From Isoperla grammatica (taxonomy: Eukaryota; Arthropoda; Insecta; Plecoptera; Perlodidae), in NCBI GenBank assembly GCA_945910005.1, contig OX246744.1, forward strand, positions 46,476,623 to 46,540,622: a DNA stretch of 64,000 bases, written 5' to 3'. The notes below the pieces were generated by a model. That model searched no databases, was not told the origin of the DNA, and saw only the letters and a program-made list of their open reading frames with translations. Below are positions 1 through 64,000 of this stretch, piece after piece (position 1 is the first letter of the stretch; each line of letters starts with the position of its first letter). The position numbers and the translations under genes were made by a program.

Positions 1-627
1 TATAATATTTAATTATTTTGGCGTATTTTTATTTTTATTATTTGGCGGTTGACAGTTTTACCAGCCTAAAAACCGCCAGTACAAGTAGGAATAGAGCCCA
101 ATTGGCGCCAAGAGCGAAATGATAATTTTACCCGCCAATAGTTTGAGTCGAGTAGCCCAATCGGCGGTAAACCGCCCAATCTGGCAACCCTGGTTCTAGT
201 TTCAACGTGTCTCGTCGAGCGCAGCACCTTCCGGTAGGTCAAGGTCAATTAGGGCGGGATGAAATTCAAATAAACTCATTGAGCCGGAGAATACAATAAA
301 CAACATCAAAACACATGACGTGTAGCGGTACATTAATGTCCAATGTCTACAAACAACAAATAAACAAATCAACACACAACAAATAAAATGATAATAGATA
401 TTCACCTGAGTAAAATGGCGGTATGTGGGTGTGTTGGAATAAACCACATCGTATATTTTAAAGTAACACTCTTGCACTTTGCGTTCCTGCGTTTGCAAAA
501 GTCACCAAATAATTTTCATTATCTTCCCTGTGTGGGTTTCGAAAAGTACTTTTTGATGCATCATATTTATTTTCAGGATTGTTTTGAAATAGTTCTTTAT
601 TATTATTATACGTCCGCGTGACATGTA
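1..627. other. No gene seen; presumed IA-2 intron
   Basis: AT-rich sequence with short open frames that resemble nothing I know. Near the left edge (about 40-180) motifs like ggcggt/accgcc recur in both orientations, hinting at a degenerate foldback element. It lies just upstream of the IA-2 exon array, so it is probably intron of that gene, whose 5' exons would lie outside the window. Confidence 0.5.
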
Positions 628-2811
628 CTTACGTTGTATACCTGTTGCTAGACGGACCATGACCCACGCAACCCCGCCTACATAGCAACGCAGGGCGCCC
701 TACCGCACACCGCAGCAGACTTCTGGCAGCTGGTCTGGGAGCAAGGCAACGTTGTACTGTCTCATGTACTGTATACCTGTTGCTAGACGGACCACGACCC
801 CCGCAACCCTGCCTACATAGCAACGCAGGGCGCCCTACCGCACACGGCAGCAGACTTCTGGCAGCTGGTCTGGGAGCAAGGCAGCGTTGTACTGACTCAT
901 GTACTGTATACCTGTTGCTAGACGGACCACGACCCCCGCAACCCGGCCTACATAGCAACGCAGGGCGCCCTACCGCACACGGCAGCAGACTTCTGGCAGC
1001 TGGTCTGGGAGCAAGGCAGCGTTGTACTGTCTCATGTACTGTATACCTGTTGCTAGACGGACCACGACCCCCGCAACCCCGCCTACATAGCAACGCAGGG
1101 CGCCCTACCGCACACGGCAGCAAACTTCTGGCAGCTGGTCTGGGAGCAAGGCAGCGTTGTGCTGACTCATGTACTGTATACCTGTTGCTAGACGGACCAC
1201 GACCCCCGCAACCCCGCCTACATAGCAACGCAGGGCGCCCTACCGCACACGGCAGCAGACTTCTGGCAGCTGGTCTGGGAGCAAGGCAGCGTTGTACTGA
1301 CTCATGTACTGTATACCTGTTGCTAGACGGACCATGACCCCCGCAACCCCGCCTACATAGCAACGCAGGGCGCCCTACCGCACACGGCAGCAAACTTCTG
1401 GCAGCTGGTCTGGGAGCAAGGCAGCGTTGTACTGTCTCATGTACTGTATACCTGTTGCTAGACGGACCATGACCCCCGCAACCCTGCCTACATAGCAACG
1501 CAGGGCGCCCTACCGCACACCGCAGCAGACTTCTGGCAGCTGGTCTGGGAGCAAGGCAGCGTTGTACTGTCTCATGTACTGTATACCTGTTGCTAGACGG
1601 ACCACGACCCCCGCAACCCGGCCTACATAGCAACGCAGGGCGCCCTACCGCACACGGCAGCAGACTTCTGGCAGCTGGTCTGGGAGCAAGGCAGCGTTGT
1701 GCTGACTCATGTACTGTATACCTGTTGCTAGACGGACCATGACCCCCGCAACCCTGCCTACATAGCAACGCAGGGCGCCCTACCGCACACCGCAGCAGAC
1801 TTCTGGCAGCTGGTCTGGGAGCAAGGCAGCGTTGTACTGACTCATGTACTGTATACCTGTTGCTAGACGGACCACGACCCCCGCAACCCCGCCTACATAG
1901 CAACGCAGGGCGCCCTACCGCACACCGCAGCAGACTTCTGGCAGCTGGTCTGGGAGCAAGGCAGCGTTGTACTGTCTCATGTACTGTATACCTGTTGCTA
2001 GACGGACCACGACCCCCGCAACCCGGCCTACATAGCAACGCAGGGCGCCCTACCGCACACGGCAGCAGACTTCTGGCAGCTGGTCTGGGAGCAAGGCAGC
2101 GTTGTGCTGACTCATGTACTGTATACCTGTTGCTAGACGGACCATGACCCCCGCAACCCTGCCTACATAGCAACGCAGGGCGCCCTACCGCACACCGCAG
2201 CAGACTTCTGGCAGCTGGTCTGGGAGCAAGGCAGCGTTGTACTGACTCATGTACTGTATACCTGTTGCTAGACGGACCACGACCCCCGCAACCCCGCCTA
2301 CATAGCAACGCAGGGCGCCCTACCGCACACCGCAGCAGACTTCTGGCAGCTGGTCTGGGAGCAAGGCAGCGTTGTACTGTCTCATGTACTGTATACCTGT
2401 TGCTAGACGGACCACGACCCCCGCAACCCGGCCTACATAGCAACGCAGGGCGCCCTACCGCACACGGCAGCAGACTTCTGGCAGCTGGTCTGGGAGCAAG
2501 GCAGCGTTGTGCTGACTCATGTACTGTATACCTGTTGCTAGACGGACCATGACCCCCGCAACCCTGCCTACATAGCAACGCAGGGCGCCCTACCGCACAC
2601 CGCAGCAGACTTCTGGCAGCTGGTCTGGGAGCAAGGCAGCGTTGTACTGACTCATGTACTGTATACCTGTTGCTAGACGGACCACGACCCCCGCAACCCC
2701 GCCTACATAGCAACGCAGGGCGCTCTACCGCATACAGCAGCAGACTTCTGGCAGCTGGTCTGGGAGCAAGGCAGCGTTGTGCTGACTCATGTACTGTATA
2801 CCTGTTGCTAG
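628..2811 (+). repeat. 135-bp tandem array built from the IA-2 exon head and its 3' splice site
   Basis: Sixteen full 135-bp units, then a 17th head that continues into the true exon. Exon-like heads start at 652 and every 135 bp up to 2812. Each unit carries an acceptor-like end (ctgtatacctgttgctag) followed by the exon 5' part, which reads [15 protein letters not shown] then [18 protein letters not shown] on the + strand: the conserved PTP segment around QG(P/A)L and DFWxxVWEQ. After GTTGT the repeat units lack nine bases present in the real exon, keep CTGACT, and pass into the next acceptor, so each unit ends in an in-frame TAG that is also the next acceptor AG. No unit has a consensus 5' splice site. 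The first unit keeps a divergent flank (catgtacttacgttgtatacc). Units 9-15 follow a three-unit (405-bp) order. Because 135 is divisible by three, a 739-codon frame is open on the - strand; I regard it as a by-product. Confidence 0.95.
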
Positions 2812-3009
2812 ACGGACCACGACCCCCGCAACCCGGCCTACATAGCAACGCAGGGCGCCCTACCGCACACGGCAGCAGACTTCTGGCAGCTGGTCTGGGA
2901 GCAAGGAAGCGTTGTCATGGTGATGCTGACTAGACTCACCGAGAACGGCGCTGCAATGTGTCACCGTTATTGGCCGGAGGAGGGATCGGAGCTCTACCAC
3001 ATCTATGAG
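2812..3009 (+). CDS. IA-2: IA-2 receptor tyrosine phosphatase, PTP-domain exon A
   Basis: First visible coding exon of an IA-2/ICA512 (PTPRN) homologue, a dense-core-vesicle transmembrane protein whose PTP domain is generally inactive. 198 bp, 66 codons, phase 0 at both ends. Acceptor is the 17th copy of tgttgctag; donor is GAG|gtatga. It encodes [28 protein letters not shown], then [11 protein letters not shown] and [17 protein letters not shown]. This matches the family order ([28 protein letters not shown]). The 5' two thirds are duplicated sixteen times upstream, so sixteen decoy acceptors precede it. Only this last copy continues in frame through the exon to a good donor, so I infer it is the one used. 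Upstream exons (signal peptide, RESP18-like region, transmembrane segment) lie outside the window. Confidence 0.9.
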
Positions 3010-3015
3010 GTATGA

Positions 3016-3230
3016 GGCATTTGTCCGCAGGTGTTCGCACTGTCCAATCACTGATTCTTATGCTTCGTATTTCAAATATCGATCTTTGATTGGTTATCGC
3101 TCACTCGTCGGTGGTGTTCGGAGCCTACAGGGTTGGTTTAGTCGCTTTAAATTAAAGTCCCCGACTGAAAATCAGTTTCGTTACTGAGTGGGTAGACTAT
3201 AAATGTGAATTTATTTTATTTTATTTATTT
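3016..3230 (+). repeat. Repeat C (unclassified ATTT-tailed retroposon-like family), 5'-truncated copy
   Basis: Starts ggcatttgtccgcagg, ends actgagtgggtagactataaatgtgaattt followed by an ATTTT-rich tail. Six other copies lie in the window. This one begins only about six bases inside the intron, right behind the exon A donor. Confidence 0.85.
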
Positions 3231-3775
3231 ATAGTTTACACATGCGTTGACTGTGGCCATTGAGCTAGAATATCGCGGCCAAGTCAAGTAAAATAATCAC
3301 TTTGTTCTGAAACTATATTTGAATCTGAATACCACCGCTTCCACTGTTAGCAGTGTTGGGTTTGGGTAGGAACTTTATAAAAGGAATGTATCCCTGAAGT
3401 TCCTAATTTTGGGGAACTTCAAACTATTGAAAAGTTCTTTTAATTTTATTAAGTACCTATTTATAACAACCACCATTCAGCAGTTCCAGCTGCGATTGAA
3501 AACAAGGTAGCATACTAATTTCGGGGACTAGAATTTTAAAAATTAATAATTACTACTTCCATTTTTCAAGAAGTTTATAAAACCTACCAATATCTTCGCA
3601 AAAGTAACTTTTAATATTCAAGGAACGCGAAAGTTCATTCTTTTTTTCTTAACTTTCAAAAGTTCTTTTTTTTGGGATCCAGGGTCCAGCTCACATTCTT
3701 CTAGCATTTGTACTTTCCATGCCAGTTCTTCTTCTCAGAGTTGTCAACCCCAACTGTTATCGACGTTACTTCTAG
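3231..3775. other. IA-2: IA-2 intron, nothing further recognised
   Basis: AT-rich intron between exons A and B ending in acceptor cgacgttacttctag. No repeat or open frame of note beyond repeat C at its start. Confidence 0.7.
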
Positions 3776-3942
3776 GTGCATCTGGTGTCCGAGCACATCT
3801 GGTGTGACGACTACCTAGTGCGAAGCTTCTATCTAAAGAACCTCAAGACCGGCGAGACTCGGACCGTGACTCAGTTCCACTTCCTGTCGTGGCCCGACAA
3901 CGGAGTCCCACAAACGACCAAGGCGCTGCTCGAATTCCGAAG
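3776..3942 (+). CDS. IA-2: IA-2 PTP-domain exon B (WPD loop)
   Basis: 167 bp, starts in phase 0 after tctag and ends CGAAG|gtcggt (phase 2). It encodes [55 protein letters not shown]. This is the IA-2 segment carrying the WPD loop. Here the loop reads WPDNGVP, so the general-acid Asp of active PTPs is present. From memory, vertebrate IA-2 proteins have another residue at this place. The neighbouring frame on the - strand is a shadow. Confidence 0.93.
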
Positions 3943-4463
3943 GTCGGTCTCGCAACCAACTGTTGCACTCCAATATTTCGAAATACAATAATCCATTTTT
4001 TCAGTACAGTAGTTCCAAATTTTCGAATTTGTGAACATCCAAAATATATTAATAACCAAGTGTGCTAACAAACCCCTAGAATGCTTATTTCTCTCTTTGG
4101 TACAAAATACAACCCTTGATTCCATATCTTCAGTTTAGAAAAAAGTAACTAAATTATAAACGAAGAATGGTAGAGATATCTGTTCTCAAATCAAACACAA
4201 TTATCAGCAGTAAACTCCTAAGCCACCTAAAAACTCCCCAAAACTGCCACCTAAAAAGAAAAAAAATGTGTCTTGCCAACAAATTGTTTTGCAGCAAATG
4301 ATCGCCATGTTTACAAGCACAATTTAGTGTTGAATAAATGCTAACATTTTCTGTTGTTATTTTTTGTAATCTTGTAAAATATAAGGGTTTTAAATTCAAT
4401 ATATTGTATCTATACTTTAATCTGTCATTATAATTACAAGAAAGGTGTTTTCTCCACTTCCAG

Positions 4464-4517
4464 GAAGGTGAATAAGTCTTACCGCGGCCGTTCCTGCCCC
4501 ATCGTTGTCCACTGCAG
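4464..4517 (+). CDS. IA-2: IA-2 PTP-domain exon C (start of the P-loop)
   Basis: Short 54-bp exon between acceptor ttctccacttccag and donor TGCAG|gtaggt. Joined to exon B it reads RKVNKSYRGRSCPIVVHC, ending with the nucleophilic Cys of the PTP signature and two bases of the next Ser codon. Too short to stand out as an open frame, but both splice sites and the family alignment fix it. The intron before it (3943-4463) shows nothing else. Confidence 0.92.
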
Positions 4518-4899
4518 GTAGGTCACAAGGTCACAAGGTCACGGTCAAGTGCTGCCTTATTCATGTATCAACATCAAGTTCATTATACTCATTACATAAT
4601 TGCATATCAGCTTCATCCAGGAGTAAGGAAACATGAACTACATACTACATACAATTGAGATACAAATAAATTCAAATCATAAAATACTACGTCGAGTGGT
4701 CGACGTACGTTAGCGCTGAAGGCAAAATCAGCAGATACAGGATAGAGCAGATATATGCCAAATATAACAGCATAAAATGTTGTTACAGTATTGTTAAAAC
4801 ATGAATACGTAATTGAGAATAACAAGTGTGGCCATGTAAACACTAAGCCAAGATCTTGTTAAAAACGAACTAAGAATGAATGAATGCGGTGGTTTTCAG

Positions 4900-5026
4900 C
4901 GACGGCGTGGGCCGAACGGGAACCTATTGTGTGATCGACATGGTTCTGAACCGCATGGCCAAGGGGGCTAAGGAGATAGACATCGCAGCGACACTGGAAC
5001 ACATTCGAGACCAGCGAGCCAACATG
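4900..5026 (+). CDS. IA-2: IA-2 PTP-domain exon D (P-loop, catalytic signature)
   Basis: 127 bp from acceptor gtggttttcag to donor AACATG|gtaggt. It completes the signature [12 protein letters not shown] (C-x5-R) and continues [31 protein letters not shown]. Cys and Arg of the P-loop are present. The Asp after CS replaces the usual Ala, a hallmark of IA-2 proteins that is associated with loss of phosphatase activity. The Tyr-Cys after GRTGT differs from the commoner YILID/YVLID. The 4518-4899 intron holds no recognised element. Confidence 0.93.
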
Positions 5027-5135
5027 GTAGGTTCCGTCATGTTCCTTCCGTCTTCTGATCTCCTGATCAGCTGTTTATCACTGCCATAAGAGTGACTGTC
5101 TTCATATTTAGTCTAGTTCTTCTCATTATGGTATG

Positions 5136-5279
5136 TTTACAGCTACGCGTTGCGAGCGAAGCGAGGGCGCGAGCTCCAATCAGCATCCGAGTTTCACGCA
5201 AAGAAGTTAATAGTTTCACGCAAACTGGCCACTGATTGGAGCTCGCGCCTTCGCTTCGCTCGCAACGCGTAGCTGTAAA
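5136..5279. mobile_element. Foldback/MITE-like element with about 45-bp terminal inverted repeats
   Basis: The left arm tttacagctacgcgttgcg, gagcgaagcgagggcgcgagctccaatcag is mirrored by ctgattggagctcgcgcc, ttcgcttcgctcgcaacgcgtagctgtaaa on the right. The roughly 50-bp centre contains tttcacgcaaa twice. It lies in the IA-2 intron between exons D and E. No clear target-site duplication was found, so the superfamily is open. Confidence 0.8.
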
Positions 5280-5394
5280 TCGACTATTAGTCTAGTGGGT
5301 TTTTTTCTGCTTCCAACACAGAATAATATTCAATTTCTGGTTCAGACAGTTTTTTTTTTTTTTTTACTTTTAAATGACTTCAATCTATCTAGAT

Positions 5395-5500
5395 ATCATC
5401 AATCCCCTGTAACCCTCACTCCCGTAAACCCCAACTTGATACCCCTTATGACGACCCCACCAATGTGTAACGGATCTGATTGGCCAACGCTAAATGACCT
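5395..5500 (+). repeat. Low-copy repeat fragment, second copy at 61.5 kb
   Basis: Segment around cccttatgacgacccc and atgtgtaacggatctgatt is found inverted at about 61465-61545 (tgtaatggatctgattcgg on the - strand). Origin not recognised. Confidence 0.5.
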
Positions 5501-5552
5501 GTTATAAAGTGCGTATTTAAATACAAGTACTAAAATAAGATTCTGTTCGCAG

Positions 5553-5699
5553 GTGAAGACCAAGCAGCAGTTTGAGTTTGTGTTGACGGCCGTGGCGGAG
5601 GAAGTGAACGCCATATTGAAGGCTCTGCCCGCCCAGTTACCGCCCGCGAGCGTTCAGCCGGTACCGGTAGCCCAAGCACCGGCTACCGGACCGCAGTAA
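5553..5699 (+). CDS. IA-2: IA-2 terminal coding exon E
   Basis: Acceptor ttctgttcgcag, then 48 codons and TAA. It encodes [28 protein letters not shown], the canonical IA-2 C-terminal helix, followed by a lineage-specific tail rich in Pro, Ala, Val and Gln (about 22 residues ending GPQ) that the mammalian proteins, ending just after ALP(Q), do not have. Summed lengths of exons A-E keep one frame throughout (198+167+54+127+147 bp, 230 residues). Confidence 0.93.
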
Positions 5700-7890
5700 G
5701 ACGCAGCACGTTACATCACCACGTCGCGCAGCAGTGGCGCACTCGAGTGTCGGGAGGCGAGGTTTACGTTCCAGCCACGAGAATCACTTTCGATACAAAA
5801 GCGTATAATGGTTACAAACGGCACGAGAATATTGAGTAAGCCTCGAGGCCGTCAGGAATATTCGTTATTATTTATTTATTATCTGCAGATATGTTTGGCC
5901 GTTTGCAAATTCTCATTTAACGATCCCTACATACACGGTATGTATCGTCATATCACACCACAACTTACAGATGCTGCGTTGGTCGTTTACAAACGCAAGC
6001 GCCACGGTTTCGAGGTTGCTCCGAAACTGTGAGACCGCAACGTCAATTGAGACAACCTTATTCACAATACATCTTTTAAGTCAGTAAGAAATGGCTTTCA
6101 TCATATCAACAAATGAGATTCCGAAAATCATCAACTAACAACGTAAAGTCTGCATTGTAGCAAAACTAAAATAGTAAAAACAACAGTTTGGTGCGAGAGA
6201 AAATTTCCTTTAAGTGTTTCGTATAAGATCCATTCTGGGTAGATTTGAAAGAAATTAGCTTAGATTTATTTAGTTTCAGGCGAGCACTATCCATGACGAA
6301 CAAACCTAGTTTCGAGCGAGCGCATATAAGCCGTGAAATGGAAACGAAACTACTAACTCCTTAGAAACAACCTGTGGCATTAACAAAGCCTACAGTTCTC
6401 ATCACAGCTGAATGTAATAACACAAAATTGATCATGATCACGTTTTCAGTTTTGATTTGCATGCCTGCGGTATACACGCCCATGCTTACACTGATCATAG
6501 ATACCTAGATACCTACGTACGCACCGGTAGTGTTGCTTGTCGTGTCACGGCCTACTGAATTCAACGCAATGTTCCGATACTACTTTCATTCCCATTTGAA
6601 TGCTGATTTACGTAAAAAATATAAAGATATGTGGATCGGTTGTATAATGAAGATGATAATATTGAAAAATAGGCCTAAAAGTTGACATTCGTTCATACAT
6701 AGAACCCGGGCAGATCGTAAGAGAAACATACATGAGGCTTAGTCAACATAGACATTAGTGTATAGAGTATTTCCAATACTGTAGTACAGGATGTATTATA
6801 TTACAAAACTGTAATATTTGGGGTAATGAAATTATAGACTTAGCTATTATTGGTTAGAACGGAATAATGAAGTGCACGTACAATTAAGTTTCAAAACTTA
6901 AATGTGTGTGTAATAAAAGCTAATTAGGTAATCGAACTGAATAAGAGCCGGTTATTCATCCAGCGTGTACCGGTACACGGACTGCACAACCACTTGAGAC
7001 CAGAGTTCCGTTGACTTGAACATGCGCGCAAGTCAACGTACGTGCGCAAGACGTTGCTGTTTCGTGTGCATCCCCCAGTAGGCCCTGACAATGCCGACAC
7101 TTTCTAACTGTGTACGTTTGGTTTAGCTAGAACAAAGTAACCTTTTGAAAATGATTACGATGGGTAGGTAGTGTGTTGAATCTGTGGAATCGATGCTAAA
7201 TCGAGCGTAAAAAATGATTTCACTGTATTTTCTTCTCTTGGATAAACACTAAACAGTGAATGCCCATCAAAGAAAGAAAGGTACAAATAGCTGTCACTTA
7301 CAACAGTCTTCCTACCCTTCATCCCCCCCCCCCCTCATATTCACAGATATCACATTAAATCATCATCAACATCATCATCATTGTCATCATGTATGAAAAG
7401 TGTATTTCCATACACACAACAGAATGTGTGTAAATGCGCTTACATCCATGTGTCCTTAGCCTATCTAGCATAGCACATGATTACATGCATAAGTAATAGC
7501 GTTGAGTGAGAGCAACGTAGCTTAAAGTGAAAGAATCACAATATATTCCGACTAGCTTTGATAAATGACACCGGTAGACATTGTATCATCTCCTGCCCAG
7601 CAAGTAATAAACAAGTATTCTTGCAGTCTTCGATCTCACGGATACAACACATTAAATGGCGTAACTAACCCATCGTTTTGAAAGTGGTGCAAAGATAGAT
7701 TTAGTAACAACTAACAATATAACTATCAGTAGTTTTAGTTTATACTAGAAATAGTCTAGTTACATATTGGTTGTGTTATTAGTTGTTAAGTAGTGCATGT
7801 TTGTAATTAATTATTACTGTTTTAGAGTAAGAAAGAGGCCTCCCATGCAGATAGTTTCTTAATAAACTACAAGCTATTTTTATCGCAAAT
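5700..7890 (+). other. IA-2: Probable IA-2 3' UTR
   Basis: AT-rich non-coding stretch after the stop codon. Candidate polyadenylation signals occur at about 7606 (aataaa) and 7861-7866 (aataaa, preceded by tttctt); the latter is a plausible end. It also holds a 12-base C run at 7323-7334. The true end needs transcript data. Confidence 0.4.
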
Positions 7891-9797
7891 GTATTTGTGT
7901 TGGTTAGTTTATTGATATATTTACAAATGTTCTATGAAATTTTGTGAAGGATGATTCTGAGAAAAATATGACAAGGAAATTGCAATCGTATCCCCCCCCC
8001 CCCCCCCAAAGAGATCGGTGCTAAAGCCAGAAGATCTGTCTCATAATCACTCTTCACAAGTTCTTCTGTATTGAAATTTTGTTTTTGGAATTTTACAAAA
8101 ATTGAAACACTTGAATTACCTACGGTGTCTTTCAAACTTGGGGGAAGTAAATTGTTTATTGTTGATTTAATGTTTTACAATTAAGAATATTTTGTAATTG
8201 TTTGATCTCCTTACACAGACAGAAGTATAATTTAATATCATAATTTAAAAATGTAGAACAAATATTTTTAACTATTTCTATTCTATTTTATGTGTATATA
8301 TACATATTCTGTAATCAAGTGGTGAGGTTTACTTGTTGTTACCTATGTCACTATCAATTAATGTAACCAGACAGTCAAAGCTTCAACTGTGAGTAAAGAA
8401 TCGTTTGGAACGTTACGACTGGGAATGTAACAATTTGACGGAATGATGAGAAGGAGAAAAATATTCTTTTAAGAGTAGAGAACATTTTACATATATTGTA
8501 GCCATTATACAGTGTTGATGTAACTTTGTGAAAAGTATTTAATGAATGTTGACAGATAGTAATATTATATATTATATAATATAATGATCTCCCCCCTGCA
8601 GAGCTTTAGTCAATACCCGTTGTCTTGTTGTCAATATGGATCTTAAAGCAATCTCAACTATTGGAAGAGAGCGGATATTTTAACGTAACGTAACGTAACG
8701 TAACGAGCATACAGTTATGCGTTAGTGTCGTCTTGTTGGAAACAAGGTCGAGTATTTAGATATAAACATTACTATATTTGCCGAGAGTCGCGGACGCAAT
8801 CTAGACTCGTCATTCATTCCAAGACTTTCCCTTAGAGGAAGTTAAAAATTACTTGGTCAATTTGAAAAAAAAAAAAAAAAACAGCTTCGTGATGTGAGTG
8901 GAGCGTTGGGAGGAGATTGCCTCGACCATGTCAGAGAGTTGTAGTCAAGTTTTGTACTGTTAGTGTGGCTCAAAGTTGTGATGAGATTTAGGCCTACGTC
9001 TTAGACATTTCATTTATATAGTCTTAACGTAACATATTGTATTCCAACTGTCTACTTGATTGCACGGTAGAAACTAGTTCACCTTTTCGGAGGCTAAAAT
9101 ATAAACTTATATTGCACAAGAAAGAAAACAAAAATCGAACAATTCAAAAAGGTAGACGTGGATATTCGTTAACTAAATTACACGAAAAGAGTCAAACTGT
9201 TTAGATATAGGTTTTCGATGGCAAAGGATATGAAAACTAGTGATTCACTTTACAACTAGATCTACTTGTCCGACTCATAACTTGCCGATACGAATGGATA
9301 TCTCACGAATGATGTGGCAAGGTAGAAGCCCGTTAGAATCCGGTTCAAGTCGTTCGAAGCGGCTGGACGTTTTATGACGGCAAACAAAATTACTATTCTA
9401 ACGAGTGGTTGAAAATGTATATTAGAATTTATCGACATATTTTAACGAGAGATGGAATGTCTTTGCATCGGCGTTACAAACTTCTTTGCCACCAGCCTGT
9501 CAAAGAATTTGTTCAGCTGAGAAAATTAATAATTTATATGGAACAAAGATCCAATTTTCTAGATTGATAAGATCATCTTAAAGAAAAATTCAATATTTTA
9601 AAACAATATGATTGGTGCAAGTCTTGCTATTACATACTTCGTCCATAGAGAAGCGAATCAAGAAACAATAGCGTATAAGGTATAGCTCAACAAATTGATC
9701 TACAGTCTCGTTCTTACAACTTATTATGTTACGAGTTACAGTTTCTATGACATGTAGAATGACGGATGTTTTCATATGGTCAACCCACAACTTTGTT
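7891..9797. other. No gene seen
   Basis: AT-rich, with a 16-base C run (7992-8007), five ACGTA-type repeats at about 8675-8705 and an A run near 8866. Open frames are short and unconvincing on both strands. Confidence 0.5.
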
Positions 9798-10170
9798 TTA
9801 ACGGCAAAGGTCAGTATCGCTATAAAAATAGTGCGAAATTCACGTTTTTTTTTTAGTTGAGAACGCTAAAAAATATTAAAAAGCGACATTGTGCGAATTG
9901 TGGTGTCAAGAGAACTAAAAACAACTAAATTAAAAAAATTAAAAATATTAATATTTGATTTAATCATAGTTATCATTGATAGGCTAATGTAAAAAAATTT
10001 ACAATATATTAATAATTACTAATTACCCAGTAACTCTAAAAATATTTGAAACTTATAGAATCCAGTTTTTTAGTTCTTACGAAACCTTAATTTGCTTTTT
10101 TAACATCAAGCGGCATTCCAAGATCCGTTAATTAGTGCGGTTTTTATAGCAAGCCTCACCTTTTCTTTTA
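9798..10170. mobile_element. MITE-like element E with degenerate terminal inverted repeats
   Basis: Left end ttaacggcaaagg, agtatcgctataaaaat is mirrored by tttttatagcaagcctcacc near 10141-10160. The inner segment aatatttgaaact with tttagttcttacgaaac recurs near 36.1-36.2 kb, and the ttaacggcaaag end recurs inverted at about 36240, so there are two copies. No target-site duplication resolved. Confidence 0.45.
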
Positions 10171-12953
10171 AGAACATATCTTATTGTGAGGCACATGTGT
10201 TGCAAGTTTCTTAAAGGAACGTTGCGTCAGAGAACTGACTATTGGACAACTTTCCATTGTTTGGTTTCCGAGGTATTTAAGAACGAGTGGTTTCATTTCT
10301 TCTATGACTAATTCACACTCGTTTATCTAATTTAGCTGCTCTTCTGTGTACCTGGCTGTTTGATCAGAGTTGTTTCATCTTGTGTTTGCTCTTTACTGCA
10401 CTCTGACGTCCGCGATTTAGTAAGCTCGGTTTAGCAACCATGGTTTCAAGCTTTCAACATTCAAAATCCACGGCACTCGCCACGATTGTTCGAAGAGGAT
10501 CTCAGATTACGGCTAATTGGAGTTGAAAGTGTTGGTGAAACCAAGTGGTCAGTTATGTTTGGTTCGGTCTGTAGACACAAGATGAAACGGCTCTTGAACT
10601 CAACGACGTTAATTCAAAGTCCGATATGATTTTCCCCTTCAAATCGTACCCTCGTTTACGAATCTTGGTTACCTGACAACTAAGGTAACGTATTTTTCAG
10701 TTTATCTGTGAGGCGTTTCGTCTGAATGAAACCACGGTTGACTATTTGATTCAAGTATTTCAGAAAGGGAATAAGTCACAATGTGGAAAAAATAAGTTAA
10801 CTTTTTTTCCCATATAAACATAGTCGTACAATTTGGTGCAAAAAGAACACAAGATTAACTCTTTCCTATGGTACAATTCAATTTTGATGAGAAAGTTACA
10901 GTGTATTGCAGAAAAGGTACAAGTCCGGGATAGTCTTTTGCATTTATGTATCTCGAAACGACCTAAGCTCGGCGGACTTGCGCCCTTTCTGAAATACACG
11001 ACTGATTGACCTTCACTATACGAACAACCTTGTTGTATCAAATCAACGAGTATTGTGTGCTACGTACTACAGACACGCAAGGAAGAACAGAGTAACCGGC
11101 CATTCAAGCCGTGCAGTTTGCCTAATTCCAACATCACTTTGTACCCTGACTGCACCTTATATCCATCAATGTTTTCTCGAAATATTATTGTGTACCGTGT
11201 TGATAAAGACTTTTACGAACCCACTTTCTTGAAAAGAATTCGATCGTCGTTGCGGAAAATTTGACAAATTCACAGGAAAATGTTGTACTATATTATTGTT
11301 TGAATTAACCCTAAACAATAAAAATGTATCAATGCATTATATGAAAGAACATTCCAAATTCATGCAAAAAAAAGTCAACAGTTTCTAATTTGTTAACTCA
11401 AAAAATGTCGCAAATCCACTTGCGTGTCAGAGCGTCATTCACAAGCTAATTGCTGACAACTTATGCTAATCGTCTCTCTGACCTAGAAAAATGTGGTTAC
11501 ACGCTTTCACATAATTTGTAGAAGCAACATGCTAGACTTTATGTTACCGTTGTGAAATGATCGTCTCTAGAAACTGATTCGGCAAGAAAGTGGGGAGTAA
11601 TACGAACATACCAACGTGTTACGTATCTTGTCATGTGTGCCACATGGCGCATAACGACAAGCTATCCATCCAGCTGTAGTACTTATGTTCGTTAATGTTG
11701 TAACCCTAGTTTGTAACTCTCTCTCTCTTTCTCTCTCTCTCCATATCTCGTGGAATTATTTTTGTACACACACGAACAGTGGAGATTATTCTCTATAATT
11801 CACCATTTAAGACCACGGCAACCTATCGGCTTCATTAAATAAAGGAATGTAAAAATATAGTATGTTTCCGAGTTAGTAGGATCCACTGAAAAGAAAACTG
11901 ACTTTTATAATTTCCAAGAAGATTTAGTTTTGAACTACATGTATACTACAAAATACAAATAGGGACAATTTGTTTTATTTGACATATCTACGATTCAAAT
12001 TAATTCCGGCGACTGAATACACACACACATTGAACACGCCTAGAGACTGAAACTAGTTTTGTAAATAAAGTTCCTCTTCTTAATTGAAATGTACAGCGTC
12101 GATGTTAGTTTCCAACAAGTCACGATGGAGTGTTTGTGTTTGCAAACGCTAAGACGCGTTTGCGTTCAACTCGCTTGGCAGTTTAAAGAGCGCACACTTT
12201 TCACACAAACAAAGCTTATCTCACACGTTTCGGTAATGCAAAAGCCCCAATGGTTACCTAACTTTATTAAATGAGTCTACCTCACCGTTTTGCTCTTCTT
12301 CCAATGCAATGGATAATCCTATCTTATTTACGATGACAAAATTTAATTTTCACTCTCCATCAACAAACATTCTTTAATCTAAATCACCTGCAATTGAACT
12401 TACTTGCTTATTTATCTAAACGTGCATATAATAACATTATACTTAAATTATTTGTTAAATTTTGAATGAATGTAGTATTTATCAAAAAGACTTTTTTTTA
12501 CTTCATCTAGCTATAGGACACAGCCTACCTACACAAACTATTTGAAGGAAAACACTCTGTATAATGACGTGCTTAAACATTTTGTGTTGTATTTACTATT
12601 TTTCTATAACGACGGGATATTATACGTATAATACTCCCGCCGTATTAGTTTCCTCCGCCAATTGTGTGTGTACGAAGATTTCAGACTAATTAATCTCTTC
12701 GGTTAGTACGAGCCTCCCATATATATCAGTGCATAAAGTAAATATCTCTATTTTTGTGGACTTAACTAATACGTATAATATTTATTGATGTGCTGTAGAG
12801 ATTAAGTTAATGTTTATTGTGAGTATCAATGTAATAATCAATCAATCATCCAACTCAATGATGTATAATCAGAGCCATGATTATTAAAACATGTTGTGTC
12901 AGCATTTGTGATGTGTTATTACTAGGCCTAGCCCTCGTCGTGACTTCCGCACA
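10171..12953. other. No gene seen
   Basis: AT-rich DNA with a CT microsatellite at about 11720-11743 and aataaa motifs near 11318 and 11840. Short frames at 11055 and 12089 have no recognisable motif or splice context. Confidence 0.5.
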
Positions 12954-13365
12954 ATGGGAGACCGTATGACAGCAGCGCTGTGAGCGTTCCTGTTCACACA
13001 AATGTCAGTATGCCCCTCATTTGACGCATGCAATAATAATTTTATGGAAATACAGATGGCTGTGGGACGGCTTAAAACCTTACCCGCGCGCGAAGAGTGT
13101 GGTAGACTGTGTTATTCCATCAACCATTGTACCAGGTTTGACTTGTTTTTTGGATTCTTAAGCTGATTGTTATTTTAGTTAAATAAAACTTATAAATAAT
13201 TAAGTTTGAAGTGCTTAAACATGTCTATAATCAAAATTACTGTAATTAATGTGTTAGAATTGTAACATTTGGAGCACATAGGCCTAAGTGAAGTTAAGCT
13301 AAATACAATAGGCAAACTGAACGTCATTGCTCACAGCGCCCTCTATCTGTCATACGGTCTCCCAT
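12954..13365. mobile_element. Non-autonomous foldback element with about 35-bp inverted ends
   Basis: The left end tgggagaccgtatgacag then gcgctgtgagc is mirrored on the right (gctcacagcgcc, ctgtcatacggtctccca). No ORF inside. Flanking bases do not show a clear target-site duplication. Confidence 0.65.
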
Positions 13366-14666
13366 ACTAACCCTTTCCAGTCCCAACTGCTGGCTGTCAG
13401 CCGGCAGCAACGTTCTGCATATTAAATTTTTAAGAAAAAATGTATTACATTTTTTTTTCTCTACCATGTGGCAGCCAATGGACTTCTTATGTCATTTCCA
13501 CTGATTCTAAATATACATATTTATATAAATAATAAACAAAATAATGGGACCTGAAAGGGCTAATATTCTGTAAGAAACCCTAGTCTAGACTACACATCAG
13601 CTTCTTCCCACAAAACTAATGACGTTCAATCCAGATAGAAGCTTGTGGACGCAGTCAAAATATCAACTTGATCGAGCTTTCCGTTCGACTGCTATCACGA
13701 GACACAAAACTAGTGCCATAAAAGAAGAATGGAAACGTTCAATAGAATGCTAGAATTTATTTACACTTATTTTTATATTTTTACATGTACAAATACTACA
13801 ATGCTAGAATGAAATTACTGATACAGTATTCAGTATTTACTATTCACACATTACACAACACCTAATGTATTCAATGTATCAAGTGTGCTTTACAGACTCT
13901 AAAGTAAAGTACATGTGGCATACACAGAGTTTATGCCGAGTAGAGCACAAGTGGGCTCTGTCATTTAAATGCATACACACAAAACACACACACAGAAGTC
14001 TAAATACCTTCATGGAGATAATCACACAACAAACGCTCGTAACATGAGGCCGAGGGGGTACGATACCTCACATTTGGCCTCATATAACATGTGTTTCTCT
14101 GGGCCTTTTTGTTGCTTTAATGTCAAGTAAATCACGAAAAGAAACTAGACTCAATACCACAGTAAATTGATTATTGGCACAGCACAGAATTCTCGCATAC
14201 GTCAACTCTTTCACTCCCCACAGTCGAACGGCTGTGAAGTTTTTTTGTTTACCACAAGATTAGTCTACACATTTCTTTTTGCACTTGTCCTAGCTCAACA
14301 TAATGATGACTGCACAAACATGCGACACTTAAACAGTGACCGTTACTTATACAAGGAATGTAATGATTGAACGGTAGGTAGGCCTAGACCATCTAAATGC
14401 ATACCGAAGGCTTGGTCAAGGTATCGGAAATGTACAAGTCTAGAACTACAAATCTCAATATTGACTAAAGTAAATTTGAGCATTATAACAATGCAACTTT
14501 AGCTAGAATTGCTCACAGTCACACAAGATATTCTATTTTATATTTGAACAAGGGAAAATAATACGGTTTTATATTGCCCAAATGCCCTAAATACGGTAAT
14601 TTGTTTTTCAAAACCTGTTCCTTACGTATTAGTTCCGTTATTAGACTTATTACTCTAAAAGATTTA
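13366..14666. other. No gene seen; fragment of repeat D
   Basis: Around 13655-13705 the motif aacttgatcgagctttccg, ttcgactgctatc matches the core of repeat D (32.9 and 37.5 kb). Otherwise AT-rich with CA-rich stretches and no convincing exon. Confidence 0.5.
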
Positions 14667-14674
14667 ATATTCAT

Positions 14675-15207
14675 TAGGGATGACATCAGGTACCCGCTTC
14701 CAAATATTACCCGGAGCCGTTTTTCAGGTCCGGGTAACTTTTTAGTCCGTTTCTAGGATAAATTTACGCGCCAGTATTGCGTGCGCCGACCATTCCACCA
14801 CCCTTCCACAACACGTGACTTGGCGGGGAACAGAACAGACGCGAGTCGACTTGCATTCGTTACTGTTTGTTCTTTGTTTTACATTCTGATGAACATTCTG
14901 GCTAATACTTGTGCTATTACTATGTATTTTCTTTAAAAATCCTGTTTTATGTAAGTGCTTTAGTTTTATATTGAGAAATGATTTTTTTACTCGACGTGAT
15001 TACTGCAGGCGTGTTCCGAGAGAGTAACCGAGCGGGTAGCTTGCATATCATTCGTCCCTCGCCTTCACACCCCGCGCACTTCACAAGGCCTAGCGACGAC
15101 CTTCAAATCTAGCCTACACATTGAAAAATACGTTTTTAGGATCCGGGTACCCGGGTAATATGAGAGCTGGAACCGGTTCCGAATATTACTACCCGATGTC
15201 ATCCCTA
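14675..15207. mobile_element. hAT-like non-autonomous transposon (533 bp)
   Basis: Ends in tagggatgacatcaggtac and, inverted, gtacccgatgtcatccta-type sequence (tagggatgacatcgggta on the other strand). It is flanked by 8-bp direct repeats with one mismatch (atattcat at 14667-14674, atatttat at 15208-15215). The TAGGGATG ends and 8-bp duplication are typical of hAT elements. No transposase frame inside. Confidence 0.75.
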
Positions 15208-15215
15208 ATATTTAT

Positions 15216-16023
15216 TGACACCAGAGCCGTTTTATCCTGATTTCAACATGTATAAAATGGACAAATGCACAGATGGTACAGTTGACAGTTTCACACGGTG
15301 GTGCAACAACTTTAACAAAACAAGTGACATTTTTCTATAACTTTTTTGGTTTTGAAAACACTTTTTGGACAGCGGTGCTAAATTTTGCAGAATGTCCTCA
15401 TCCAACTTAACTATATTTTGCAACGATTTGTGAATTTGATTGAGACAGACTTCTAGGGCGGAGGGAATCAGTCCGCGCGAAATAAGAAACATTTTTTACC
15501 CACACAATATTGAGAAAGTGATTACCTAGGCCTATGTAATAAGCCAGATGTGTTTCCGTAACGTATATGAAAAACGGGCAATGACTGAAATATTGTGCAA
15601 TCGCTATATCTGATATTATTGACAATGAATTTAAGAATTTATAATCCGGTGATAATTACGATAAAACACAAACCAATATGTCGACAAGAATTTCTATCAA
15701 GTCGTTTACAACATGTGGGGCAGTTGGTTTAAATCGGGTATCCCGTTTCAACAAAACAAAAGGTGTTCACCCACATCCCTAGTACCTATTTTGGCAAAAA
15801 CCACTGAATTTAAAAATGCACAGCCAGAATAGAATAATTAATCTGTAACAGTGCTAAATAGTTGCTACTTCTACTTTCTCCTCTTCAAAGAGATCCTTGT
15901 TCAACCCACCGTCTTTGAACCGACGCGATTCAAAGCCCGTGGGTTTCATTTCAACATTGAGCTGGCTTAACGATGCGTAGCCTAGATAAGTTTACATTTA
16001 CCGTCCAACGCGTCGCAACGACG
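15216..16023. other. Intergenic or ORMDL 3' UTR
   Basis: Lies downstream of the ORMDL stop codon on the - strand and probably includes its 3' UTR. No other feature is convincing. Confidence 0.4.
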
Positions 16024-16159
16024 TTAGTACTTGTTTATGCCGAAGATCCGCACCCGATCGAACTGAGGCAGTTTGGGTATGACGACGAGGAGCATCGAGA
16101 TGAAGTTGACGCAGAAGTGGGCGGTGTCGTAGCGGGTGTAGAAACTGGTGAGTAGGAAC
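16024..16159 (-). CDS. ORMDL: ORMDL, coding exon 3 (C-terminus)
   Basis: Terminal exon of an ORMDL family protein. These are ER membrane proteins that bind and inhibit serine palmitoyltransferase and so control sphingolipid synthesis. On the - strand after acceptor gttgtccgcag it reads [44 protein letters not shown] and stop. The family ends in the near-invariant (V/I)RIFGINKY. The exon starts in phase 2, its first G completing a Leu codon of exon 2. 136 bp including TAA. Confidence 0.96.
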
Positions 16160-16244
16160 CTGCGGACAACAAACAACGGCTTTGTGCAAGAAAAGGGCGG
16201 AGAAGAAGCTCGTTGGTGGGTTCATTCCTGAACTTTTAACTTTG

Positions 16245-16308
16245 GAAATACCAGGTATGGTACCCTGAACCTTTTGCACTGGAAGCAATAAACGCACTAG
16301 ACCAACGA
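16245..16308 (-). repeat. SINE-B head fragment (tRNA-derived)
   Basis: On the - strand: cactcgttggtctagtgcg, tgcttccagtgcaaaagg, ttcagggtacc; a degraded copy of the family whose best copy is at 25.8 kb. Lies just inside ORMDL intron 2. Confidence 0.6.
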
Positions 16309-16429
16309 GTGAGTATGTGATGATTGAAAATCTTTTATATAGGTAGGCCTACCCATCATTCATTTTATCACACTTAGGCCTACTGTGAAGGCCTTTGCCT
16401 ACTATAGTTTTATATATTGACATTTAGGC

Positions 16430-18015
16430 CTAGATATTAATAATTAAGTGTTTATCACCCTACATTTTATGATTGATAAATCTCAACATGGGTTCCAGAA
16501 AAACAAATCTACAATTACTGCTCTTGCTGAATTTGAGAATCTAGTACTTTCTGCAATGGATAGGGGTGACAGTGTGGTTGGGTTATTCTGTGACCTAAGT
16601 AAAGCGTTTGATTGCATTCACCATGACACTTTACTCAAGAAACTTGAGTTTTATGGTATACGGGGTATACCTTTGGATTGGTGTAAATCATATCTGCTTG
16701 ATAGGAAACAAAAAGTAATGGTCAGACATGAGTCTAAAACTGGGGAACATACTGATCACTCATCTGATTGGGAAACCATCACCTCAGGTGTCCCACAGGG
16801 CTCCGTACTTGGGCCATTGTTCTTCCTCGTTGGTATAAATGATATCCAAAAATACATGGACCAAATTAAATTGACTCTATTTGCTGATGACATTACAGCC
16901 ATAATAATTCAAAATAGTATATCTGAAGCAGAAATTACAGCCCAAGTTAGCACTGAGCAAATTTCCATTTACCTAAATGCTAATAAACTCCCATTAAACA
17001 TCAATAAAACTAATTTTGTCCATTTTCACTCTCGACAACAGAGTTTAAACCAGCCTCTGACAATTGAACTAGGTAGTTTGGATATAACACAGGTGACAGA
17101 CATACCATTTCTTGGGATGCATATAGATGAAATTGAAAACATAAATTGGGAGAAACATTTAGATAAACTCATACCAAAAATTAACTCTGCATGTTATGCC
17201 TTACGAGTCATTAAACAGACAATTAGTACAAATACAGCTAAGGCTGCCTACCATGCCTATCTGGAATCCATCATTTGGTATGGTATCCATTTTTGGGGAT
17301 CTAGTGCTCAGCTTGCAAGCATTTTCAGACTACAAAAAAAGGCAATACGTGTAATTGGAGGACTAGGCTATAGGGAAACTTGTTTCAATACGTTTAAAGC
17401 ATTACATATAGGCCTACTCACTGTTCCATGTATATATGTGTATGAAATACTTAAACTAAAAGTTAAACAAAAATCAACGCTAGACCTTAACAGTAATACA
17501 CACCACCATAATACCAGGCAAAAGCAAAACTTTCATGTTCCCCATTGCAACAAAACACGACTACAGAAAGGATCACATGTCGCTGGAATTACCTTCTATA
17601 ACTCCCTACCTAAACGTATCCGTGACATAGAAGATCCTAATCAGCAAATTAGTAAAATCTACTCCTACTTGACAGACAACGCTTTCTATTCAATTGCAGA
17701 CTTTGAATACGGACCCTCTAAGAATAAGAATAATAATAAATGACCATGACATGATAAATATTGGATACTATTTCCTTATATATTTTTAATTAACAAATTG
17801 TTCTGTTTCTTTATCCAAATCTGACACCTACTTTCAGTCTGTACTATGTTCTATTATCTGTTATCTATTGACATGTGTACTATATTATGTATCTCTTAAT
17901 TTAAGTTAGTTTAAGAAATGACTTGTAATATGCCCCAAGCACATAGTGTGAGGGGTCAAAAATTACGCAAATAAATACATACAAACATACATACATACAT
18001 ACATACATACAAACA
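16430..18015 (+). mobile_element. 5'-truncated LINE in ORMDL intron 2
   Basis: Contains the RT-bearing frame at 16448-17743, about 220 bp of 3' UTR, and ends in an ATAC/CATA-type microsatellite tail (about 17965-18015), a common LINE 3' end. The 5' border is uncertain; no target-site duplication was resolved. It lies antisense to ORMDL. Confidence 0.8.
16448..17743 (+). CDS. LINE reverse transcriptase, N-terminally truncated
   Basis: 431 codons open without interruption. RT motifs in order: QHGFQKNKST (about 13-22), DLSKAFD (49-55, catalytic Asp), SGVPQGSVLGPL (about 113-124), LFADD (144-148, catalytic FADD), then the thumb and a C-terminal region with an NTRxK-type Lys/Arg segment. The endonuclease domain and the first RT blocks are missing, and the frame begins at a GTG, so no native start remains. 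It resembles jockey/CR1-type elements of arthropods. The absence of stops suggests a fairly recent insertion. Not expected to be functional alone. Confidence 0.85.
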   Translation: MFITLHFMIDKSQHGFQKNKSTITALAEFENLVLSAMDRGDSVVGLFCDLSKAFDCIHHDTLLKKLEFYGIRGIPLDWCKSYLLDRKQKVMVRHESKTGEHTDHSSDWETITSGVPQGSVLGPLFFLVGINDIQKYMDQIKLTLFADDITAIIIQNSISEAEITAQVSTEQISIYLNANKLPLNINKTNFVHFHSRQQSLNQPLTIELGSLDITQVTDIPFLGMHIDEIENINWEKHLDKLIPKINSACYALRVIKQTISTNTAKAAYHAYLESIIWYGIHFWGSSAQLASIFRLQKKAIRVIGGLGYRETCFNTFKALHIGLLTVPCIYVYEILKLKVKQKSTLDLNSNTHHHNTRQKQNFHVPHCNKTRLQKGSHVAGITFYNSLPKRIRDIEDPNQQISKIYSYLTDNAFYSIADFEYGPSKNKNNNK

Positions 18016-18426
18016 TACAAGATCAAGCATACCTGTCTGTAGACTGTTGTAGGCCCATTGAATCATACAACATGTGGGTTGTATGACCTTGTCTACTATA
18101 TTATGCAATAAAAATAATACTACTACTAATAATAATATATAATATATATAATACTGTATATAGGCCTACTTTAGAATACAGACTGAAAGAAATGCATGTA
18201 ACATACTAGTACGTATGGTTTTTAACACTAATTTATTACGATGATTTGCAATATACGTACCCTGTTCACCTTGTGTGCAATGAGTTAAATTATGCAATAA
18301 AAACCAAACCAAACCAGCATAATTGTAATTGAAATTCAACACTTTAACAAAGCTGTATAGGCCCATTTATGTAACTTGAACACTGCAAGATTTGAATGTT
18401 AAAAGTTCATTATTTGAGCTGTGACA
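18016..18426. other. ORMDL intron sequence, no feature
   Basis: AT-rich with taggcctac motifs. The right edge (gaca, 18423-18426) is the left target-site duplication of the LTR element. Confidence 0.5.
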
Positions 18427-18620
18427 TGTTAAAAAGAAACTTTGATTCACTTAAAATATAATACACTCAGTCAGGATTACGATATTTCTTTATTTACTTT
18501 AAAAAAAACACAATCATACAGACCCACTAGGCCATAGATAACAACCGTCTCCGCGTCGTTACTATTGTTGACCCGCTCAGCGCCTTGGCGATTTCAAATC
18601 TTAAATATGTATTTCTAACA
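18427..18620 (-). repeat. 3' LTR of the gypsy-type element
   Basis: 194 bp, tgtt...aaca, same sequence as 21104-21297. Confidence 0.93.
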
Positions 18621-18668
18621 TTCGGCCATTCTGCAATTATTATCGGCCTCGATAATAAAATATTGACG

Positions 18669-18905
18669 TTACATACGCAAATCATAAACTAACAAATACA
18701 AGCGTTGTTCTTCCGTCTTCTTCTTGACAAGAAGTACCGGGCTTGCATAGGGCGATTCTGTCACAACACCTGTCTTCTTCCATTCTTTTACAATTCCGCG
18801 TATCGTCTCGCGCTCGGCTGCGTTCGTTTTGTAAGGGCGACTGGCAACTGGTTTACTTCCGGGTTCTTCGACAATCTGCATGGTCGCTAAGTTGGTACAC
18901 CCCAA
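18669..18905 (-). pseudogene. Truncated pol: start of reverse transcriptase
   Basis: 78 codons open, including VEEPGSKPVASRPYKT, WKKTGVVTESPYASPVLLV and KKK: the gypsy RT N-terminal hallmark (EPG...PY, SPYASP). The frame then ends shortly before the 3' LTR, with no catalytic YxDD. It is in a different frame from gag-pro, broken in the linker before RT. In that linker the DEYRDC-like motif is readable in the pol frame overlapping the end of the gag-pro frame. Whether this break is mutational or a frameshift site cannot be told from one copy. Confidence 0.85.
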
Positions 18906-18916
18906 CTCTTCTAGTG

Positions 18917-20791
18917 TCAGAGAGAAGCAGTCTCTGTACTCATCACCAATTCCAGTAACTCGGTAGCTTGTAGCTGACTGACACTGCAGTCGATATTTAG
19001 GTCTTCAAGGTCGATAGGACGAAACGGCAGACGCTTGCCCTCGTCGTGCAAAATGTTGTTCGTAGTCGTACAGTTTTCAATAACTCGGCCTCGCGCCACA
19101 GAACTATTGTCGGTTAGAGTTGCTTCCTTGTCGCTGCTGTTCATAATTGGTACAATCGTTTGACCTCCGATAATAGAAAACACTTGATGAAAATCGTCTT
19201 GGTCGCAAACCATGGTAAAGTCTTGCGTCAATTCCGACCGTACTTGTAGTAAGTTCATAGAATTTGCCGGAAGTACAACTTTACTCGCGACTGGTCGTAA
19301 ATTAACTCGATTTGACAAGTCTACCGTCATGGTCGAGAACGGTTCTTCGGTACGGTAGCCTATTATTAATTGGTCATCAATTCTCGCGTAAGCAATTGTT
19401 GGTTGATCCAACCAGGTCCTACCTATTAACATTTCCGTTGGTTGCGCCTGGTCTGGAACAACAAGAACTCCAACTTCTTCGCCGACGATTCCATCTATTT
19501 CAACTTTAACAATTGATTGTCCTATCGGCTTCGTGAGGTTGTCTGCGATTCCAAATCCGACTAGCGTTGACGTTGTTGGTTGAATCTTCAACTGGCAGCG
19601 GATGGCTGCTGATGCTTGAATGGTACACGTTGAGCTTCCGGGATCAATCAGGGCTTGTAGCTCGTAGTTTTCAATTTTAGCCGTTTTCACATACTTTGAA
19701 GGGTTAATTCCTTGGTCGTCCAACGTTATAAGACTTACTGACTCGGGTTGCTTATTATTACAGTATTTTTTCGTGTGGCCTTCCATTCCACATTCGATAC
19801 ATTTTAATGGGCGTCGTGCCTCCATGCAATCTCGTGAAATGTGTCCCATTTTATTGCAATTAAAACACTTTACGTTCGCACCGTTAAAAGAGCTTGGCGT
19901 AGCTTTAGTACTTATCTTGGGTTCCGTCTTCATCGCTGAAGCCTCCGTCTTCATGAATGGTCCATCCGTCCGTTTAACGCTGGTCTCCATTAATCGTGGT
20001 TGAGCTGGCTGTGGCGCTGCCTTCTCTCGTCGTGGAATTCGTTCAACTCTTTCTTTATGGATTTCTTCGAAATAACGTACATCTTGAAGTAGCTGATCGG
20101 CGTTTGCATGATATCTCGCCATCAACATGTCGCACAAATCACGTGACCATAGTCCGATTAAGACTTGCGACTTTGTTTCGTTAAAGTCCAGGTTGACATC
20201 GTGACACAGGGCAATCTTTTCGTGGAAATACGCACTTGTGCTTTCACCATGCACTTGTACACGCTGCTGCATCAGCTTCCAGCGTTCCGGTAAGCTTGAT
20301 CCACCTACAAATGTCGCTCTAAACTGGCTGACGAAATCTGCCCAGTTGTGGAATTTCCTATAGCGATACCAATGTGATGCTGCCCCAACAAGATGGGTAC
20401 GTGCACTCTCAAGTATGAACGAATCGTTCCATTTGTGGATCTCACCTGTACTTTCCACAGAATGTATCCATGACGATGCTTTCGAACTGGATCCTTCTCC
20501 ATCAAAACATGGAATGCTCTTATGCAAATCAGGCATGACCCTATATTCAGGTTCTGTAGGCCTTACCGTTAGTGCATTTAGCATTATTGTCATCTGTTCA
20601 TCTTTTCTTCTGTTTTGTTCAATCATGAGCTGCATCATGGCTTCTACAGTCATCGTACCTTGGTTTATTTCTTCGAATGAATCAGATGTAGGCCTAAGCC
20701 TGCCGGGAGGTTGTTGAGTTTGACCCTCTTGACTAGCTTGGTACAGTAGTTCGATCCCATTGTCGATCTGTGTGTTATTAACGTTAGACAT
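18917..20791 (-). CDS. gypsy-type Gag-protease polyprotein
   Basis: 624 codons starting at an ATG. Order: N-terminal acidic region, a Gag capsid-like region (about 85-245, with WxHxVE and FRATFV-type segments), a basic linker, two CCHC zinc knuckles (CFNCNKMGHISRDC at about 309-322, CIECGMEGHTKKYC at about 331-344), and an aspartic protease beginning ALIDPGSSTC (about 380-389) with a later MLIGRTWLD. The usual protease active site is D(T/S)G; here it reads DPG, an unusual substitution. The rest runs into the pre-RT linker and stops. Confidence 0.88.
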   Translation of the reverse strand: MSNVNNTQIDNGIELLYQASQEGQTQQPPGRLRPTSDSFEEINQGTMTVEAMMQLMIEQNRRKDEQMTIMLNALTVRPTEPEYRVMPDLHKSIPCFDGEGSSSKASSWIHSVESTGEIHKWNDSFILESARTHLVGAASHWYRYRKFHNWADFVSQFRATFVGGSSLPERWKLMQQRVQVHGESTSAYFHEKIALCHDVNLDFNETKSQVLIGLWSRDLCDMLMARYHANADQLLQDVRYFEEIHKERVERIPRREKAAPQPAQPRLMETSVKRTDGPFMKTEASAMKTEPKISTKATPSSFNGANVKCFNCNKMGHISRDCMEARRPLKCIECGMEGHTKKYCNNKQPESVSLITLDDQGINPSKYVKTAKIENYELQALIDPGSSTCTIQASAAIRCQLKIQPTTSTLVGFGIADNLTKPIGQSIVKVEIDGIVGEEVGVLVVPDQAQPTEMLIGRTWLDQPTIAYARIDDQLIIGYRTEEPFSTMTVDLSNRVNLRPVASKVVLPANSMNLLQVRSELTQDFTMVCDQDDFHQVFSIIGGQTIVPIMNSSDKEATLTDNSSVARGRVIENCTTTNNILHDEGKRLPFRPIDLEDLNIDCSVSQLQATELLELVMSTETASL

Positions 20792-21103
20792 GATTAATTA
20801 TAATTAGTAATTCACGTTTGAATTGAACTAATTACAGGCTACGTAAAGTTCGTTTAACTATTACCTCACGCGCACAGAATTGAGATTTAGGTATCACACG
20901 TGTTCGTTTCTGTCCCAATTGTTTGTAATTCACGTTTGAATTTACGTAATTGTTCGTATTGTCTTCCTTTAGCTATACAAACATATTTGTATCCTCACGC
21001 GCACGCAAGAGGAGAAGATTCACACGTGGTATTTTGCAACGTTTTGCATCTTGACCGACGACTTCGTTTTTCGGCGGATTATTAGTCCATATCGCACTTC
21101 TGA

Positions 21104-21297
21104 TGTTAAAAAGAAACTTTGATTCACTTAAAATATAATACACTCAGTCAGGATTACGATATTTCTTTATTTACTTTAAAAAAAACACAATCATACAGAC
21201 CCACTAGGCCATAGATAACAACCGTCTCCGCGTCGTTACTATTGTTGACCCGCTCAGCGCCTTGGCGATTTCAAATCTTAAATATGTATTTCTAACA
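21104..21297 (-). repeat. 5' LTR of the gypsy-type element
   Basis: Matches the 3' LTR along its full 194 bp as read by eye; followed outwards by the gaca duplication. Confidence 0.93.
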
Positions 21298-21352
21298 GAC
21301 ATAAACTACTAGAAAGTTGATTCAAAGAAGACATGTCCGAAACGTTACTCAC

Positions 21353-21504
21353 AGCAAGATGGGCGTGGCCGTGAAGAACCTGCGAGTGCTCGTGAGTTGT
21401 TCTCCGTGGTCGATCTGCTCCCAGTGAGTCAGACGTCTACACGAGCCCTGGTCTTGCGCGATCCAGGGCGTTCCCTTCAGCAGGTGAAGGAACACAAAGT
21501 GGAT
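21353..21504 (-). CDS. ORMDL: ORMDL, coding exon 2
   Basis: 152 bp on the - strand from acceptor gttttccag to donor CT|gtgagtaa. It encodes [57 protein letters not shown] and LTHWEQ(L/M/I)D are ORMDL signatures. It begins in phase 0 and ends in phase 2. The intron upstream of it (21505-22138) contains a SINE-B fragment. Confidence 0.96.
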
Positions 21505-21904
21505 CTGGAAAACCATTCTCGGAATTAGAACGCTCACATTGTATAAGACTTGATGTGCAAGTATTTTGAGCTGTACTGGTTTCAAATTCCTGTATATAAG
21601 AGTTATAGCAACAAGAAACAAATGGTTTAAAAGCGACCCTGCTTACAAGCTTTCTTTCAAATCAAGTAGTGCATTTCTATCACAGGCTTAGGAAATGTAT
21701 TTTCTTGTCAGAATGAGCTTTGTAATTTGATTAATAATTTACTGTATGGAACATACTCTGAATTAGTCACCTTAAAAGCCATTCTACAAGGTCAAACCAT
21801 CTGTTCTATTAGTTAAATTAAATCTTGTATTCAATATTTGCTAAACCAATAATAAGAATAATAATGTTTGATACATAATGTCAAAGCAAATGGTTGATCA
21901 TGTC

Positions 21905-21975
21905 TAAGAAGTGGCACTGTACGGCTGAGGTCCAGGGTTCGATTCCCGGTTTTGCTGGGGTTTTTTAACTTTGGA
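21905..21975 (+). repeat. SINE-B fragment (tRNA-derived)
   Basis: gaggtccagggttcgattc, ccggttttgctgggg followed by tttttaactttgga: the B-box half and 3' flank of the SINE-B family, in ORMDL intron 1. Confidence 0.6.
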
Positions 21976-22138
21976 ACTTGACTAGGTATGATCCATCAAT
22001 GACACTGGTAGGCCCTAAATATATATATAAATGGTGACTTTGAGCCGTCATATTAATGAAGCACATATAAATTGTATGAATGTCATTCACTGAGAATCAG
22101 TTCTTATTTATTTATTTATCAATGGATGGGGTACTTGC

Positions 22139-22311
22139 CGCATTGTGTATCTGATTGGTGAGCGTCCAGGCGAGTCCGACGGAAAATATCGGAATGCTGA
22201 GAAGGATGATGTGCAGGGCCAACATGCCGAGCACGTAACTAAACCAGAGACCTCGACTGCTGAGATACGACGTATTGGGGTTTACCTCCCCGTGGCCTCC
22301 CACCAACATTG
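22139..22311 (-). CDS. ORMDL: ORMDL, coding exon 1 with start codon
   Basis: ATG at 22309 on the - strand; codons run to 22139. It encodes [57 protein letters not shown], with the family motifs EVNPNT, SRG(I/L)W and WTLTN and the first two hydrophobic segments. Exons 1-3 give 152 residues; family members are about 153. The 5' splice site reads GCG|gcaagt, a GC donor. Only this border preserves frame and spacing to exon 2; the nearby GT at AA|gtaccc would shift the frame. Two UTR bases precede the ATG after an acceptor-like tgctttcag, so a 5' UTR exon lies upstream. Confidence 0.95.
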
Positions 22312-22424
22312 CTGAAAGCAACAGGTACAAGTGCAACAACCAACAAGTGTAAGCTGGGCTAACAGGTGTGGGGATTATGACTCCCGGCTGATGTATTCTC
22401 CAATCAACTAGCCTACACTCAGTG

Positions 22425-22765
22425 GACTAGCCTAGGCCTAGGCCTAACCCTACAAGGCCCAAAGGGGGAGACCAGGCCCTAGGTGCAAAGCATGCCGAGA
22501 TCAGTTTAGTGGGTGCAGTGCTCATCAAATATTATTGCAAGGGAATTTAAGAATTGATACTGTAAGAAGCTTTGGCCATTGGGTTTGATCAAATCCAATG
22601 CTTTGGGTTTATACTGTATAGGTACGCCTATGCGAGGTAGGTCTAGCCTAGGCCTAAAAGTCAGTACAACGATGGCCTCGCCTAGGCTAGGCCTAGGCTT
22701 AGGCTTTGTAGGCTAGGCCTAGGCCTAGGCCTATAACCTATAAGCTAGGCCTAGGCCTACTTTTG
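22425..22765. repeat. AGGCCT-rich simple repeat
   Basis: Repeated aggcct/ctaggcctag units, especially 22430-22445 and 22680-22760. The related taggcctac motif is scattered through the window, so it seems a genome-wide habit. Lies within the probable ORMDL 5' UTR intron. Confidence 0.7.
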
Positions 22766-22862
22766 CCATTTTTTGATGTTATTAATTTACAGCTTCATGC
22801 TCAGTTGTCCTTGAACACAAATAACTACGTAATACCTATGACAAAGCCTACTTATAACTTAC

Positions 22863-22990
22863 CGAAGGGAAAAGTCAAAAGTCTTCAAAACAGATTTCCG
22901 TTTGACACTACGTAAACACACCGCTGATCAGAGTGACGCGTGACATCCGGTTGTTTTGTTGGTGCTACTGGGTACAGAGAATCAGCTGAT
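22863..22990 (-). other. ORMDL: Probable ORMDL 5' UTR exon and promoter
   Basis: A strong donor (TTCG|gtaagt) ends a possible non-coding exon at 22863 on the - strand and would join the acceptor at 22312-22314. The DNA upstream (about 22920-23060) is richer in CpG and Gly/Cys-type GC blocks than its surroundings, which fits a promoter. The upstream border is a guess. Confidence 0.45.
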
Positions 22991-23992
22991 TAGAGGTAGC
23001 GCAGTCCGGCACGCGCCTTGTGTAGTAGGGCAGGCACGTGACACTAGCAACACCTTCTGTCAATGGAACAACTAGCGCTACTGTTGTGAGAAGTCAAACA
23101 ACTCAAACTGTGGGCGCGGACATCAAAAAAATTTGTGTTGATAGGAATCTTGTTTACGTGGAAAATAATAGAACGATACCATAGTTGGGCAACCTCGAAT
23201 TTCCAATGGGTTTAGGGGGCCACTGTAAATGCAGCTAAACCTAAGATTGTTATTAGCGAAATTTACTTATCTCCTTGTTGTATTACTTTATGCGGACGTA
23301 ATGTCAAATCTTACCATATTTTTCATATTTTCCACTTTTAAATATTATAAGATTTCAATTCATGTTCTCCAGTATAACCTACGTGACTAGGTCCGTATAA
23401 GTTAGTGGCAGCTTAAATGGGCCACGAACTTACTTAGAAGTAGCAAACTCATCCTTTGCTATCTGTACGATATATATATGCTACATGATGAGTCAATGAA
23501 AGGTAGAACTGATAAAAACAGTATTTAAACTCTTTTGTACTCATTTTTTAACCGATATGGTTACTGATAGTTATTTCTCATCAATGTACGTTATTTTTTT
23601 ATTCGTAAAATAGTGGGGTGAGTACAAGAGAGTGGTTAGAGTAATATTCTGTTCGATTCTTGATTAACTTATGATAGCGAAAATGTTAAATTTATGGATG
23701 TGTAATATTTTAGTTGTTGCCTGCGTTGTTGTGTAATACATTCGTCTAAACTACACTCCTCACGCTTAAACCGATAATAGGATTTCTCTCTAATTTTACA
23801 TCCGAGTATAAAAGTGTCAAATTGATGACTTTCATTACGAAAAAACAAGGTATTTATCTTGAAAGAGTATATACAAAATGATAAAATATAAAATATAATG
23901 AGAAATACATAAAAATACATATTTTTTTAATTTCCCCGTAACGATTACAATACTTTAATTTCGAAGCAGATTTTTATCGTTGTGAAACTAAC
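22991..23992. other. No gene seen
   Basis: Begins with the CpG-richer presumed promoter side of ORMDL, then AT-rich. A 29-bp word (atggttactgatagttattt then ctcatcaa) at about 23558 recurs at about 54338; its nature is unknown. Confidence 0.45.
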
Positions 23993-24270
23993 TGGGATTC
24001 ACAGTCGGTTCCTACACAGGGGCACCCATTGTTGCTATGGATTTGTTTCGTTGATGGGAAATAACATGCAAACAACTGTTACCTTGGTAACAATGGGCGC
24101 CCCTAGGTGTAGGGGGGCCGACTATGAATTCCAATTCATAGTAGTTGCCTACCCCTAGGGGTGCCCGTTGTTGCTAAGGATTTGTTTCTATTTGGGAAAT
24201 AACATGCATTATTGTTACCTGGCAACAACGGGGGCCTCTATGGGGTAGGAGAGGGGATGACCATGAATTC
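23993..24270. mobile_element. Tandem pair of hairpin/MITE-like elements
   Basis: Two head-to-tail copies (about 23993-24132 and 24131-24270), each a foldback. Copy 1 arms: cctacacaggggcacccatt and aatgggcgcccctaggtgta. Copy 2 arms: cctacccctaggggtgcccg and cgggggcctctatggggtag. Outer arms carry attca(c/t)agt(c/t)g, and the loop in both is atttgttt...gggaaataacatgca. Confidence 0.75.
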
Positions 24271-24764
24271 CACCCTTACTCAGGTCAAGATATAACTAAA
24301 ACTAAACTAATCTCACGCAGTTTAATAGTGAGACCAACCCCCTCCTAAGGGGGTAGGGGGGAGGGGGGGGGGGGGCACAACGCTGCCGCTAGGCCAGACA
24401 AGACAGTACTCTACTGGATCGGCCGAGTGGTTCGAGGGCCCTCCTACAGAGCGCTCTTCAAGCACAATGCTAAACTCTCTCGCAGGCGACGAGATACGAA
24501 GAGCAGAGAACTCTAGTGGCAGACACTTGACACTGAGACACTGGAGGAGCCTTAAGTTACATGTTCTCTCACTGGGGCAAGATTTAAGCCAATCAGACGA
24601 CAGCAAGTGAGGCAGAATGTTTATCTCGTGGAGACGAGAACAAAAATAATAAATCTAGTAACCTCAAAACAGCAAGAATATTTATTTCAACAATATTACT
24701 TACAATACTTAATTTACTTAATACTTTGCTTTACAATATTACTTATTTATTTACTACACAATTG
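24271..24764. other. No gene seen; G-rich tract
   Basis: Contains a small palindrome (ccccctcctaaggggg) and a 13-base G run at 24363-24375. Open frames here are compositional. Confidence 0.5.
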
Positions 24765-24860
24765 TGTGGCTCGAAAGTCTAGTGGATTTATTCCTGCTTC
24801 CAATGCAGAAGATCCAAGGTTTGATTCCTGGTTCGGGCTCGATTTTTAACTTTGACTTAC
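24765..24860 (+). repeat. SINE-B copy (tRNA-derived head)
   Basis: gtggctcgaaagtctagtgg, tgcttccaatgcagaaga, ggtttgattcctggttcg and a tttttaactttga 3' flank. A-box-like and B-box-like blocks are recognisable. Confidence 0.75.
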
Positions 24861-25451
24861 ATATAATACTATAGAACATAATGTTATGATGATAATAATT
24901 ATATATGAGTTGTATTGCATGAGACTGTATAGTGTTGTTGTTGGGGGTACTAAATTCTATATAATTCCATGACAGATGGGTTACCTGAAACAGACCCCTC
25001 ACATTTACGTACATAACTTTATCCAAGTCAACATCCCTCCCCCCTCCTTTCATCAGTTTCCACTAATATATGCGAAATATCAAACTGTACTTCAACACAG
25101 ACACAGCTGTCTTGCTTGGTCTGGCCTAATTTCAAGCGAGCGAGTAAAACTGAAGTGTCCACATTAAATACACACTTAAAACAAAGCAATCACGCCCTAA
25201 CTGTGTTGCAATAAACCTGAACCCCTCTGATGGGGGATGCGAAGGAAGCTATTAAGGGAGTTCTGTCATAGTTATCACCTCCTTAGCAACCCAACACTCA
25301 CATAAAACACATTCAGATGTGCTGCTATCTGTTACGTCATGCCGACCTCCTTATCTGTTGCCTCTTACATGCACGCTGTTTAACTTTGCCTGGCGTCCTT
25401 CATACAAGGTGGTATTCTGCTTAGAAGAGTGCACAAGCCAAGCCTGCTGTG
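24861..25451. other. No gene seen
   Basis: AT-rich, no convincing exon or repeat apart from the flanking SINE copies. Confidence 0.5.
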
Positions 25452-25738
25452 TCAGGTAAAAATAAATAAATAAATAAATTCATATTTAGAGTCTACCCAC
25501 TCAGTAACGAAACTGATTTACAGTGGGGGGCTTTAATTTAAAGTGACTAAACCAACCCTGTAGGCTTCGAACACCATCGACGAGTGAGCGATAACCAATC
25601 AAAGATCGATATTTCACATAGGAAACATATGAATCAGTGATTGGACAGTGCGAACACCTGCGGACAGATGTCAGAATCAACAAGGCCGATTCAGAACAAC
25701 TTTGAATTTATTGAGTGCTTCGTTGCTAGGACGGCTCC
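25452..25738 (-). repeat. Repeat C, near full-length copy
   Basis: On the - strand it starts gcaacgaagcactcaataaa, continues ttgttctgaatcggccttg, and ends gactctaaatatgaatttat with an (ATTT)n tail at 25455-25480. It keeps a 60-codon open frame. Confidence 0.9.
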
Positions 25739-25807
25739 AAAGTCACCGTTTACTTATTCCTAAGCCAAGAAGTAATGGAATTGAATCCACATTAGAAGTT
25801 AAAAAAA

Positions 25808-25888
25808 CTTCTGCCTGAAGCGGGATTTGAACCCGGGACCTTCTGCATTGGAAGCAGGGATGCTAACCACTGGACCAACGAGCCAAAT
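25808..25888 (-). repeat. SINE-B copy, best preserved tRNA-like head
   Basis: On the - strand: ggctcgttggtccagtggtt, agcatccctgcttccaatgc, agaaggtcccgggttcaaat. D-, anticodon- and T-arm-like blocks are clear. The acceptor stem does not pair, so it is a SINE head, not a working tRNA gene. Confidence 0.8.
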
Positions 25889-26035
25889 AATCAATATTTC
25901 GTATGCATGAGAGTGAGAATATAGTTTGGTTGAATGGTTGAAGTTATGATTTCATTATTATTAATTGTTTGCATGGCTTAGTTTTATTTAAGGTCCTCAT
26001 TTGTAAATCAGTTTTTATAACTGAATAGGATAGAC

Positions 26036-26036
26036 A

Positions 26037-26072
<36 letters not shown>

Positions 26073-26080
26073 ATGAATAA
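26036..26080. repeat. (AAAT)n microsatellite
   Basis: About ten aaat units, possibly the tail of a decayed retroposon. Confidence 0.9.
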
Positions 26081-26231
26081 ATATCGACACCGCGAGACAT
26101 ACGTGTTATTATTGTAACTAATTGACTTACAAGATTTCTCTCAAGCGTTTTGCATATCCACTTTCGACTACTGTTATGTTTGGTTTTTTCATGAATACCC
26201 CTTCAAATATGTGTCTGAAGTTCTGTTCAGT

Positions 26232-26312
26232 GTGGCTCGTTGGTGCTGTGGCTGGTTTGCTGCTCCCAATGCAGAAGGTTCGGGGTTCGTACCCCGGTTT
26301 TGGCTGAAGCGT
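26232..26312 (+). repeat. SINE-B copy
   Basis: gtggctcgttggtgctgtgg, tgctcccaatgcagaaggt, cggggttcgtaccccggtt; same head as the other SINE-B copies. Confidence 0.75.
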
Positions 26313-26339
26313 TCTAACTTCTTAAATCTATCAGTATGT

Positions 26340-26495
26340 CACTTGAAAACAGTGTCTGGGTATCATACAGGGTGTTGGGAGTGTCCAAGGGCTGTTTGGT
26401 ATGTCTCAATCTTAGCATTCCTCGTAAGGCTGAGGAAACCCTCGGAGAAACCTTTAGTCAGGATTGCCGGTAGCTGGTATCGAACCAATGACATG
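26340..26495 (-). repeat. SINE-A copy, diverged
   Basis: On the - strand: ggttcgataccagctaccgg, caatcctgactaaaggttt, gagggtttcctcagcctta, then gcccttggacactcccaac. It matches the SINE-A body at 31.4 kb with many substitutions. Confidence 0.75.
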
Positions 26496-26994
26496 AATTA
26501 TCTCACAACTGTATTGCTTCCGATGATAAACTTTAATTTGCTCATTGTATATTTACTTCATAATGAACAGTTTTTTATATCTGTAATTAGTTTTAATTTT
26601 TAAAAGATCATAATATCAAGAACAAATCTAATAATAACCTCTCGAATATCTATAATGAAGAATTCTTGTCCGACATACTCAACTGTTTTAAGTTTTAAAA
26701 TTGGTAAACTTGTAAATTAACATGCAGAAAGATTTAAAATCATTGCTTGAATGTCAGTTGCGTCATTACCACGTGACAACTATGAGTAGTACCAAGGAGT
26801 GGGTAGGGTTACACCAAAATAATTAAAACCTCCATTAAGATTTTATATACTTTTATTTTTGATGACACCAATACATAATTAAGTGAACAATAATAATAGA
26901 AAAGATGACATAATTACAACATAATTCCATCATGTTCTACTGACACACAACCTCTGAAACTGGTTTCACAAACTCAAATCTCTACTTTTTAGTT
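26496..26994. other. No gene seen; possible AstCCC 3' UTR end
   Basis: AT-rich. A tttatt at about 26850 is an aataaa on the - strand and could end the AstCCC transcript. Confidence 0.4.
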
Positions 26995-27177
26995 TTACAC
27001 ATATTCCGTTGGCATTTGATAATAAACCATCTTCTTGTCACAGACCTTCTCTATACAAACAACCCCATGTTTGATTGGTTTCAATTTAATGCACGTTATG
27101 TATTCATAAGTGTACACTAAGTGTACAAGTAGCACAAAGCTAAGTAAGATTCTACCAGAAGAAATACCTGTTGCCAT
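26995..27177 (-). CDS. Doubtful small secreted protein, 60 aa
   Basis: ATG-initiated frame on the - strand beginning MATGISSGRILLSFVLLVH with a hydrophobic, signal-peptide-like start (about residues 8-24), followed by a short Lys-rich part with three Cys and ending MPTEYV. Not a family I recognise. It lies about 660 bp downstream of the AstCCC stop on the same strand, where that gene's 3' UTR is expected, so it may be a chance frame. Its KHGxxxCI motif has a faint counterpart in the candidate exon at 59.1 kb. Confidence 0.2.
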   Translation of the reverse strand: MATGISSGRILLSFVLLVHLVYTYEYITCIKLKPIKHGVVCIEKVCDKKMVYYQMPTEYV

Positions 27178-27841
27178 TGAAACAAGTACATTATGGAGTG
27201 TTGCAAAGTGTCGTTATGAGTAAAATAGTTAAATGTGGCCTAGCTGGATGAAGTTGATAGATAAATATAAAGTAACAAGTGTGAAAGCAATAGAAAGAGC
27301 AAATTAAGATGTAAGCTGCTCAAGGGGAAATGTATCAGACATCATTTAGCTTTAAATGTAAGGAATACTAAACAATATTAGTGTTAGGGGAAACATACGG
27401 GGGTTGGAATATTTACAAGAGACAACCCTGAACAACATGTTTTACAATAATTACCATAACGTACCCTAAACATGTTACTTTTGTCAAACATGCGTTTAGC
27501 ATAAGATAGACATGCCAGGTTCATTTACTTAGTTTTGTTTCAAAAAGATGTCCCTATTGGGCAAACTTCCACAGTTAAGACTTAACATTATCACTATATT
27601 CAATGCGCATTCTTCTCATTAGCAACAACCATTTCAATGTTGAGAAGAAGGTGGTACATTTCCAGGTAGAACACAACATGAACATCATAGGGAATTAATT
27701 AACACAGTTTAATTAAACTACCATTAATTGTTCTGAATAGTTACTACAAGTTGCGACGATGACACAACTCTAGTTAGAACACAAACAAACGAACGAGAGG
27801 ATGAGAATGAGTGAATGTTGTCGTCCCGGAGACGGCCGAGT
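27178..27841 (-). other. AstCCC: Probable AstCCC 3' UTR
   Basis: AT-rich sequence directly downstream of the AstCCC stop codon on the - strand; no other feature. Confidence 0.45.
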
Positions 27842-28003
27842 TTAGCCGAAGCAGGAGACCGCGTTGAACGCGCATTGTTTCCAGTAGCTGCGCTTGCGCT
27901 GTAGGTCCGTGACGTCGGCCTGTTGACGCAGCCTGTTGACTATCTGCTTGGCGAACAAGTAGTTGATGAGCGCGTTCTCGACCGAGCCGTCGTCATCGAC
28001 CAG
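27842..28003 (-). CDS. AstCCC: Allatostatin C-type (AST-CCC) precursor, terminal exon with mature peptide
   Basis: 54 codons with stop, on the - strand after acceptor ctctttgcttgtttcag. It begins [17 protein letters not shown] and ends in a dibasic site (RKR) followed by [15 protein letters not shown] and TAA. Cleavage after RKR, Gly-directed amidation and a Cys-Cys bond give a 14-residue cyclic amide. This sequence is the third C-type allatostatin (AST-CCC) known from insects and crustaceans; these peptides act through somatostatin-like receptors on gut, heart and neurons. It joins in phase 0 to the exon at 37.6 kb, giving a 95-residue precursor with a single peptide, the usual size. Larger open frames running into the upstream repeat are not real coding sequence. 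Confidence 0.96.
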
Positions 28004-28005
28004 CT

Positions 28006-28525
28006 GAAACAAGCAAAGAGCTTCGTCAGACACAAGCAAAGAGATTCGTGAGTCACGAGCAAAGAGGTTCGTGAGACACAAGCAAGGAGCTTTGCAAATT
28101 GTAAGACACAAGCAAAGAGCTTCGTCAGACACAGGCAAAGAGCTTCGTCAGACACAAGCAAAGAGCTTCGTCGGACACAAGCAAAGAGCTTCATTACACT
28201 GTGTGACTCACACACAAGCAAAGAGCTTCTTCAGACACCAGCAAAGAGCTCCGTCAGGCACAACCAAAGATCTTGGTGAGACACAAACAATTGATCTTCG
28301 TCAGACACAAGCAAAGAGCTTCGTCACACACAAGCAAACATCTTCGTCAGACACAAGCAAAGAGCTTCGTCAGACACAAGCAAAGAGCTTCAACAGAAAT
28401 AAGCAAAGAGGTTCGTGAGACACAAGCAAGGAGCTTTGTAAATTGTAAGGCACAAGCAAAGAGCTCCGTTACACTGTGTGACTCACACACAAGCAAAGAG
28501 CTTCGTCAGACACAAGCAAAGTGCC
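28006..28525 (-). repeat. 23-bp minisatellite abutting the AstCCC 3' splice site
   Basis: About 21 imperfect units of aagcaaagagcttcgt + cagacac (+ strand), with longer variants containing ttgcaaattgtaag or ttacactgtgtgactcac. On the - strand the unit supplies the pyrimidine-rich run ctctttgcttgtgtctg, and the unit next to the exon is itself the acceptor (ctctttgcttgtttcag). A block of several variant units occurs twice (about 28045-28215 and 28400-28495), a higher-order duplication. Confidence 0.92.
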
Positions 28526-29182
28526 ACTGCTAAGTAATAAGTAATAAGAATTAGTAATAAGTTATGATTTGAGATTCGTATTGTTTTCTAATCAATAGTT
28601 AAGAATCAATCCACATAAGTGGGTGCGTAAGTCCGCGCAGATCCATATTTCCTATAACAGCATCGACACTTGAAAGCCATCCAATATACTTTCACCACAG
28701 CGACTCAACGAATTTAATAATATAAATACGAGGGGGATATTTTCGGCCAAGCTAGGAATCACTTGAACCCCATTCAATACCAGAGAATCCAATCCCGCTT
28801 CCCCCGCGGCCGAATGAGTTTCGAGGGGACAATTCCCCTTCCCCCGCGGGTGTGAGTCGCAGGTTAGTGGGCGGTATCACTTCGCCACTTCTCACCACCA
28901 GGGGCGCTGCAGTCGACTCCAAGATGGACGAATACGCTAGTATGGCGCCTAGGTTACACATTCTAACGTTTTGGGAGCAATTAAAATGGTTTATCGATAT
29001 ATAAAACACTCAGCGTACACTAACAAGCTAACTGAGGTTTTAACTAACCATCTTCTAGTCTCCTTAACCCTAATGTAACTAGGCTTACACCGGCCTTAGA
29101 TCCTTATCTATCGCCCTATCATGTAAACCTAGTCTCGCACACAAGCCTCATTGGCCACGCCTACTCTGCCCTGACAGACGAA
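28526..29182. other. AstCCC intron, no feature
   Basis: Moderately GC-rich around 28790-28930 with short palindromes (cccccgcgg). No repeat or exon recognised. Confidence 0.5.
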
Positions 29183-29470
29183 ACTATGACGTCACGACAC
29201 TATGACGTCACGACACTATGACGTCACGGCACTATGACGTCACGGCACTATGACGTCACGGCACTATGACGTCACGGCACTATGACGTCACGACACTGTG
29301 ATGTCACGACACTGTGACGTCACGACACTGTGACGTCACGACACTATGACGTCACGGCACTATGACGTCACGACACTATGACGTCACGACACTATGACGT
29401 CACGACACTATGACGTCACGACACTATGACGTCACGGCACTACGACGTCACGACACTATGACGTCACGAT
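29183..29470. promoter_or_regulatory. Array of 18 16-bp units carrying palindromic CRE sites (TGACGTCA)
   Basis: Unit actatgacgtcacgac. Sixteen of eighteen units keep a perfect TGACGTCA, the CREB/ATF consensus; unit 8 has TGATGTCA and unit 17 CGACGTCA. Variation falls mainly outside the octamer (cga/cgg, cta/ctg). It lies in the 9.6-kb intron of AstCCC, 1.2 kb from its mature-peptide exon. Five further single TGACGTCA octamers occur in this intron at 29722, 32531, 32792, 33460 and 36519. The array is certain; a regulatory role is inference. Confidence 0.75.
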
Positions 29471-29879
29471 ATTCACCGACAATCACGGGAGAAAATCCCA
29501 AAGCTCTTCGAGCGAGTGAAGTCGATTGGTTTTGATCAGCTCTCTTTGATCTCCGCAAGTTCTTTGGTTTCGATCAGGCCCACCCTTAATCCGTGCATAT
29601 TGGTATCGCATCCACGAAACTGATCTGATATTATATTAACAATACAATACGGAATATTTGTACGGTTGCATTTTATTAGCGGTGGTTGGCTTATCCGGCT
29701 TATGTTCGGTTCTATGAGACGTGACGTCACAGAAGCCCGCCTGACTGGAGGACAAAATATATGCGCACCATCCTATGAGGGCTTTTAACATTATATCCCT
29801 CGATAGAGATATGATAATCATTATGTGCGCCATTGTAAGCCCCGAAACAAGAGCATGGATGAGACAAGATAGTATTTTA

Positions 29880-29948
29880 CCGATAGAGGTGGCTCAGCGG
29901 TGACGGGAGACTCTAATTCGGGAGGTCCCCGGTTCGAAACAACGTATT
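29880..29948 (+). repeat. SINE-A head fragment
   Basis: ccgatagaggtggctcagcg, gagactctaattcgggagg, ccccggttcgaaac; truncated after the tRNA-like part. Confidence 0.8.
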
Positions 29949-30800
29949 CATTGTTGTTGTACGATTTGAATTCATTATTATTCTTCAAAAAATTAATAAC
30001 AAACCTATAATTCGTTAAAATTCTGTTGTGTTATTACAAATAATTAAGAATGAGATGTAAATAAATGCTGGAAACAATTAATTTTATTTAAAAATTAACA
30101 GAATAAATATAGGCCTACTTATTGATACTAACTACTTTGATTGAGACATTCGCCATAAATACGATACCTGATAAATATTTGTGATAGCCTGATTGATGTT
30201 AGTCAGTTCAGACGTCACGACCCGTTTTTCCCGCCACAATTATGTGCGGAATTTTTTGTTATCTTTCAGGACTGAAAATATTTACGAAAACGAGAAAAAG
30301 AAATATTTCTGACTTAATAACATCGTCAATAATTTAGTAACAATCAATGACGTGTTTACGGTCTCGGCCAACCCGAGCAGGTATTTGAATTAGCCACGGC
30401 CGCTGGCTGGCTGCCGCTCACCCACCCGTGACGGATGCATTACCGAAGATGTTGTACGATGACTATATCCTCACAGCTGAATCTTGCATTGTATCCACAA
30501 AGCTGAATCTAGCTTTATAAACTGTGATCACGTATCACCATGTATATATCTGACACGGCTGCTTCAGACAGGTGTCTTGTCCGAGCTACGTCACAGCAGG
30601 GGGGGAAACACTCGGCTGTCTCGACCAATCAGAAGGCTTCGATCAAACGTCCAACTCAAGATTAGATTTCCATTGCTAAACACGGAATAGGGAAGATGAT
30701 ATTATATACACAATGTTTCTGTTTTATACACTGAGAACAATAACTTGTTATCACCATGGCAACCACCAATCAGAAGCTTAAACCCACGTAATAGCTATAA
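29949..30800. other. AstCCC intron, no feature
   Basis: AT-rich, no exon or repeat recognised. Confidence 0.5.
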
Positions 30801-30804
30801 TTAG

Positions 30805-31860
30805 CTTCTCCAAAACGAGTTCGATTACATCTACTTTTTATTGCCCTGTTTTAAGCAGTGTTTAATTATCTACAATGTCAAACATAATTTAATCATGTTT
30901 AAATTCATGTTGGTCTAATGTACCGTGTTTTTGGTCTACAGCTGTAGGTTTTTCCAATCTTACAAAGGAGAAGATAGGGGAATTGCGTAATCTTTAAGTC
31001 GAGATAACTCAAAAAGTAAGTCAGTGACCCCCATTTTGTTTTTTAGATAATTAAAAAACACACTTACGATAGTGTATGTTGTGAATTTCAGCCAAATATC
31101 ATTATAAGTGAAGTTTCAATGGATCGACTTTAACTGTCGTTCGCTATGTTATTTCGTGTGTTTAGTCACGAATATCTCCAAAACGAGTTCGATTGCATCT
31201 ACTTTTTAAAGCCCTGTTTTAATCAGTGTTTAATTTCATGTTGGTCTACTGTACCGTGTTTTAGGTCAACAGGTGTAGGTTTTTCTAATCTTACAATGGG
31301 AAAGATAGCGGAATTGCGTAATCTTCAAGTCGAAATAACTCAAAAAGTAGGCCAGGCCGGTGACCCCCATTTTTTGTTTTAGATAATTGAAAAACACGCT
31401 TACGATAGTGTATGTTGTGAATTTCAACCAAATATAATTACAAGTAAACCGATAGAGGTGGCTCAGCGGTAAGACGCGAGACTCTAATTCGGGAGGTCGC
31501 CGGTTCGATTACGGCCACCGGCAGTTCTGACTGAAGGTTTTTTACGAGGTTTTCCTCAGTCGTAAAAGCGAATGCTGGGATTGAGTCATACTATCAGCCC
31601 TCGGACAATCCTTTCCAACTATCCAAACACCCTAATAACCTAGTTAGTCACCTGAAGAGGGGCACATCAGGTAAAGCTGGTGTGCACCCTAGAACGGGTA
31701 TTCCTACAAAAATTATTATTATTACAAGTTAAGTTTCAATGGATCGACTTTAAGTCTCAACACAACGCTAGAGTCAGGCTGTCGCGCCCGTTTCGCTATG
31801 TTATTTCGTGTGTTTAGTCACGAATATCTCCAAAACGAGTTCGATTACATCACATAATAC
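30805..31860. repeat. Imperfect local duplication split by a SINE
   Basis: The block beginning tctccaaaacgagttcgatt, with tttttggtctacagctgta-type and cccccattttgttttttaga segments, occurs at about 30815-31140, again at about 31165-31446, and its start a third time at about 31825-31850. A SINE-A copy is inserted in the second unit between ataattacaagt and its repeat attacaagttaag. Confidence 0.8.
31447..31728 (+). repeat. SINE-A, full-length copy with target-site duplication
   Basis: Head accgatagaggtggctcagc, gcggtaagacgcgagactct, gaggtcgccggttcgattac (A- and B-box-like); body with gactgaaggttttttacgag, gccctcggacaatcctttcc; (ATT)n tail. Flanked by attacaagt on both sides. Confidence 0.9.
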
Positions 31861-32814
31861 CGGACTAAGGGAATTGGGTGCGGCCAGAAAACCACTCTGA
31901 GCGTCTGGCGTGCAGTATACTGTCGTACTACCCAAACTACATGCACACAAATCCACATATTTCGGTTCTGTTTGGACCAAAAATAGCAGTTGTTTACGTA
32001 CAAAGAATTGTTGTTAGATTGTGATGTATACTGGAAATTATTTGACGCAAATTACAATATGCTGTCCGCTAACGATGGCGAATTTTCCCCTCCTCTCGAA
32101 CATAGTTGCTCTCGAAGACTCTCCAATCCGTTACTAACCAAACTAAAAACTTCCATTCACAACATTTGAATCTTCTGTTGGCCTCCACTGCCAACGCGAT
32201 ATCTCACAAGATTAATGCACAGATAATTTTTTCCAGGTTCTAAACTTCCCTAAAGTTTTTCATTCTTAGTAATTTTTAGTCCCTGTTTAAAAATTGTTTG
32301 TGTCCGAACTAGATCGAATTTGAGTAAAACCTCTTCGTACGTATAATCACGTTATCATTTTGAATATAGGCACAAAATATGAGCATGATAAAGTAATAAT
32401 GTACACCTGAGATGAGTAGTACGAATGCTCTGGAAATCACACATTTGGCTTTGGTTATTATGGTGGTAGCTGCTCAACTATGAGTTGATCGTTTGCGAAA
32501 CAAGCCACTTAAAATAAACTGTATTAGTGATGACGTCAGATTACATGGCGGACGAGCTATCTGACTCTAAACAACTTTCCTGAAACGTTGTTATTATTTA
32601 AAGTAGTAATTGTATCATAACAATACTTGACTTATCAGTTTAATCAACTTTTTTTTCACTGTTTCGTGTTAAGGAAAACGAAATATCTGAACGGATAACT
32701 CTCGCTACAATGTTTGCAAAAACAAAACTGTCAACTGTCATGATTGTTTGGAGTCACAAATACGGTTCGTCAATGGCTGACACGGGAATCGTGACGTCAC
32801 ACTAATTAAGCGAG
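31861..32814. other. AstCCC intron, no gene
   Basis: No exon seen. Single CRE octamers at 32531 and 32792. Confidence 0.5.
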
Positions 32815-33300
32815 CGAAGCGAGCGTCTCCACGAGACTCTTATGGCACTTCGTTGTGTTTTTTTGTGTACTAGACTCTTATGGCACTTCATTCTGTTTGT
32901 TTTGTTTTTATGTCTGTCGATAGCGGTCGAGCGGAAAGTCCGATCAACTTGAAATTTGGACCATCCACAAGCCTCAATGTGGATTGAAGGTGTACAGTTT
33001 TGAGGCAAAATCGTTCGAAAAGTTACAAAGTTACACTCAATAACTGTTAGTAACGGCGGACCGCCGCGAAAACACTAGACAGAATGACAACGAAAATTCT
33101 TAGCAACGCAAATTGCACTGCATTCAACAATATCGGGAAGTATAATAGCTATGGATCGAAATTAGAAAAAATTTTGAAATGCACATTCTTGAATTGTTGT
33201 TAATTGTTGTTTTTATTAGTTTTGAGATCTTTTCGCCAGAAGGTTCGTAGATATGGACGCGCTCGCTTATCAACGCGTCAAACAGAGCGTTTTCCTAGTA
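32815..33300 (+). repeat. Repeat D, direct copy
   Basis: Begins aagcgagcgaagcgagcg, includes ggaaagtccgatcaacttga, gcctcaatgtggattgaagg, and ends gtcaaacagagcgttttcct. An inverted second copy is at 36895-37605; a fragment is at 13.7 kb. Short frames here are repeat-borne. Confidence 0.85.
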
Positions 33301-33787
33301 TACTCTATAAGCCAGAGAAAACATGTGAAGAAATAAGCGAAACTAGCAAGAATAGTACATTACATCTCATTGAGATTCACAAACATTATGAAAGTAGACC
33401 AGCGTCACAGCTAGATCGTCTCAAAGCGCTGAAAGCGGCGAAGGTTTGAACGTGGCTTGTGACGTCAGCCGATCATTGGTATTCCGCAAGCAACGTCGCC
33501 CGAAACGTACGGTTTCACTTCCACCGCGTGATTTCAATGCGAGAAACGATTCCGTTCGATTTATCGACATAATTTCAACTATCGATATAACTCGTTGTGC
33601 GGCGGCCATTACCACGCTGCACATAACACGATGTATGACGCTCGAAATTAGTTTCAGTTCAATTGCTTTCATTGCCACAAGGGAGAAATAAATTGAATAA
33701 CCAAGAAAATGTCGAGTTCTTGGTCGTGATTCGGGAGCCATTTCTGTTCCACTCACGTGTTATGTTTCTTTTTTTTGAATATGTACA
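33301..33787. other. AstCCC intron, unclassified sequence
   Basis: GC and CpG content are higher than nearby. An 81-codon frame (33204-33449) and overlapping frames on both strands have no recognisable domain. A CRE octamer lies at 33460. Confidence 0.4.
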
Positions 33788-34015
33788 AACCGATAGAGAT
33801 GGCTTAGCGGTAAGACGCGAGACTCTAATTCGGGAGGTCACCGGTTCGATTCCGGTCACCGGCAGTCTTGACTGAAGGTTTTTGACGAGGTTTTCTTCAG
33901 TCACAAGGCGAAAGCTGGGATTGATCATACTTCTAACAGACCTCGGATATCCCTTCCAAACTATTCCAAATACCGCAACTTCCTAGCTAGTTACGGAAAA
34001 TTATTATTATTATTA
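33788..34015 (+). repeat. SINE-A copy
   Basis: accgatagagatggcttagc, gagactctaattcgggaggt, caccggttcgattccggtca, gactgaaggtttttgacga, and an (ATT)n tail. Confidence 0.9.
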
Positions 34016-34659
34016 TTTCTGTTCTTATCTTTAAAAAAACTTCTAAAAGCGAAATTGTGAGTATAGATACACACAGCAGATAATATCATATCGGGCTCTA
34101 CAAACTACGAAAACAAACAGTCAAAATTCATAACGTTTGAATTAGATACAATAATAATCGTAGGTAGTGAATTTTGAATATATTTTTTGTGAGCAATTAT
34201 TATTAATTTATTATTTCTAGGATAGACATTAAATAATGCCTGCCTTCCTGCATGGCAGTGTTACAGTTTGCGACGTGGTTGAGCTGGTTGAGTCGCGCGT
34301 GGTTGAGCGAGCCTGATGGGTGTCACATCCAACGCTTACAGAATACCAAGGTAGATAAGCCCCGCTAAAGCTCTGGGAATTATTCACCGCATGTTTGTGC
34401 AGCAGATAAAAGAGAATCAAGTATTCTTACAGTGAGCTAGCTGGTTAATTATTGTTAGTGTGGTATTTCTGAAGCTGTCGGGTCTCATGGTCTGATAATG
34501 TATCTCGTGAATATAATATTCTTCTACCGTGGTCGAGGTAATCCAGTGTTTGGGCCTTGTCAACTCTAAACATAATATCCGTCAGATGATATGGCTTCGT
34601 GTTATCACAAGGAATAATAATAATGTTGTGTAGGAAACCTGCCCAGAGACAATCCATGT
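34016..34659. other. AstCCC intron, no feature
   Basis: AT-rich; no repeat or exon recognised. Confidence 0.5.
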
Positions 34660-34775
34660 CCCTCTTCAGGTGACTATAATATTATTATTATTATAAAAAA
34701 GTGGCGTAAAAATTATAACTAGGTATTATGGTGTTAGAAATAGTTGGGAAGGAGTGTCCGAGGGCTTCAAGTTTT
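34660..34775 (-). repeat. SINE-A 3' fragment
   Basis: On the - strand: agccctcggacactccttcc, aactatttctaacacc, then an ATT-rich tail. The hAT-like element that follows lies just beyond it. Confidence 0.7.
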
Positions 34776-34790
34776 TCCATTAGCTTTTTA

Positions 34791-35235
34791 CTGGCGCGGA
34801 CTGGCTAGGGATGCCGGGATGCGATCGCATGTCGGGCCCCTGGAAAAATCCGGGCCCCCTGGCTTCCACCATGAAGTTCCTATGATGTAAATACTTCTTT
34901 GTACATTCATAAAAAAAATCTTAACCCCACTTTATAAGTATTATTTTGAAATTATAATTTAATTTATTGTAATATTTATTGTAAATATTCAATGGAATTA
35001 ATTGAATGCAATTGAAATTATTTTGCTACTGGTCGGCTGGCCTCTGTTAATCGCGCCCTAAAATCACATTTTAGGCCATAAAATTCAATGCAACCCCAAA
35101 AAATGTTTTGCGCCTTCGGCGTATTTGCCTCCGGCGGCTGGGGCACGCCCCAGACCCCAGCTGCGCCAAACCGCCTCCTGCAGGCCCCCCCCCGAAACCC
35201 AGCATCCCGGGCCTTTTCATCCCAGTCCGCCCCTG
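34791..35235. mobile_element. hAT-like non-autonomous transposon (445 bp)
   Basis: Ends ctggcgcggactgg and ccagtccgcccctg are inverted repeats of the CAGGGGCGGACTGG type seen in hAT elements. Exact 8-bp target duplication gcttttta at 34783-34790 and 35236-35243. GC-rich ends, AT-rich middle, no transposase. Confidence 0.88.
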
Positions 35236-35243
35236 GCTTTTTA

Positions 35244-36049
35244 GTTGACAGCCAACAATCTACTGTTACTCAGATACATATAACATTCCAATCAGGTAAA
35301 TATAACAGACGTCTACAGCCATTGGCCACGTCATGTGAGATAGAAATCTTCGTCGACAGATACGAATTCTACTCGCTCCATTTTAAAAGCATCGAGTTTA
35401 GTGGCCACGAGTGCTGATATAATAAAATGTCAACCAAATCCGTCATCAAGCCGTTTGACCTGAGGGTGAGCGACGAAAACAGTTTTGCTCTGCACAAACC
35501 CACAGACAAAAAGACGCGTTTGAGTTGAATTCAGAGATTTACTCCGCTCATCTAATAATAATAATTGAGAGTAGTGAAAAGCAGTGGGCCGTAAAAACCT
35601 CCCTGAACGCTACTTAGCTTAAAGGCCAAACCGTAGAATAATCTTATTACTATTCTTCTCCGGGTGGAATATGAGTGATAAGTGAAGTGAAGTGAAAGTC
35701 TCTCGGGGACTCGGCTGAGAGATATAAGTGATGAGCTTCCGACTTGTGACACGTGGCGCGTGACTTGACTAGCAGGGTTAGTCCAACATACCCCGAGGGG
35801 GGGGGGGGGGGGGGCAATCAATCAAAACTCTTCTACGAGAGGAACTCGTGGGGCGGTTTCTGCAATAACACCCGTCTCGAAATAAAACATTTACCGCCAA
35901 AATTGAGATTTAAACTGCGGAAGGATAATTGATGGATATTCGAATGCGTTACGACTGAATATAGGACACTATCCAATATTATTGAAGTGATAAATGAGCA
36001 CGACGGGATTCGTAATAAAATAAATAAAAAACAATTCTATTCATAAAGG
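35244..36049. other. AstCCC intron, no gene
   Basis: Contains an 18-base G run at 35797-35814; otherwise unremarkable. Confidence 0.5.
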
Positions 36050-36257
36050 TTTAAATGTTTTTATTGTAAGGGGGAGTTTACGTTATTAATTGAATTAATT
36101 TACATTACCAATACAATCCGAAATGATTGAAATATTTGAAACTTTTTCAATCCAATTTTTAGTTCTTACGAAACTACCTTATTCAAATGTATCACTTTTT
36201 AAATACTGTATACAATTTAGCTGTGGTTTTTACAGTAAGACTACTTTGCCGTTAACA
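36050..36257. mobile_element. Second copy of MITE-like element E, partial
   Basis: Shares aatatttgaaact, tttagttcttacgaaac and the end tttgccgttaac with the copy at 9.8-10.2 kb. Confidence 0.4.
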
Positions 36258-36412
36258 AAACTAAATCACTTAGCGTAACGCACTTGGCGTACCTAACGCA
36301 CTTAACGTAACGCACTAAGCGTATCGCACTTAGCGTAACACACACTTAGCGTAACGCACCAAACGTAACGCACAAAACGTAACGCACTTAACGTAACGAA
36401 ACGTATTATTGA
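36258..36412. repeat. Tandem repeat of cttagcgtaacgca-type 14-mers
   Basis: About eleven degenerate units (acttagcgtaacgc, cttaacgtaacgca, accaaacgtaacgc). Unit length varies from 13 to 16. Confidence 0.85.
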
Positions 36413-36894
36413 AACGTAAATTTTCAAAACTCAAATCGTTTTGTGTTTCATTCGCGGTCAGATTTGCAATAAGCGTTGACAGTTATCGTCCCCCCCCCTC
36501 CACCCCCCCCCCCCCTCGTGACGTCACATCAGCTAGAATGATCGACTGATCGAGAGCGTGAAAGCTTTCGAGTTACGACTCTAAACGAGAATGAATTGTT
36601 CTGTCCCGACCTCAGCGTCACATGAAGGGCGGTTTGTGTCACGTGGGGGGGGGGGGGGGGGGGGGGAGGGGGGGTAATTGTTCTGTTTCACGCCAATTTC
36701 GTCGGTTACGATGAGGAATGAGTGCTGCATACACAACAAAAAACAAATCACAACAAAATTCAACATTTAGAGGTTATTCGATAATTCATATCGGATCAGC
36801 TGATCGATATATATATGACTACTGACATGTTGAGTGGATTGTGGTAATTTAATGACACGTGGGACAATGAGGGACGTAACAGGTTGATGATAAT
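36413..36894. other. AstCCC intron; long C and G homopolymers
   Basis: C tracts near 36490-36515 and a 22-base G run at 36645-36666. CRE octamer at 36519. Confidence 0.6.
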
Positions 36895-37605
36895 GCTACT
36901 AGGAAAACGCTCTGTTTGACGCGTTGATAAGCGAGCGCGTCCATATCTACGAACGTTCTGGCGAAAAGATCTCAAAGCTAATAAAAACAACAATTAACAA
37001 CAATTCAAGAATGCACATTGCAAACATTTTTCTAATTTTCATAGCTATTATACTTCCCGACTATGTTGAATGCAGTGCAATGTGCGTTGCTAAGAATTTT
37101 CGCTGTCATGTTTTCGCCGCGGTCCGCCACCGTTACTAACAGTTATTGACAGCAATAGAAATGTAATTTCTGCCTCAAATACGTATCAGATCGCGTTTAC
37201 ATTAGTATATTCGTGACCGGACAAAAATTTACTATAAGATAGCCACCTCACATTTTGCTGTTACTGTGTTTCAGAAAAATATTTTCGAGTAACTTTTGTG
37301 TAACTTTGCTAATATTTATCAAATCGCCCTAAAATGAACATATTCGTGACGGAAAAATCTGTAGAAAAATATGGCTATCTCACATTTTGCCGCCATTTTG
37401 TTTCAGAAAAATATTTTGCAGTAACTATGGTGTAACTTTGTAACTTTTCGAACGATTTTGCCTCAAAACAATACACCTTCAATCCACATTGAGGCTTGTA
37501 GATGGTCCAAATTTCAAGTTGATCGGACTTTCCGTTCGAACGCTATCGACAGACATAAAAAAAAAAAAAAAAAAAAAAAAAGCGCGCGCTTTGCTCGCTT
37601 AATGA
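36895..37605 (-). repeat. Repeat D, inverted copy with a 250-bp extra segment
   Basis: Reverse complement of 32815-33300, with an additional internal segment (about 37155-37420) that is itself a rough duplication (aaaatatttttctgaaac twice). An A21-type run lies at 37558-37580. Confidence 0.85.
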
Positions 37606-37630
37606 AAGTAAAGCAGTGTTGCCAACTCAC

Positions 37631-37763
37631 GTCTAGTTCCCCCAGGATCCTCTCTTTGTCCCCAGGCTGCACCAGGGTCTTGCCCGTAGCGTGGGAGATG
37701 GTTGCTATGGTTACCAACAGAAGCAGCAGTCGGGACATGGTTGTCATGGACATCATCTTGACA
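37631..37763 (-). CDS. AstCCC: AST-CCC precursor, signal-peptide exon
   Basis: On the - strand, acceptor gttgttgtttcag at 37764-37766, first ATG at 37756, donor GAC|gtgagt at 37625-37630. It encodes MMSMTTMSRLLLLLVTIATI then SHATGKTLVQPGDKERILGE and LD. Met7 could also be the start. The Leu-rich core followed by SHA/ATG is a typical signal peptide. The exon ends in phase 0 and joins LVDDDG of the 27.8-kb exon. The acceptor seven bases ahead of the ATG implies a separate 5' UTR exon upstream that I did not find. Nothing else in the window fits as an alternative partner exon. Confidence 0.9.
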
Positions 37764-37766
37764 CTG

Positions 37767-39828
37767 AAACAACAACAACAACACTTCATTAATACGCAAG
37801 GTTCACTAAATCACCGCTAGCAGCGCGCGCGACGTAAGCTCGTCGACGAATGAGATCTAAAATTGTCATTATGGATCTCACTTCGATAATCGCACAATTA
37901 TTTAATAACTAAACCTTAAAATAATAATGAAATAACATATTTCCATTGAAAATGTATGTAGAACTGACAGTCAAAACCTCTCTACAGGTCGATATTTTGC
38001 CCTTTTCTGCCATAATTTGTTTTTTGATCAATTTCAATTTTTACAACTTATGACTTTCAACAATGTGAACATGTTTACATGACCAGATCCTGATCCCGAG
38101 AGCTATGCCGGCGGAAGCGTATGCTTCTGATAGGGCTACCCTAGCCGGGCAGGTCGTTGGTGGAGAAGCCAGACGAAATGTATTCCACGTCCTCCTCTTT
38201 ACATTCTACTTGTCCCTTTCCTCCAAACACCTCCGACATAATATGATCATAGTTGCCGAGTACGTCGTTAAACACAAATAATCAAAACACAAAACACAAT
38301 GTGTGATGTGTTGAGTGAAAAGTATCACATATGATATTGTCCAACTTGGATCTACCAACCAAGGAAGAGTTTACGAGCCCTCTTATGTACCACGGCCAGT
38401 GATTGGTCGGCGAACCTCAACGCCGAACTCTAAATCAAACACAACAACAATTCAACCCTGAAACTTTGTTTTCGCTTCCAGAAATAATTATAACGTACAT
38501 ATTGAGTAAACAACACAATATCGAGGGTAATATTTCATTATCTTTTAAACATAATTCCTTCTCCTTTTATTTTTATTGTATAGTTTTGTATGAGTTTATT
38601 TGCACGGATGTAAGTCTTCCCTTAATTAACTAACGAATATATCCATTATATATATTAACGAATATATGCAACTTAATAACTGACAGTGCATCAATTAAAA
38701 TATTAAGGAATTAATCATAGTCCTCAATATCGTCTCGTCAACCCACAAAATCTTACTAGTTTTTCTATAATTGTAAATTAAATGCATAGTTATAGTCTAG
38801 TCTTTATTAAATATATACATTATTCAGTACTCCACACACCAGATATTATACCTACTGACTCACAACACTAACCTCTGTCAGTAGGTATTGATCAACGTAA
38901 AAAAAATGTACTGTAGGCCTAATTTATTTTATATTGATTTGTAATATGCGGTAACTGAATAAATTGATTGATTGATTGAATTAATTTTATTGTTATTTTC
39001 CTGTCCCATGAAAGGACAGGATGGCCAGTGCAGGGTTATGGGCATGCCCATACCCTCTTTAGCCTACAGGTAGATACAATTACACAAATTACATACAATT
39101 ATACAAAGAAAGTTACAAAGTTAAATAGATGGAGAGGAAGTTATAGTATGACATTGATCGGTAATGGATATTAGAAGTCTTCCCTTGTGCCATGTACACA
39201 GAATGGCCGACGTTCTAACCGGAAGGTACAAAGTGCATATCCGGTGTTATTCTCCCCTCGAGGGTAATACCGCTAGCTGATGCCCTCAATACTTGAGTCA
39301 AATGACTCAACAGTTAACACTGCTGGAAGTGTTACTAGGGGTTCTACAGGGAGGTGTTATTGAGGTTATTGAGTTCAGATGATCATATTGGCCATGGAAT
39401 TACATTTCGGAAGTTCTGCGTGGCTTGTTTGAAAAGATAGACCATTTTAAAACTATTTCAAGAACCTGTGGTATTTTTTTTTTTTTTTTTTTTTATTTAT
39501 TCTCAAAGTTTCAAATACAGCAAATGCCAGTCACGGTCTCTCTTCTATTCAGTTATAAAACTTATTTACAAAGCAAGACAATAAACAGAACTATGTACGG
39601 CCTACAAATTAATAATGGAAAACCGTAAAATAGCAACAAAAAGAAAACTACAAAACAAATTATTGTACACTTTCGAAAAAATAACAAGAACAGGAAAATG
39701 AATTAGAAAAAATTGCTTTACAATTTTTTCAAACAACTTATGTATACAATTACAATTTTACAATTCAATGTTTATTTACAATAATTATAAGGGATAAATT
39801 TACAATTTTTTAAAGCTACTAAGGTATA
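37767..39828. other. No gene seen; upstream region or first intron of AstCCC
   Basis: AT-rich. A block at 38090-38190 (gagagctatgccggcggaag, agggctaccctagccgggca) and one at about 38990-39060 (cctgtcccatgaaaggacag) look like decayed transposon pieces, but I cannot assign them. Confidence 0.4.
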
Positions 39829-42800
39829 CGGAGTAGGGCCGCTATGTGTAGGAACTGCGATGCCTAATGTACGGAGTATGGCCGCTATGTGTAGGAACTG
39901 CGATGCCTAATGTACGGGAGTATGGCCGCTATGTGTAGAACTGCGATGCCTAATGTACGGGAGTATGGCCGCTATGTGTAGGAACTGCGATGCCTAATGT
40001 ACGGGAGTATGGCCGCTATGTGTAGGAACTGCGATGCCTAATGTACGGGAGTATGGCCGCTATGTGTAGGAACTGCGATGCCTAATGTACGGGAGTATGG
40101 CCGCTATGTGTAGGAACTGCGATGCCTAATGTACGGGAGTATGGCCGCTATGTGTAGGAACTGCGATGCCTAATGTACGGAGTATGGCCGCTATGTGTAG
40201 GAACTGCGATGCCTAATGTACGGGAGTATGGCCGCTATGTGTAGGAACTGCGATGCCTAATGTACGGGAGTATGGCCGCTATGTGTAGGAACTGCGATGC
40301 CTAATGTACGGGAGTATGGCCGCTATGTGTAGGAACTGCGATGCCTAATGTACGGGAGTATGGCCGCTATGTGTAGGAACTGCGATGCCTAATGTACGGG
40401 AGTATGGCCGCTATGTGTAGGAACTGCGATGCCTAATGTACGGGAGTATGGCCGCTATGTGTAGGAACTGCGATGCCTAATGTACGGGAGTATGGCCGCT
40501 ATGTGTAGGAACTGCGATGCCTAATGTACGGGAGTATGGCCGCTATGTGTAGGAACTGCGATGCCTAATGTACGGGAGTATGGCCGCTATGTGTAGGAAC
40601 TGCGATGCCTAATGTACGGGAGTATGGCCGCTATGTGTAGGAACTGCAATGCCTAATGTACGGGAGTATGGCCGCTATGTGTAGGAACTGCGATGCCTAA
40701 TGTACGGGAGTATGGCCGCTATGTGTAGGAACTGCGATGCCTAATGTACGGGAGTATGGCCGCTATGTGTAGGAACTGCGATGCCTAATGTACGGGAGTA
40801 TGGCCGCTATGTGTAGGAACTGCGATGCCTAATGTACGGGAGTATGGCCGCTATGTGTAGGAACTGCGATGCCTAATGTACGGGAGTATGGCCGCTATGT
40901 GTAGGAACTGCGATGCCTAATGTACGGGAGTATGGCCGCTATGTGTAGGAACTGCGATGCCTAATGTACGGGAGTATGGCCGCTGTGTGTAGGAACTGCG
41001 ATGCCTAATGTACGGGAGTATGGCCGCTATGTGTAGGAACTGCGATGCCTAATGTACGGGAGTATGGCCGCTGTGTGTAGGAACTGCGATGCCTAATGTA
41101 CGGGAGTATGGCCGCTGTGTGTAGGAACTGCGATGCCTAATGTACGGGAGTATGGCCGCTATGTGTAGGAACTGCGATGCCTAATGTACGGGAGTATGGC
41201 CGCTATGTGTAGGAACTGCGATGCCTAATGTACGGGAGTATGGCCGCTATGTGTAGGAACTGCGATACCTAATGTACGGGAGTATGGCCACTATGTGTAG
41301 GAACTGCGATGCCTAATGTACGGGAGTATGGCCGCTATGTGTAGGAACTGCGATGCCTAATGTACGGTAGTATGGCCGCTATGTGTAGGAACTGCGATGC
41401 CTAATGTACGGGAGTATGGCCGCTATGTGTAGGAACTGCGATGCCTAATGTACGGGAGTATGGCCGCTATGTGTAGGAACTGCGATGCCTAATGTACGGG
41501 AGTATGGCCGCTATGTGTAGGAACTGCGGTGCCTAATGTACGGGAGTATGGCCGCTATGTGTAGGAACTGCGATGTCTAATGTACGGAGTAGGGCCGCTA
41601 TGTGTAGGAACTGCGATGCCTAATGTACGGGAGTATGGCCGCTATGTGTAGGAACTGCGATGTCTAATGTACGGAGTAGGGCCGCTATGTGTAGGAACTG
41701 CGATGCCTAATGTACGGGAGTATGGCCGCTATGTGTAGGAACTGCGATGTCTAATGTACGGAGTAGGGCCGCTATGTGTAGGAACTGCGATGTCTAATGT
41801 ACGGAGTAGGGCCGCTATGTGTAGGAACTGCGATGCCTAATGTACGGGAGTATGGCCGCTATGTGTAGGAACTGCGATGCCTAATGTACGGGAGTATGGC
41901 CGCTATGTGTAGGAACTGCGATGCCTAATGTACGGGAGTATGGCCGCTATGTGTAGGAACTGCGGTGCCTAATGTACGGGAGTATGGCCGCTATGTGTAG
42001 GAACTGCGGTGCCTAATGTACGGGAGTATGGCCGCTATGTGTAGGAACTGCGGTGCCTAATGTACGGGAGTATGGCCGCTATGTGTAGGAACTGCGATGC
42101 CTAATGTACGGCGATATGGCCGCTATGTGTAGGAACTGCGATGCCTAATGTACGGCAGTATGGCCGCTATGTGTAGGAACTGCGGTGCCTAATGTACGGG
42201 AGTATGGCCGCTATGTGTAGGAACTGCGATGCCTAATGTACGGGAGTATGGCCACTATGTGTAGGAACTGCGATACCTAATGTACGGGAGTATGGCCGCT
42301 ATGTGTAGGAACTGCGATGCCTAATGTACGGGAGTATGGCCACTATGTGTAGGAACTGCGATACCTAATGTACGGGAGTATGGCCGCCATGTGTAGGAAC
42401 TGCGATGCCTAATGTACGGGAGTATGGCCGCTATGTGTAGGAACTGCGATGCCTAATGTACGGGATATGGCCGCTATGTGTAGGAACTGCGATGCCTAAT
42501 GTACGGCAGTATGGCCGCTATGTGTAGGAACTGCGATGCCTAATGTACGGGAGTATGGCCACTATGTGTAGGAACTGCGATGCCTAATGTACGGGAGTAT
42601 GGCCGCTATGTGTAGGAACTGCGATGCCTAATGTACGGGAGTATGGCCGCTATGTGTAGGAACTGCGGTGCCTAATGTACGGGAGTATGGCCGCTATGTG
42701 TAGGAACTGCGATGCCTAATGTACGGCGATATGGCCGCTATGTGTAGGAACTGCGATGCCTCATGTACGGGAGTATGGCCGCTATGTGTAGGAACTGCGA

Positions 42801-45066
42801 TGCCTAATGTACGGGTGTATGGTCGCTATGTGTAGGAACTGCGATGCCTAATGTACGGGAGTATGGCCGCTATGTATTGGAACTGCGATGCCTAATGTAC
42901 GGGAGTATGGCCGCTATGTGTAGGAACTGCGATGCCTAATGTACGGGAGTATGGCCGCTATGTATTGGAACTGCGATGCCTAATGTACGGGTGTATGGTC
43001 GCTATGTGTAGGAACTGCGATGCCTAATGTACGGGAGTATGGCCGCTATGTATTGGAACTGCGATGCCTAATGTACGGGAGTATGGCCGCTATGTGTAGG
43101 AACTGCGATGCCTAATGTACGGGTGTATGGTCGCTATGTGTAGGAACTGCGATGCCTAATGTACGGGAGTATGGCCGCTATGTATTGGAACTGCGATGCC
43201 TAATGTACGGGAGTATGGCCGCTATGTGTAGGAACTGCGATGCCTAATGTACGGGAGTATGGCCGCTATGTATTGGAACTGCGATGCCTAATGTACGGGA
43301 TATGGCCGCTATGTGTAGGAACTGCGATGCCTAATGTACGGGAGTATGGCCACTATGTGTAGGAACTGCGATGCCTAATGTACGGCAGTATGGCCGCTAT
43401 GTGTAGGAACTGCGATGCCTAATGTACGGGAGTATGGCCGCTATGTGTAGGAACTGCAATGCCTAATGTACGGCGATATGGCCGCTATGTGTAGGAACTG
43501 CGATGTCTAGTGTACGGCAGTATGGCCGCTATGTGTAGGAACTGCGATGCCTAATGTACGGGTGTATGGTCGCTATGTGTAGGAACTGCGATGCCTAATG
43601 TACGGGAGTATGGCCGCTATGTATTGGAACTGCGATGCCTAATGTACGGGAGTATGGCCGCTATGTATTGGAACTGCGATGCCTAATGTACGGGAGTATG
43701 GCCGCTATGTGTAGGAACTGCGATGCCTAATGTACGGGAGTATGGCCGCTATGTGTAGGAACTGCGATGCCTAATGTACGGGAGTATGGCCGCTATGTGT
43801 AGGAACTGCGATGCCTAATGTACGGGAGTATGGCCGCTATGTGTAGGAACTGCGATGCCTAATGTACGGGAGTATGGCCGCTATGTGTAGGAACTGCGAT
43901 GCCTAATGTACGGGAGTATGGCCGCTATATGTAGGAACTGAGGTGCCTAATGTACGGGAGTATGGCCGCTATGTGTAGGAACTGCGATGCCTAATGTACG
44001 GGAGTATGGCCGCTATGTGTAGGAACTGCGATGCCTAATGTACGGGAGTATGGCCGCTATGTGTAGGAACTGCGATGCCTAATGTACGGGAGTATGGCCG
44101 CTATGTGCAGGAACTGCGATGCCTAATGTACGGGAGTATGGCCGCTATGTGTAGGAACTGCGATGCCTAATGTACGGGAGTATGGCCGCTATGTGTAGGA
44201 ACTGCGATGCCTAATGTACGGGAGTATGGCCGCTATGTGTAGGAACTGCGATGCCTAATGTACGGGAGTATGGCCGCTATGTGTAGGAACTGCGATGCCT
44301 AATGTACGGGAGTAGGGCCGCTATGTGTAGGAACTGCGATGCCTAATGTACGGGAGTAGGGCCGCTATGTGTAGGAACTGCGATGCCTAATGTACGGGAG
44401 TATGGCCGCTATGTGTAGGAACTGCGATGCCTAATGTACGGGATATGGCCGCTTTGTGTAGGAACTGCGATGCCTAATGTACGGGAGTATGGCCGCTTTG
44501 TGTAGGAACTGCGATGCCTAATGTACGGCAATATGGCCGCTATGTGTAGGAACTGCGATGCCTAATGTACGGGAGTATGGCCGCTATGTGTAGGAACTGC
44601 GGTGCCTAATGTACGGGAGTATGGCCGCTGTGTGTAGGAACTGCGATGCCTAATGTACGGGAGTATGGCCGCTATGTATAGGAACTGCGATGCCTAATGT
44701 ACGGGAGTATGGCCGCTATGTGTAGGAACTGCGATGCCTCATGTACGGGAGTATGGCCGCTATGTGTAGGAACTGCGATGCCTAATGTACGGGAGTATGG
44801 CCGCTATGTGTAGGAACTGCGATGCCTAATGTACGGCAATATGGCCGCTATGTGTATGAACTGCGATGCCTAATGTACGGGAGTATGGCCGCTATGTGTA
44901 GGAACTGCGATGCCTAATGTACGGCAATATGGCCGCTATGTGTAGGAACTGCGATGCCTTATGTACGGGAGTATGGCCGCTATGTGTAGGAACTGCGATG
45001 CCTAATGTACGGGAGTATGGCCGCTATGTGTAGGAACTGCGATGCCTAATGTACGGCAATATGGCC
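39829..45066. repeat. 44-bp satellite, about 119 units
   Basis: Unit gagtatggccgctatgtgta + ggaactgcgatgcctaatgt + acgg. Most units are identical; 42- and 43-bp variants lose one or two bases at the acgg(g)ag joint. Variants (tgcggtgcc, gccactatg, tgtattgga, ggtgtatggtcgc, acggcgatatgg, acggcaatatgg) recur in local blocks, mainly 42.1-43.6 and 44.4-45.0 kb. 44 is not divisible by three and no frame stays open. It lies upstream of the AstCCC signal-peptide exon. Confidence 0.97.
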
Positions 45067-45353
45067 TCCAACAATGTCCGTGGTGTCACGTGAAGATCAA
45101 GATCTGCAGGTGCAGCAATCGTCCAAAATGTTAACGGTGACTTTGTGACTTTGGGCCATCGTCTTTAAAAGAAACTCTATTAGCCTCCTACTCCCCTGAT
45201 CCTTTCTCTCACTCCACGGACAGTTTGTTTGCTAATAAGGCGTGTACGATCAACACGTCACCATTAATTGATACTAACGCTCTCCTGCAACCCTGATCAC
45301 ATTTCTCACCCCGGGACTTCCTTGTTCGCTCTAAAACCTTAGAAACTCAATTG
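45067..45353. other. No feature
   Basis: Unique-looking sequence bordering the satellite, no motif recognised. Confidence 0.4.
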
Positions 45354-45476
45354 ATGGTCTGTGTTCACTTCACCATGGCGGCCATCTTGGTGGGATGTTT
45401 GGCTATCTGTTGCCATGGGGAAACAGTCGAAGCCAAATATAATAGAAACAAAACACCTCATTTAGTTAAGATCAAG
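45354..45476 (+). CDS. Doubtful candidate exon with signal-like start
   Basis: ATG frame of 41 codons ending at a possible donor (AAG|gtcagt). A second ATG starts MAAILVGCLAICCHGETVEA, followed by KYNRNKTPHLVKIK. A broken copy of the same sequence, including its downstream flank, lies at 58.28 kb, so this may be repeat-borne, or one of a decayed pair of duplicated exons. No family recognised. Confidence 0.22.
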
Positions 45477-45711
45477 GTCAGTAAATCCCCTAGCGGGGGC
45501 TCGTCGAACTCCCTGAGGTTTACCGAACCTCCGCCAGGGGATCGACGGACCTTGATTTAAGATAAGGTATTTTTTTGTTTGAATTAAATTGATTTGTTTG
45601 ATAATAGTGATTTCCATCACTTTAATTTATGTCCTTAATTCTGAAAACTGCTTTAATGCAATTTCAAAATCGTAGCCGCTCATCTGGGCAATAAATTATG
45701 GCTGCTATGAG

Positions 45712-45993
45712 AGCATTTGACCAACGAAGCACTCAATAAATTCCAAGTTGTTCTGAATCGGCCTTGTTGATTCTGGCATTTGTCCGCAGGTGTTCGCACT
45801 GTCCAATCACTGATTCATATGTTTCACATTTGAAATATCGATCTTTGATTGGTTCTCGCTCACTCGTCGATGGTGTTCGGAGCCTACAGGGTTGGTTTAG
45901 TCACTTTAAATTAAAGTCCCCCACTGCAAATCAGTTTAGTTACTGAGTGGGTAGACTCTAAATGTGAATTTATTTTATTTATTTATTTATTTA
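45712..45993 (+). repeat. Repeat C, full-length copy
   Basis: From about gaccaacgaagcactcaata to aatgtgaatttatttt and an (ATTT)n tail. Keeps the 60-codon frame. Confidence 0.92.
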
Positions 45994-46166
45994 TAAGAAG
46001 ACCGCCTTAAGCAATGTACGAGAGAACGTCCGGAACCTGTTAATTTTCGTTGAAACAGCGTGCAAGAAACGAGCGGTTAAATCAGGACGTGAAGTAGACA
46101 TGAGAAAGGGGGGGGACTTCCAAATGTTGATTGCTGTGGGCGCCAGTAATTACCTCAGGGGCGCTG

Positions 46167-46169
<3 letters not shown>

Positions 46170-46251
<82 letters not shown>

Positions 46252-46252
46252 G
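46170..46252. repeat. (GA)n microsatellite ending in a G run
   Basis: About 35 GA units followed by 13 G. Confidence 0.97.
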
Positions 46253-47088
46253 GTTGCTTTCAGTGTCACGTGGTTTGCAGGTAGTATCTGACCACGTGGC
46301 ATATTCGTATTGATTGGTAGAGGTGATTGCAGAGTGACTGACGTTTATGGATTATTTTTATAATTAATTACGGTTTTGAGTGAAGATGTGGTGATGTTTA
46401 ACTTTTACAAGTTTTAGCTAGTTAGTATTTACTAGAGTGATCCAGATTAGTGGAAAATGATTTCGAACTCCAAACTAATATTATTGTAAACATTGTTCCA
46501 TTAAGTGTTTTAACTAGATTGCCAAGGTTATTTTAATTAGTTTACATAATACAATCATTAAAACACAGCTGACCTCCTACACAGTAATTCCGAATTTCAA
46601 ATATAATTGGACATAGAACAACGTAAGTCTAACTATCCTTAACTTTGTTTTAATTAGGTAACAACTAGAGTTCTAATTAAGACGAATTATGTAATCTTGT
46701 TCATAATGTTGTAATACTCGGAAGGAAACAGGGCCTAGAGTTGGGGTCTCACTTCACTAAGATAAGATGGACGTCAGGTCAGCCTTAAGATAAGTTCTAT
46801 CACTGTTGCTAGGTCCTTTCAAGGATGCTTCATTATACTTTAGCCGACACTCAATAGACGTACATGGATAAGATTCAATAAAATAAGTATCGGTTCATAC
46901 ATTGTAAAGTAGGAAACAAGTGAAATCACAAAAACCGTGGATTTTGTGAATAATATATACCGAAAATCGTTCTTTAAAGTTTAAAACTTTTAAATTAATA
47001 TTGATAACATTATCCGGTGGTCCTGAATCCTCCTCTTGTATCTAACATAATATTATTATTATTATTGATTATTTTAATTTTAAGTATT
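46253..47088. other. No gene seen
   Basis: AT-rich, no exon or repeat recognised. Confidence 0.5.
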
Positions 47089-47183
47089 TGGTGGAGGTGC
47101 CGGGTATAAATATTAACCATATTATTATTATTTTTAATTAATATTGTTATTGTTATTGTTATTGTTGTTATTGTTATTGTTTA

Positions 47184-47229
<46 letters not shown>

Positions 47230-47279
47230 TTTATTGTTATTGTTATTGTTGTTATTGTTATTGTTACTATTACTATTAC

Positions 47280-47325
<46 letters not shown>

Positions 47326-47374
47326 TTTAATATTGTTATTGTTATTGTTATTGTTGTTATTGTTATTATTGTTA

Positions 47375-47421
<47 letters not shown>

Positions 47422-47441
47422 GTTGTTACTATTACTATTAC

Positions 47442-47484
<43 letters not shown>

Positions 47485-47524
47485 TTTAATATTGTTATTG
47501 TTATTGTTATTGTTGTTATTGTTA

Positions 47525-47577
<53 letters not shown>

Positions 47578-47597
47578 ATTATTATTATTATTACTTC
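47089..47597. repeat. TTA/TTG trinucleotide tract downstream of a tRNA-Ala-like primer site
   Basis: TGGTGGAGGTGCCGGGTA at 47089-47106 resembles a primer-binding site complementary to tRNA-Ala 3' ends. From 47120 on follow mixed att, gtt and act trinucleotide repeats with an internal duplication (about 47170-47340 and 47380-47520). The poly-Asn, poly-Leu and poly-Ile frames here are compositional. Confidence 0.8.
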
Positions 47598-48013
47598 TCT
47601 TCCACTCATGCATATGAGTTTTATTGTTTAAACATTAGTTAATAGTAGTAATTACTATTGTTACTATTTGTTGTAGAATGGCGTAAACAATTGGAATGTT
47701 ATATAACGTTTTGTTTTAAGAATGAGTCGTAGGCCATGTCTTATAATCTCCTAATAAGAAAGTTATTTGTAGCAATTAAGCTATTTGGAGGATTTCAAGG
47801 GTTTTGATTGGTGGTTGCCATGGAGACAACAAGCTATTCGACGAATAAGTAGTTATTGGGACATTGTAAGATTGGATCTTAGCATTATCAACTATTAGGA
47901 CCTCCCTGTGCTGTATATACTGAAGAGGACTTCATTCCAGTCCATATCCTTTGATAATAATCTCAGCTTAACGTGTTGTCTCCTCTAAACACAATAACAC
48001 GCGTTATTATCTC
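47598..48013. other. No gene; possible LTR-element remnant
   Basis: Contains gtgttgtctcctctaaacac at 47973-47992, which matches, inverted, the leader after the primer-site-like motif at 62.8 kb. Otherwise unclassified. Confidence 0.4.
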
Positions 48014-48110
48014 TACCCGGCGCCTCCACCAACTACCGTTATGTGAGACTCTTAACCGTATGTTAAACCTTAACGGCAATTGGTAGCTCGCAGTGTTAAA
48101 CAACGCAAAT
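48014..48110 (-). mobile_element. LTR-retroelement remnant (LTR end and primer site)
   Basis: On the - strand: cgttaaggtttaacatacgg, ttaagagtctcacataacgg, then TGGTGGAGGCGCCGGGTA. Closely similar to 62770-62837. No coding region of such an element is in the window. Confidence 0.55.
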
Positions 48111-51053
48111 TTAACAGTATTTTAGTGATATCTTTATAACGCTTCGAGATATTGACGATTTGATTCTTACCCTAGATTTGATTTTGAAACAGCTAAACAA
48201 AGAATGTAAAAGTGTTGGAACATTGAAATTGATGCAAATGTATGTACTTAATTTAATTATTTATAATAAATGAATTACTGACATAACAGTTAACAATTAT
48301 ATTAATATTTGAAAGAATATAAGTTCATTGTTCAGTTGGTTTAAAATCAAAACTCAGAAAAGAAGCCCTTTTACTTGTTTCAGTAGAAAATTAATAACAA
48401 CCATACTGATCACAATATTGTGTACATTTATCATTCAGTCTTAGCGCTTACAAAACCACAGTGCTAAATACTCAAAAGACTCAGATTTTCGATTTTGTGT
48501 AGCATTCTTGAGATATAATTAACGGTTTTCATGTACGGGTGTATCTCTCCTTCCCCGTATTCAAAATACCGCGAGTAGTTATGGCGCCAAGACCTAAAAC
48601 AGAAGCCACCCCAGCTGTCACTCTCGCGTGACGTCAGCGCCGCTAATTGGCGGGCGGGATAATCTCGAACTAGTCACCGCGTTTATACACTTAATTAGGC
48701 CGGCGTGACGGAGCTTAAGAGTTATAATTACACTACGCTAAGTCAAGCGGCTGCCGCGTAACTCGAGCTCTTACTTCAAGCTTATTACTTCAAGTTGTTC
48801 CTTCATATCCTTGAGTGAATGTCAGAGATGTTATATAAGACTTATATTCAAATTAACAATATTACAAACTGTGTCTGTTAATTGAGCGATATTTCCCCCG
48901 TGAGCTTCCACCAAAGATTACAAACTAGGATAATCTTTGCTTCCACTAGTAAACTTACTTCCCTTCGATTGCGTCTTATCTCCTCCCCCCCCCCCCCCCT
49001 CCCCCCCCCCTCATCAACGAACACAAATCAACTCATTGAAGTAGGTGAAACGGTAAAATGGGACGAATGAATGTTGAATACATACAAGAAGGAAAAGAAG
49101 AAAAAGAAGAAGAAGAAGAAGAATATTAATATGGGCCTATAGTTTCCCATAAGCTGTGCAACATTGACTTTAGTTTTATTGTTGTTTTTTTTTATGACAA
49201 GATATCACCTCAAAACTCGTTTGAGACCCGGTTTTTCAATCGATCATTAACGGGGCCGCTTAGCTGACGGTCCGTTATTTGCATATAGGATTAGGTTCCA
49301 CGTTTCTTTTTCGCGTTTGGAAATTAAAATAATGTATATAATACAATTGTATTTGTAAACAGCTTCATAATAGTCAGAGATACACCGAGGCTGTGAACAT
49401 GCTATGACATTTTTCATGTGTCGCGGCGCGGCTCGCGCTATGTACCAACGCTCTACTGTCAACACTTTGACGCGCGTAAAGCAGCTAACGCGTCGCTCCC
49501 AACGCGCTACTGTATAACGGCAGCTTTGTGCATGACCGAACGTGTTTGCCCGCGGTGCAACTGCCTCCGGGGGGGGGGGGGGGGGGGGGGGGACTCACAG
49601 CTACATCGCCCATCTCGTTGCGAGTACAAAACTAAACGATACGAGTGGACAAAACTAGGGTGGATTTGTGGAGGGTTGCATTCAGCATTCACTCAGTAGG
49701 GCTTAGCGAACCACATTGATTTATGATGTGGGTGTGGTGCAGACGTATACTCATTTTAATGTTGAGCAGCGTTGTTTTCAATATGTATTAGTATTTTGAA
49801 TTTGTAAATATATTATCATAACATTAAAATTTGTTACCTGCATATCGTAAATACCACCCCGCTACAACCCCTACTCTTTGCCCCCGTGTAAACGCAATCA
49901 ATCTCTACCCTAACTGCCTTGTTAGTCTCTTCCAGTTCTCCCAACAAGGGATCAGGTTCGTGACCCTTCACCTCGGGTCAGTCATATTCATGTTACCCCC
50001 TGACCATACATGGACACTGATGTTTTGCTACCCCACCAGAGAGTTTCCAGTAGACAAAATAATAATTAAATATACAAAACATAAAACAATTTTCCACAAT
50101 TATGATATGTAAACATCAAAAGTGGAAAGAAGACAGAAATGAAATTAATTCCAGGTTTAACAAGTCTGAAATGAGAAATTTTGAGCCCCCACACAAAGCG
50201 GACAGTTTCTGCTAAAAATACCCTTCACTGTCAGTGTTTTCTCGTTATACCAACTGGCTGGACAATTAATTAATCCCATATGATTTAAATCTCTGACAAA
50301 ACGTTGTCCGGATTTGAATGTCGCAGTTTCTACTTCACCTGGGTCCTAAAGTCAAATAACTTCATGTAGAAGGCGCGGTTACACGCAAGGGGGAAGAGGG
50401 GGAACATGCCCCTCCCCCCCCCCCCCCCCCACGGCCAGTAGACACACACATACATCATATTAAACCCAACCAAATACCTCCAACCTTATTATTATTTCAT
50501 TATCAATGCTTATGCCTATTATAAGGGTTATAAAAAAAGTGTTTTAAAATTACTTTTAGTATTGTATGAGCCCTCCTTCTACTAACGCAAGTTGTTCCAG
50601 GGTAATTGAACAATCTTTCTATTTAATATGCCTATGTGTTTTAAGTGCGTGTGCACGGCGCAAAGGTATCAAAAGAATATTATTTCTCAGAGACCGTTTT
50701 CAGCAAACGTCTCAAAACGACATTTCTAGGTAGGCCTAAATCGGAACAGATATTTAATGAAATACGAAATTATCAGTGACCGCAAGTAAGTCTTAATATC
50801 GTGATTGCAAGTTGCAACCAAAGAAATTTCAACAAATTCCCACTAGAATCCGGATTGCGACATTACGATTTATTTGTGTCGGCATCGCGATCATACTCGG
50901 GATCGGGATCGCAATCGTATTTTTCCCCAATATATCCTTATGACATTACGATTTAGTGGTAAAACTTGCCATTAGAATTTCAAGTATGTTAACTCTTTCA
51001 CGATTGCGATTCCGAAGCCGACAATTGGTGGGGGACATAGGGACATTCAGATT
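48111..51053. other. No gene seen; homopolymer-rich
   Basis: C runs at 48975-49010 and 50414-50430, a 24-base G run at 49569-49592, and an aag microsatellite near 49090-49120. At 50830-51010 there are several catcgcgat/cgggatcg-type words. No convincing exon on either strand. Confidence 0.5.
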
Positions 51054-51065
51054 TATTTACACGCT

Positions 51066-53627
51066 TATTTATTTATTTATCGTATGGAAGCAACAGCTAA
51101 GATTCAACAAAGTACAATATACATATAAAGTTATCATAAATATAAATCATAAACATAAATCTAAGCCGGCCAACCAGGCCAGCGCGTCAGGTGTCGCTCT
51201 GTGGATCTCAGACCAATCCCCCTGGAAAGAGCGCAGGCGGCAATCCCTCACAATGTGGTTGATGGTCTGGCGAGGTTCGCCACAGTCACAGGCGCTGGAT
51301 GGGATCGCGCCCCATTTGAACAGGGAGTCTGCGCACCGGCCATGATTGGTTCTGATGCGGTTTAGTCTGGTCCACAGGTGTCTAGGAAGATCAAAGCCTG
51401 GAACGGGAGTCGTTGGGTCTACAATTGGCGAGTTTGGTGCAAATTCCGACCACATTCTTTTCCACTCCATAGCACTGTCAAAGTTAGATTCTTGAAGTTT
51501 GGCAGCTTGTCTCAAAGATGGATTCCGCGACTTCAAGCGACCGCGGTACATTATGGCAGCATCTTCATGAATAGGCAAATTGTGTTTTTTGCATATTTTG
51601 TCGTATTCTCTGAGCAGCGCTTTTGAGCGCCTTAATGATGGTGGGGTGATATTGCTCAGGACAGGTAGCCATTGGGTCGGCGTTGATCTGAGTGTTCCGG
51701 AAATCGTCCGCATTGTAATATTGAGCTGGGTATCTATAATCCGAGTATGCGTGCTTTCCAGCCAGACCGGTGCACAGTACTCTGCTGACGAGTACACCAG
51801 GCCAAGGGCAGCAGTGCGCAATGTAGCAGGCGAGGCTCCCCATGTAGTCGAAGCAAGTTTGTGAAGTAGGTTATTTCTTGTTTTAAGCTTGGCTGCGCAG
51901 TTATGCAGATGCTGTTTAAACGTGAGAGATCTGTCCAGCGTTATTCCGAGATACTTTGGATGAAAGTTATGTTGCAGTACAGCACCATTGAAAACTACTT
52001 GAAGCGGGACGTGGGCTATTTTGTTGTTCAGATGAAACCATGCTGACTCCGTCTTACTGAGGCTGGGAGTGAGTCTCCAATTTTTGAAGTAAGCACTCAG
52101 GCCTTCAAGGTCTTGTGTAAGAACTTCTTCAGCAACGTGCATGTCCTTGTGCTGGAAGGTCAAGGCTAGGTCGTCTGCATACTGGAACTTTCTAGACTTT
52201 GTCTCCGGCATGTCGTGTATATAGAGGTTGAACATCAACGGGGCGAGAACGGATCCTTGTGGTAACCCGTTATTGAGTTGTCTCTGCTTACTTTTAGCCT
52301 CGTCCATGAAGACTTCAAAGGTGCGATTACTCAGCATATTATTGATGAGTCTGCTTATTCTTTTGCAGGGCACAACTTTGAGGAGTTTGTAGATTAGGCC
52401 CGTGCGCCACACTGTATCGTACGCCGCAGTTAGGTCCACAAATACTGCAGCTGTTTTAAGCTTTTTCTCAAAACCAGCTTCAATGTGTGTTGTTAAGGAC
52501 ATGACTTGGTCTGTGCAGCTGCGTCCTTGGCGAAATCCGGCCTGCTCTACGGGGATGACTTCATTTACTGCATGCTCAATTCTGTTATAGATAAGCCGTT
52601 CCAGAACCTTGTAGCAACTGCTCAAGAGTGCAATTGGGCGATAGCTTTCCGCTATGTCAGCTGGTTTGCCAGGCTTGAGAATTGCTAGGATCTTCGATTT
52701 CCTGAATTCCCTGGGGTAACTTCCAGATATCAAAATGTCGCTGTAAAACTTACAGAGCCACCTTTTGGTGTTCTTCCCACAGGCCTTCAGGAATTCGGGG
52801 TGGATTCCATCAGGGCCGGCTGCCTTCCCAGCTTTAGTTCTTGATATGGCTGCTTCTAGCTCAAGCATTGTAAAATCTTTGCTAAATTCTGATGAGTCAG
52901 GAGTGGTGGATCTTAAGTCTTTGAGTGATCTTCTTATCGTCCTCGTGAATTCCTTGTCGGCCTTAGCCTTGGAGGTTTCAACTATCCGGCGCGCTACCGC
53001 CTCTGGGTTGATTTTGGGCAGATGTGATGTAGTCACATTAGCGCCACCAAGTTTACGTAGGAGGCTCCAAGCTTTCCTACTTGAATGGGTGAAATCTAAG
53101 TTGTTGGTCGTGTTTTTCCATTTGTCTCGGCGTGCCGTGTCCAGCGAATATAAAAGGTCCTCAGCTATTTCTGGGTCTCCAGACTGCAGGAATTCTTGGT
53201 ATAGCCTGTCGCTCTCTTCACTCCACCCCGGAATGTATTCCTTACGGTAACCACGCGGGATGTGTCTCTTGGCAGTTGAGATGACGGCTCCAACAAATCT
53301 CGAGTAGTTCTGGGCAGATGGAGGGATCCAGCGGACGTTAAAGTCTAACTCTTTGGAGAATGAACCCCAGGCAGCTTTGTTGAAATTCCATCTAGGCCGC
53401 TGGACAGAGTTTATCAGCGGGATTTTTATACCACTTTCTATCATAACGGGCCGGTGTTGGCTCCGGGGGAAGCTTTTGAGAACTCTTCTGGACACGTGCA
53501 TATTATGTCGCTCGGTGTCACTGGTAGTTACAAAGCATAAATCAGGGTTGTAATCTCTCTGCCATCGTCCAGAGTGAAAGGTACCTTTATCTTTTGCGTC
53601 AAATATCAGAACCATGTGGTATATATA
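51066..53627 (-). mobile_element. LINE with 12-bp target-site duplication, 5'-truncated (2,562 bp)
   Basis: Flanked by tatttacacgct at 51054-51065 and 53628-53639. On the - strand it ends in an (AAAT)n tail (gataaataaataaata) beside the left copy. Starts 12 bp before the ATG of its ORF, inside the endonuclease domain. Unbroken coding frame and exact duplication point to recent insertion. Confidence 0.93.
51147..53615 (-). CDS. LINE endonuclease-RT protein, lacking most of the endonuclease
   Basis: 822 codons, no stop or frameshift. Order: the end of an AP-like endonuclease (PDLCFVT at about 24-30, SQHRPV at 52-57), a linker, the RT with AGPDGIHPEF (about 266-275), YRPIALLS (about 325-332), FRQGRSCTDQ (361-370), FVDLTAAYD (392-400), NNGLPQGSVLAPL (about 448-460) and QYADD (478-482), then the thumb and a C-terminal CxC...H...C cluster (about 780-800) common in this LINE group. 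It resembles jockey-superfamily elements. The true N-terminus (and any ORF1) is lost, so it would not act alone. Confidence 0.92.
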   Translation of the reverse strand: MVLIFDAKDKGTFHSGRWQRDYNPDLCFVTTSDTERHNMHVSRRVLKSFPRSQHRPVMIESGIKIPLINSVQRPRWNFNKAAWGSFSKELDFNVRWIPPSAQNYSRFVGAVISTAKRHIPRGYRKEYIPGWSEESDRLYQEFLQSGDPEIAEDLLYSLDTARRDKWKNTTNNLDFTHSSRKAWSLLRKLGGANVTTSHLPKINPEAVARRIVETSKAKADKEFTRTIRRSLKDLRSTTPDSSEFSKDFTMLELEAAISRTKAGKAAGPDGIHPEFLKACGKNTKRWLCKFYSDILISGSYPREFRKSKILAILKPGKPADIAESYRPIALLSSCYKVLERLIYNRIEHAVNEVIPVEQAGFRQGRSCTDQVMSLTTHIEAGFEKKLKTAAVFVDLTAAYDTVWRTGLIYKLLKVVPCKRISRLINNMLSNRTFEVFMDEAKSKQRQLNNGLPQGSVLAPLMFNLYIHDMPETKSRKFQYADDLALTFQHKDMHVAEEVLTQDLEGLSAYFKNWRLTPSLSKTESAWFHLNNKIAHVPLQVVFNGAVLQHNFHPKYLGITLDRSLTFKQHLHNCAAKLKTRNNLLHKLASTTWGASPATLRTAALGLVYSSAEYCAPVWLESTHTRIIDTQLNITMRTISGTLRSTPTQWLPVLSNITPPSLRRSKALLREYDKICKKHNLPIHEDAAIMYRGRLKSRNPSLRQAAKLQESNFDSAMEWKRMWSEFAPNSPIVDPTTPVPGFDLPRHLWTRLNRIRTNHGRCADSLFKWGAIPSSACDCGEPRQTINHIVRDCRLRSFQGDWSEIHRATPDALAWLAGLDLCL

Positions 53628-53639
53628 TATTTACACGCT

Positions 53640-54382
53640 AACTTAAAAGATCGACCAACCCTGACCAACCCCCGAGTTTAATCGATTAAAATTGCTATAA
53701 AACATTTTAAAAATTGTCAACAAGTAAATGAAAATATCAAGCAGAACTATACTCAATCAGAGGGGAGTAAGGGAGTATTGCAGAGGGAAGGGTTAAAGCA
53801 TCACTAGACGGTTCTGTAGAACGCAAGAGCAGTCTTCTGTCTTATTGTTAGTTCCTCCCTCCTCCTTCAAGCTAGACACAGTAACCGGATTCAGCCTAAA
53901 AGCTTTGCCCTGATATTTGATTACCCAGCATCTCCCGCCAACAAAAACACAGATTCGGCGTCGCAGCCCCCATAAAACTCACCCCTAAGTGTTCGCAAGG
54001 CAAATCTTGTCGTCGCAATAACCGAAACACTTTGCGTCGGGCGAGGCACATTAGGGTAATGGCGTTCAACAGGTGAGACGGCGCTGTAGGGGGTGGGGGG
54101 GTAGCTTCGCTCGGCGGCCCCCTCCCCTCAACCCTCTACAGCGAGCCCCGTCGTAACTAGAAGCATTCGATCTCAGATGCCCCTCTCATGCACACTTATT
54201 CCACGAACATCAACAGATTCTTGCATGACGTTCTTTCACACATTCGTAAATTTAGTCTTTCGACAATTGCCACGTTGCTAACGCCCACTATTCCAGGTAA
54301 CCAACCGAAATCTGTGCCACTCACTTTGTGTTCTACATGGTTACTGATAGTTATTTCTCATCAAATTGTGTTGCCTACTGAT
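53640..54382. other. No gene seen
   Basis: GC content rises around 53940-54150, with ggggggtagcttcgctcggc-type words. The 29-bp word shared with 23.56 kb lies at about 54338-54366, next to repeat C. Confidence 0.45.
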
Positions 54383-54575
54383 TTAAATAAAATAAAAATA
54401 AATTCACATTTAGAGTCTAGCCACTCAGTAACTAAACTGATTTGCAGTGGGGGACTTGAATTTAAAGCGTCTAAACCAACCCTGTAGGCTTCGAACACCA
54501 TCGACGAGTGAGCGATAACCAATTTCAAAGATCGATATTTCAAATGTGAAACATATGAATCAGTGATTGGACAGT
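54383..54575 (-). repeat. Repeat C, 5'-truncated copy
   Basis: Matches the family from ccaatcactgattcatatg to the ATTT tail on the - strand. Confidence 0.9.
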
Positions 54576-55270
54576 GGAGACTGACCCTTCATTTAGTTAT
54601 ATCTGCAAGTGTACAGGGCAAGGAAGATATGCACACCGGCCAAGGGTGGAGTGAGAGTTTCAACGAGATAAGACAAGAAGACGTTATATATACATGGGTC
54701 AAGAAAATACTCAACAAACATCCTCAATTAACATGAGAGTTGCCCGAGTTAGTGGAAACTCCGAGTAGTCAGGAAAAGTGGGGCAAAGTGGGGCAAAGTG
54801 ACATAATTCTTTACAGTGTTGCCGATAACTTGGAAAGAACGCTCATACGTAAAGGAATAAACCCACTCACTTAAAAGTTGCAACACGAGTCATTATCCAC
54901 CCGATTAGCGCGTTAACGGCTCGTTATAAGACGCGTTAACTCCAAGTTGCCAACCGAGCCCAAGTTTAACGGGCAGGGCTGCCAACCTGGCCGCTATGTG
55001 GGTCAGATTCACTCGGCTAAATGGATCGAGCGGACGGAGTTTCAATAGAGTTCAATTCTATGTAGAGCGAGACAACTTTTACCATAATTCAGTTCAATAT
55101 CTGAATGCTCCATCCAGAACACAATCGAAATTACCGCCATAAATCCACCGTTAGTTGTCCGTGTGAGGATGGCTTTGTCGTTTAGAATGATTTGCTGTGA
55201 CCGGTTCCTGGTTTTTATGTTGATCTCACTTAGTTCTCAACTCTCACAAGACACTCGATCCATTCAAATG
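54576..55270. other. No gene seen
   Basis: A short gtggggcaaa duplication near 54778-54800. Nothing else. Confidence 0.45.
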
Positions 55271-55500
55271 AACCGATAGGGATGGCTCAGTGCGAGGATC
55301 TAATTCGGGAGGTCGCCGGTTCGACCGGTAGTCCTGACTGAAGGTTTTTCACGAGGTTTTACTCAGTCACAAGGCGAGTGCTGGGACTGAGTCATACTAA
55401 CAGCCCTCGGACATTCCGTACCAGCTATTTTCCAAATATCACAAACCTAGATAGGGACATGATTTAACCCTAGGTAGGTTTCCTACAAAAATTGTTATCA
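55271..55500 (+). repeat. SINE-A copy with deletions in the tRNA-like head
   Basis: aaccgatagggatggctcag, aattcgggaggtcgccggtt, cctgactgaaggtttttcac; lacks part of the anticodon-arm region. Confidence 0.88.
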
Positions 55501-56082
55501 TAAAATTATCCTTGTTGTCAGAAAGAAGCTTAGCTCCAAACACAATAGAGAAGCTTACTGTGATGTTTGTTATTCGAATAGCTTAGAGTGAAAACTGTAG
55601 GAACAGAAAAATATTTCATTTCTGTGACTTCCACTGGCAAATTTAGTTATTTTTACAGGACTTTGTCGTCACAGGCAGTTTGAAAATAAAATCGAAAACT
55701 TTGAAACTTACTATAAAATATAAATATTTAGTTTTAAATTGCGTTTCTTGTGTTTTTGTGTGAAGATTTATTCCACACACAAACGTATTGGAAACTCAGT
55801 CGCCTTTCTATTGGTCAGATAATAAGATAGCATAAAGCTACGCACAACAATAAGAACAAGAATGGACACTGAATAATGATCTGAAAGAAAACAAATGAAA
55901 AGAAGAACAAATACTGACGGGTGACTCTAAAGTAGAAGAACAAAATAGAGGTTCGTAAGTGAAAGAAGACCGGGACAGGTTATACAAAACAAAATTATAA
56001 TTGAAAGGATGATGTTATAAGGCTCTCACACCAAGAAGTAAGATAGTGTCAGGGGAGTCAGGACCGCCCACAATTAGTTTCC
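55501..56082. other. No gene seen
   Basis: AT-rich, no repeat or exon recognised. Confidence 0.5.
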
Positions 56083-56262
56083 AACTTAACAAGTGCGCAT
56101 CACTAACGTTTTTCCCGATTATCTAGTACAATTTGGTTGCGTTAAGTTTTTTGACGGAAACCTGCTTGCACGTTTTCTTGTGTGTTACCGTCGAAAAACT
56201 TACCGCAACCAAATTGTACTAGATAATCGGGGAAAACGTTAGTGATTCGTGTTTGTTAAGTT
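56083..56262. mobile_element. Foldback element with about 75-bp arms and a 30-bp loop
   Basis: Arm aacttaacaa, gcatcactaacg, cccgattatctagtacaatt, tggttgcg is mirrored at 56186-56262 with only a few mismatches and small indels. Such a transcript would fold into a long hairpin. No target duplication identified. Confidence 0.85.
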
Positions 56263-57229
56263 GAGAACGAAAAAGTAACTATTTGAGTTCTTTGGGTACC
56301 GCGACTTTATAAGGGAGAAAAAGTGAAAGACAGAAGTAGAAAATAGCTCTGCATAGGATTGTTAAAACCTTTTCTCTCTCTGCGAGAAAAAGAGAGAAAA
56401 AGAGATAAAACATTATTTCAGTGTGAAGCCCTATTTAACGCGTGAAAACCTTCCTTGTTTTCTTTCAGCTAAAAAAAAAAACTTTGAATTCCTGTGATAA
56501 AACCAGTTTCACGCGAAAAATGAGATATTATTCATGAATAAAATTAAAATGCACCACTAAGATAAACAACTATTTCGTAAAGTTTTGTAATAATTCATTT
56601 CAACCCTTTGTTTTCCTTGAAACGTTTTCCTTAGACCCTATCTACGGCCGCAAAGAACGCATTACATAGAATGCGAACCCCACTGCTATGTTTTCAACCC
56701 CCTAAGTAAAACATAACTCGGCTTTTCCCATCTGGCCTGGGATATGTTGAGGTTATGCAAAGCAAAGCAAAACAACCCGCGAAGCCGAATCTGTTTTGTC
56801 AGGTACTCCGGTTAATAAACTAAAAAAAAAACACGTAATGTTATTGGGTTTCGCATCTACAACCGCTGTTAATGCAAATTATTATACTCATAACAAGCAA
56901 GAATAGTATATTTGAACCGTGAAATATTTGATCTAACCCATAATAACACAGTAATTATGAATGGAGTATAATTTTAAATGAGTCAAAATATTTTTTATAA
57001 TTTTCTGGCTTGAACCTTATGAATATGAAACACATTACAACCATAGACGCCTCAATTTTCGATAATGCTTACGTTTTGTATCTGTATTCTAACATAATAT
57101 AGAGAAGGATCCTTCTTTGTATATTGTATTGCAGTGTATATGGAGGTATTTGTTTTACTGGTACAAATACTAACTCGGTCTAATCATACGGGGAAGGAGT
57201 ATAGCAGAAATATATTTAAGATGATTATG
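56263..57229. other. No gene seen
   Basis: AT-rich; a short gagaaaaagagagaaaaag run at about 56383. Confidence 0.5.
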
Positions 57230-57510
57230 AATATCTAAATAAATAAATAAATAATAAATAAATCCAAATTTAGAGTCTACCCACTCAGTAATGAAACTGA
57301 TTTGCAGTGGGGGACTTTAATTTAAAGCGACTAAACCAACCCTGTAAGCTCCAAACACCATCGACGAGTAAGCGATAACCAATCAAAGATCTATATTTCA
57401 AATATGAAACACATGAATCAGTGATTGGACAGCGCGAACACCTGCGGACAAATGCCAGAATCAACAAGGCTGATTCAGAACAACTTTGAATTTATTGAGT
57501 GCTTTTCATT
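57230..57510 (-). repeat. Repeat C copy
   Basis: Nearly full length on the - strand, with an (ATTT)n tail at 57236-57262; retains the 60-codon frame. Confidence 0.9.
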
Positions 57511-57534
57511 TTTCTTGAAGTACGGATACACTAT

Positions 57535-57632
57535 GGTTTATCTAGATAACTGATAAAGATAACTACATAAAACTTATCAAGATAAGATAAAAGACAACAC
57601 ATGTTATCTAGATAAGGTTATGTAGATAAGTC
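57535..57632. promoter_or_regulatory. Cluster of GATA/TTATC motifs
   Basis: About eleven gataa/ttatc words in 100 bp, including three ttatctagataa-type palindromes. Could be GATA-factor binding sites or simple low-complexity sequence. Confidence 0.35.
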
Positions 57633-57689
57633 ACCGCTTACATGTACAGCAATATACCACAAAGCTAGATACAGTCAAGTTCCAAAGTA

Positions 57690-57785
57690 AACAAACCCCA
57701 GCCCGAACCGGAACTAGAACCCGGACCTCCTGTATTGGAAGCAGATGTAAGCCCACTTGACTAACAAGCCACACAGACTCGCATA
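57690..57785 (-). repeat. SINE-B copy
   Basis: On the - strand: gtggcttgttagtcaagtgg, tgcttccaatacaggaggt, ccgggttctagttccggttc. Confidence 0.75.
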
Positions 57786-57825
57786 CGTGTGCTATATCCA
57801 CACAACCAGGAACGCCCGAGCTCAC

Positions 57826-57881
57826 CCGAGACGATGTCGTTAAAGAAGCCCTTGATGAAAGTTAGTTCCAGGAAGAGAATA
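57826..57881 (-). other. Weak candidate exon
   Basis: On the - strand an open segment ILFLELTFIKGFFNDIVS lies between an acceptor-like tatag and a good donor (CTCGG|gtgagc). Its composition is protein-like, but I do not recognise it and the acceptor is poor. Confidence 0.15.
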
Positions 57882-57885
57882 CTAT

Positions 57886-58264
57886 ACTTTGTACTCCCTC
57901 GTATCGAAGGTCACAGTGCATGACGTCATCTAACATATCTCACAGGCTGTGGGTTTGCCAGTAGCAACCCCATATTATTAAGGTTAAAATCACCCGGTAT
58001 CAAGGGAAGCCATGACAGGGTGGTTTAATATCCGGTTTATTTCTGTGTCATATCATCCCATCTATAATCGTAGAAAGCCTCGAACCCGATTCCATTCCTT
58101 GATTGATCACACTTTGATTTCTGCGAGGTTCTGCACCCTTAGAGGCAGAGTTACCCCTCACCTAGATGCAGCCGGTAGGGGCGGGGGGGGGGGGGGGGGG
58201 TAGCGATCTCTCTCCCCTCATTATTTTTTGAAAGCAAACATATCGAAGGTTTTCACGAAGTCAC
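57886..58264. other. No gene; G run
   Basis: A G run of about 18 at 58183-58200. No exon seen. Confidence 0.5.
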
Positions 58265-58490
58265 GAACCGTAAAACAATGCGCATGGCGGCAATATTGCT
58301 GATATGATTACGTTACAATGGAGAAACAGTTGAAGCCAATTATCGTAGAAACAAACATCTCATTTTGTTAAAAGAAAAACTTGATTTGTTTGGTAATTTC
58401 TGATTTAGCTTTAATATTCATAATCATAAAAACTTCTTTTATTCAATTTAAAAATCATCCACCCTCATCTTCTCGGTTATGTAAAATTCA
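58265..58490 (+). pseudogene. Broken copy of the 45.35-kb candidate exon
   Basis: atggcggcaatattgctgat then a stop, with gagaaacagttgaagccaat and gtagaaacaaa matching 45375-45460. The downstream AT-rich flanks also align loosely. Direct evidence of a duplicated sequence unit. Confidence 0.55.
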
Positions 58491-58687
58491 GAAAATTCAA
58501 TATGGCCGCTGTGACTTCACGTGAAAACTATTAATATTACCACGAACAGCCTAGTGAGTGTTAATACAACAACAATAGAACACTCGCTTATCTTGTACTC
58601 GTGGCCGTTTCAGTGAAGGTGTAAACGACATTATCACTGTGTGACTGAACCAACACTATAGATGCCCTGTTTATCTCTTTTGCCGTC

Positions 58688-58950
58688 GCAGCGCCACATG
58701 TATTGTGGCTATAGTTGAGAAACTGTAAGAATGACGGCCCCCTCCATATCCCCTCCACTGCTACCCGACCCCCACAACTCCATGACAACCCGACAAAATG
58801 AAATACGTAACTGAAAATCAGTTTGTTTCAGTTGTTCAATGTTCAGTTTGTTGTTTCGTGGAGTTGAGGGGGTCGGGTAGCAGTGGTGGGGATAAGGAGG
58901 GGGCCGTCATTCTTACAGTTTTCTCAACTATAACACAGATAGCGCTGCTA
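58688..58950. mobile_element. Foldback element with about 75-95-bp arms
   Basis: Left arm 58709-58783 (tagttgagaaactgtaagaa, tgacggccccctcc) is mirrored at 58858-58931 (ggagggggccgtcattctta). gcagcgcc/agcgctgc outside the arms may extend them. No target-site duplication seen. Confidence 0.8.
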
Positions 58951-59013
58951 AGCAACCTCCTCACGGTAACATTGACGATCTAACAATAACACAACAATGA
59001 TCAATTGACAACC

Positions 59014-59113
59014 AAAATCCTCCTCATAATAGTATATTTTCTTGCCACCAGAATCCATCTAGTCAATTTTGAGTGTCCAATAGTAAAACATGGATCTATA
59101 CATTGTATTGTTG
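59014..59113 (+). other. Weak candidate exon with hydrophobic start
   Basis: Open segment with KILLIIVYFLATRIHLVNF and ECPIVKHGSIHCIV, ending at a good donor (TTG|gtaaga). No ATG in frame. Faintly like the small frame at 27.0 kb (KHGxxxCI). Could be part of an unrecognised secreted protein or chance. Confidence 0.15.
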
Positions 59114-59281
59114 GTAAGAGAGAGGCCCTAAAGATGATACGTTGTGATTGGCTCACCGAGTCACGTGGGTTCGACAAACATGACTAGCAGATCTGCTGTG
59201 CTGTAAACATGGTAGTCATGGTAGCCGACAATAACATGGCCACTCTCTTACACAAATATCTCTAATAAATTGTATTCTTAG

Positions 59282-59488
59282 AATCGCGTCGACAACGTCT
59301 CGATCAACAGACGCAGTATCGACACCGACTGGGGACAATTAACTGAAGACCTACGAGGATTGGTCGGAGGCTTCGATGCACTCTTGTGTGACGTCACAAG
59401 TCAATCAATGCACTGGGATGTTCACTTCCGGGGGGGGTTACAAACAATTGGTGCAACCGTGTTTATCTGGGGCTCAATGGCGGCTGTT
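59282..59488 (+). other. Weak candidate exon
   Basis: After tattcttag an open frame of about 110 codons begins NRVDNVSINRRSIDTDWGQL, TEDLRGLVGGFDALLCDV. The first 40 codons have GC-rich third positions unlike the surrounding AT-rich DNA. A possible donor (GTT|gtaagt) is at about 59487. No family recognised. Confidence 0.22.
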
Positions 59489-59617
59489 GTAAGTTGCGCG
59501 TGGTGGCCATACTGGAGGCAACGCCGCCATGTTTGTTCTTCTTCCGAAACAAAACACGACCACATGGCTATTTTTATATTTGTAACTATCCCTTTTAAGG
59601 TGAAGGTATCTAGGTAA

Positions 59618-60849
59618 CTTAACTTTTTTAAATTAAGTTTTTTTGATGAAGGTTGATAAATATTGATATGATGTCTGCAAAAAGAGGTTTTAAAAAAATT
59701 ACACTTTTATAGTTTATATAGTTTTTTAGTTTTACGTGTACCGATAGCTTCAAAAGTCTTTACGTTCATGTACTAACACCTCTAGACTATATTTGTCAAG
59801 TACACGAAAATGTAATATGCTAGGTTGCTATCTTAGGAATGATGGTATACAATTTTAAAACACAATTATGTGACCGGTTTTTTTTAATGAATTTTTTCGT
59901 GTCCCGGTGAAAAGGCACTTGAGTATATGCTGTTTTTACTATTCCATAACTTAATTATGAAAAGAGTCACTTACATGAAATAAAGTGCATATCATGCGCT
60001 CGACCCTTATCTTCCCAAAATGCTTGCAGTCTCAAGCCTTCGTAGCTCGAGTGTTGGTGGTTTACGTACACGGATGTAAAGCGCACCAGTTTGCTCGTGT
60101 CGCAGTCCAGCCGTAACTACTTTACGGGTCTAGACAGGTAATTTGCGCGAAGAAATTGTCTCCTTGTGTCCTAGCACCGCTCAACAGTAGTTGAGAACGC
60201 AAATGTACAGATGCAATCCAAGTATTGGAGGGAAACATGACACCAAGTGAGCGGAGCGGCGCCTCGCCGGGCGTGACCTTGCTTTGACCAGAGCCTGAGC
60301 TCGACTGAAATCAGAACGAAGCGCGCGGAGGTCGGTCGGTGTTGCGGAAGTGGGGGGAGGAGGGGTACACTTCATAAGTCACACATACACATTTACAAGT
60401 AATTCCTAGCAAAAGTGTTTTTTTCAGGGGGGGGGGGGGGGGTAGATTCACCTTAATATTCTTATACATCTTTTCTATCTGTCTTCTCATTTTTCTATGC
60501 AATATTTTAATAACAGTTCCTAACTAACTCATATTTCGTAATTACCACAATCTAATTATAAATATAATTCCCATGAGTAAATATACAATTAAAATACTGG
60601 AATTACTTTTTAATTGCCCTTAATTATTGCATTAAGCGCGGAGAGGGATTTATTAAAGCTGAAATTCCAAGCAACTGTTCTTAGATATCTTTGGTTTGGA
60701 TACGATTACTTTGAGGTTTCTGACTACAACTAGGAGCATTACATTAACTACGACGCCTAAATGTTGATGTTACTTTTAAATTATTAATTTAACCGGTTTT
60801 GGACTATGCTGAATGTGTTATACTAAAATTAATATAGACACGTTGGGGC
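59618..60849. other. No gene seen
   Basis: A 16-base G run at 60427-60442; locally GC-rich at 60240-60350. No convincing exon. Confidence 0.5.
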
Positions 60850-61128
60850 TTAAATAAAATACATAAAAATAAATAAATTCACATTTAGAGTCTACCCACT
60901 CAGTAACGAACTGATTTTCAGTGGAGGATTTTAATTTAAAGCGACTAAACCAACCCCGTAGGCTCCGAACACCATCGACGAGTGAGCGATAACCAATCAA
61001 AGATCGATATTTCAAATACGAAACACATGAATCAGTGATTGGACAGTGCGAACACCTGCGGACAGATGCCAGAATCAACAAGGCCGATTCAGAACAACTT
61101 TGAATGTATTGAGTGCTTCGTTGGTCTA
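60850..61128 (-). repeat. Repeat C, full-length copy
   Basis: On the - strand it runs from caacgaagcactcaatacat to gactctaaatgtgaatttat and an (ATTT)n tail. Confidence 0.9.
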
Positions 61129-62087
61129 AACATTGTTTCATTATCAATCGCTGGATAACGGACCGGTTAGTCTCTTAAGAAACCGGTTAAAAAACTCTTT
61201 TTTTTTAATGTTAAACTTATAACGCCCGTATCTCTTCACCCCAACAACCACTAATCTCGACTCTTGACAGAAAGTTGTCTTGCGGGAAGTTGAAATGGGA
61301 GAGAACTGGACAGAGGAGCAGTAGGGATGTTAGAACCTTTGGGATTGGAGGGGCGGGAGGGGGGGGGGGGGACAGCGATGATGACGATATTTGGGTTTCA
61401 CGTCACATATTTTTGCCACTTGGCTAATCGAGACGATGAGTGTGTGAAACGAAGATGAAAACAAGCGCCACATGTCCGAATCAGATCCATTACACATCGC
61501 GGGGGTCGTCATAAGGGGAGTCCGGCAAGGGGGGTGAGGGCCAACTGGGGGGTGGGGGAGAATCTTCAGTGGGACAGTGGGGGGAAAGGGACAGGGACAG
61601 GGTACACGAGAACGCGTCTTCTGTCAGGCGGGAAAGCGGGGGCGGTAACTTTGATACGACGTAACTCTCCGACTCCCGAACAATCGGTTTACGTAATAAA
61701 AATCATAGACATGGATTGTCCATATACACGAAATTATAATTACTGTCATTAATTGTTATATTGACATAAAAACTAAAAACCCTATTTATTTAGCTCCACA
61801 TAGGATTGACATTTCCATGAAATTCGCGATTATGCGACTAGTGGAAAAATCGTCTTTCAGGATGGCGACCGTAGTCCGTACGCTCACACCTTCAAACAGG
61901 TATATCAGGGTACACAAAGTCTTTTAGCGCTGGATGCCACGTCTGGCGGTGGTCACTCTACGGACTAAACCGGAGTATTGTTTGAAAGCTTTCACGCCTA
62001 CCCTATCTGCAAGCCGCTTAGCCCTTAATCCTTTAACCTAAGTCATTTTGCACGAACCCTTCTTAAGCGGTGAGTGACTGCAGACAC
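61129..62087. other. No gene; G run and low-copy repeat
   Basis: G run at 61359-61371. 61465-61545 matches 5395-5500 inverted. No exon seen. Confidence 0.5.
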
Positions 62088-62330
62088 CGATAGAGGTGGC
62101 TCAGCGGTGAGACGCGAGACTCTCATTCGAGAGGTCTGCGGTTCGATTCCGGCCACCGGCAGTCCTGACTTAAGGTTTTTCCGAGGTTTTTCTCAGTCGT
62201 AAAGGCGAATGCTTGGATTGAGTCATACTATCAGCCCTCGGGCATTCCTCAAGTACAGCAATACCTCAGTTAGTCCTGAAGAGAGACATTAATTCCTAAT
62301 GGGCAGGTTCCCTTCGATAAATTGTTATTA
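62088..62330 (+). repeat. SINE-A, full-length copy
   Basis: accgatagaggtggctcagc, gcggttcgattccggccacc, cctgacttaaggtttttccg, ATT-type tail (aaattgttatta). Confidence 0.92.
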
Positions 62331-62335
62331 AATCT

Positions 62336-62425
62336 CTTTGGTCTACTGGGTTTACTCGTGTTTCCAATGCAGAAGGTCCAGGGTTCGATTGCCGGTTAGG
62401 GCTGGGGTTTGCTAATTGTGGAAAT
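62336..62425 (+). repeat. SINE-B copy directly behind SINE-A
   Basis: tttggtctactgggtttact, tttccaatgcagaaggtcc, agggttcgattgccggtta; A-box half degraded. Confidence 0.78.
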
Positions 62426-62769
62426 CACTTAAATCCATCTACATGATACTGGGCCCAGATTCATAAAAGTGCCCAAGTGCTAAGACGTCCTAGTTTAGGC
62501 AAATCTTAGTGGTATAAATCACGCATATGTCGTTCTGCAATTTCATAAAGACAATATATAGTCAAATATTTTTTTTGAATGCGTAGTTAGGAGAACTTAG
62601 AGTTGGGCATCTTTGTGAATCCAGGTGAAATGGTGACATTGTGGAAGTCACAACAACGAAGCACATAGTAAATGGTACAAACATCCCCCACTAGAAGTCA
62701 GTTATTTTTAAATTAGTAGATAATAAATACTCGATGTATGTATTTATTTATCTCAATTCTCAACAAGAA
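62426..62769. other. No feature
   Basis: AT-rich, no exon or repeat recognised. Confidence 0.45.
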
Positions 62770-62885
62770 AACCCCTCGTTAAGTGTTAACAGACGGTTTA
62801 AGTCTCATATAACTGTATTTGGTGGAGGCGCCGGGTAGACACAGTAACCATATTGTGTTTAGAGGCGGACAACAAGACGTGGTGA
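62770..62885 (+). mobile_element. LTR-retroelement remnant (LTR end, primer site, leader)
   Basis: cgttaagtgttaacagacgg, tttaagtctcatataactg, TGGTGGAGGCGCCGGGTA (62820-62837), then ttgtgtttagaggcggacaa, all matching the inverted copy at 47.97-48.11 kb. Confidence 0.55.
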
Positions 62886-62908
62886 GCTGTCGTAGAGACT
62901 CATAGCAA

Positions 62909-62935
62909 CCAAGTAAGCAAGTAAGTAAGTAAGTA

Positions 62936-62982
<47 letters not shown>

Positions 62983-62983
62983 G

Positions 62984-63037
<54 letters not shown>

Positions 63038-63371
63038 CAAGGAAGTATTAAACAAGTAAGTAAGTAAGCAAGTAAGCATGTTGATTCTGGCATTTGTTCG
63101 CAGGTGTTCGCACTGTCCAATCACTGACACTTATGTTTCCTATGTGAAATATCTATCTTTGATTGGTTATCGCTCACTCGTCGATGGTGTTCGAAGCCTA
63201 CAAATCTGTGCCTACAGGGTTGGTTTAGTCACTTCAAATTAAAGTCCCCCACTGCAAATCAGTTTAGTTACTGAGTGGGTAGACTCTAAATGTGAATTTA
63301 TTTATTTAAGTAAGCAAGCAAGCAATAAAGTAAGTAAGTAAGCAAGTATGTAAGTAAGTATGTAAGTAAGT
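62909..63371. repeat. (AAGT)n microsatellite interrupted by repeat C
   Basis: aagtaagt units at 62909-63081 and 63307-63371 with aagc variants. Repeat C sits between, which suggests insertion into the array, or array growth on both sides of it. Confidence 0.95.
63082..63308 (+). repeat. Repeat C copy inside the AAGT microsatellite
   Basis: From ttgattctggcatttgttcg to aatgtgaatttatttattt; carries a small internal insertion (atctgtgcctaca) after gaagcctac. Confidence 0.92.
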
Positions 63372-64000
63372 TTGTGAGCTGTCTTAGGCCGTCATAGCAA
63401 CGAAGTAAGCAAGCGAAGCAGTTCTTGCAACTGATTGGATAGACAATAAATATGGTTATTTATTTAATTATTTCATTTTATTTTAGGTAAAACGGTGGGT
63501 TACAATCATTTTACAGTATCGATACGAATAAAATTCACGCCCAATCTTCTCTACCAAATGTTGTTAAAGTATCGTTAGGTTTGATTCGTCCTTAAAGAAT
63601 GAAGAAACATATTTGTATTTCTTTAACTTTATCGGTTTGAAGTTTGTTTTTGTTGTGATAACTCTTCTTTGTTGATATAATTATAACGAGTTATGTAAAA
63701 ATGTATCCGTGATGGATTTCTCTCTAGCTGTTTCTTTTTCTAGTTCAGCACTACTTATTGTTCGTGCTTTTGATTCATTGCTAATTCATATTATATCTAC
63801 CCGTACTAAACCCATCTTTGTACCAGCGATTGTATGATTCGTGCACCGGAAAGATAACAGATCATTTTCCAAAAACATATTTTACCAATGAAAGTGAGTT
63901 AACACAATATAACAAAAGTTCAAATTTCAGACTTCGTTTTTCCTTCCAAAATTATGTTAAGTAGTTTTCTGCGCACTATCGCTATTAATGTGACGCTGTT
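63372..64000. other. No gene seen
   Basis: AT-rich to the window edge, nothing recognised. Confidence 0.5.

Follow-up and report, generated by a model that had tools for sequence, protein, structure and literature searches.

The window is the whole 64,000-nucleotide stretch analysed here, corresponding to C14:46476623-46540622 of an Isoperla grammatica assembly that comprises 874 Mb in 603 contigs. It carries exons of a gene whose encoded protein is IA-2/phogrin-like, with PTPRN2 as the best solved relative (2qep, E 1.3e-113; then 2i1y, E 2.3e-111) and a Pfam match to Y_phosphatase (E 3.2e-66). From the protein relatives and a DNA search of the exon's own genome, we placed the true PTP exon of this gene at 2812..3009 on the plus strand. 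The exon begins ACG GAC CAC and ends SELYHIYE, and the intron before it is phase 0, the upstream exon ending NASTI|GTGAGT at L001:7147, with that donor at C14:46473770. Its donor, GAG|GTATGA (3010..3015, plus strand), was assigned by donor score. Downstream on the same strand follow the next IA-2 exon at 3776..3942, an exon with the end VHC at 4464..4517, a further exon at 4900..5026, and the last exon at 5553..5699, which extends up to the stop codon. The window also holds mobile-element open frames, with reverse transcriptase at 16448-17743 (+) and 51147-53615 (-) and a gag-type aspartyl protease with zinc knuckle at 18917-20791 (-), as well as a large minisatellite at 39830-45066 (44 bp x 119 copies, matches 96%). 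Rfam at gathering thresholds gave no match anywhere in the window.

Sixteen copies of an exon head and its acceptor precede the PTP exon

At the 5′ side of the PTP exon, TRF identified an array at 635-2915 with a period of 135, 16.9 copies and 97% matches. The acceptor motif TGTTGCTAG occurs 17 times in this array, from 643 to 2803 at a spacing of exactly 135 bp (643 + 135k, k = 0..16), and one additional, distant occurrence lies at 46804. Together, TRF and the motif positions delimit 16 decoy units in tandem on the plus strand (635..2802), each of them 135 bp long. Every unit is composed of ~30 nt of intron end, including the acceptor, and ~104 nt of exon head. The motif positions put the first of the 17 acceptors at 643..651 (+), and motif positions with frame reading put the true, 17th acceptor at 2803..2811 (+). 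When read from the first decoy acceptor, the PTP frame continues for 44 codons (652..783, +) until a TAG at 784-786, part of the next acceptor, closes it. The same 44 residues and TAG follow from 16 of 16 decoys, and from the 17th acceptor the frame runs on through the true exon. A preliminary description of this DNA had claimed 17 equivalent acceptors, an in-frame TAG within 45 codons for 16 of them, a last unit that continues into the true exon, and decoys lacking a consensus donor. The first three claims were borne out by these positions and frames, and the fourth by donor scores, which on a donor matrix were 2.5 for the best GT in the one decoy unit scored and 7.3 for the true donor.

The decoys vary at 10 sites, and four of them (decoys 3, 8, 11 and 14) differ from the true acceptor and exon head at 1 of 113 nt. 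Since the decoys share the acceptor and its nearest ~30 nt, the spliceosome would hardly be able to distinguish the copies on the acceptor side. Within the units, an A/T difference occurs at 760 and every 135 bp from there (unit index 117), with A in 10/16 units and T in 6/16; the unit preceding the true exon has A. This site sits in CTGACT, ~26 nt upstream of where the next acceptor ends, which by the consensus is a possible branch point location.

A DNA search of the assembly with the exon returned at least 18 matches: the full exon once, 16 partial copies with 94-99% identity over 104 nt, and one match of 51 bp (86%) on C17, in a related PTP exon. Because the full exon was matched only once, no second copy of the IA-2 locus was found in the assembly by this search, whose counts are lower bounds. 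The identity of the partial copies over 104 nt ruled out a chance match of the units to the exon. Dispersal of the unit through the genome was rejected as well, the matches falling only in the array and, over 51 bp, in the C17 PTP exon (again a lower bound). On the minus strand, an open reading frame of 739 aa (629-2848(-)) spans the whole array; it exists because the unit has no stop in that frame and a length that is a multiple of three. We rejected a reverse-strand gene here, as the Pfam matches of the frame are to four unrelated families and the observed changes are synonymous in it at only 2/11. This frame is probably not a gene.

The later units show higher-order structure

Comparison of the units revealed that units 8-15 (1588..2667, +) form a higher-order repeat, whose pattern returns every three units (405 bp). 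Within it, lag-3 differences were 0 in five successive comparisons. On average, units three apart differed by 2.3 and units six apart by 2.6, compared with 3.25 to 3.83 at lags 1, 2, 4, 5, 7 and 8. Such a three-unit higher-order pattern is usual for minisatellite growth by unequal exchange or slippage. By eye, short exon/intron matches could be seen at the unit junctions, CATG in the window array and AACTCCAGG and AACTCTAGG in an array at the transmembrane exon of the same gene (below). These matches would fit arrays that started by slippage between short repeats.

Exon-edge arrays recur in IA-2 and in a second PTP gene

The array at the PTP exon is one of several. Just upstream of the window, at L001:3149-5226, the tail of the IA-2 transmembrane exon and its donor CAG|GTACAC form an array of 99 bp x 20.7, in which the true exon is the first copy, making it the mirror image of the PTP-exon array. 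At L011:6265-6553, an upstream exon tail with its donor, presumably also belonging to IA-2, is repeated (155 bp x 1.9). The 51-bp match on C17 led to a second PTP gene, a PTP relative by sequence, where we found arrays of a PTP exon tail and donor (77 bp x 22.8), of a transmembrane exon head and acceptor (142 bp x 5.0), and of an acceptor and another exon head (51 bp x 1.9). The three lie at L016:3185-4940 (minus strand) and, within the joined sequence of the C17 minus strand (L031), at 16582-16679 and 17906-18612. With the window array, this gives six exon-edge arrays in two genes, 2/6 having fewer than two full copies. As judged by reading, the authentic exon lies on the exon side in 6/6, being the last copy at acceptors and the first copy at donors. 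The preliminary description had taken homologous arrays elsewhere as a possible sign that the exon match was coincidental. The arrays found elsewhere are themselves made of exon edges, which turns this argument around: the exon match is genuine, and the process extends beyond the PTP exon.

Two other repeats were observed in the examined sequence. An array of 81 bp x 16.8 at L010:3730-5092, read on the minus strand, apparently stays in frame and gives a 27-residue repeat after a signal-peptide-like start, so that it may belong to a nested secreted protein gene (by eye). At L001:6254-6638 lies a repeat of 129 bp x 3, which may resemble 5S rRNA-derived sequence.

Arrays are dense in both genes and show no significant preference for exon edges

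Counting tandem arrays with a period of 25 or more, we found that they cover 25% of the 36-kb IA-2 block versus ~10% of what remains of the 134 kb examined; in nine 10-kb tiles of other contigs, coverage ranged from 0 to 39% with a mean of ~8%. C14 ends ~0.33 Mb beyond the IA-2 exon, and the second PTP gene is ~0.9 Mb from the start of C17. Proximity to chromosome ends may be the cause of the high array density in both PTP genes. TTAGG is the usual arthropod form of the telomere, and TTAGG repeats are present at the end of C1, in keeping with an arthropod source; a lancelet is very unlikely. C14 and C17 have no telomere array in their outermost 5 kb, and their ends are not proven to be those of chromosomes. 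As both genes lie less than 1 Mb from a contig end, they are possibly unrepresentative of the genome.

Over exon edges in the IA-2 block we counted 3/9 arrays, with 2.14 expected by random placement (P 0.36), using 12 exons placed by reading, some of whose edges are off by up to 6 bp. The 40 kb of the C17 gene likewise had 3/9 arrays over exon edges, with 1.5 expected (P 0.14 to 0.15), a comparison based on the 6 exons known, with the donor at 23542, and one in which additional exons would raise the expected count. Pooled, 6/18 arrays lie over exon edges against 3.7 expected. Tests against random placement in the IA-2 block and the C17 gene thus found no significant preference for exon edges, and a modest enrichment there may exist.

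These counts bear on the idea that the array is a splicing-control device, in which decoys compete with the true acceptor and array length sets the share of early-stop, decaying transcripts. Such a device would make sense of the near context common to all 17 acceptors and of the in-frame stop reached from 16/16 decoys. It would also fit the transmembrane exon, where a frame read on beyond the true donor soon ends, at a TGA 12 codons later (by eye). However, similar arrays sit at donors as well as acceptors of another gene, in numbers that do not significantly exceed random placement, and RT-PCR in amphioxus, in the available part of that report, suggested undisturbed splicing with such arrays (PMC3087553). 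The sequence analysis gave no evidence for splicing control or for a role in circular RNA, and we consider splicing control very unlikely. Given the exon-edge arrays elsewhere and the non-significant edge preference, a minisatellite is better supported than a splicing switch. This favours what the preliminary description had offered as its plain alternative, namely that a minisatellite had captured an exon head: similar and mirror-image arrays recur elsewhere in IA-2 and in the C17 PTP gene.

Were the array an assembly artefact, a single unit would have been wrongly multiplied. This is very unlikely, since the 16 units vary at their 10 sites and carry the three-unit pattern, and five further arrays with different unit lengths lie at other exon edges of two genes. 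A parallel comes from the repeats of lancelet PGBD5, for which re-sequencing, according to the authors in the available part of their report, argued strongly against assembly error (PMC3902484).

Variation in the PTP-exon array is structured by codons

In the exon part of the 16 decoys, 8/10 differences are synonymous in the PTP frame, compared with 3.36 expected when the same base changes are drawn at random sites (P 0.0023), and with the true exon included 9/11 changes are synonymous (P 0.0007; CpG-matched P 0.0014), in a test that was chosen after seeing the variants and that covers three arrays with few changes. Other frames have 1 or 2 of 11 changes synonymous, with the exception of a reverse frame sharing the wobble positions, in which 10/11 are synonymous, yet every unit holds three stops. 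A synonymous excess is not what an intronic copy drifting freely would show, which suggests exchange of the decoys with the functional exon. Most likely, the variants in the PTP array arose, or were screened, in the functional exon or in alleles of it before they entered the array.

The synonymous differences (8/10) would also be explained if the decoys were functional coding modules, that is, alternative or mutually exclusive exons, which is scarcely credible when the one unit scored has no good donor, TAG closes the frame in every unit, and a decoy, holding only ~104 of the exon's 198 nt, cannot replace the exon.

The codon signal is absent from the IA-2 transmembrane array, in which 4/14 changes are synonymous and the null is 4.2 (20 of 21 units, the last having been left out for its diverging tail), so that this array looks neutral. 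Exchange with the exon is therefore not general, and we rejected codon structure as a general property of the arrays. The C17 donor array had 4/6 changes synonymous (P 0.028; 23/23 units, with one change at the unit junction), and the C17 transmembrane array, by eye, has about one exon-part change, too few to be informative. The neutrality that the preliminary description had attached to a captured exon head thus holds with a reservation, since most of the decoy differences are synonymous.

Discussion

We conclude that the array is very probably a largely neutral minisatellite of the kind known as mirages, which exchanges with its exon, loses its decoys along with the intron and requires no dedicated function. 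It appears to be a side effect of the genome's richness in repeats, not a splicing switch. In the model we propose, a stretch across the intron 3′ end and the exon head would have been duplicated in tandem, and slippage or unequal exchange would then have raised the number of units, in the later part as three-unit blocks of 405 bp. Growth on the intron side would keep the true exon whole as the last unit, as the anatomy shows it to be, and the decoys would probably leave with the intron. Only the last copy runs on into the rest of the exon, with a strong donor 198 nt from its acceptor; the decoys are at least 333 nt from that donor. Exon definition, from established knowledge of splicing, would pair the true donor with the nearest, i.e. 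the last, acceptor; with only that acceptor near a donor, the array may be tolerated. Should a decoy acceptor be used, the stop after 44 codons would leave the transcript lost or truncated.

Exon and array would in addition swap sequence, a step that has statistical support in the PTP-exon array and whose mechanism we infer. Taken further, the array may be a record of its exon: the functional exon, or alleles of it, would repeatedly give rise to new units at the end nearest the exon. The intron would in this way store past synonymous variants and could return them by conversion. We offer this extension tentatively and think it somewhat doubtful. If it is true, an intronic minisatellite and a coding exon would evolve in concert, in a genome rich in exon-edge arrays. 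The codon-structured variation was unexpected and is the one feature worth following. The synonymous pattern, if upheld, would reveal gene conversion passing between an exon and the copies of it in the intron. More broadly, the six exon-edge arrays suggest that splicing works despite many identical decoy sites beside a real one. Such arrays are natural tests of splice-site choice, where donor proximity can be set against first come, and of intron growth or gain through tandem duplication.

Comparison with known systems

Mutually exclusive exon arrays contain a complete exon per copy, with acceptor and donor, and a coding minisatellite is read through in frame; the decoys are incomplete in the first respect and have TAG in every unit in the second. 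Several features of mirages are present at the IA-2 PTP exon: the unit lies across an exon-intron boundary, the units carry a splice signal, the authentic exon is intact at one end, and the cluster is homogenised, as seen in its three-unit higher-order repeat and 97% matches. In the open-licence literature, covered by titles and abstract starts, we found no description of an exon-edge array in IA-2 or in any arthropod.

The closest parallels are in amphioxus, and are given here as they stand in the available parts of the reports. In the globin gene BflGb6, the 3′ end of an intron and the 5′ part of an exon are repeated in tandem in units of 150-160 bp, with 6 and 3 units in two haplotypes, and BflGb9 has a duplicate of a 3′ exon boundary (PMC3087553). 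Many units of these globin arrays carry AG/GT signals, the clusters undergo concerted evolution, and RT-PCR suggested regular splicing; the name 'mirages' was taken from earlier work on Adh3, and mirages were proposed as a route to new introns (PMC3087553). The IA-2 array is like the globin mirages in that its unit is an intron 3′ end plus an exon head with a splice signal. It differs in having 16 decoys in an arthropod gene, as against 6 and 3 units in lancelet, and in being known from one assembly sequence, whereas the globin mirages are backed by RT-PCR and a second haplotype. The Adh3 mirages are also tandem repeats over an exon-intron boundary, with units of 10-72 bp, compared with 135 bp in IA-2, and with somatic and length instability (cited in PMC3087553). 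In lancelet PGBD5, repeats of 60 and 108 bp lie over splice sites, and Adh and troponin C are cited beside it (PMC3902484); the PGBD5 repeats are imperfect, the 108-bp one is a triplication, and both gene and phylum differ from those of the IA-2 array.

Two further systems resemble the locus in part. Human PTPRN2, of the IA-2/phogrin family, is subtelomeric and belongs to the top two genes by number of VNTRs (PMC7608644). Its unusually many tandem repeats near a chromosome end recall the repeat-rich IA-2 gene described here, and the available part of that report does not mention repeats over exon edges. In potato RdRp, an intron was gained by tandem genomic duplication (PMC4974935). There too, to go by the available part of the report, the duplication lies inside a gene and is proposed to multiply splice signals; the outcome was a new intron, whereas in IA-2 an old intron became longer. 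The type of array found at the IA-2 PTP exon has already been described in the amphioxus mirages, and the IA-2 case places it in what is apparently a new phylum. The earlier cases that we found are all from lancelet, and six arrays in two arthropod genes, on both sides of exons, suggest that such arrays originate wherever minisatellites are dense.
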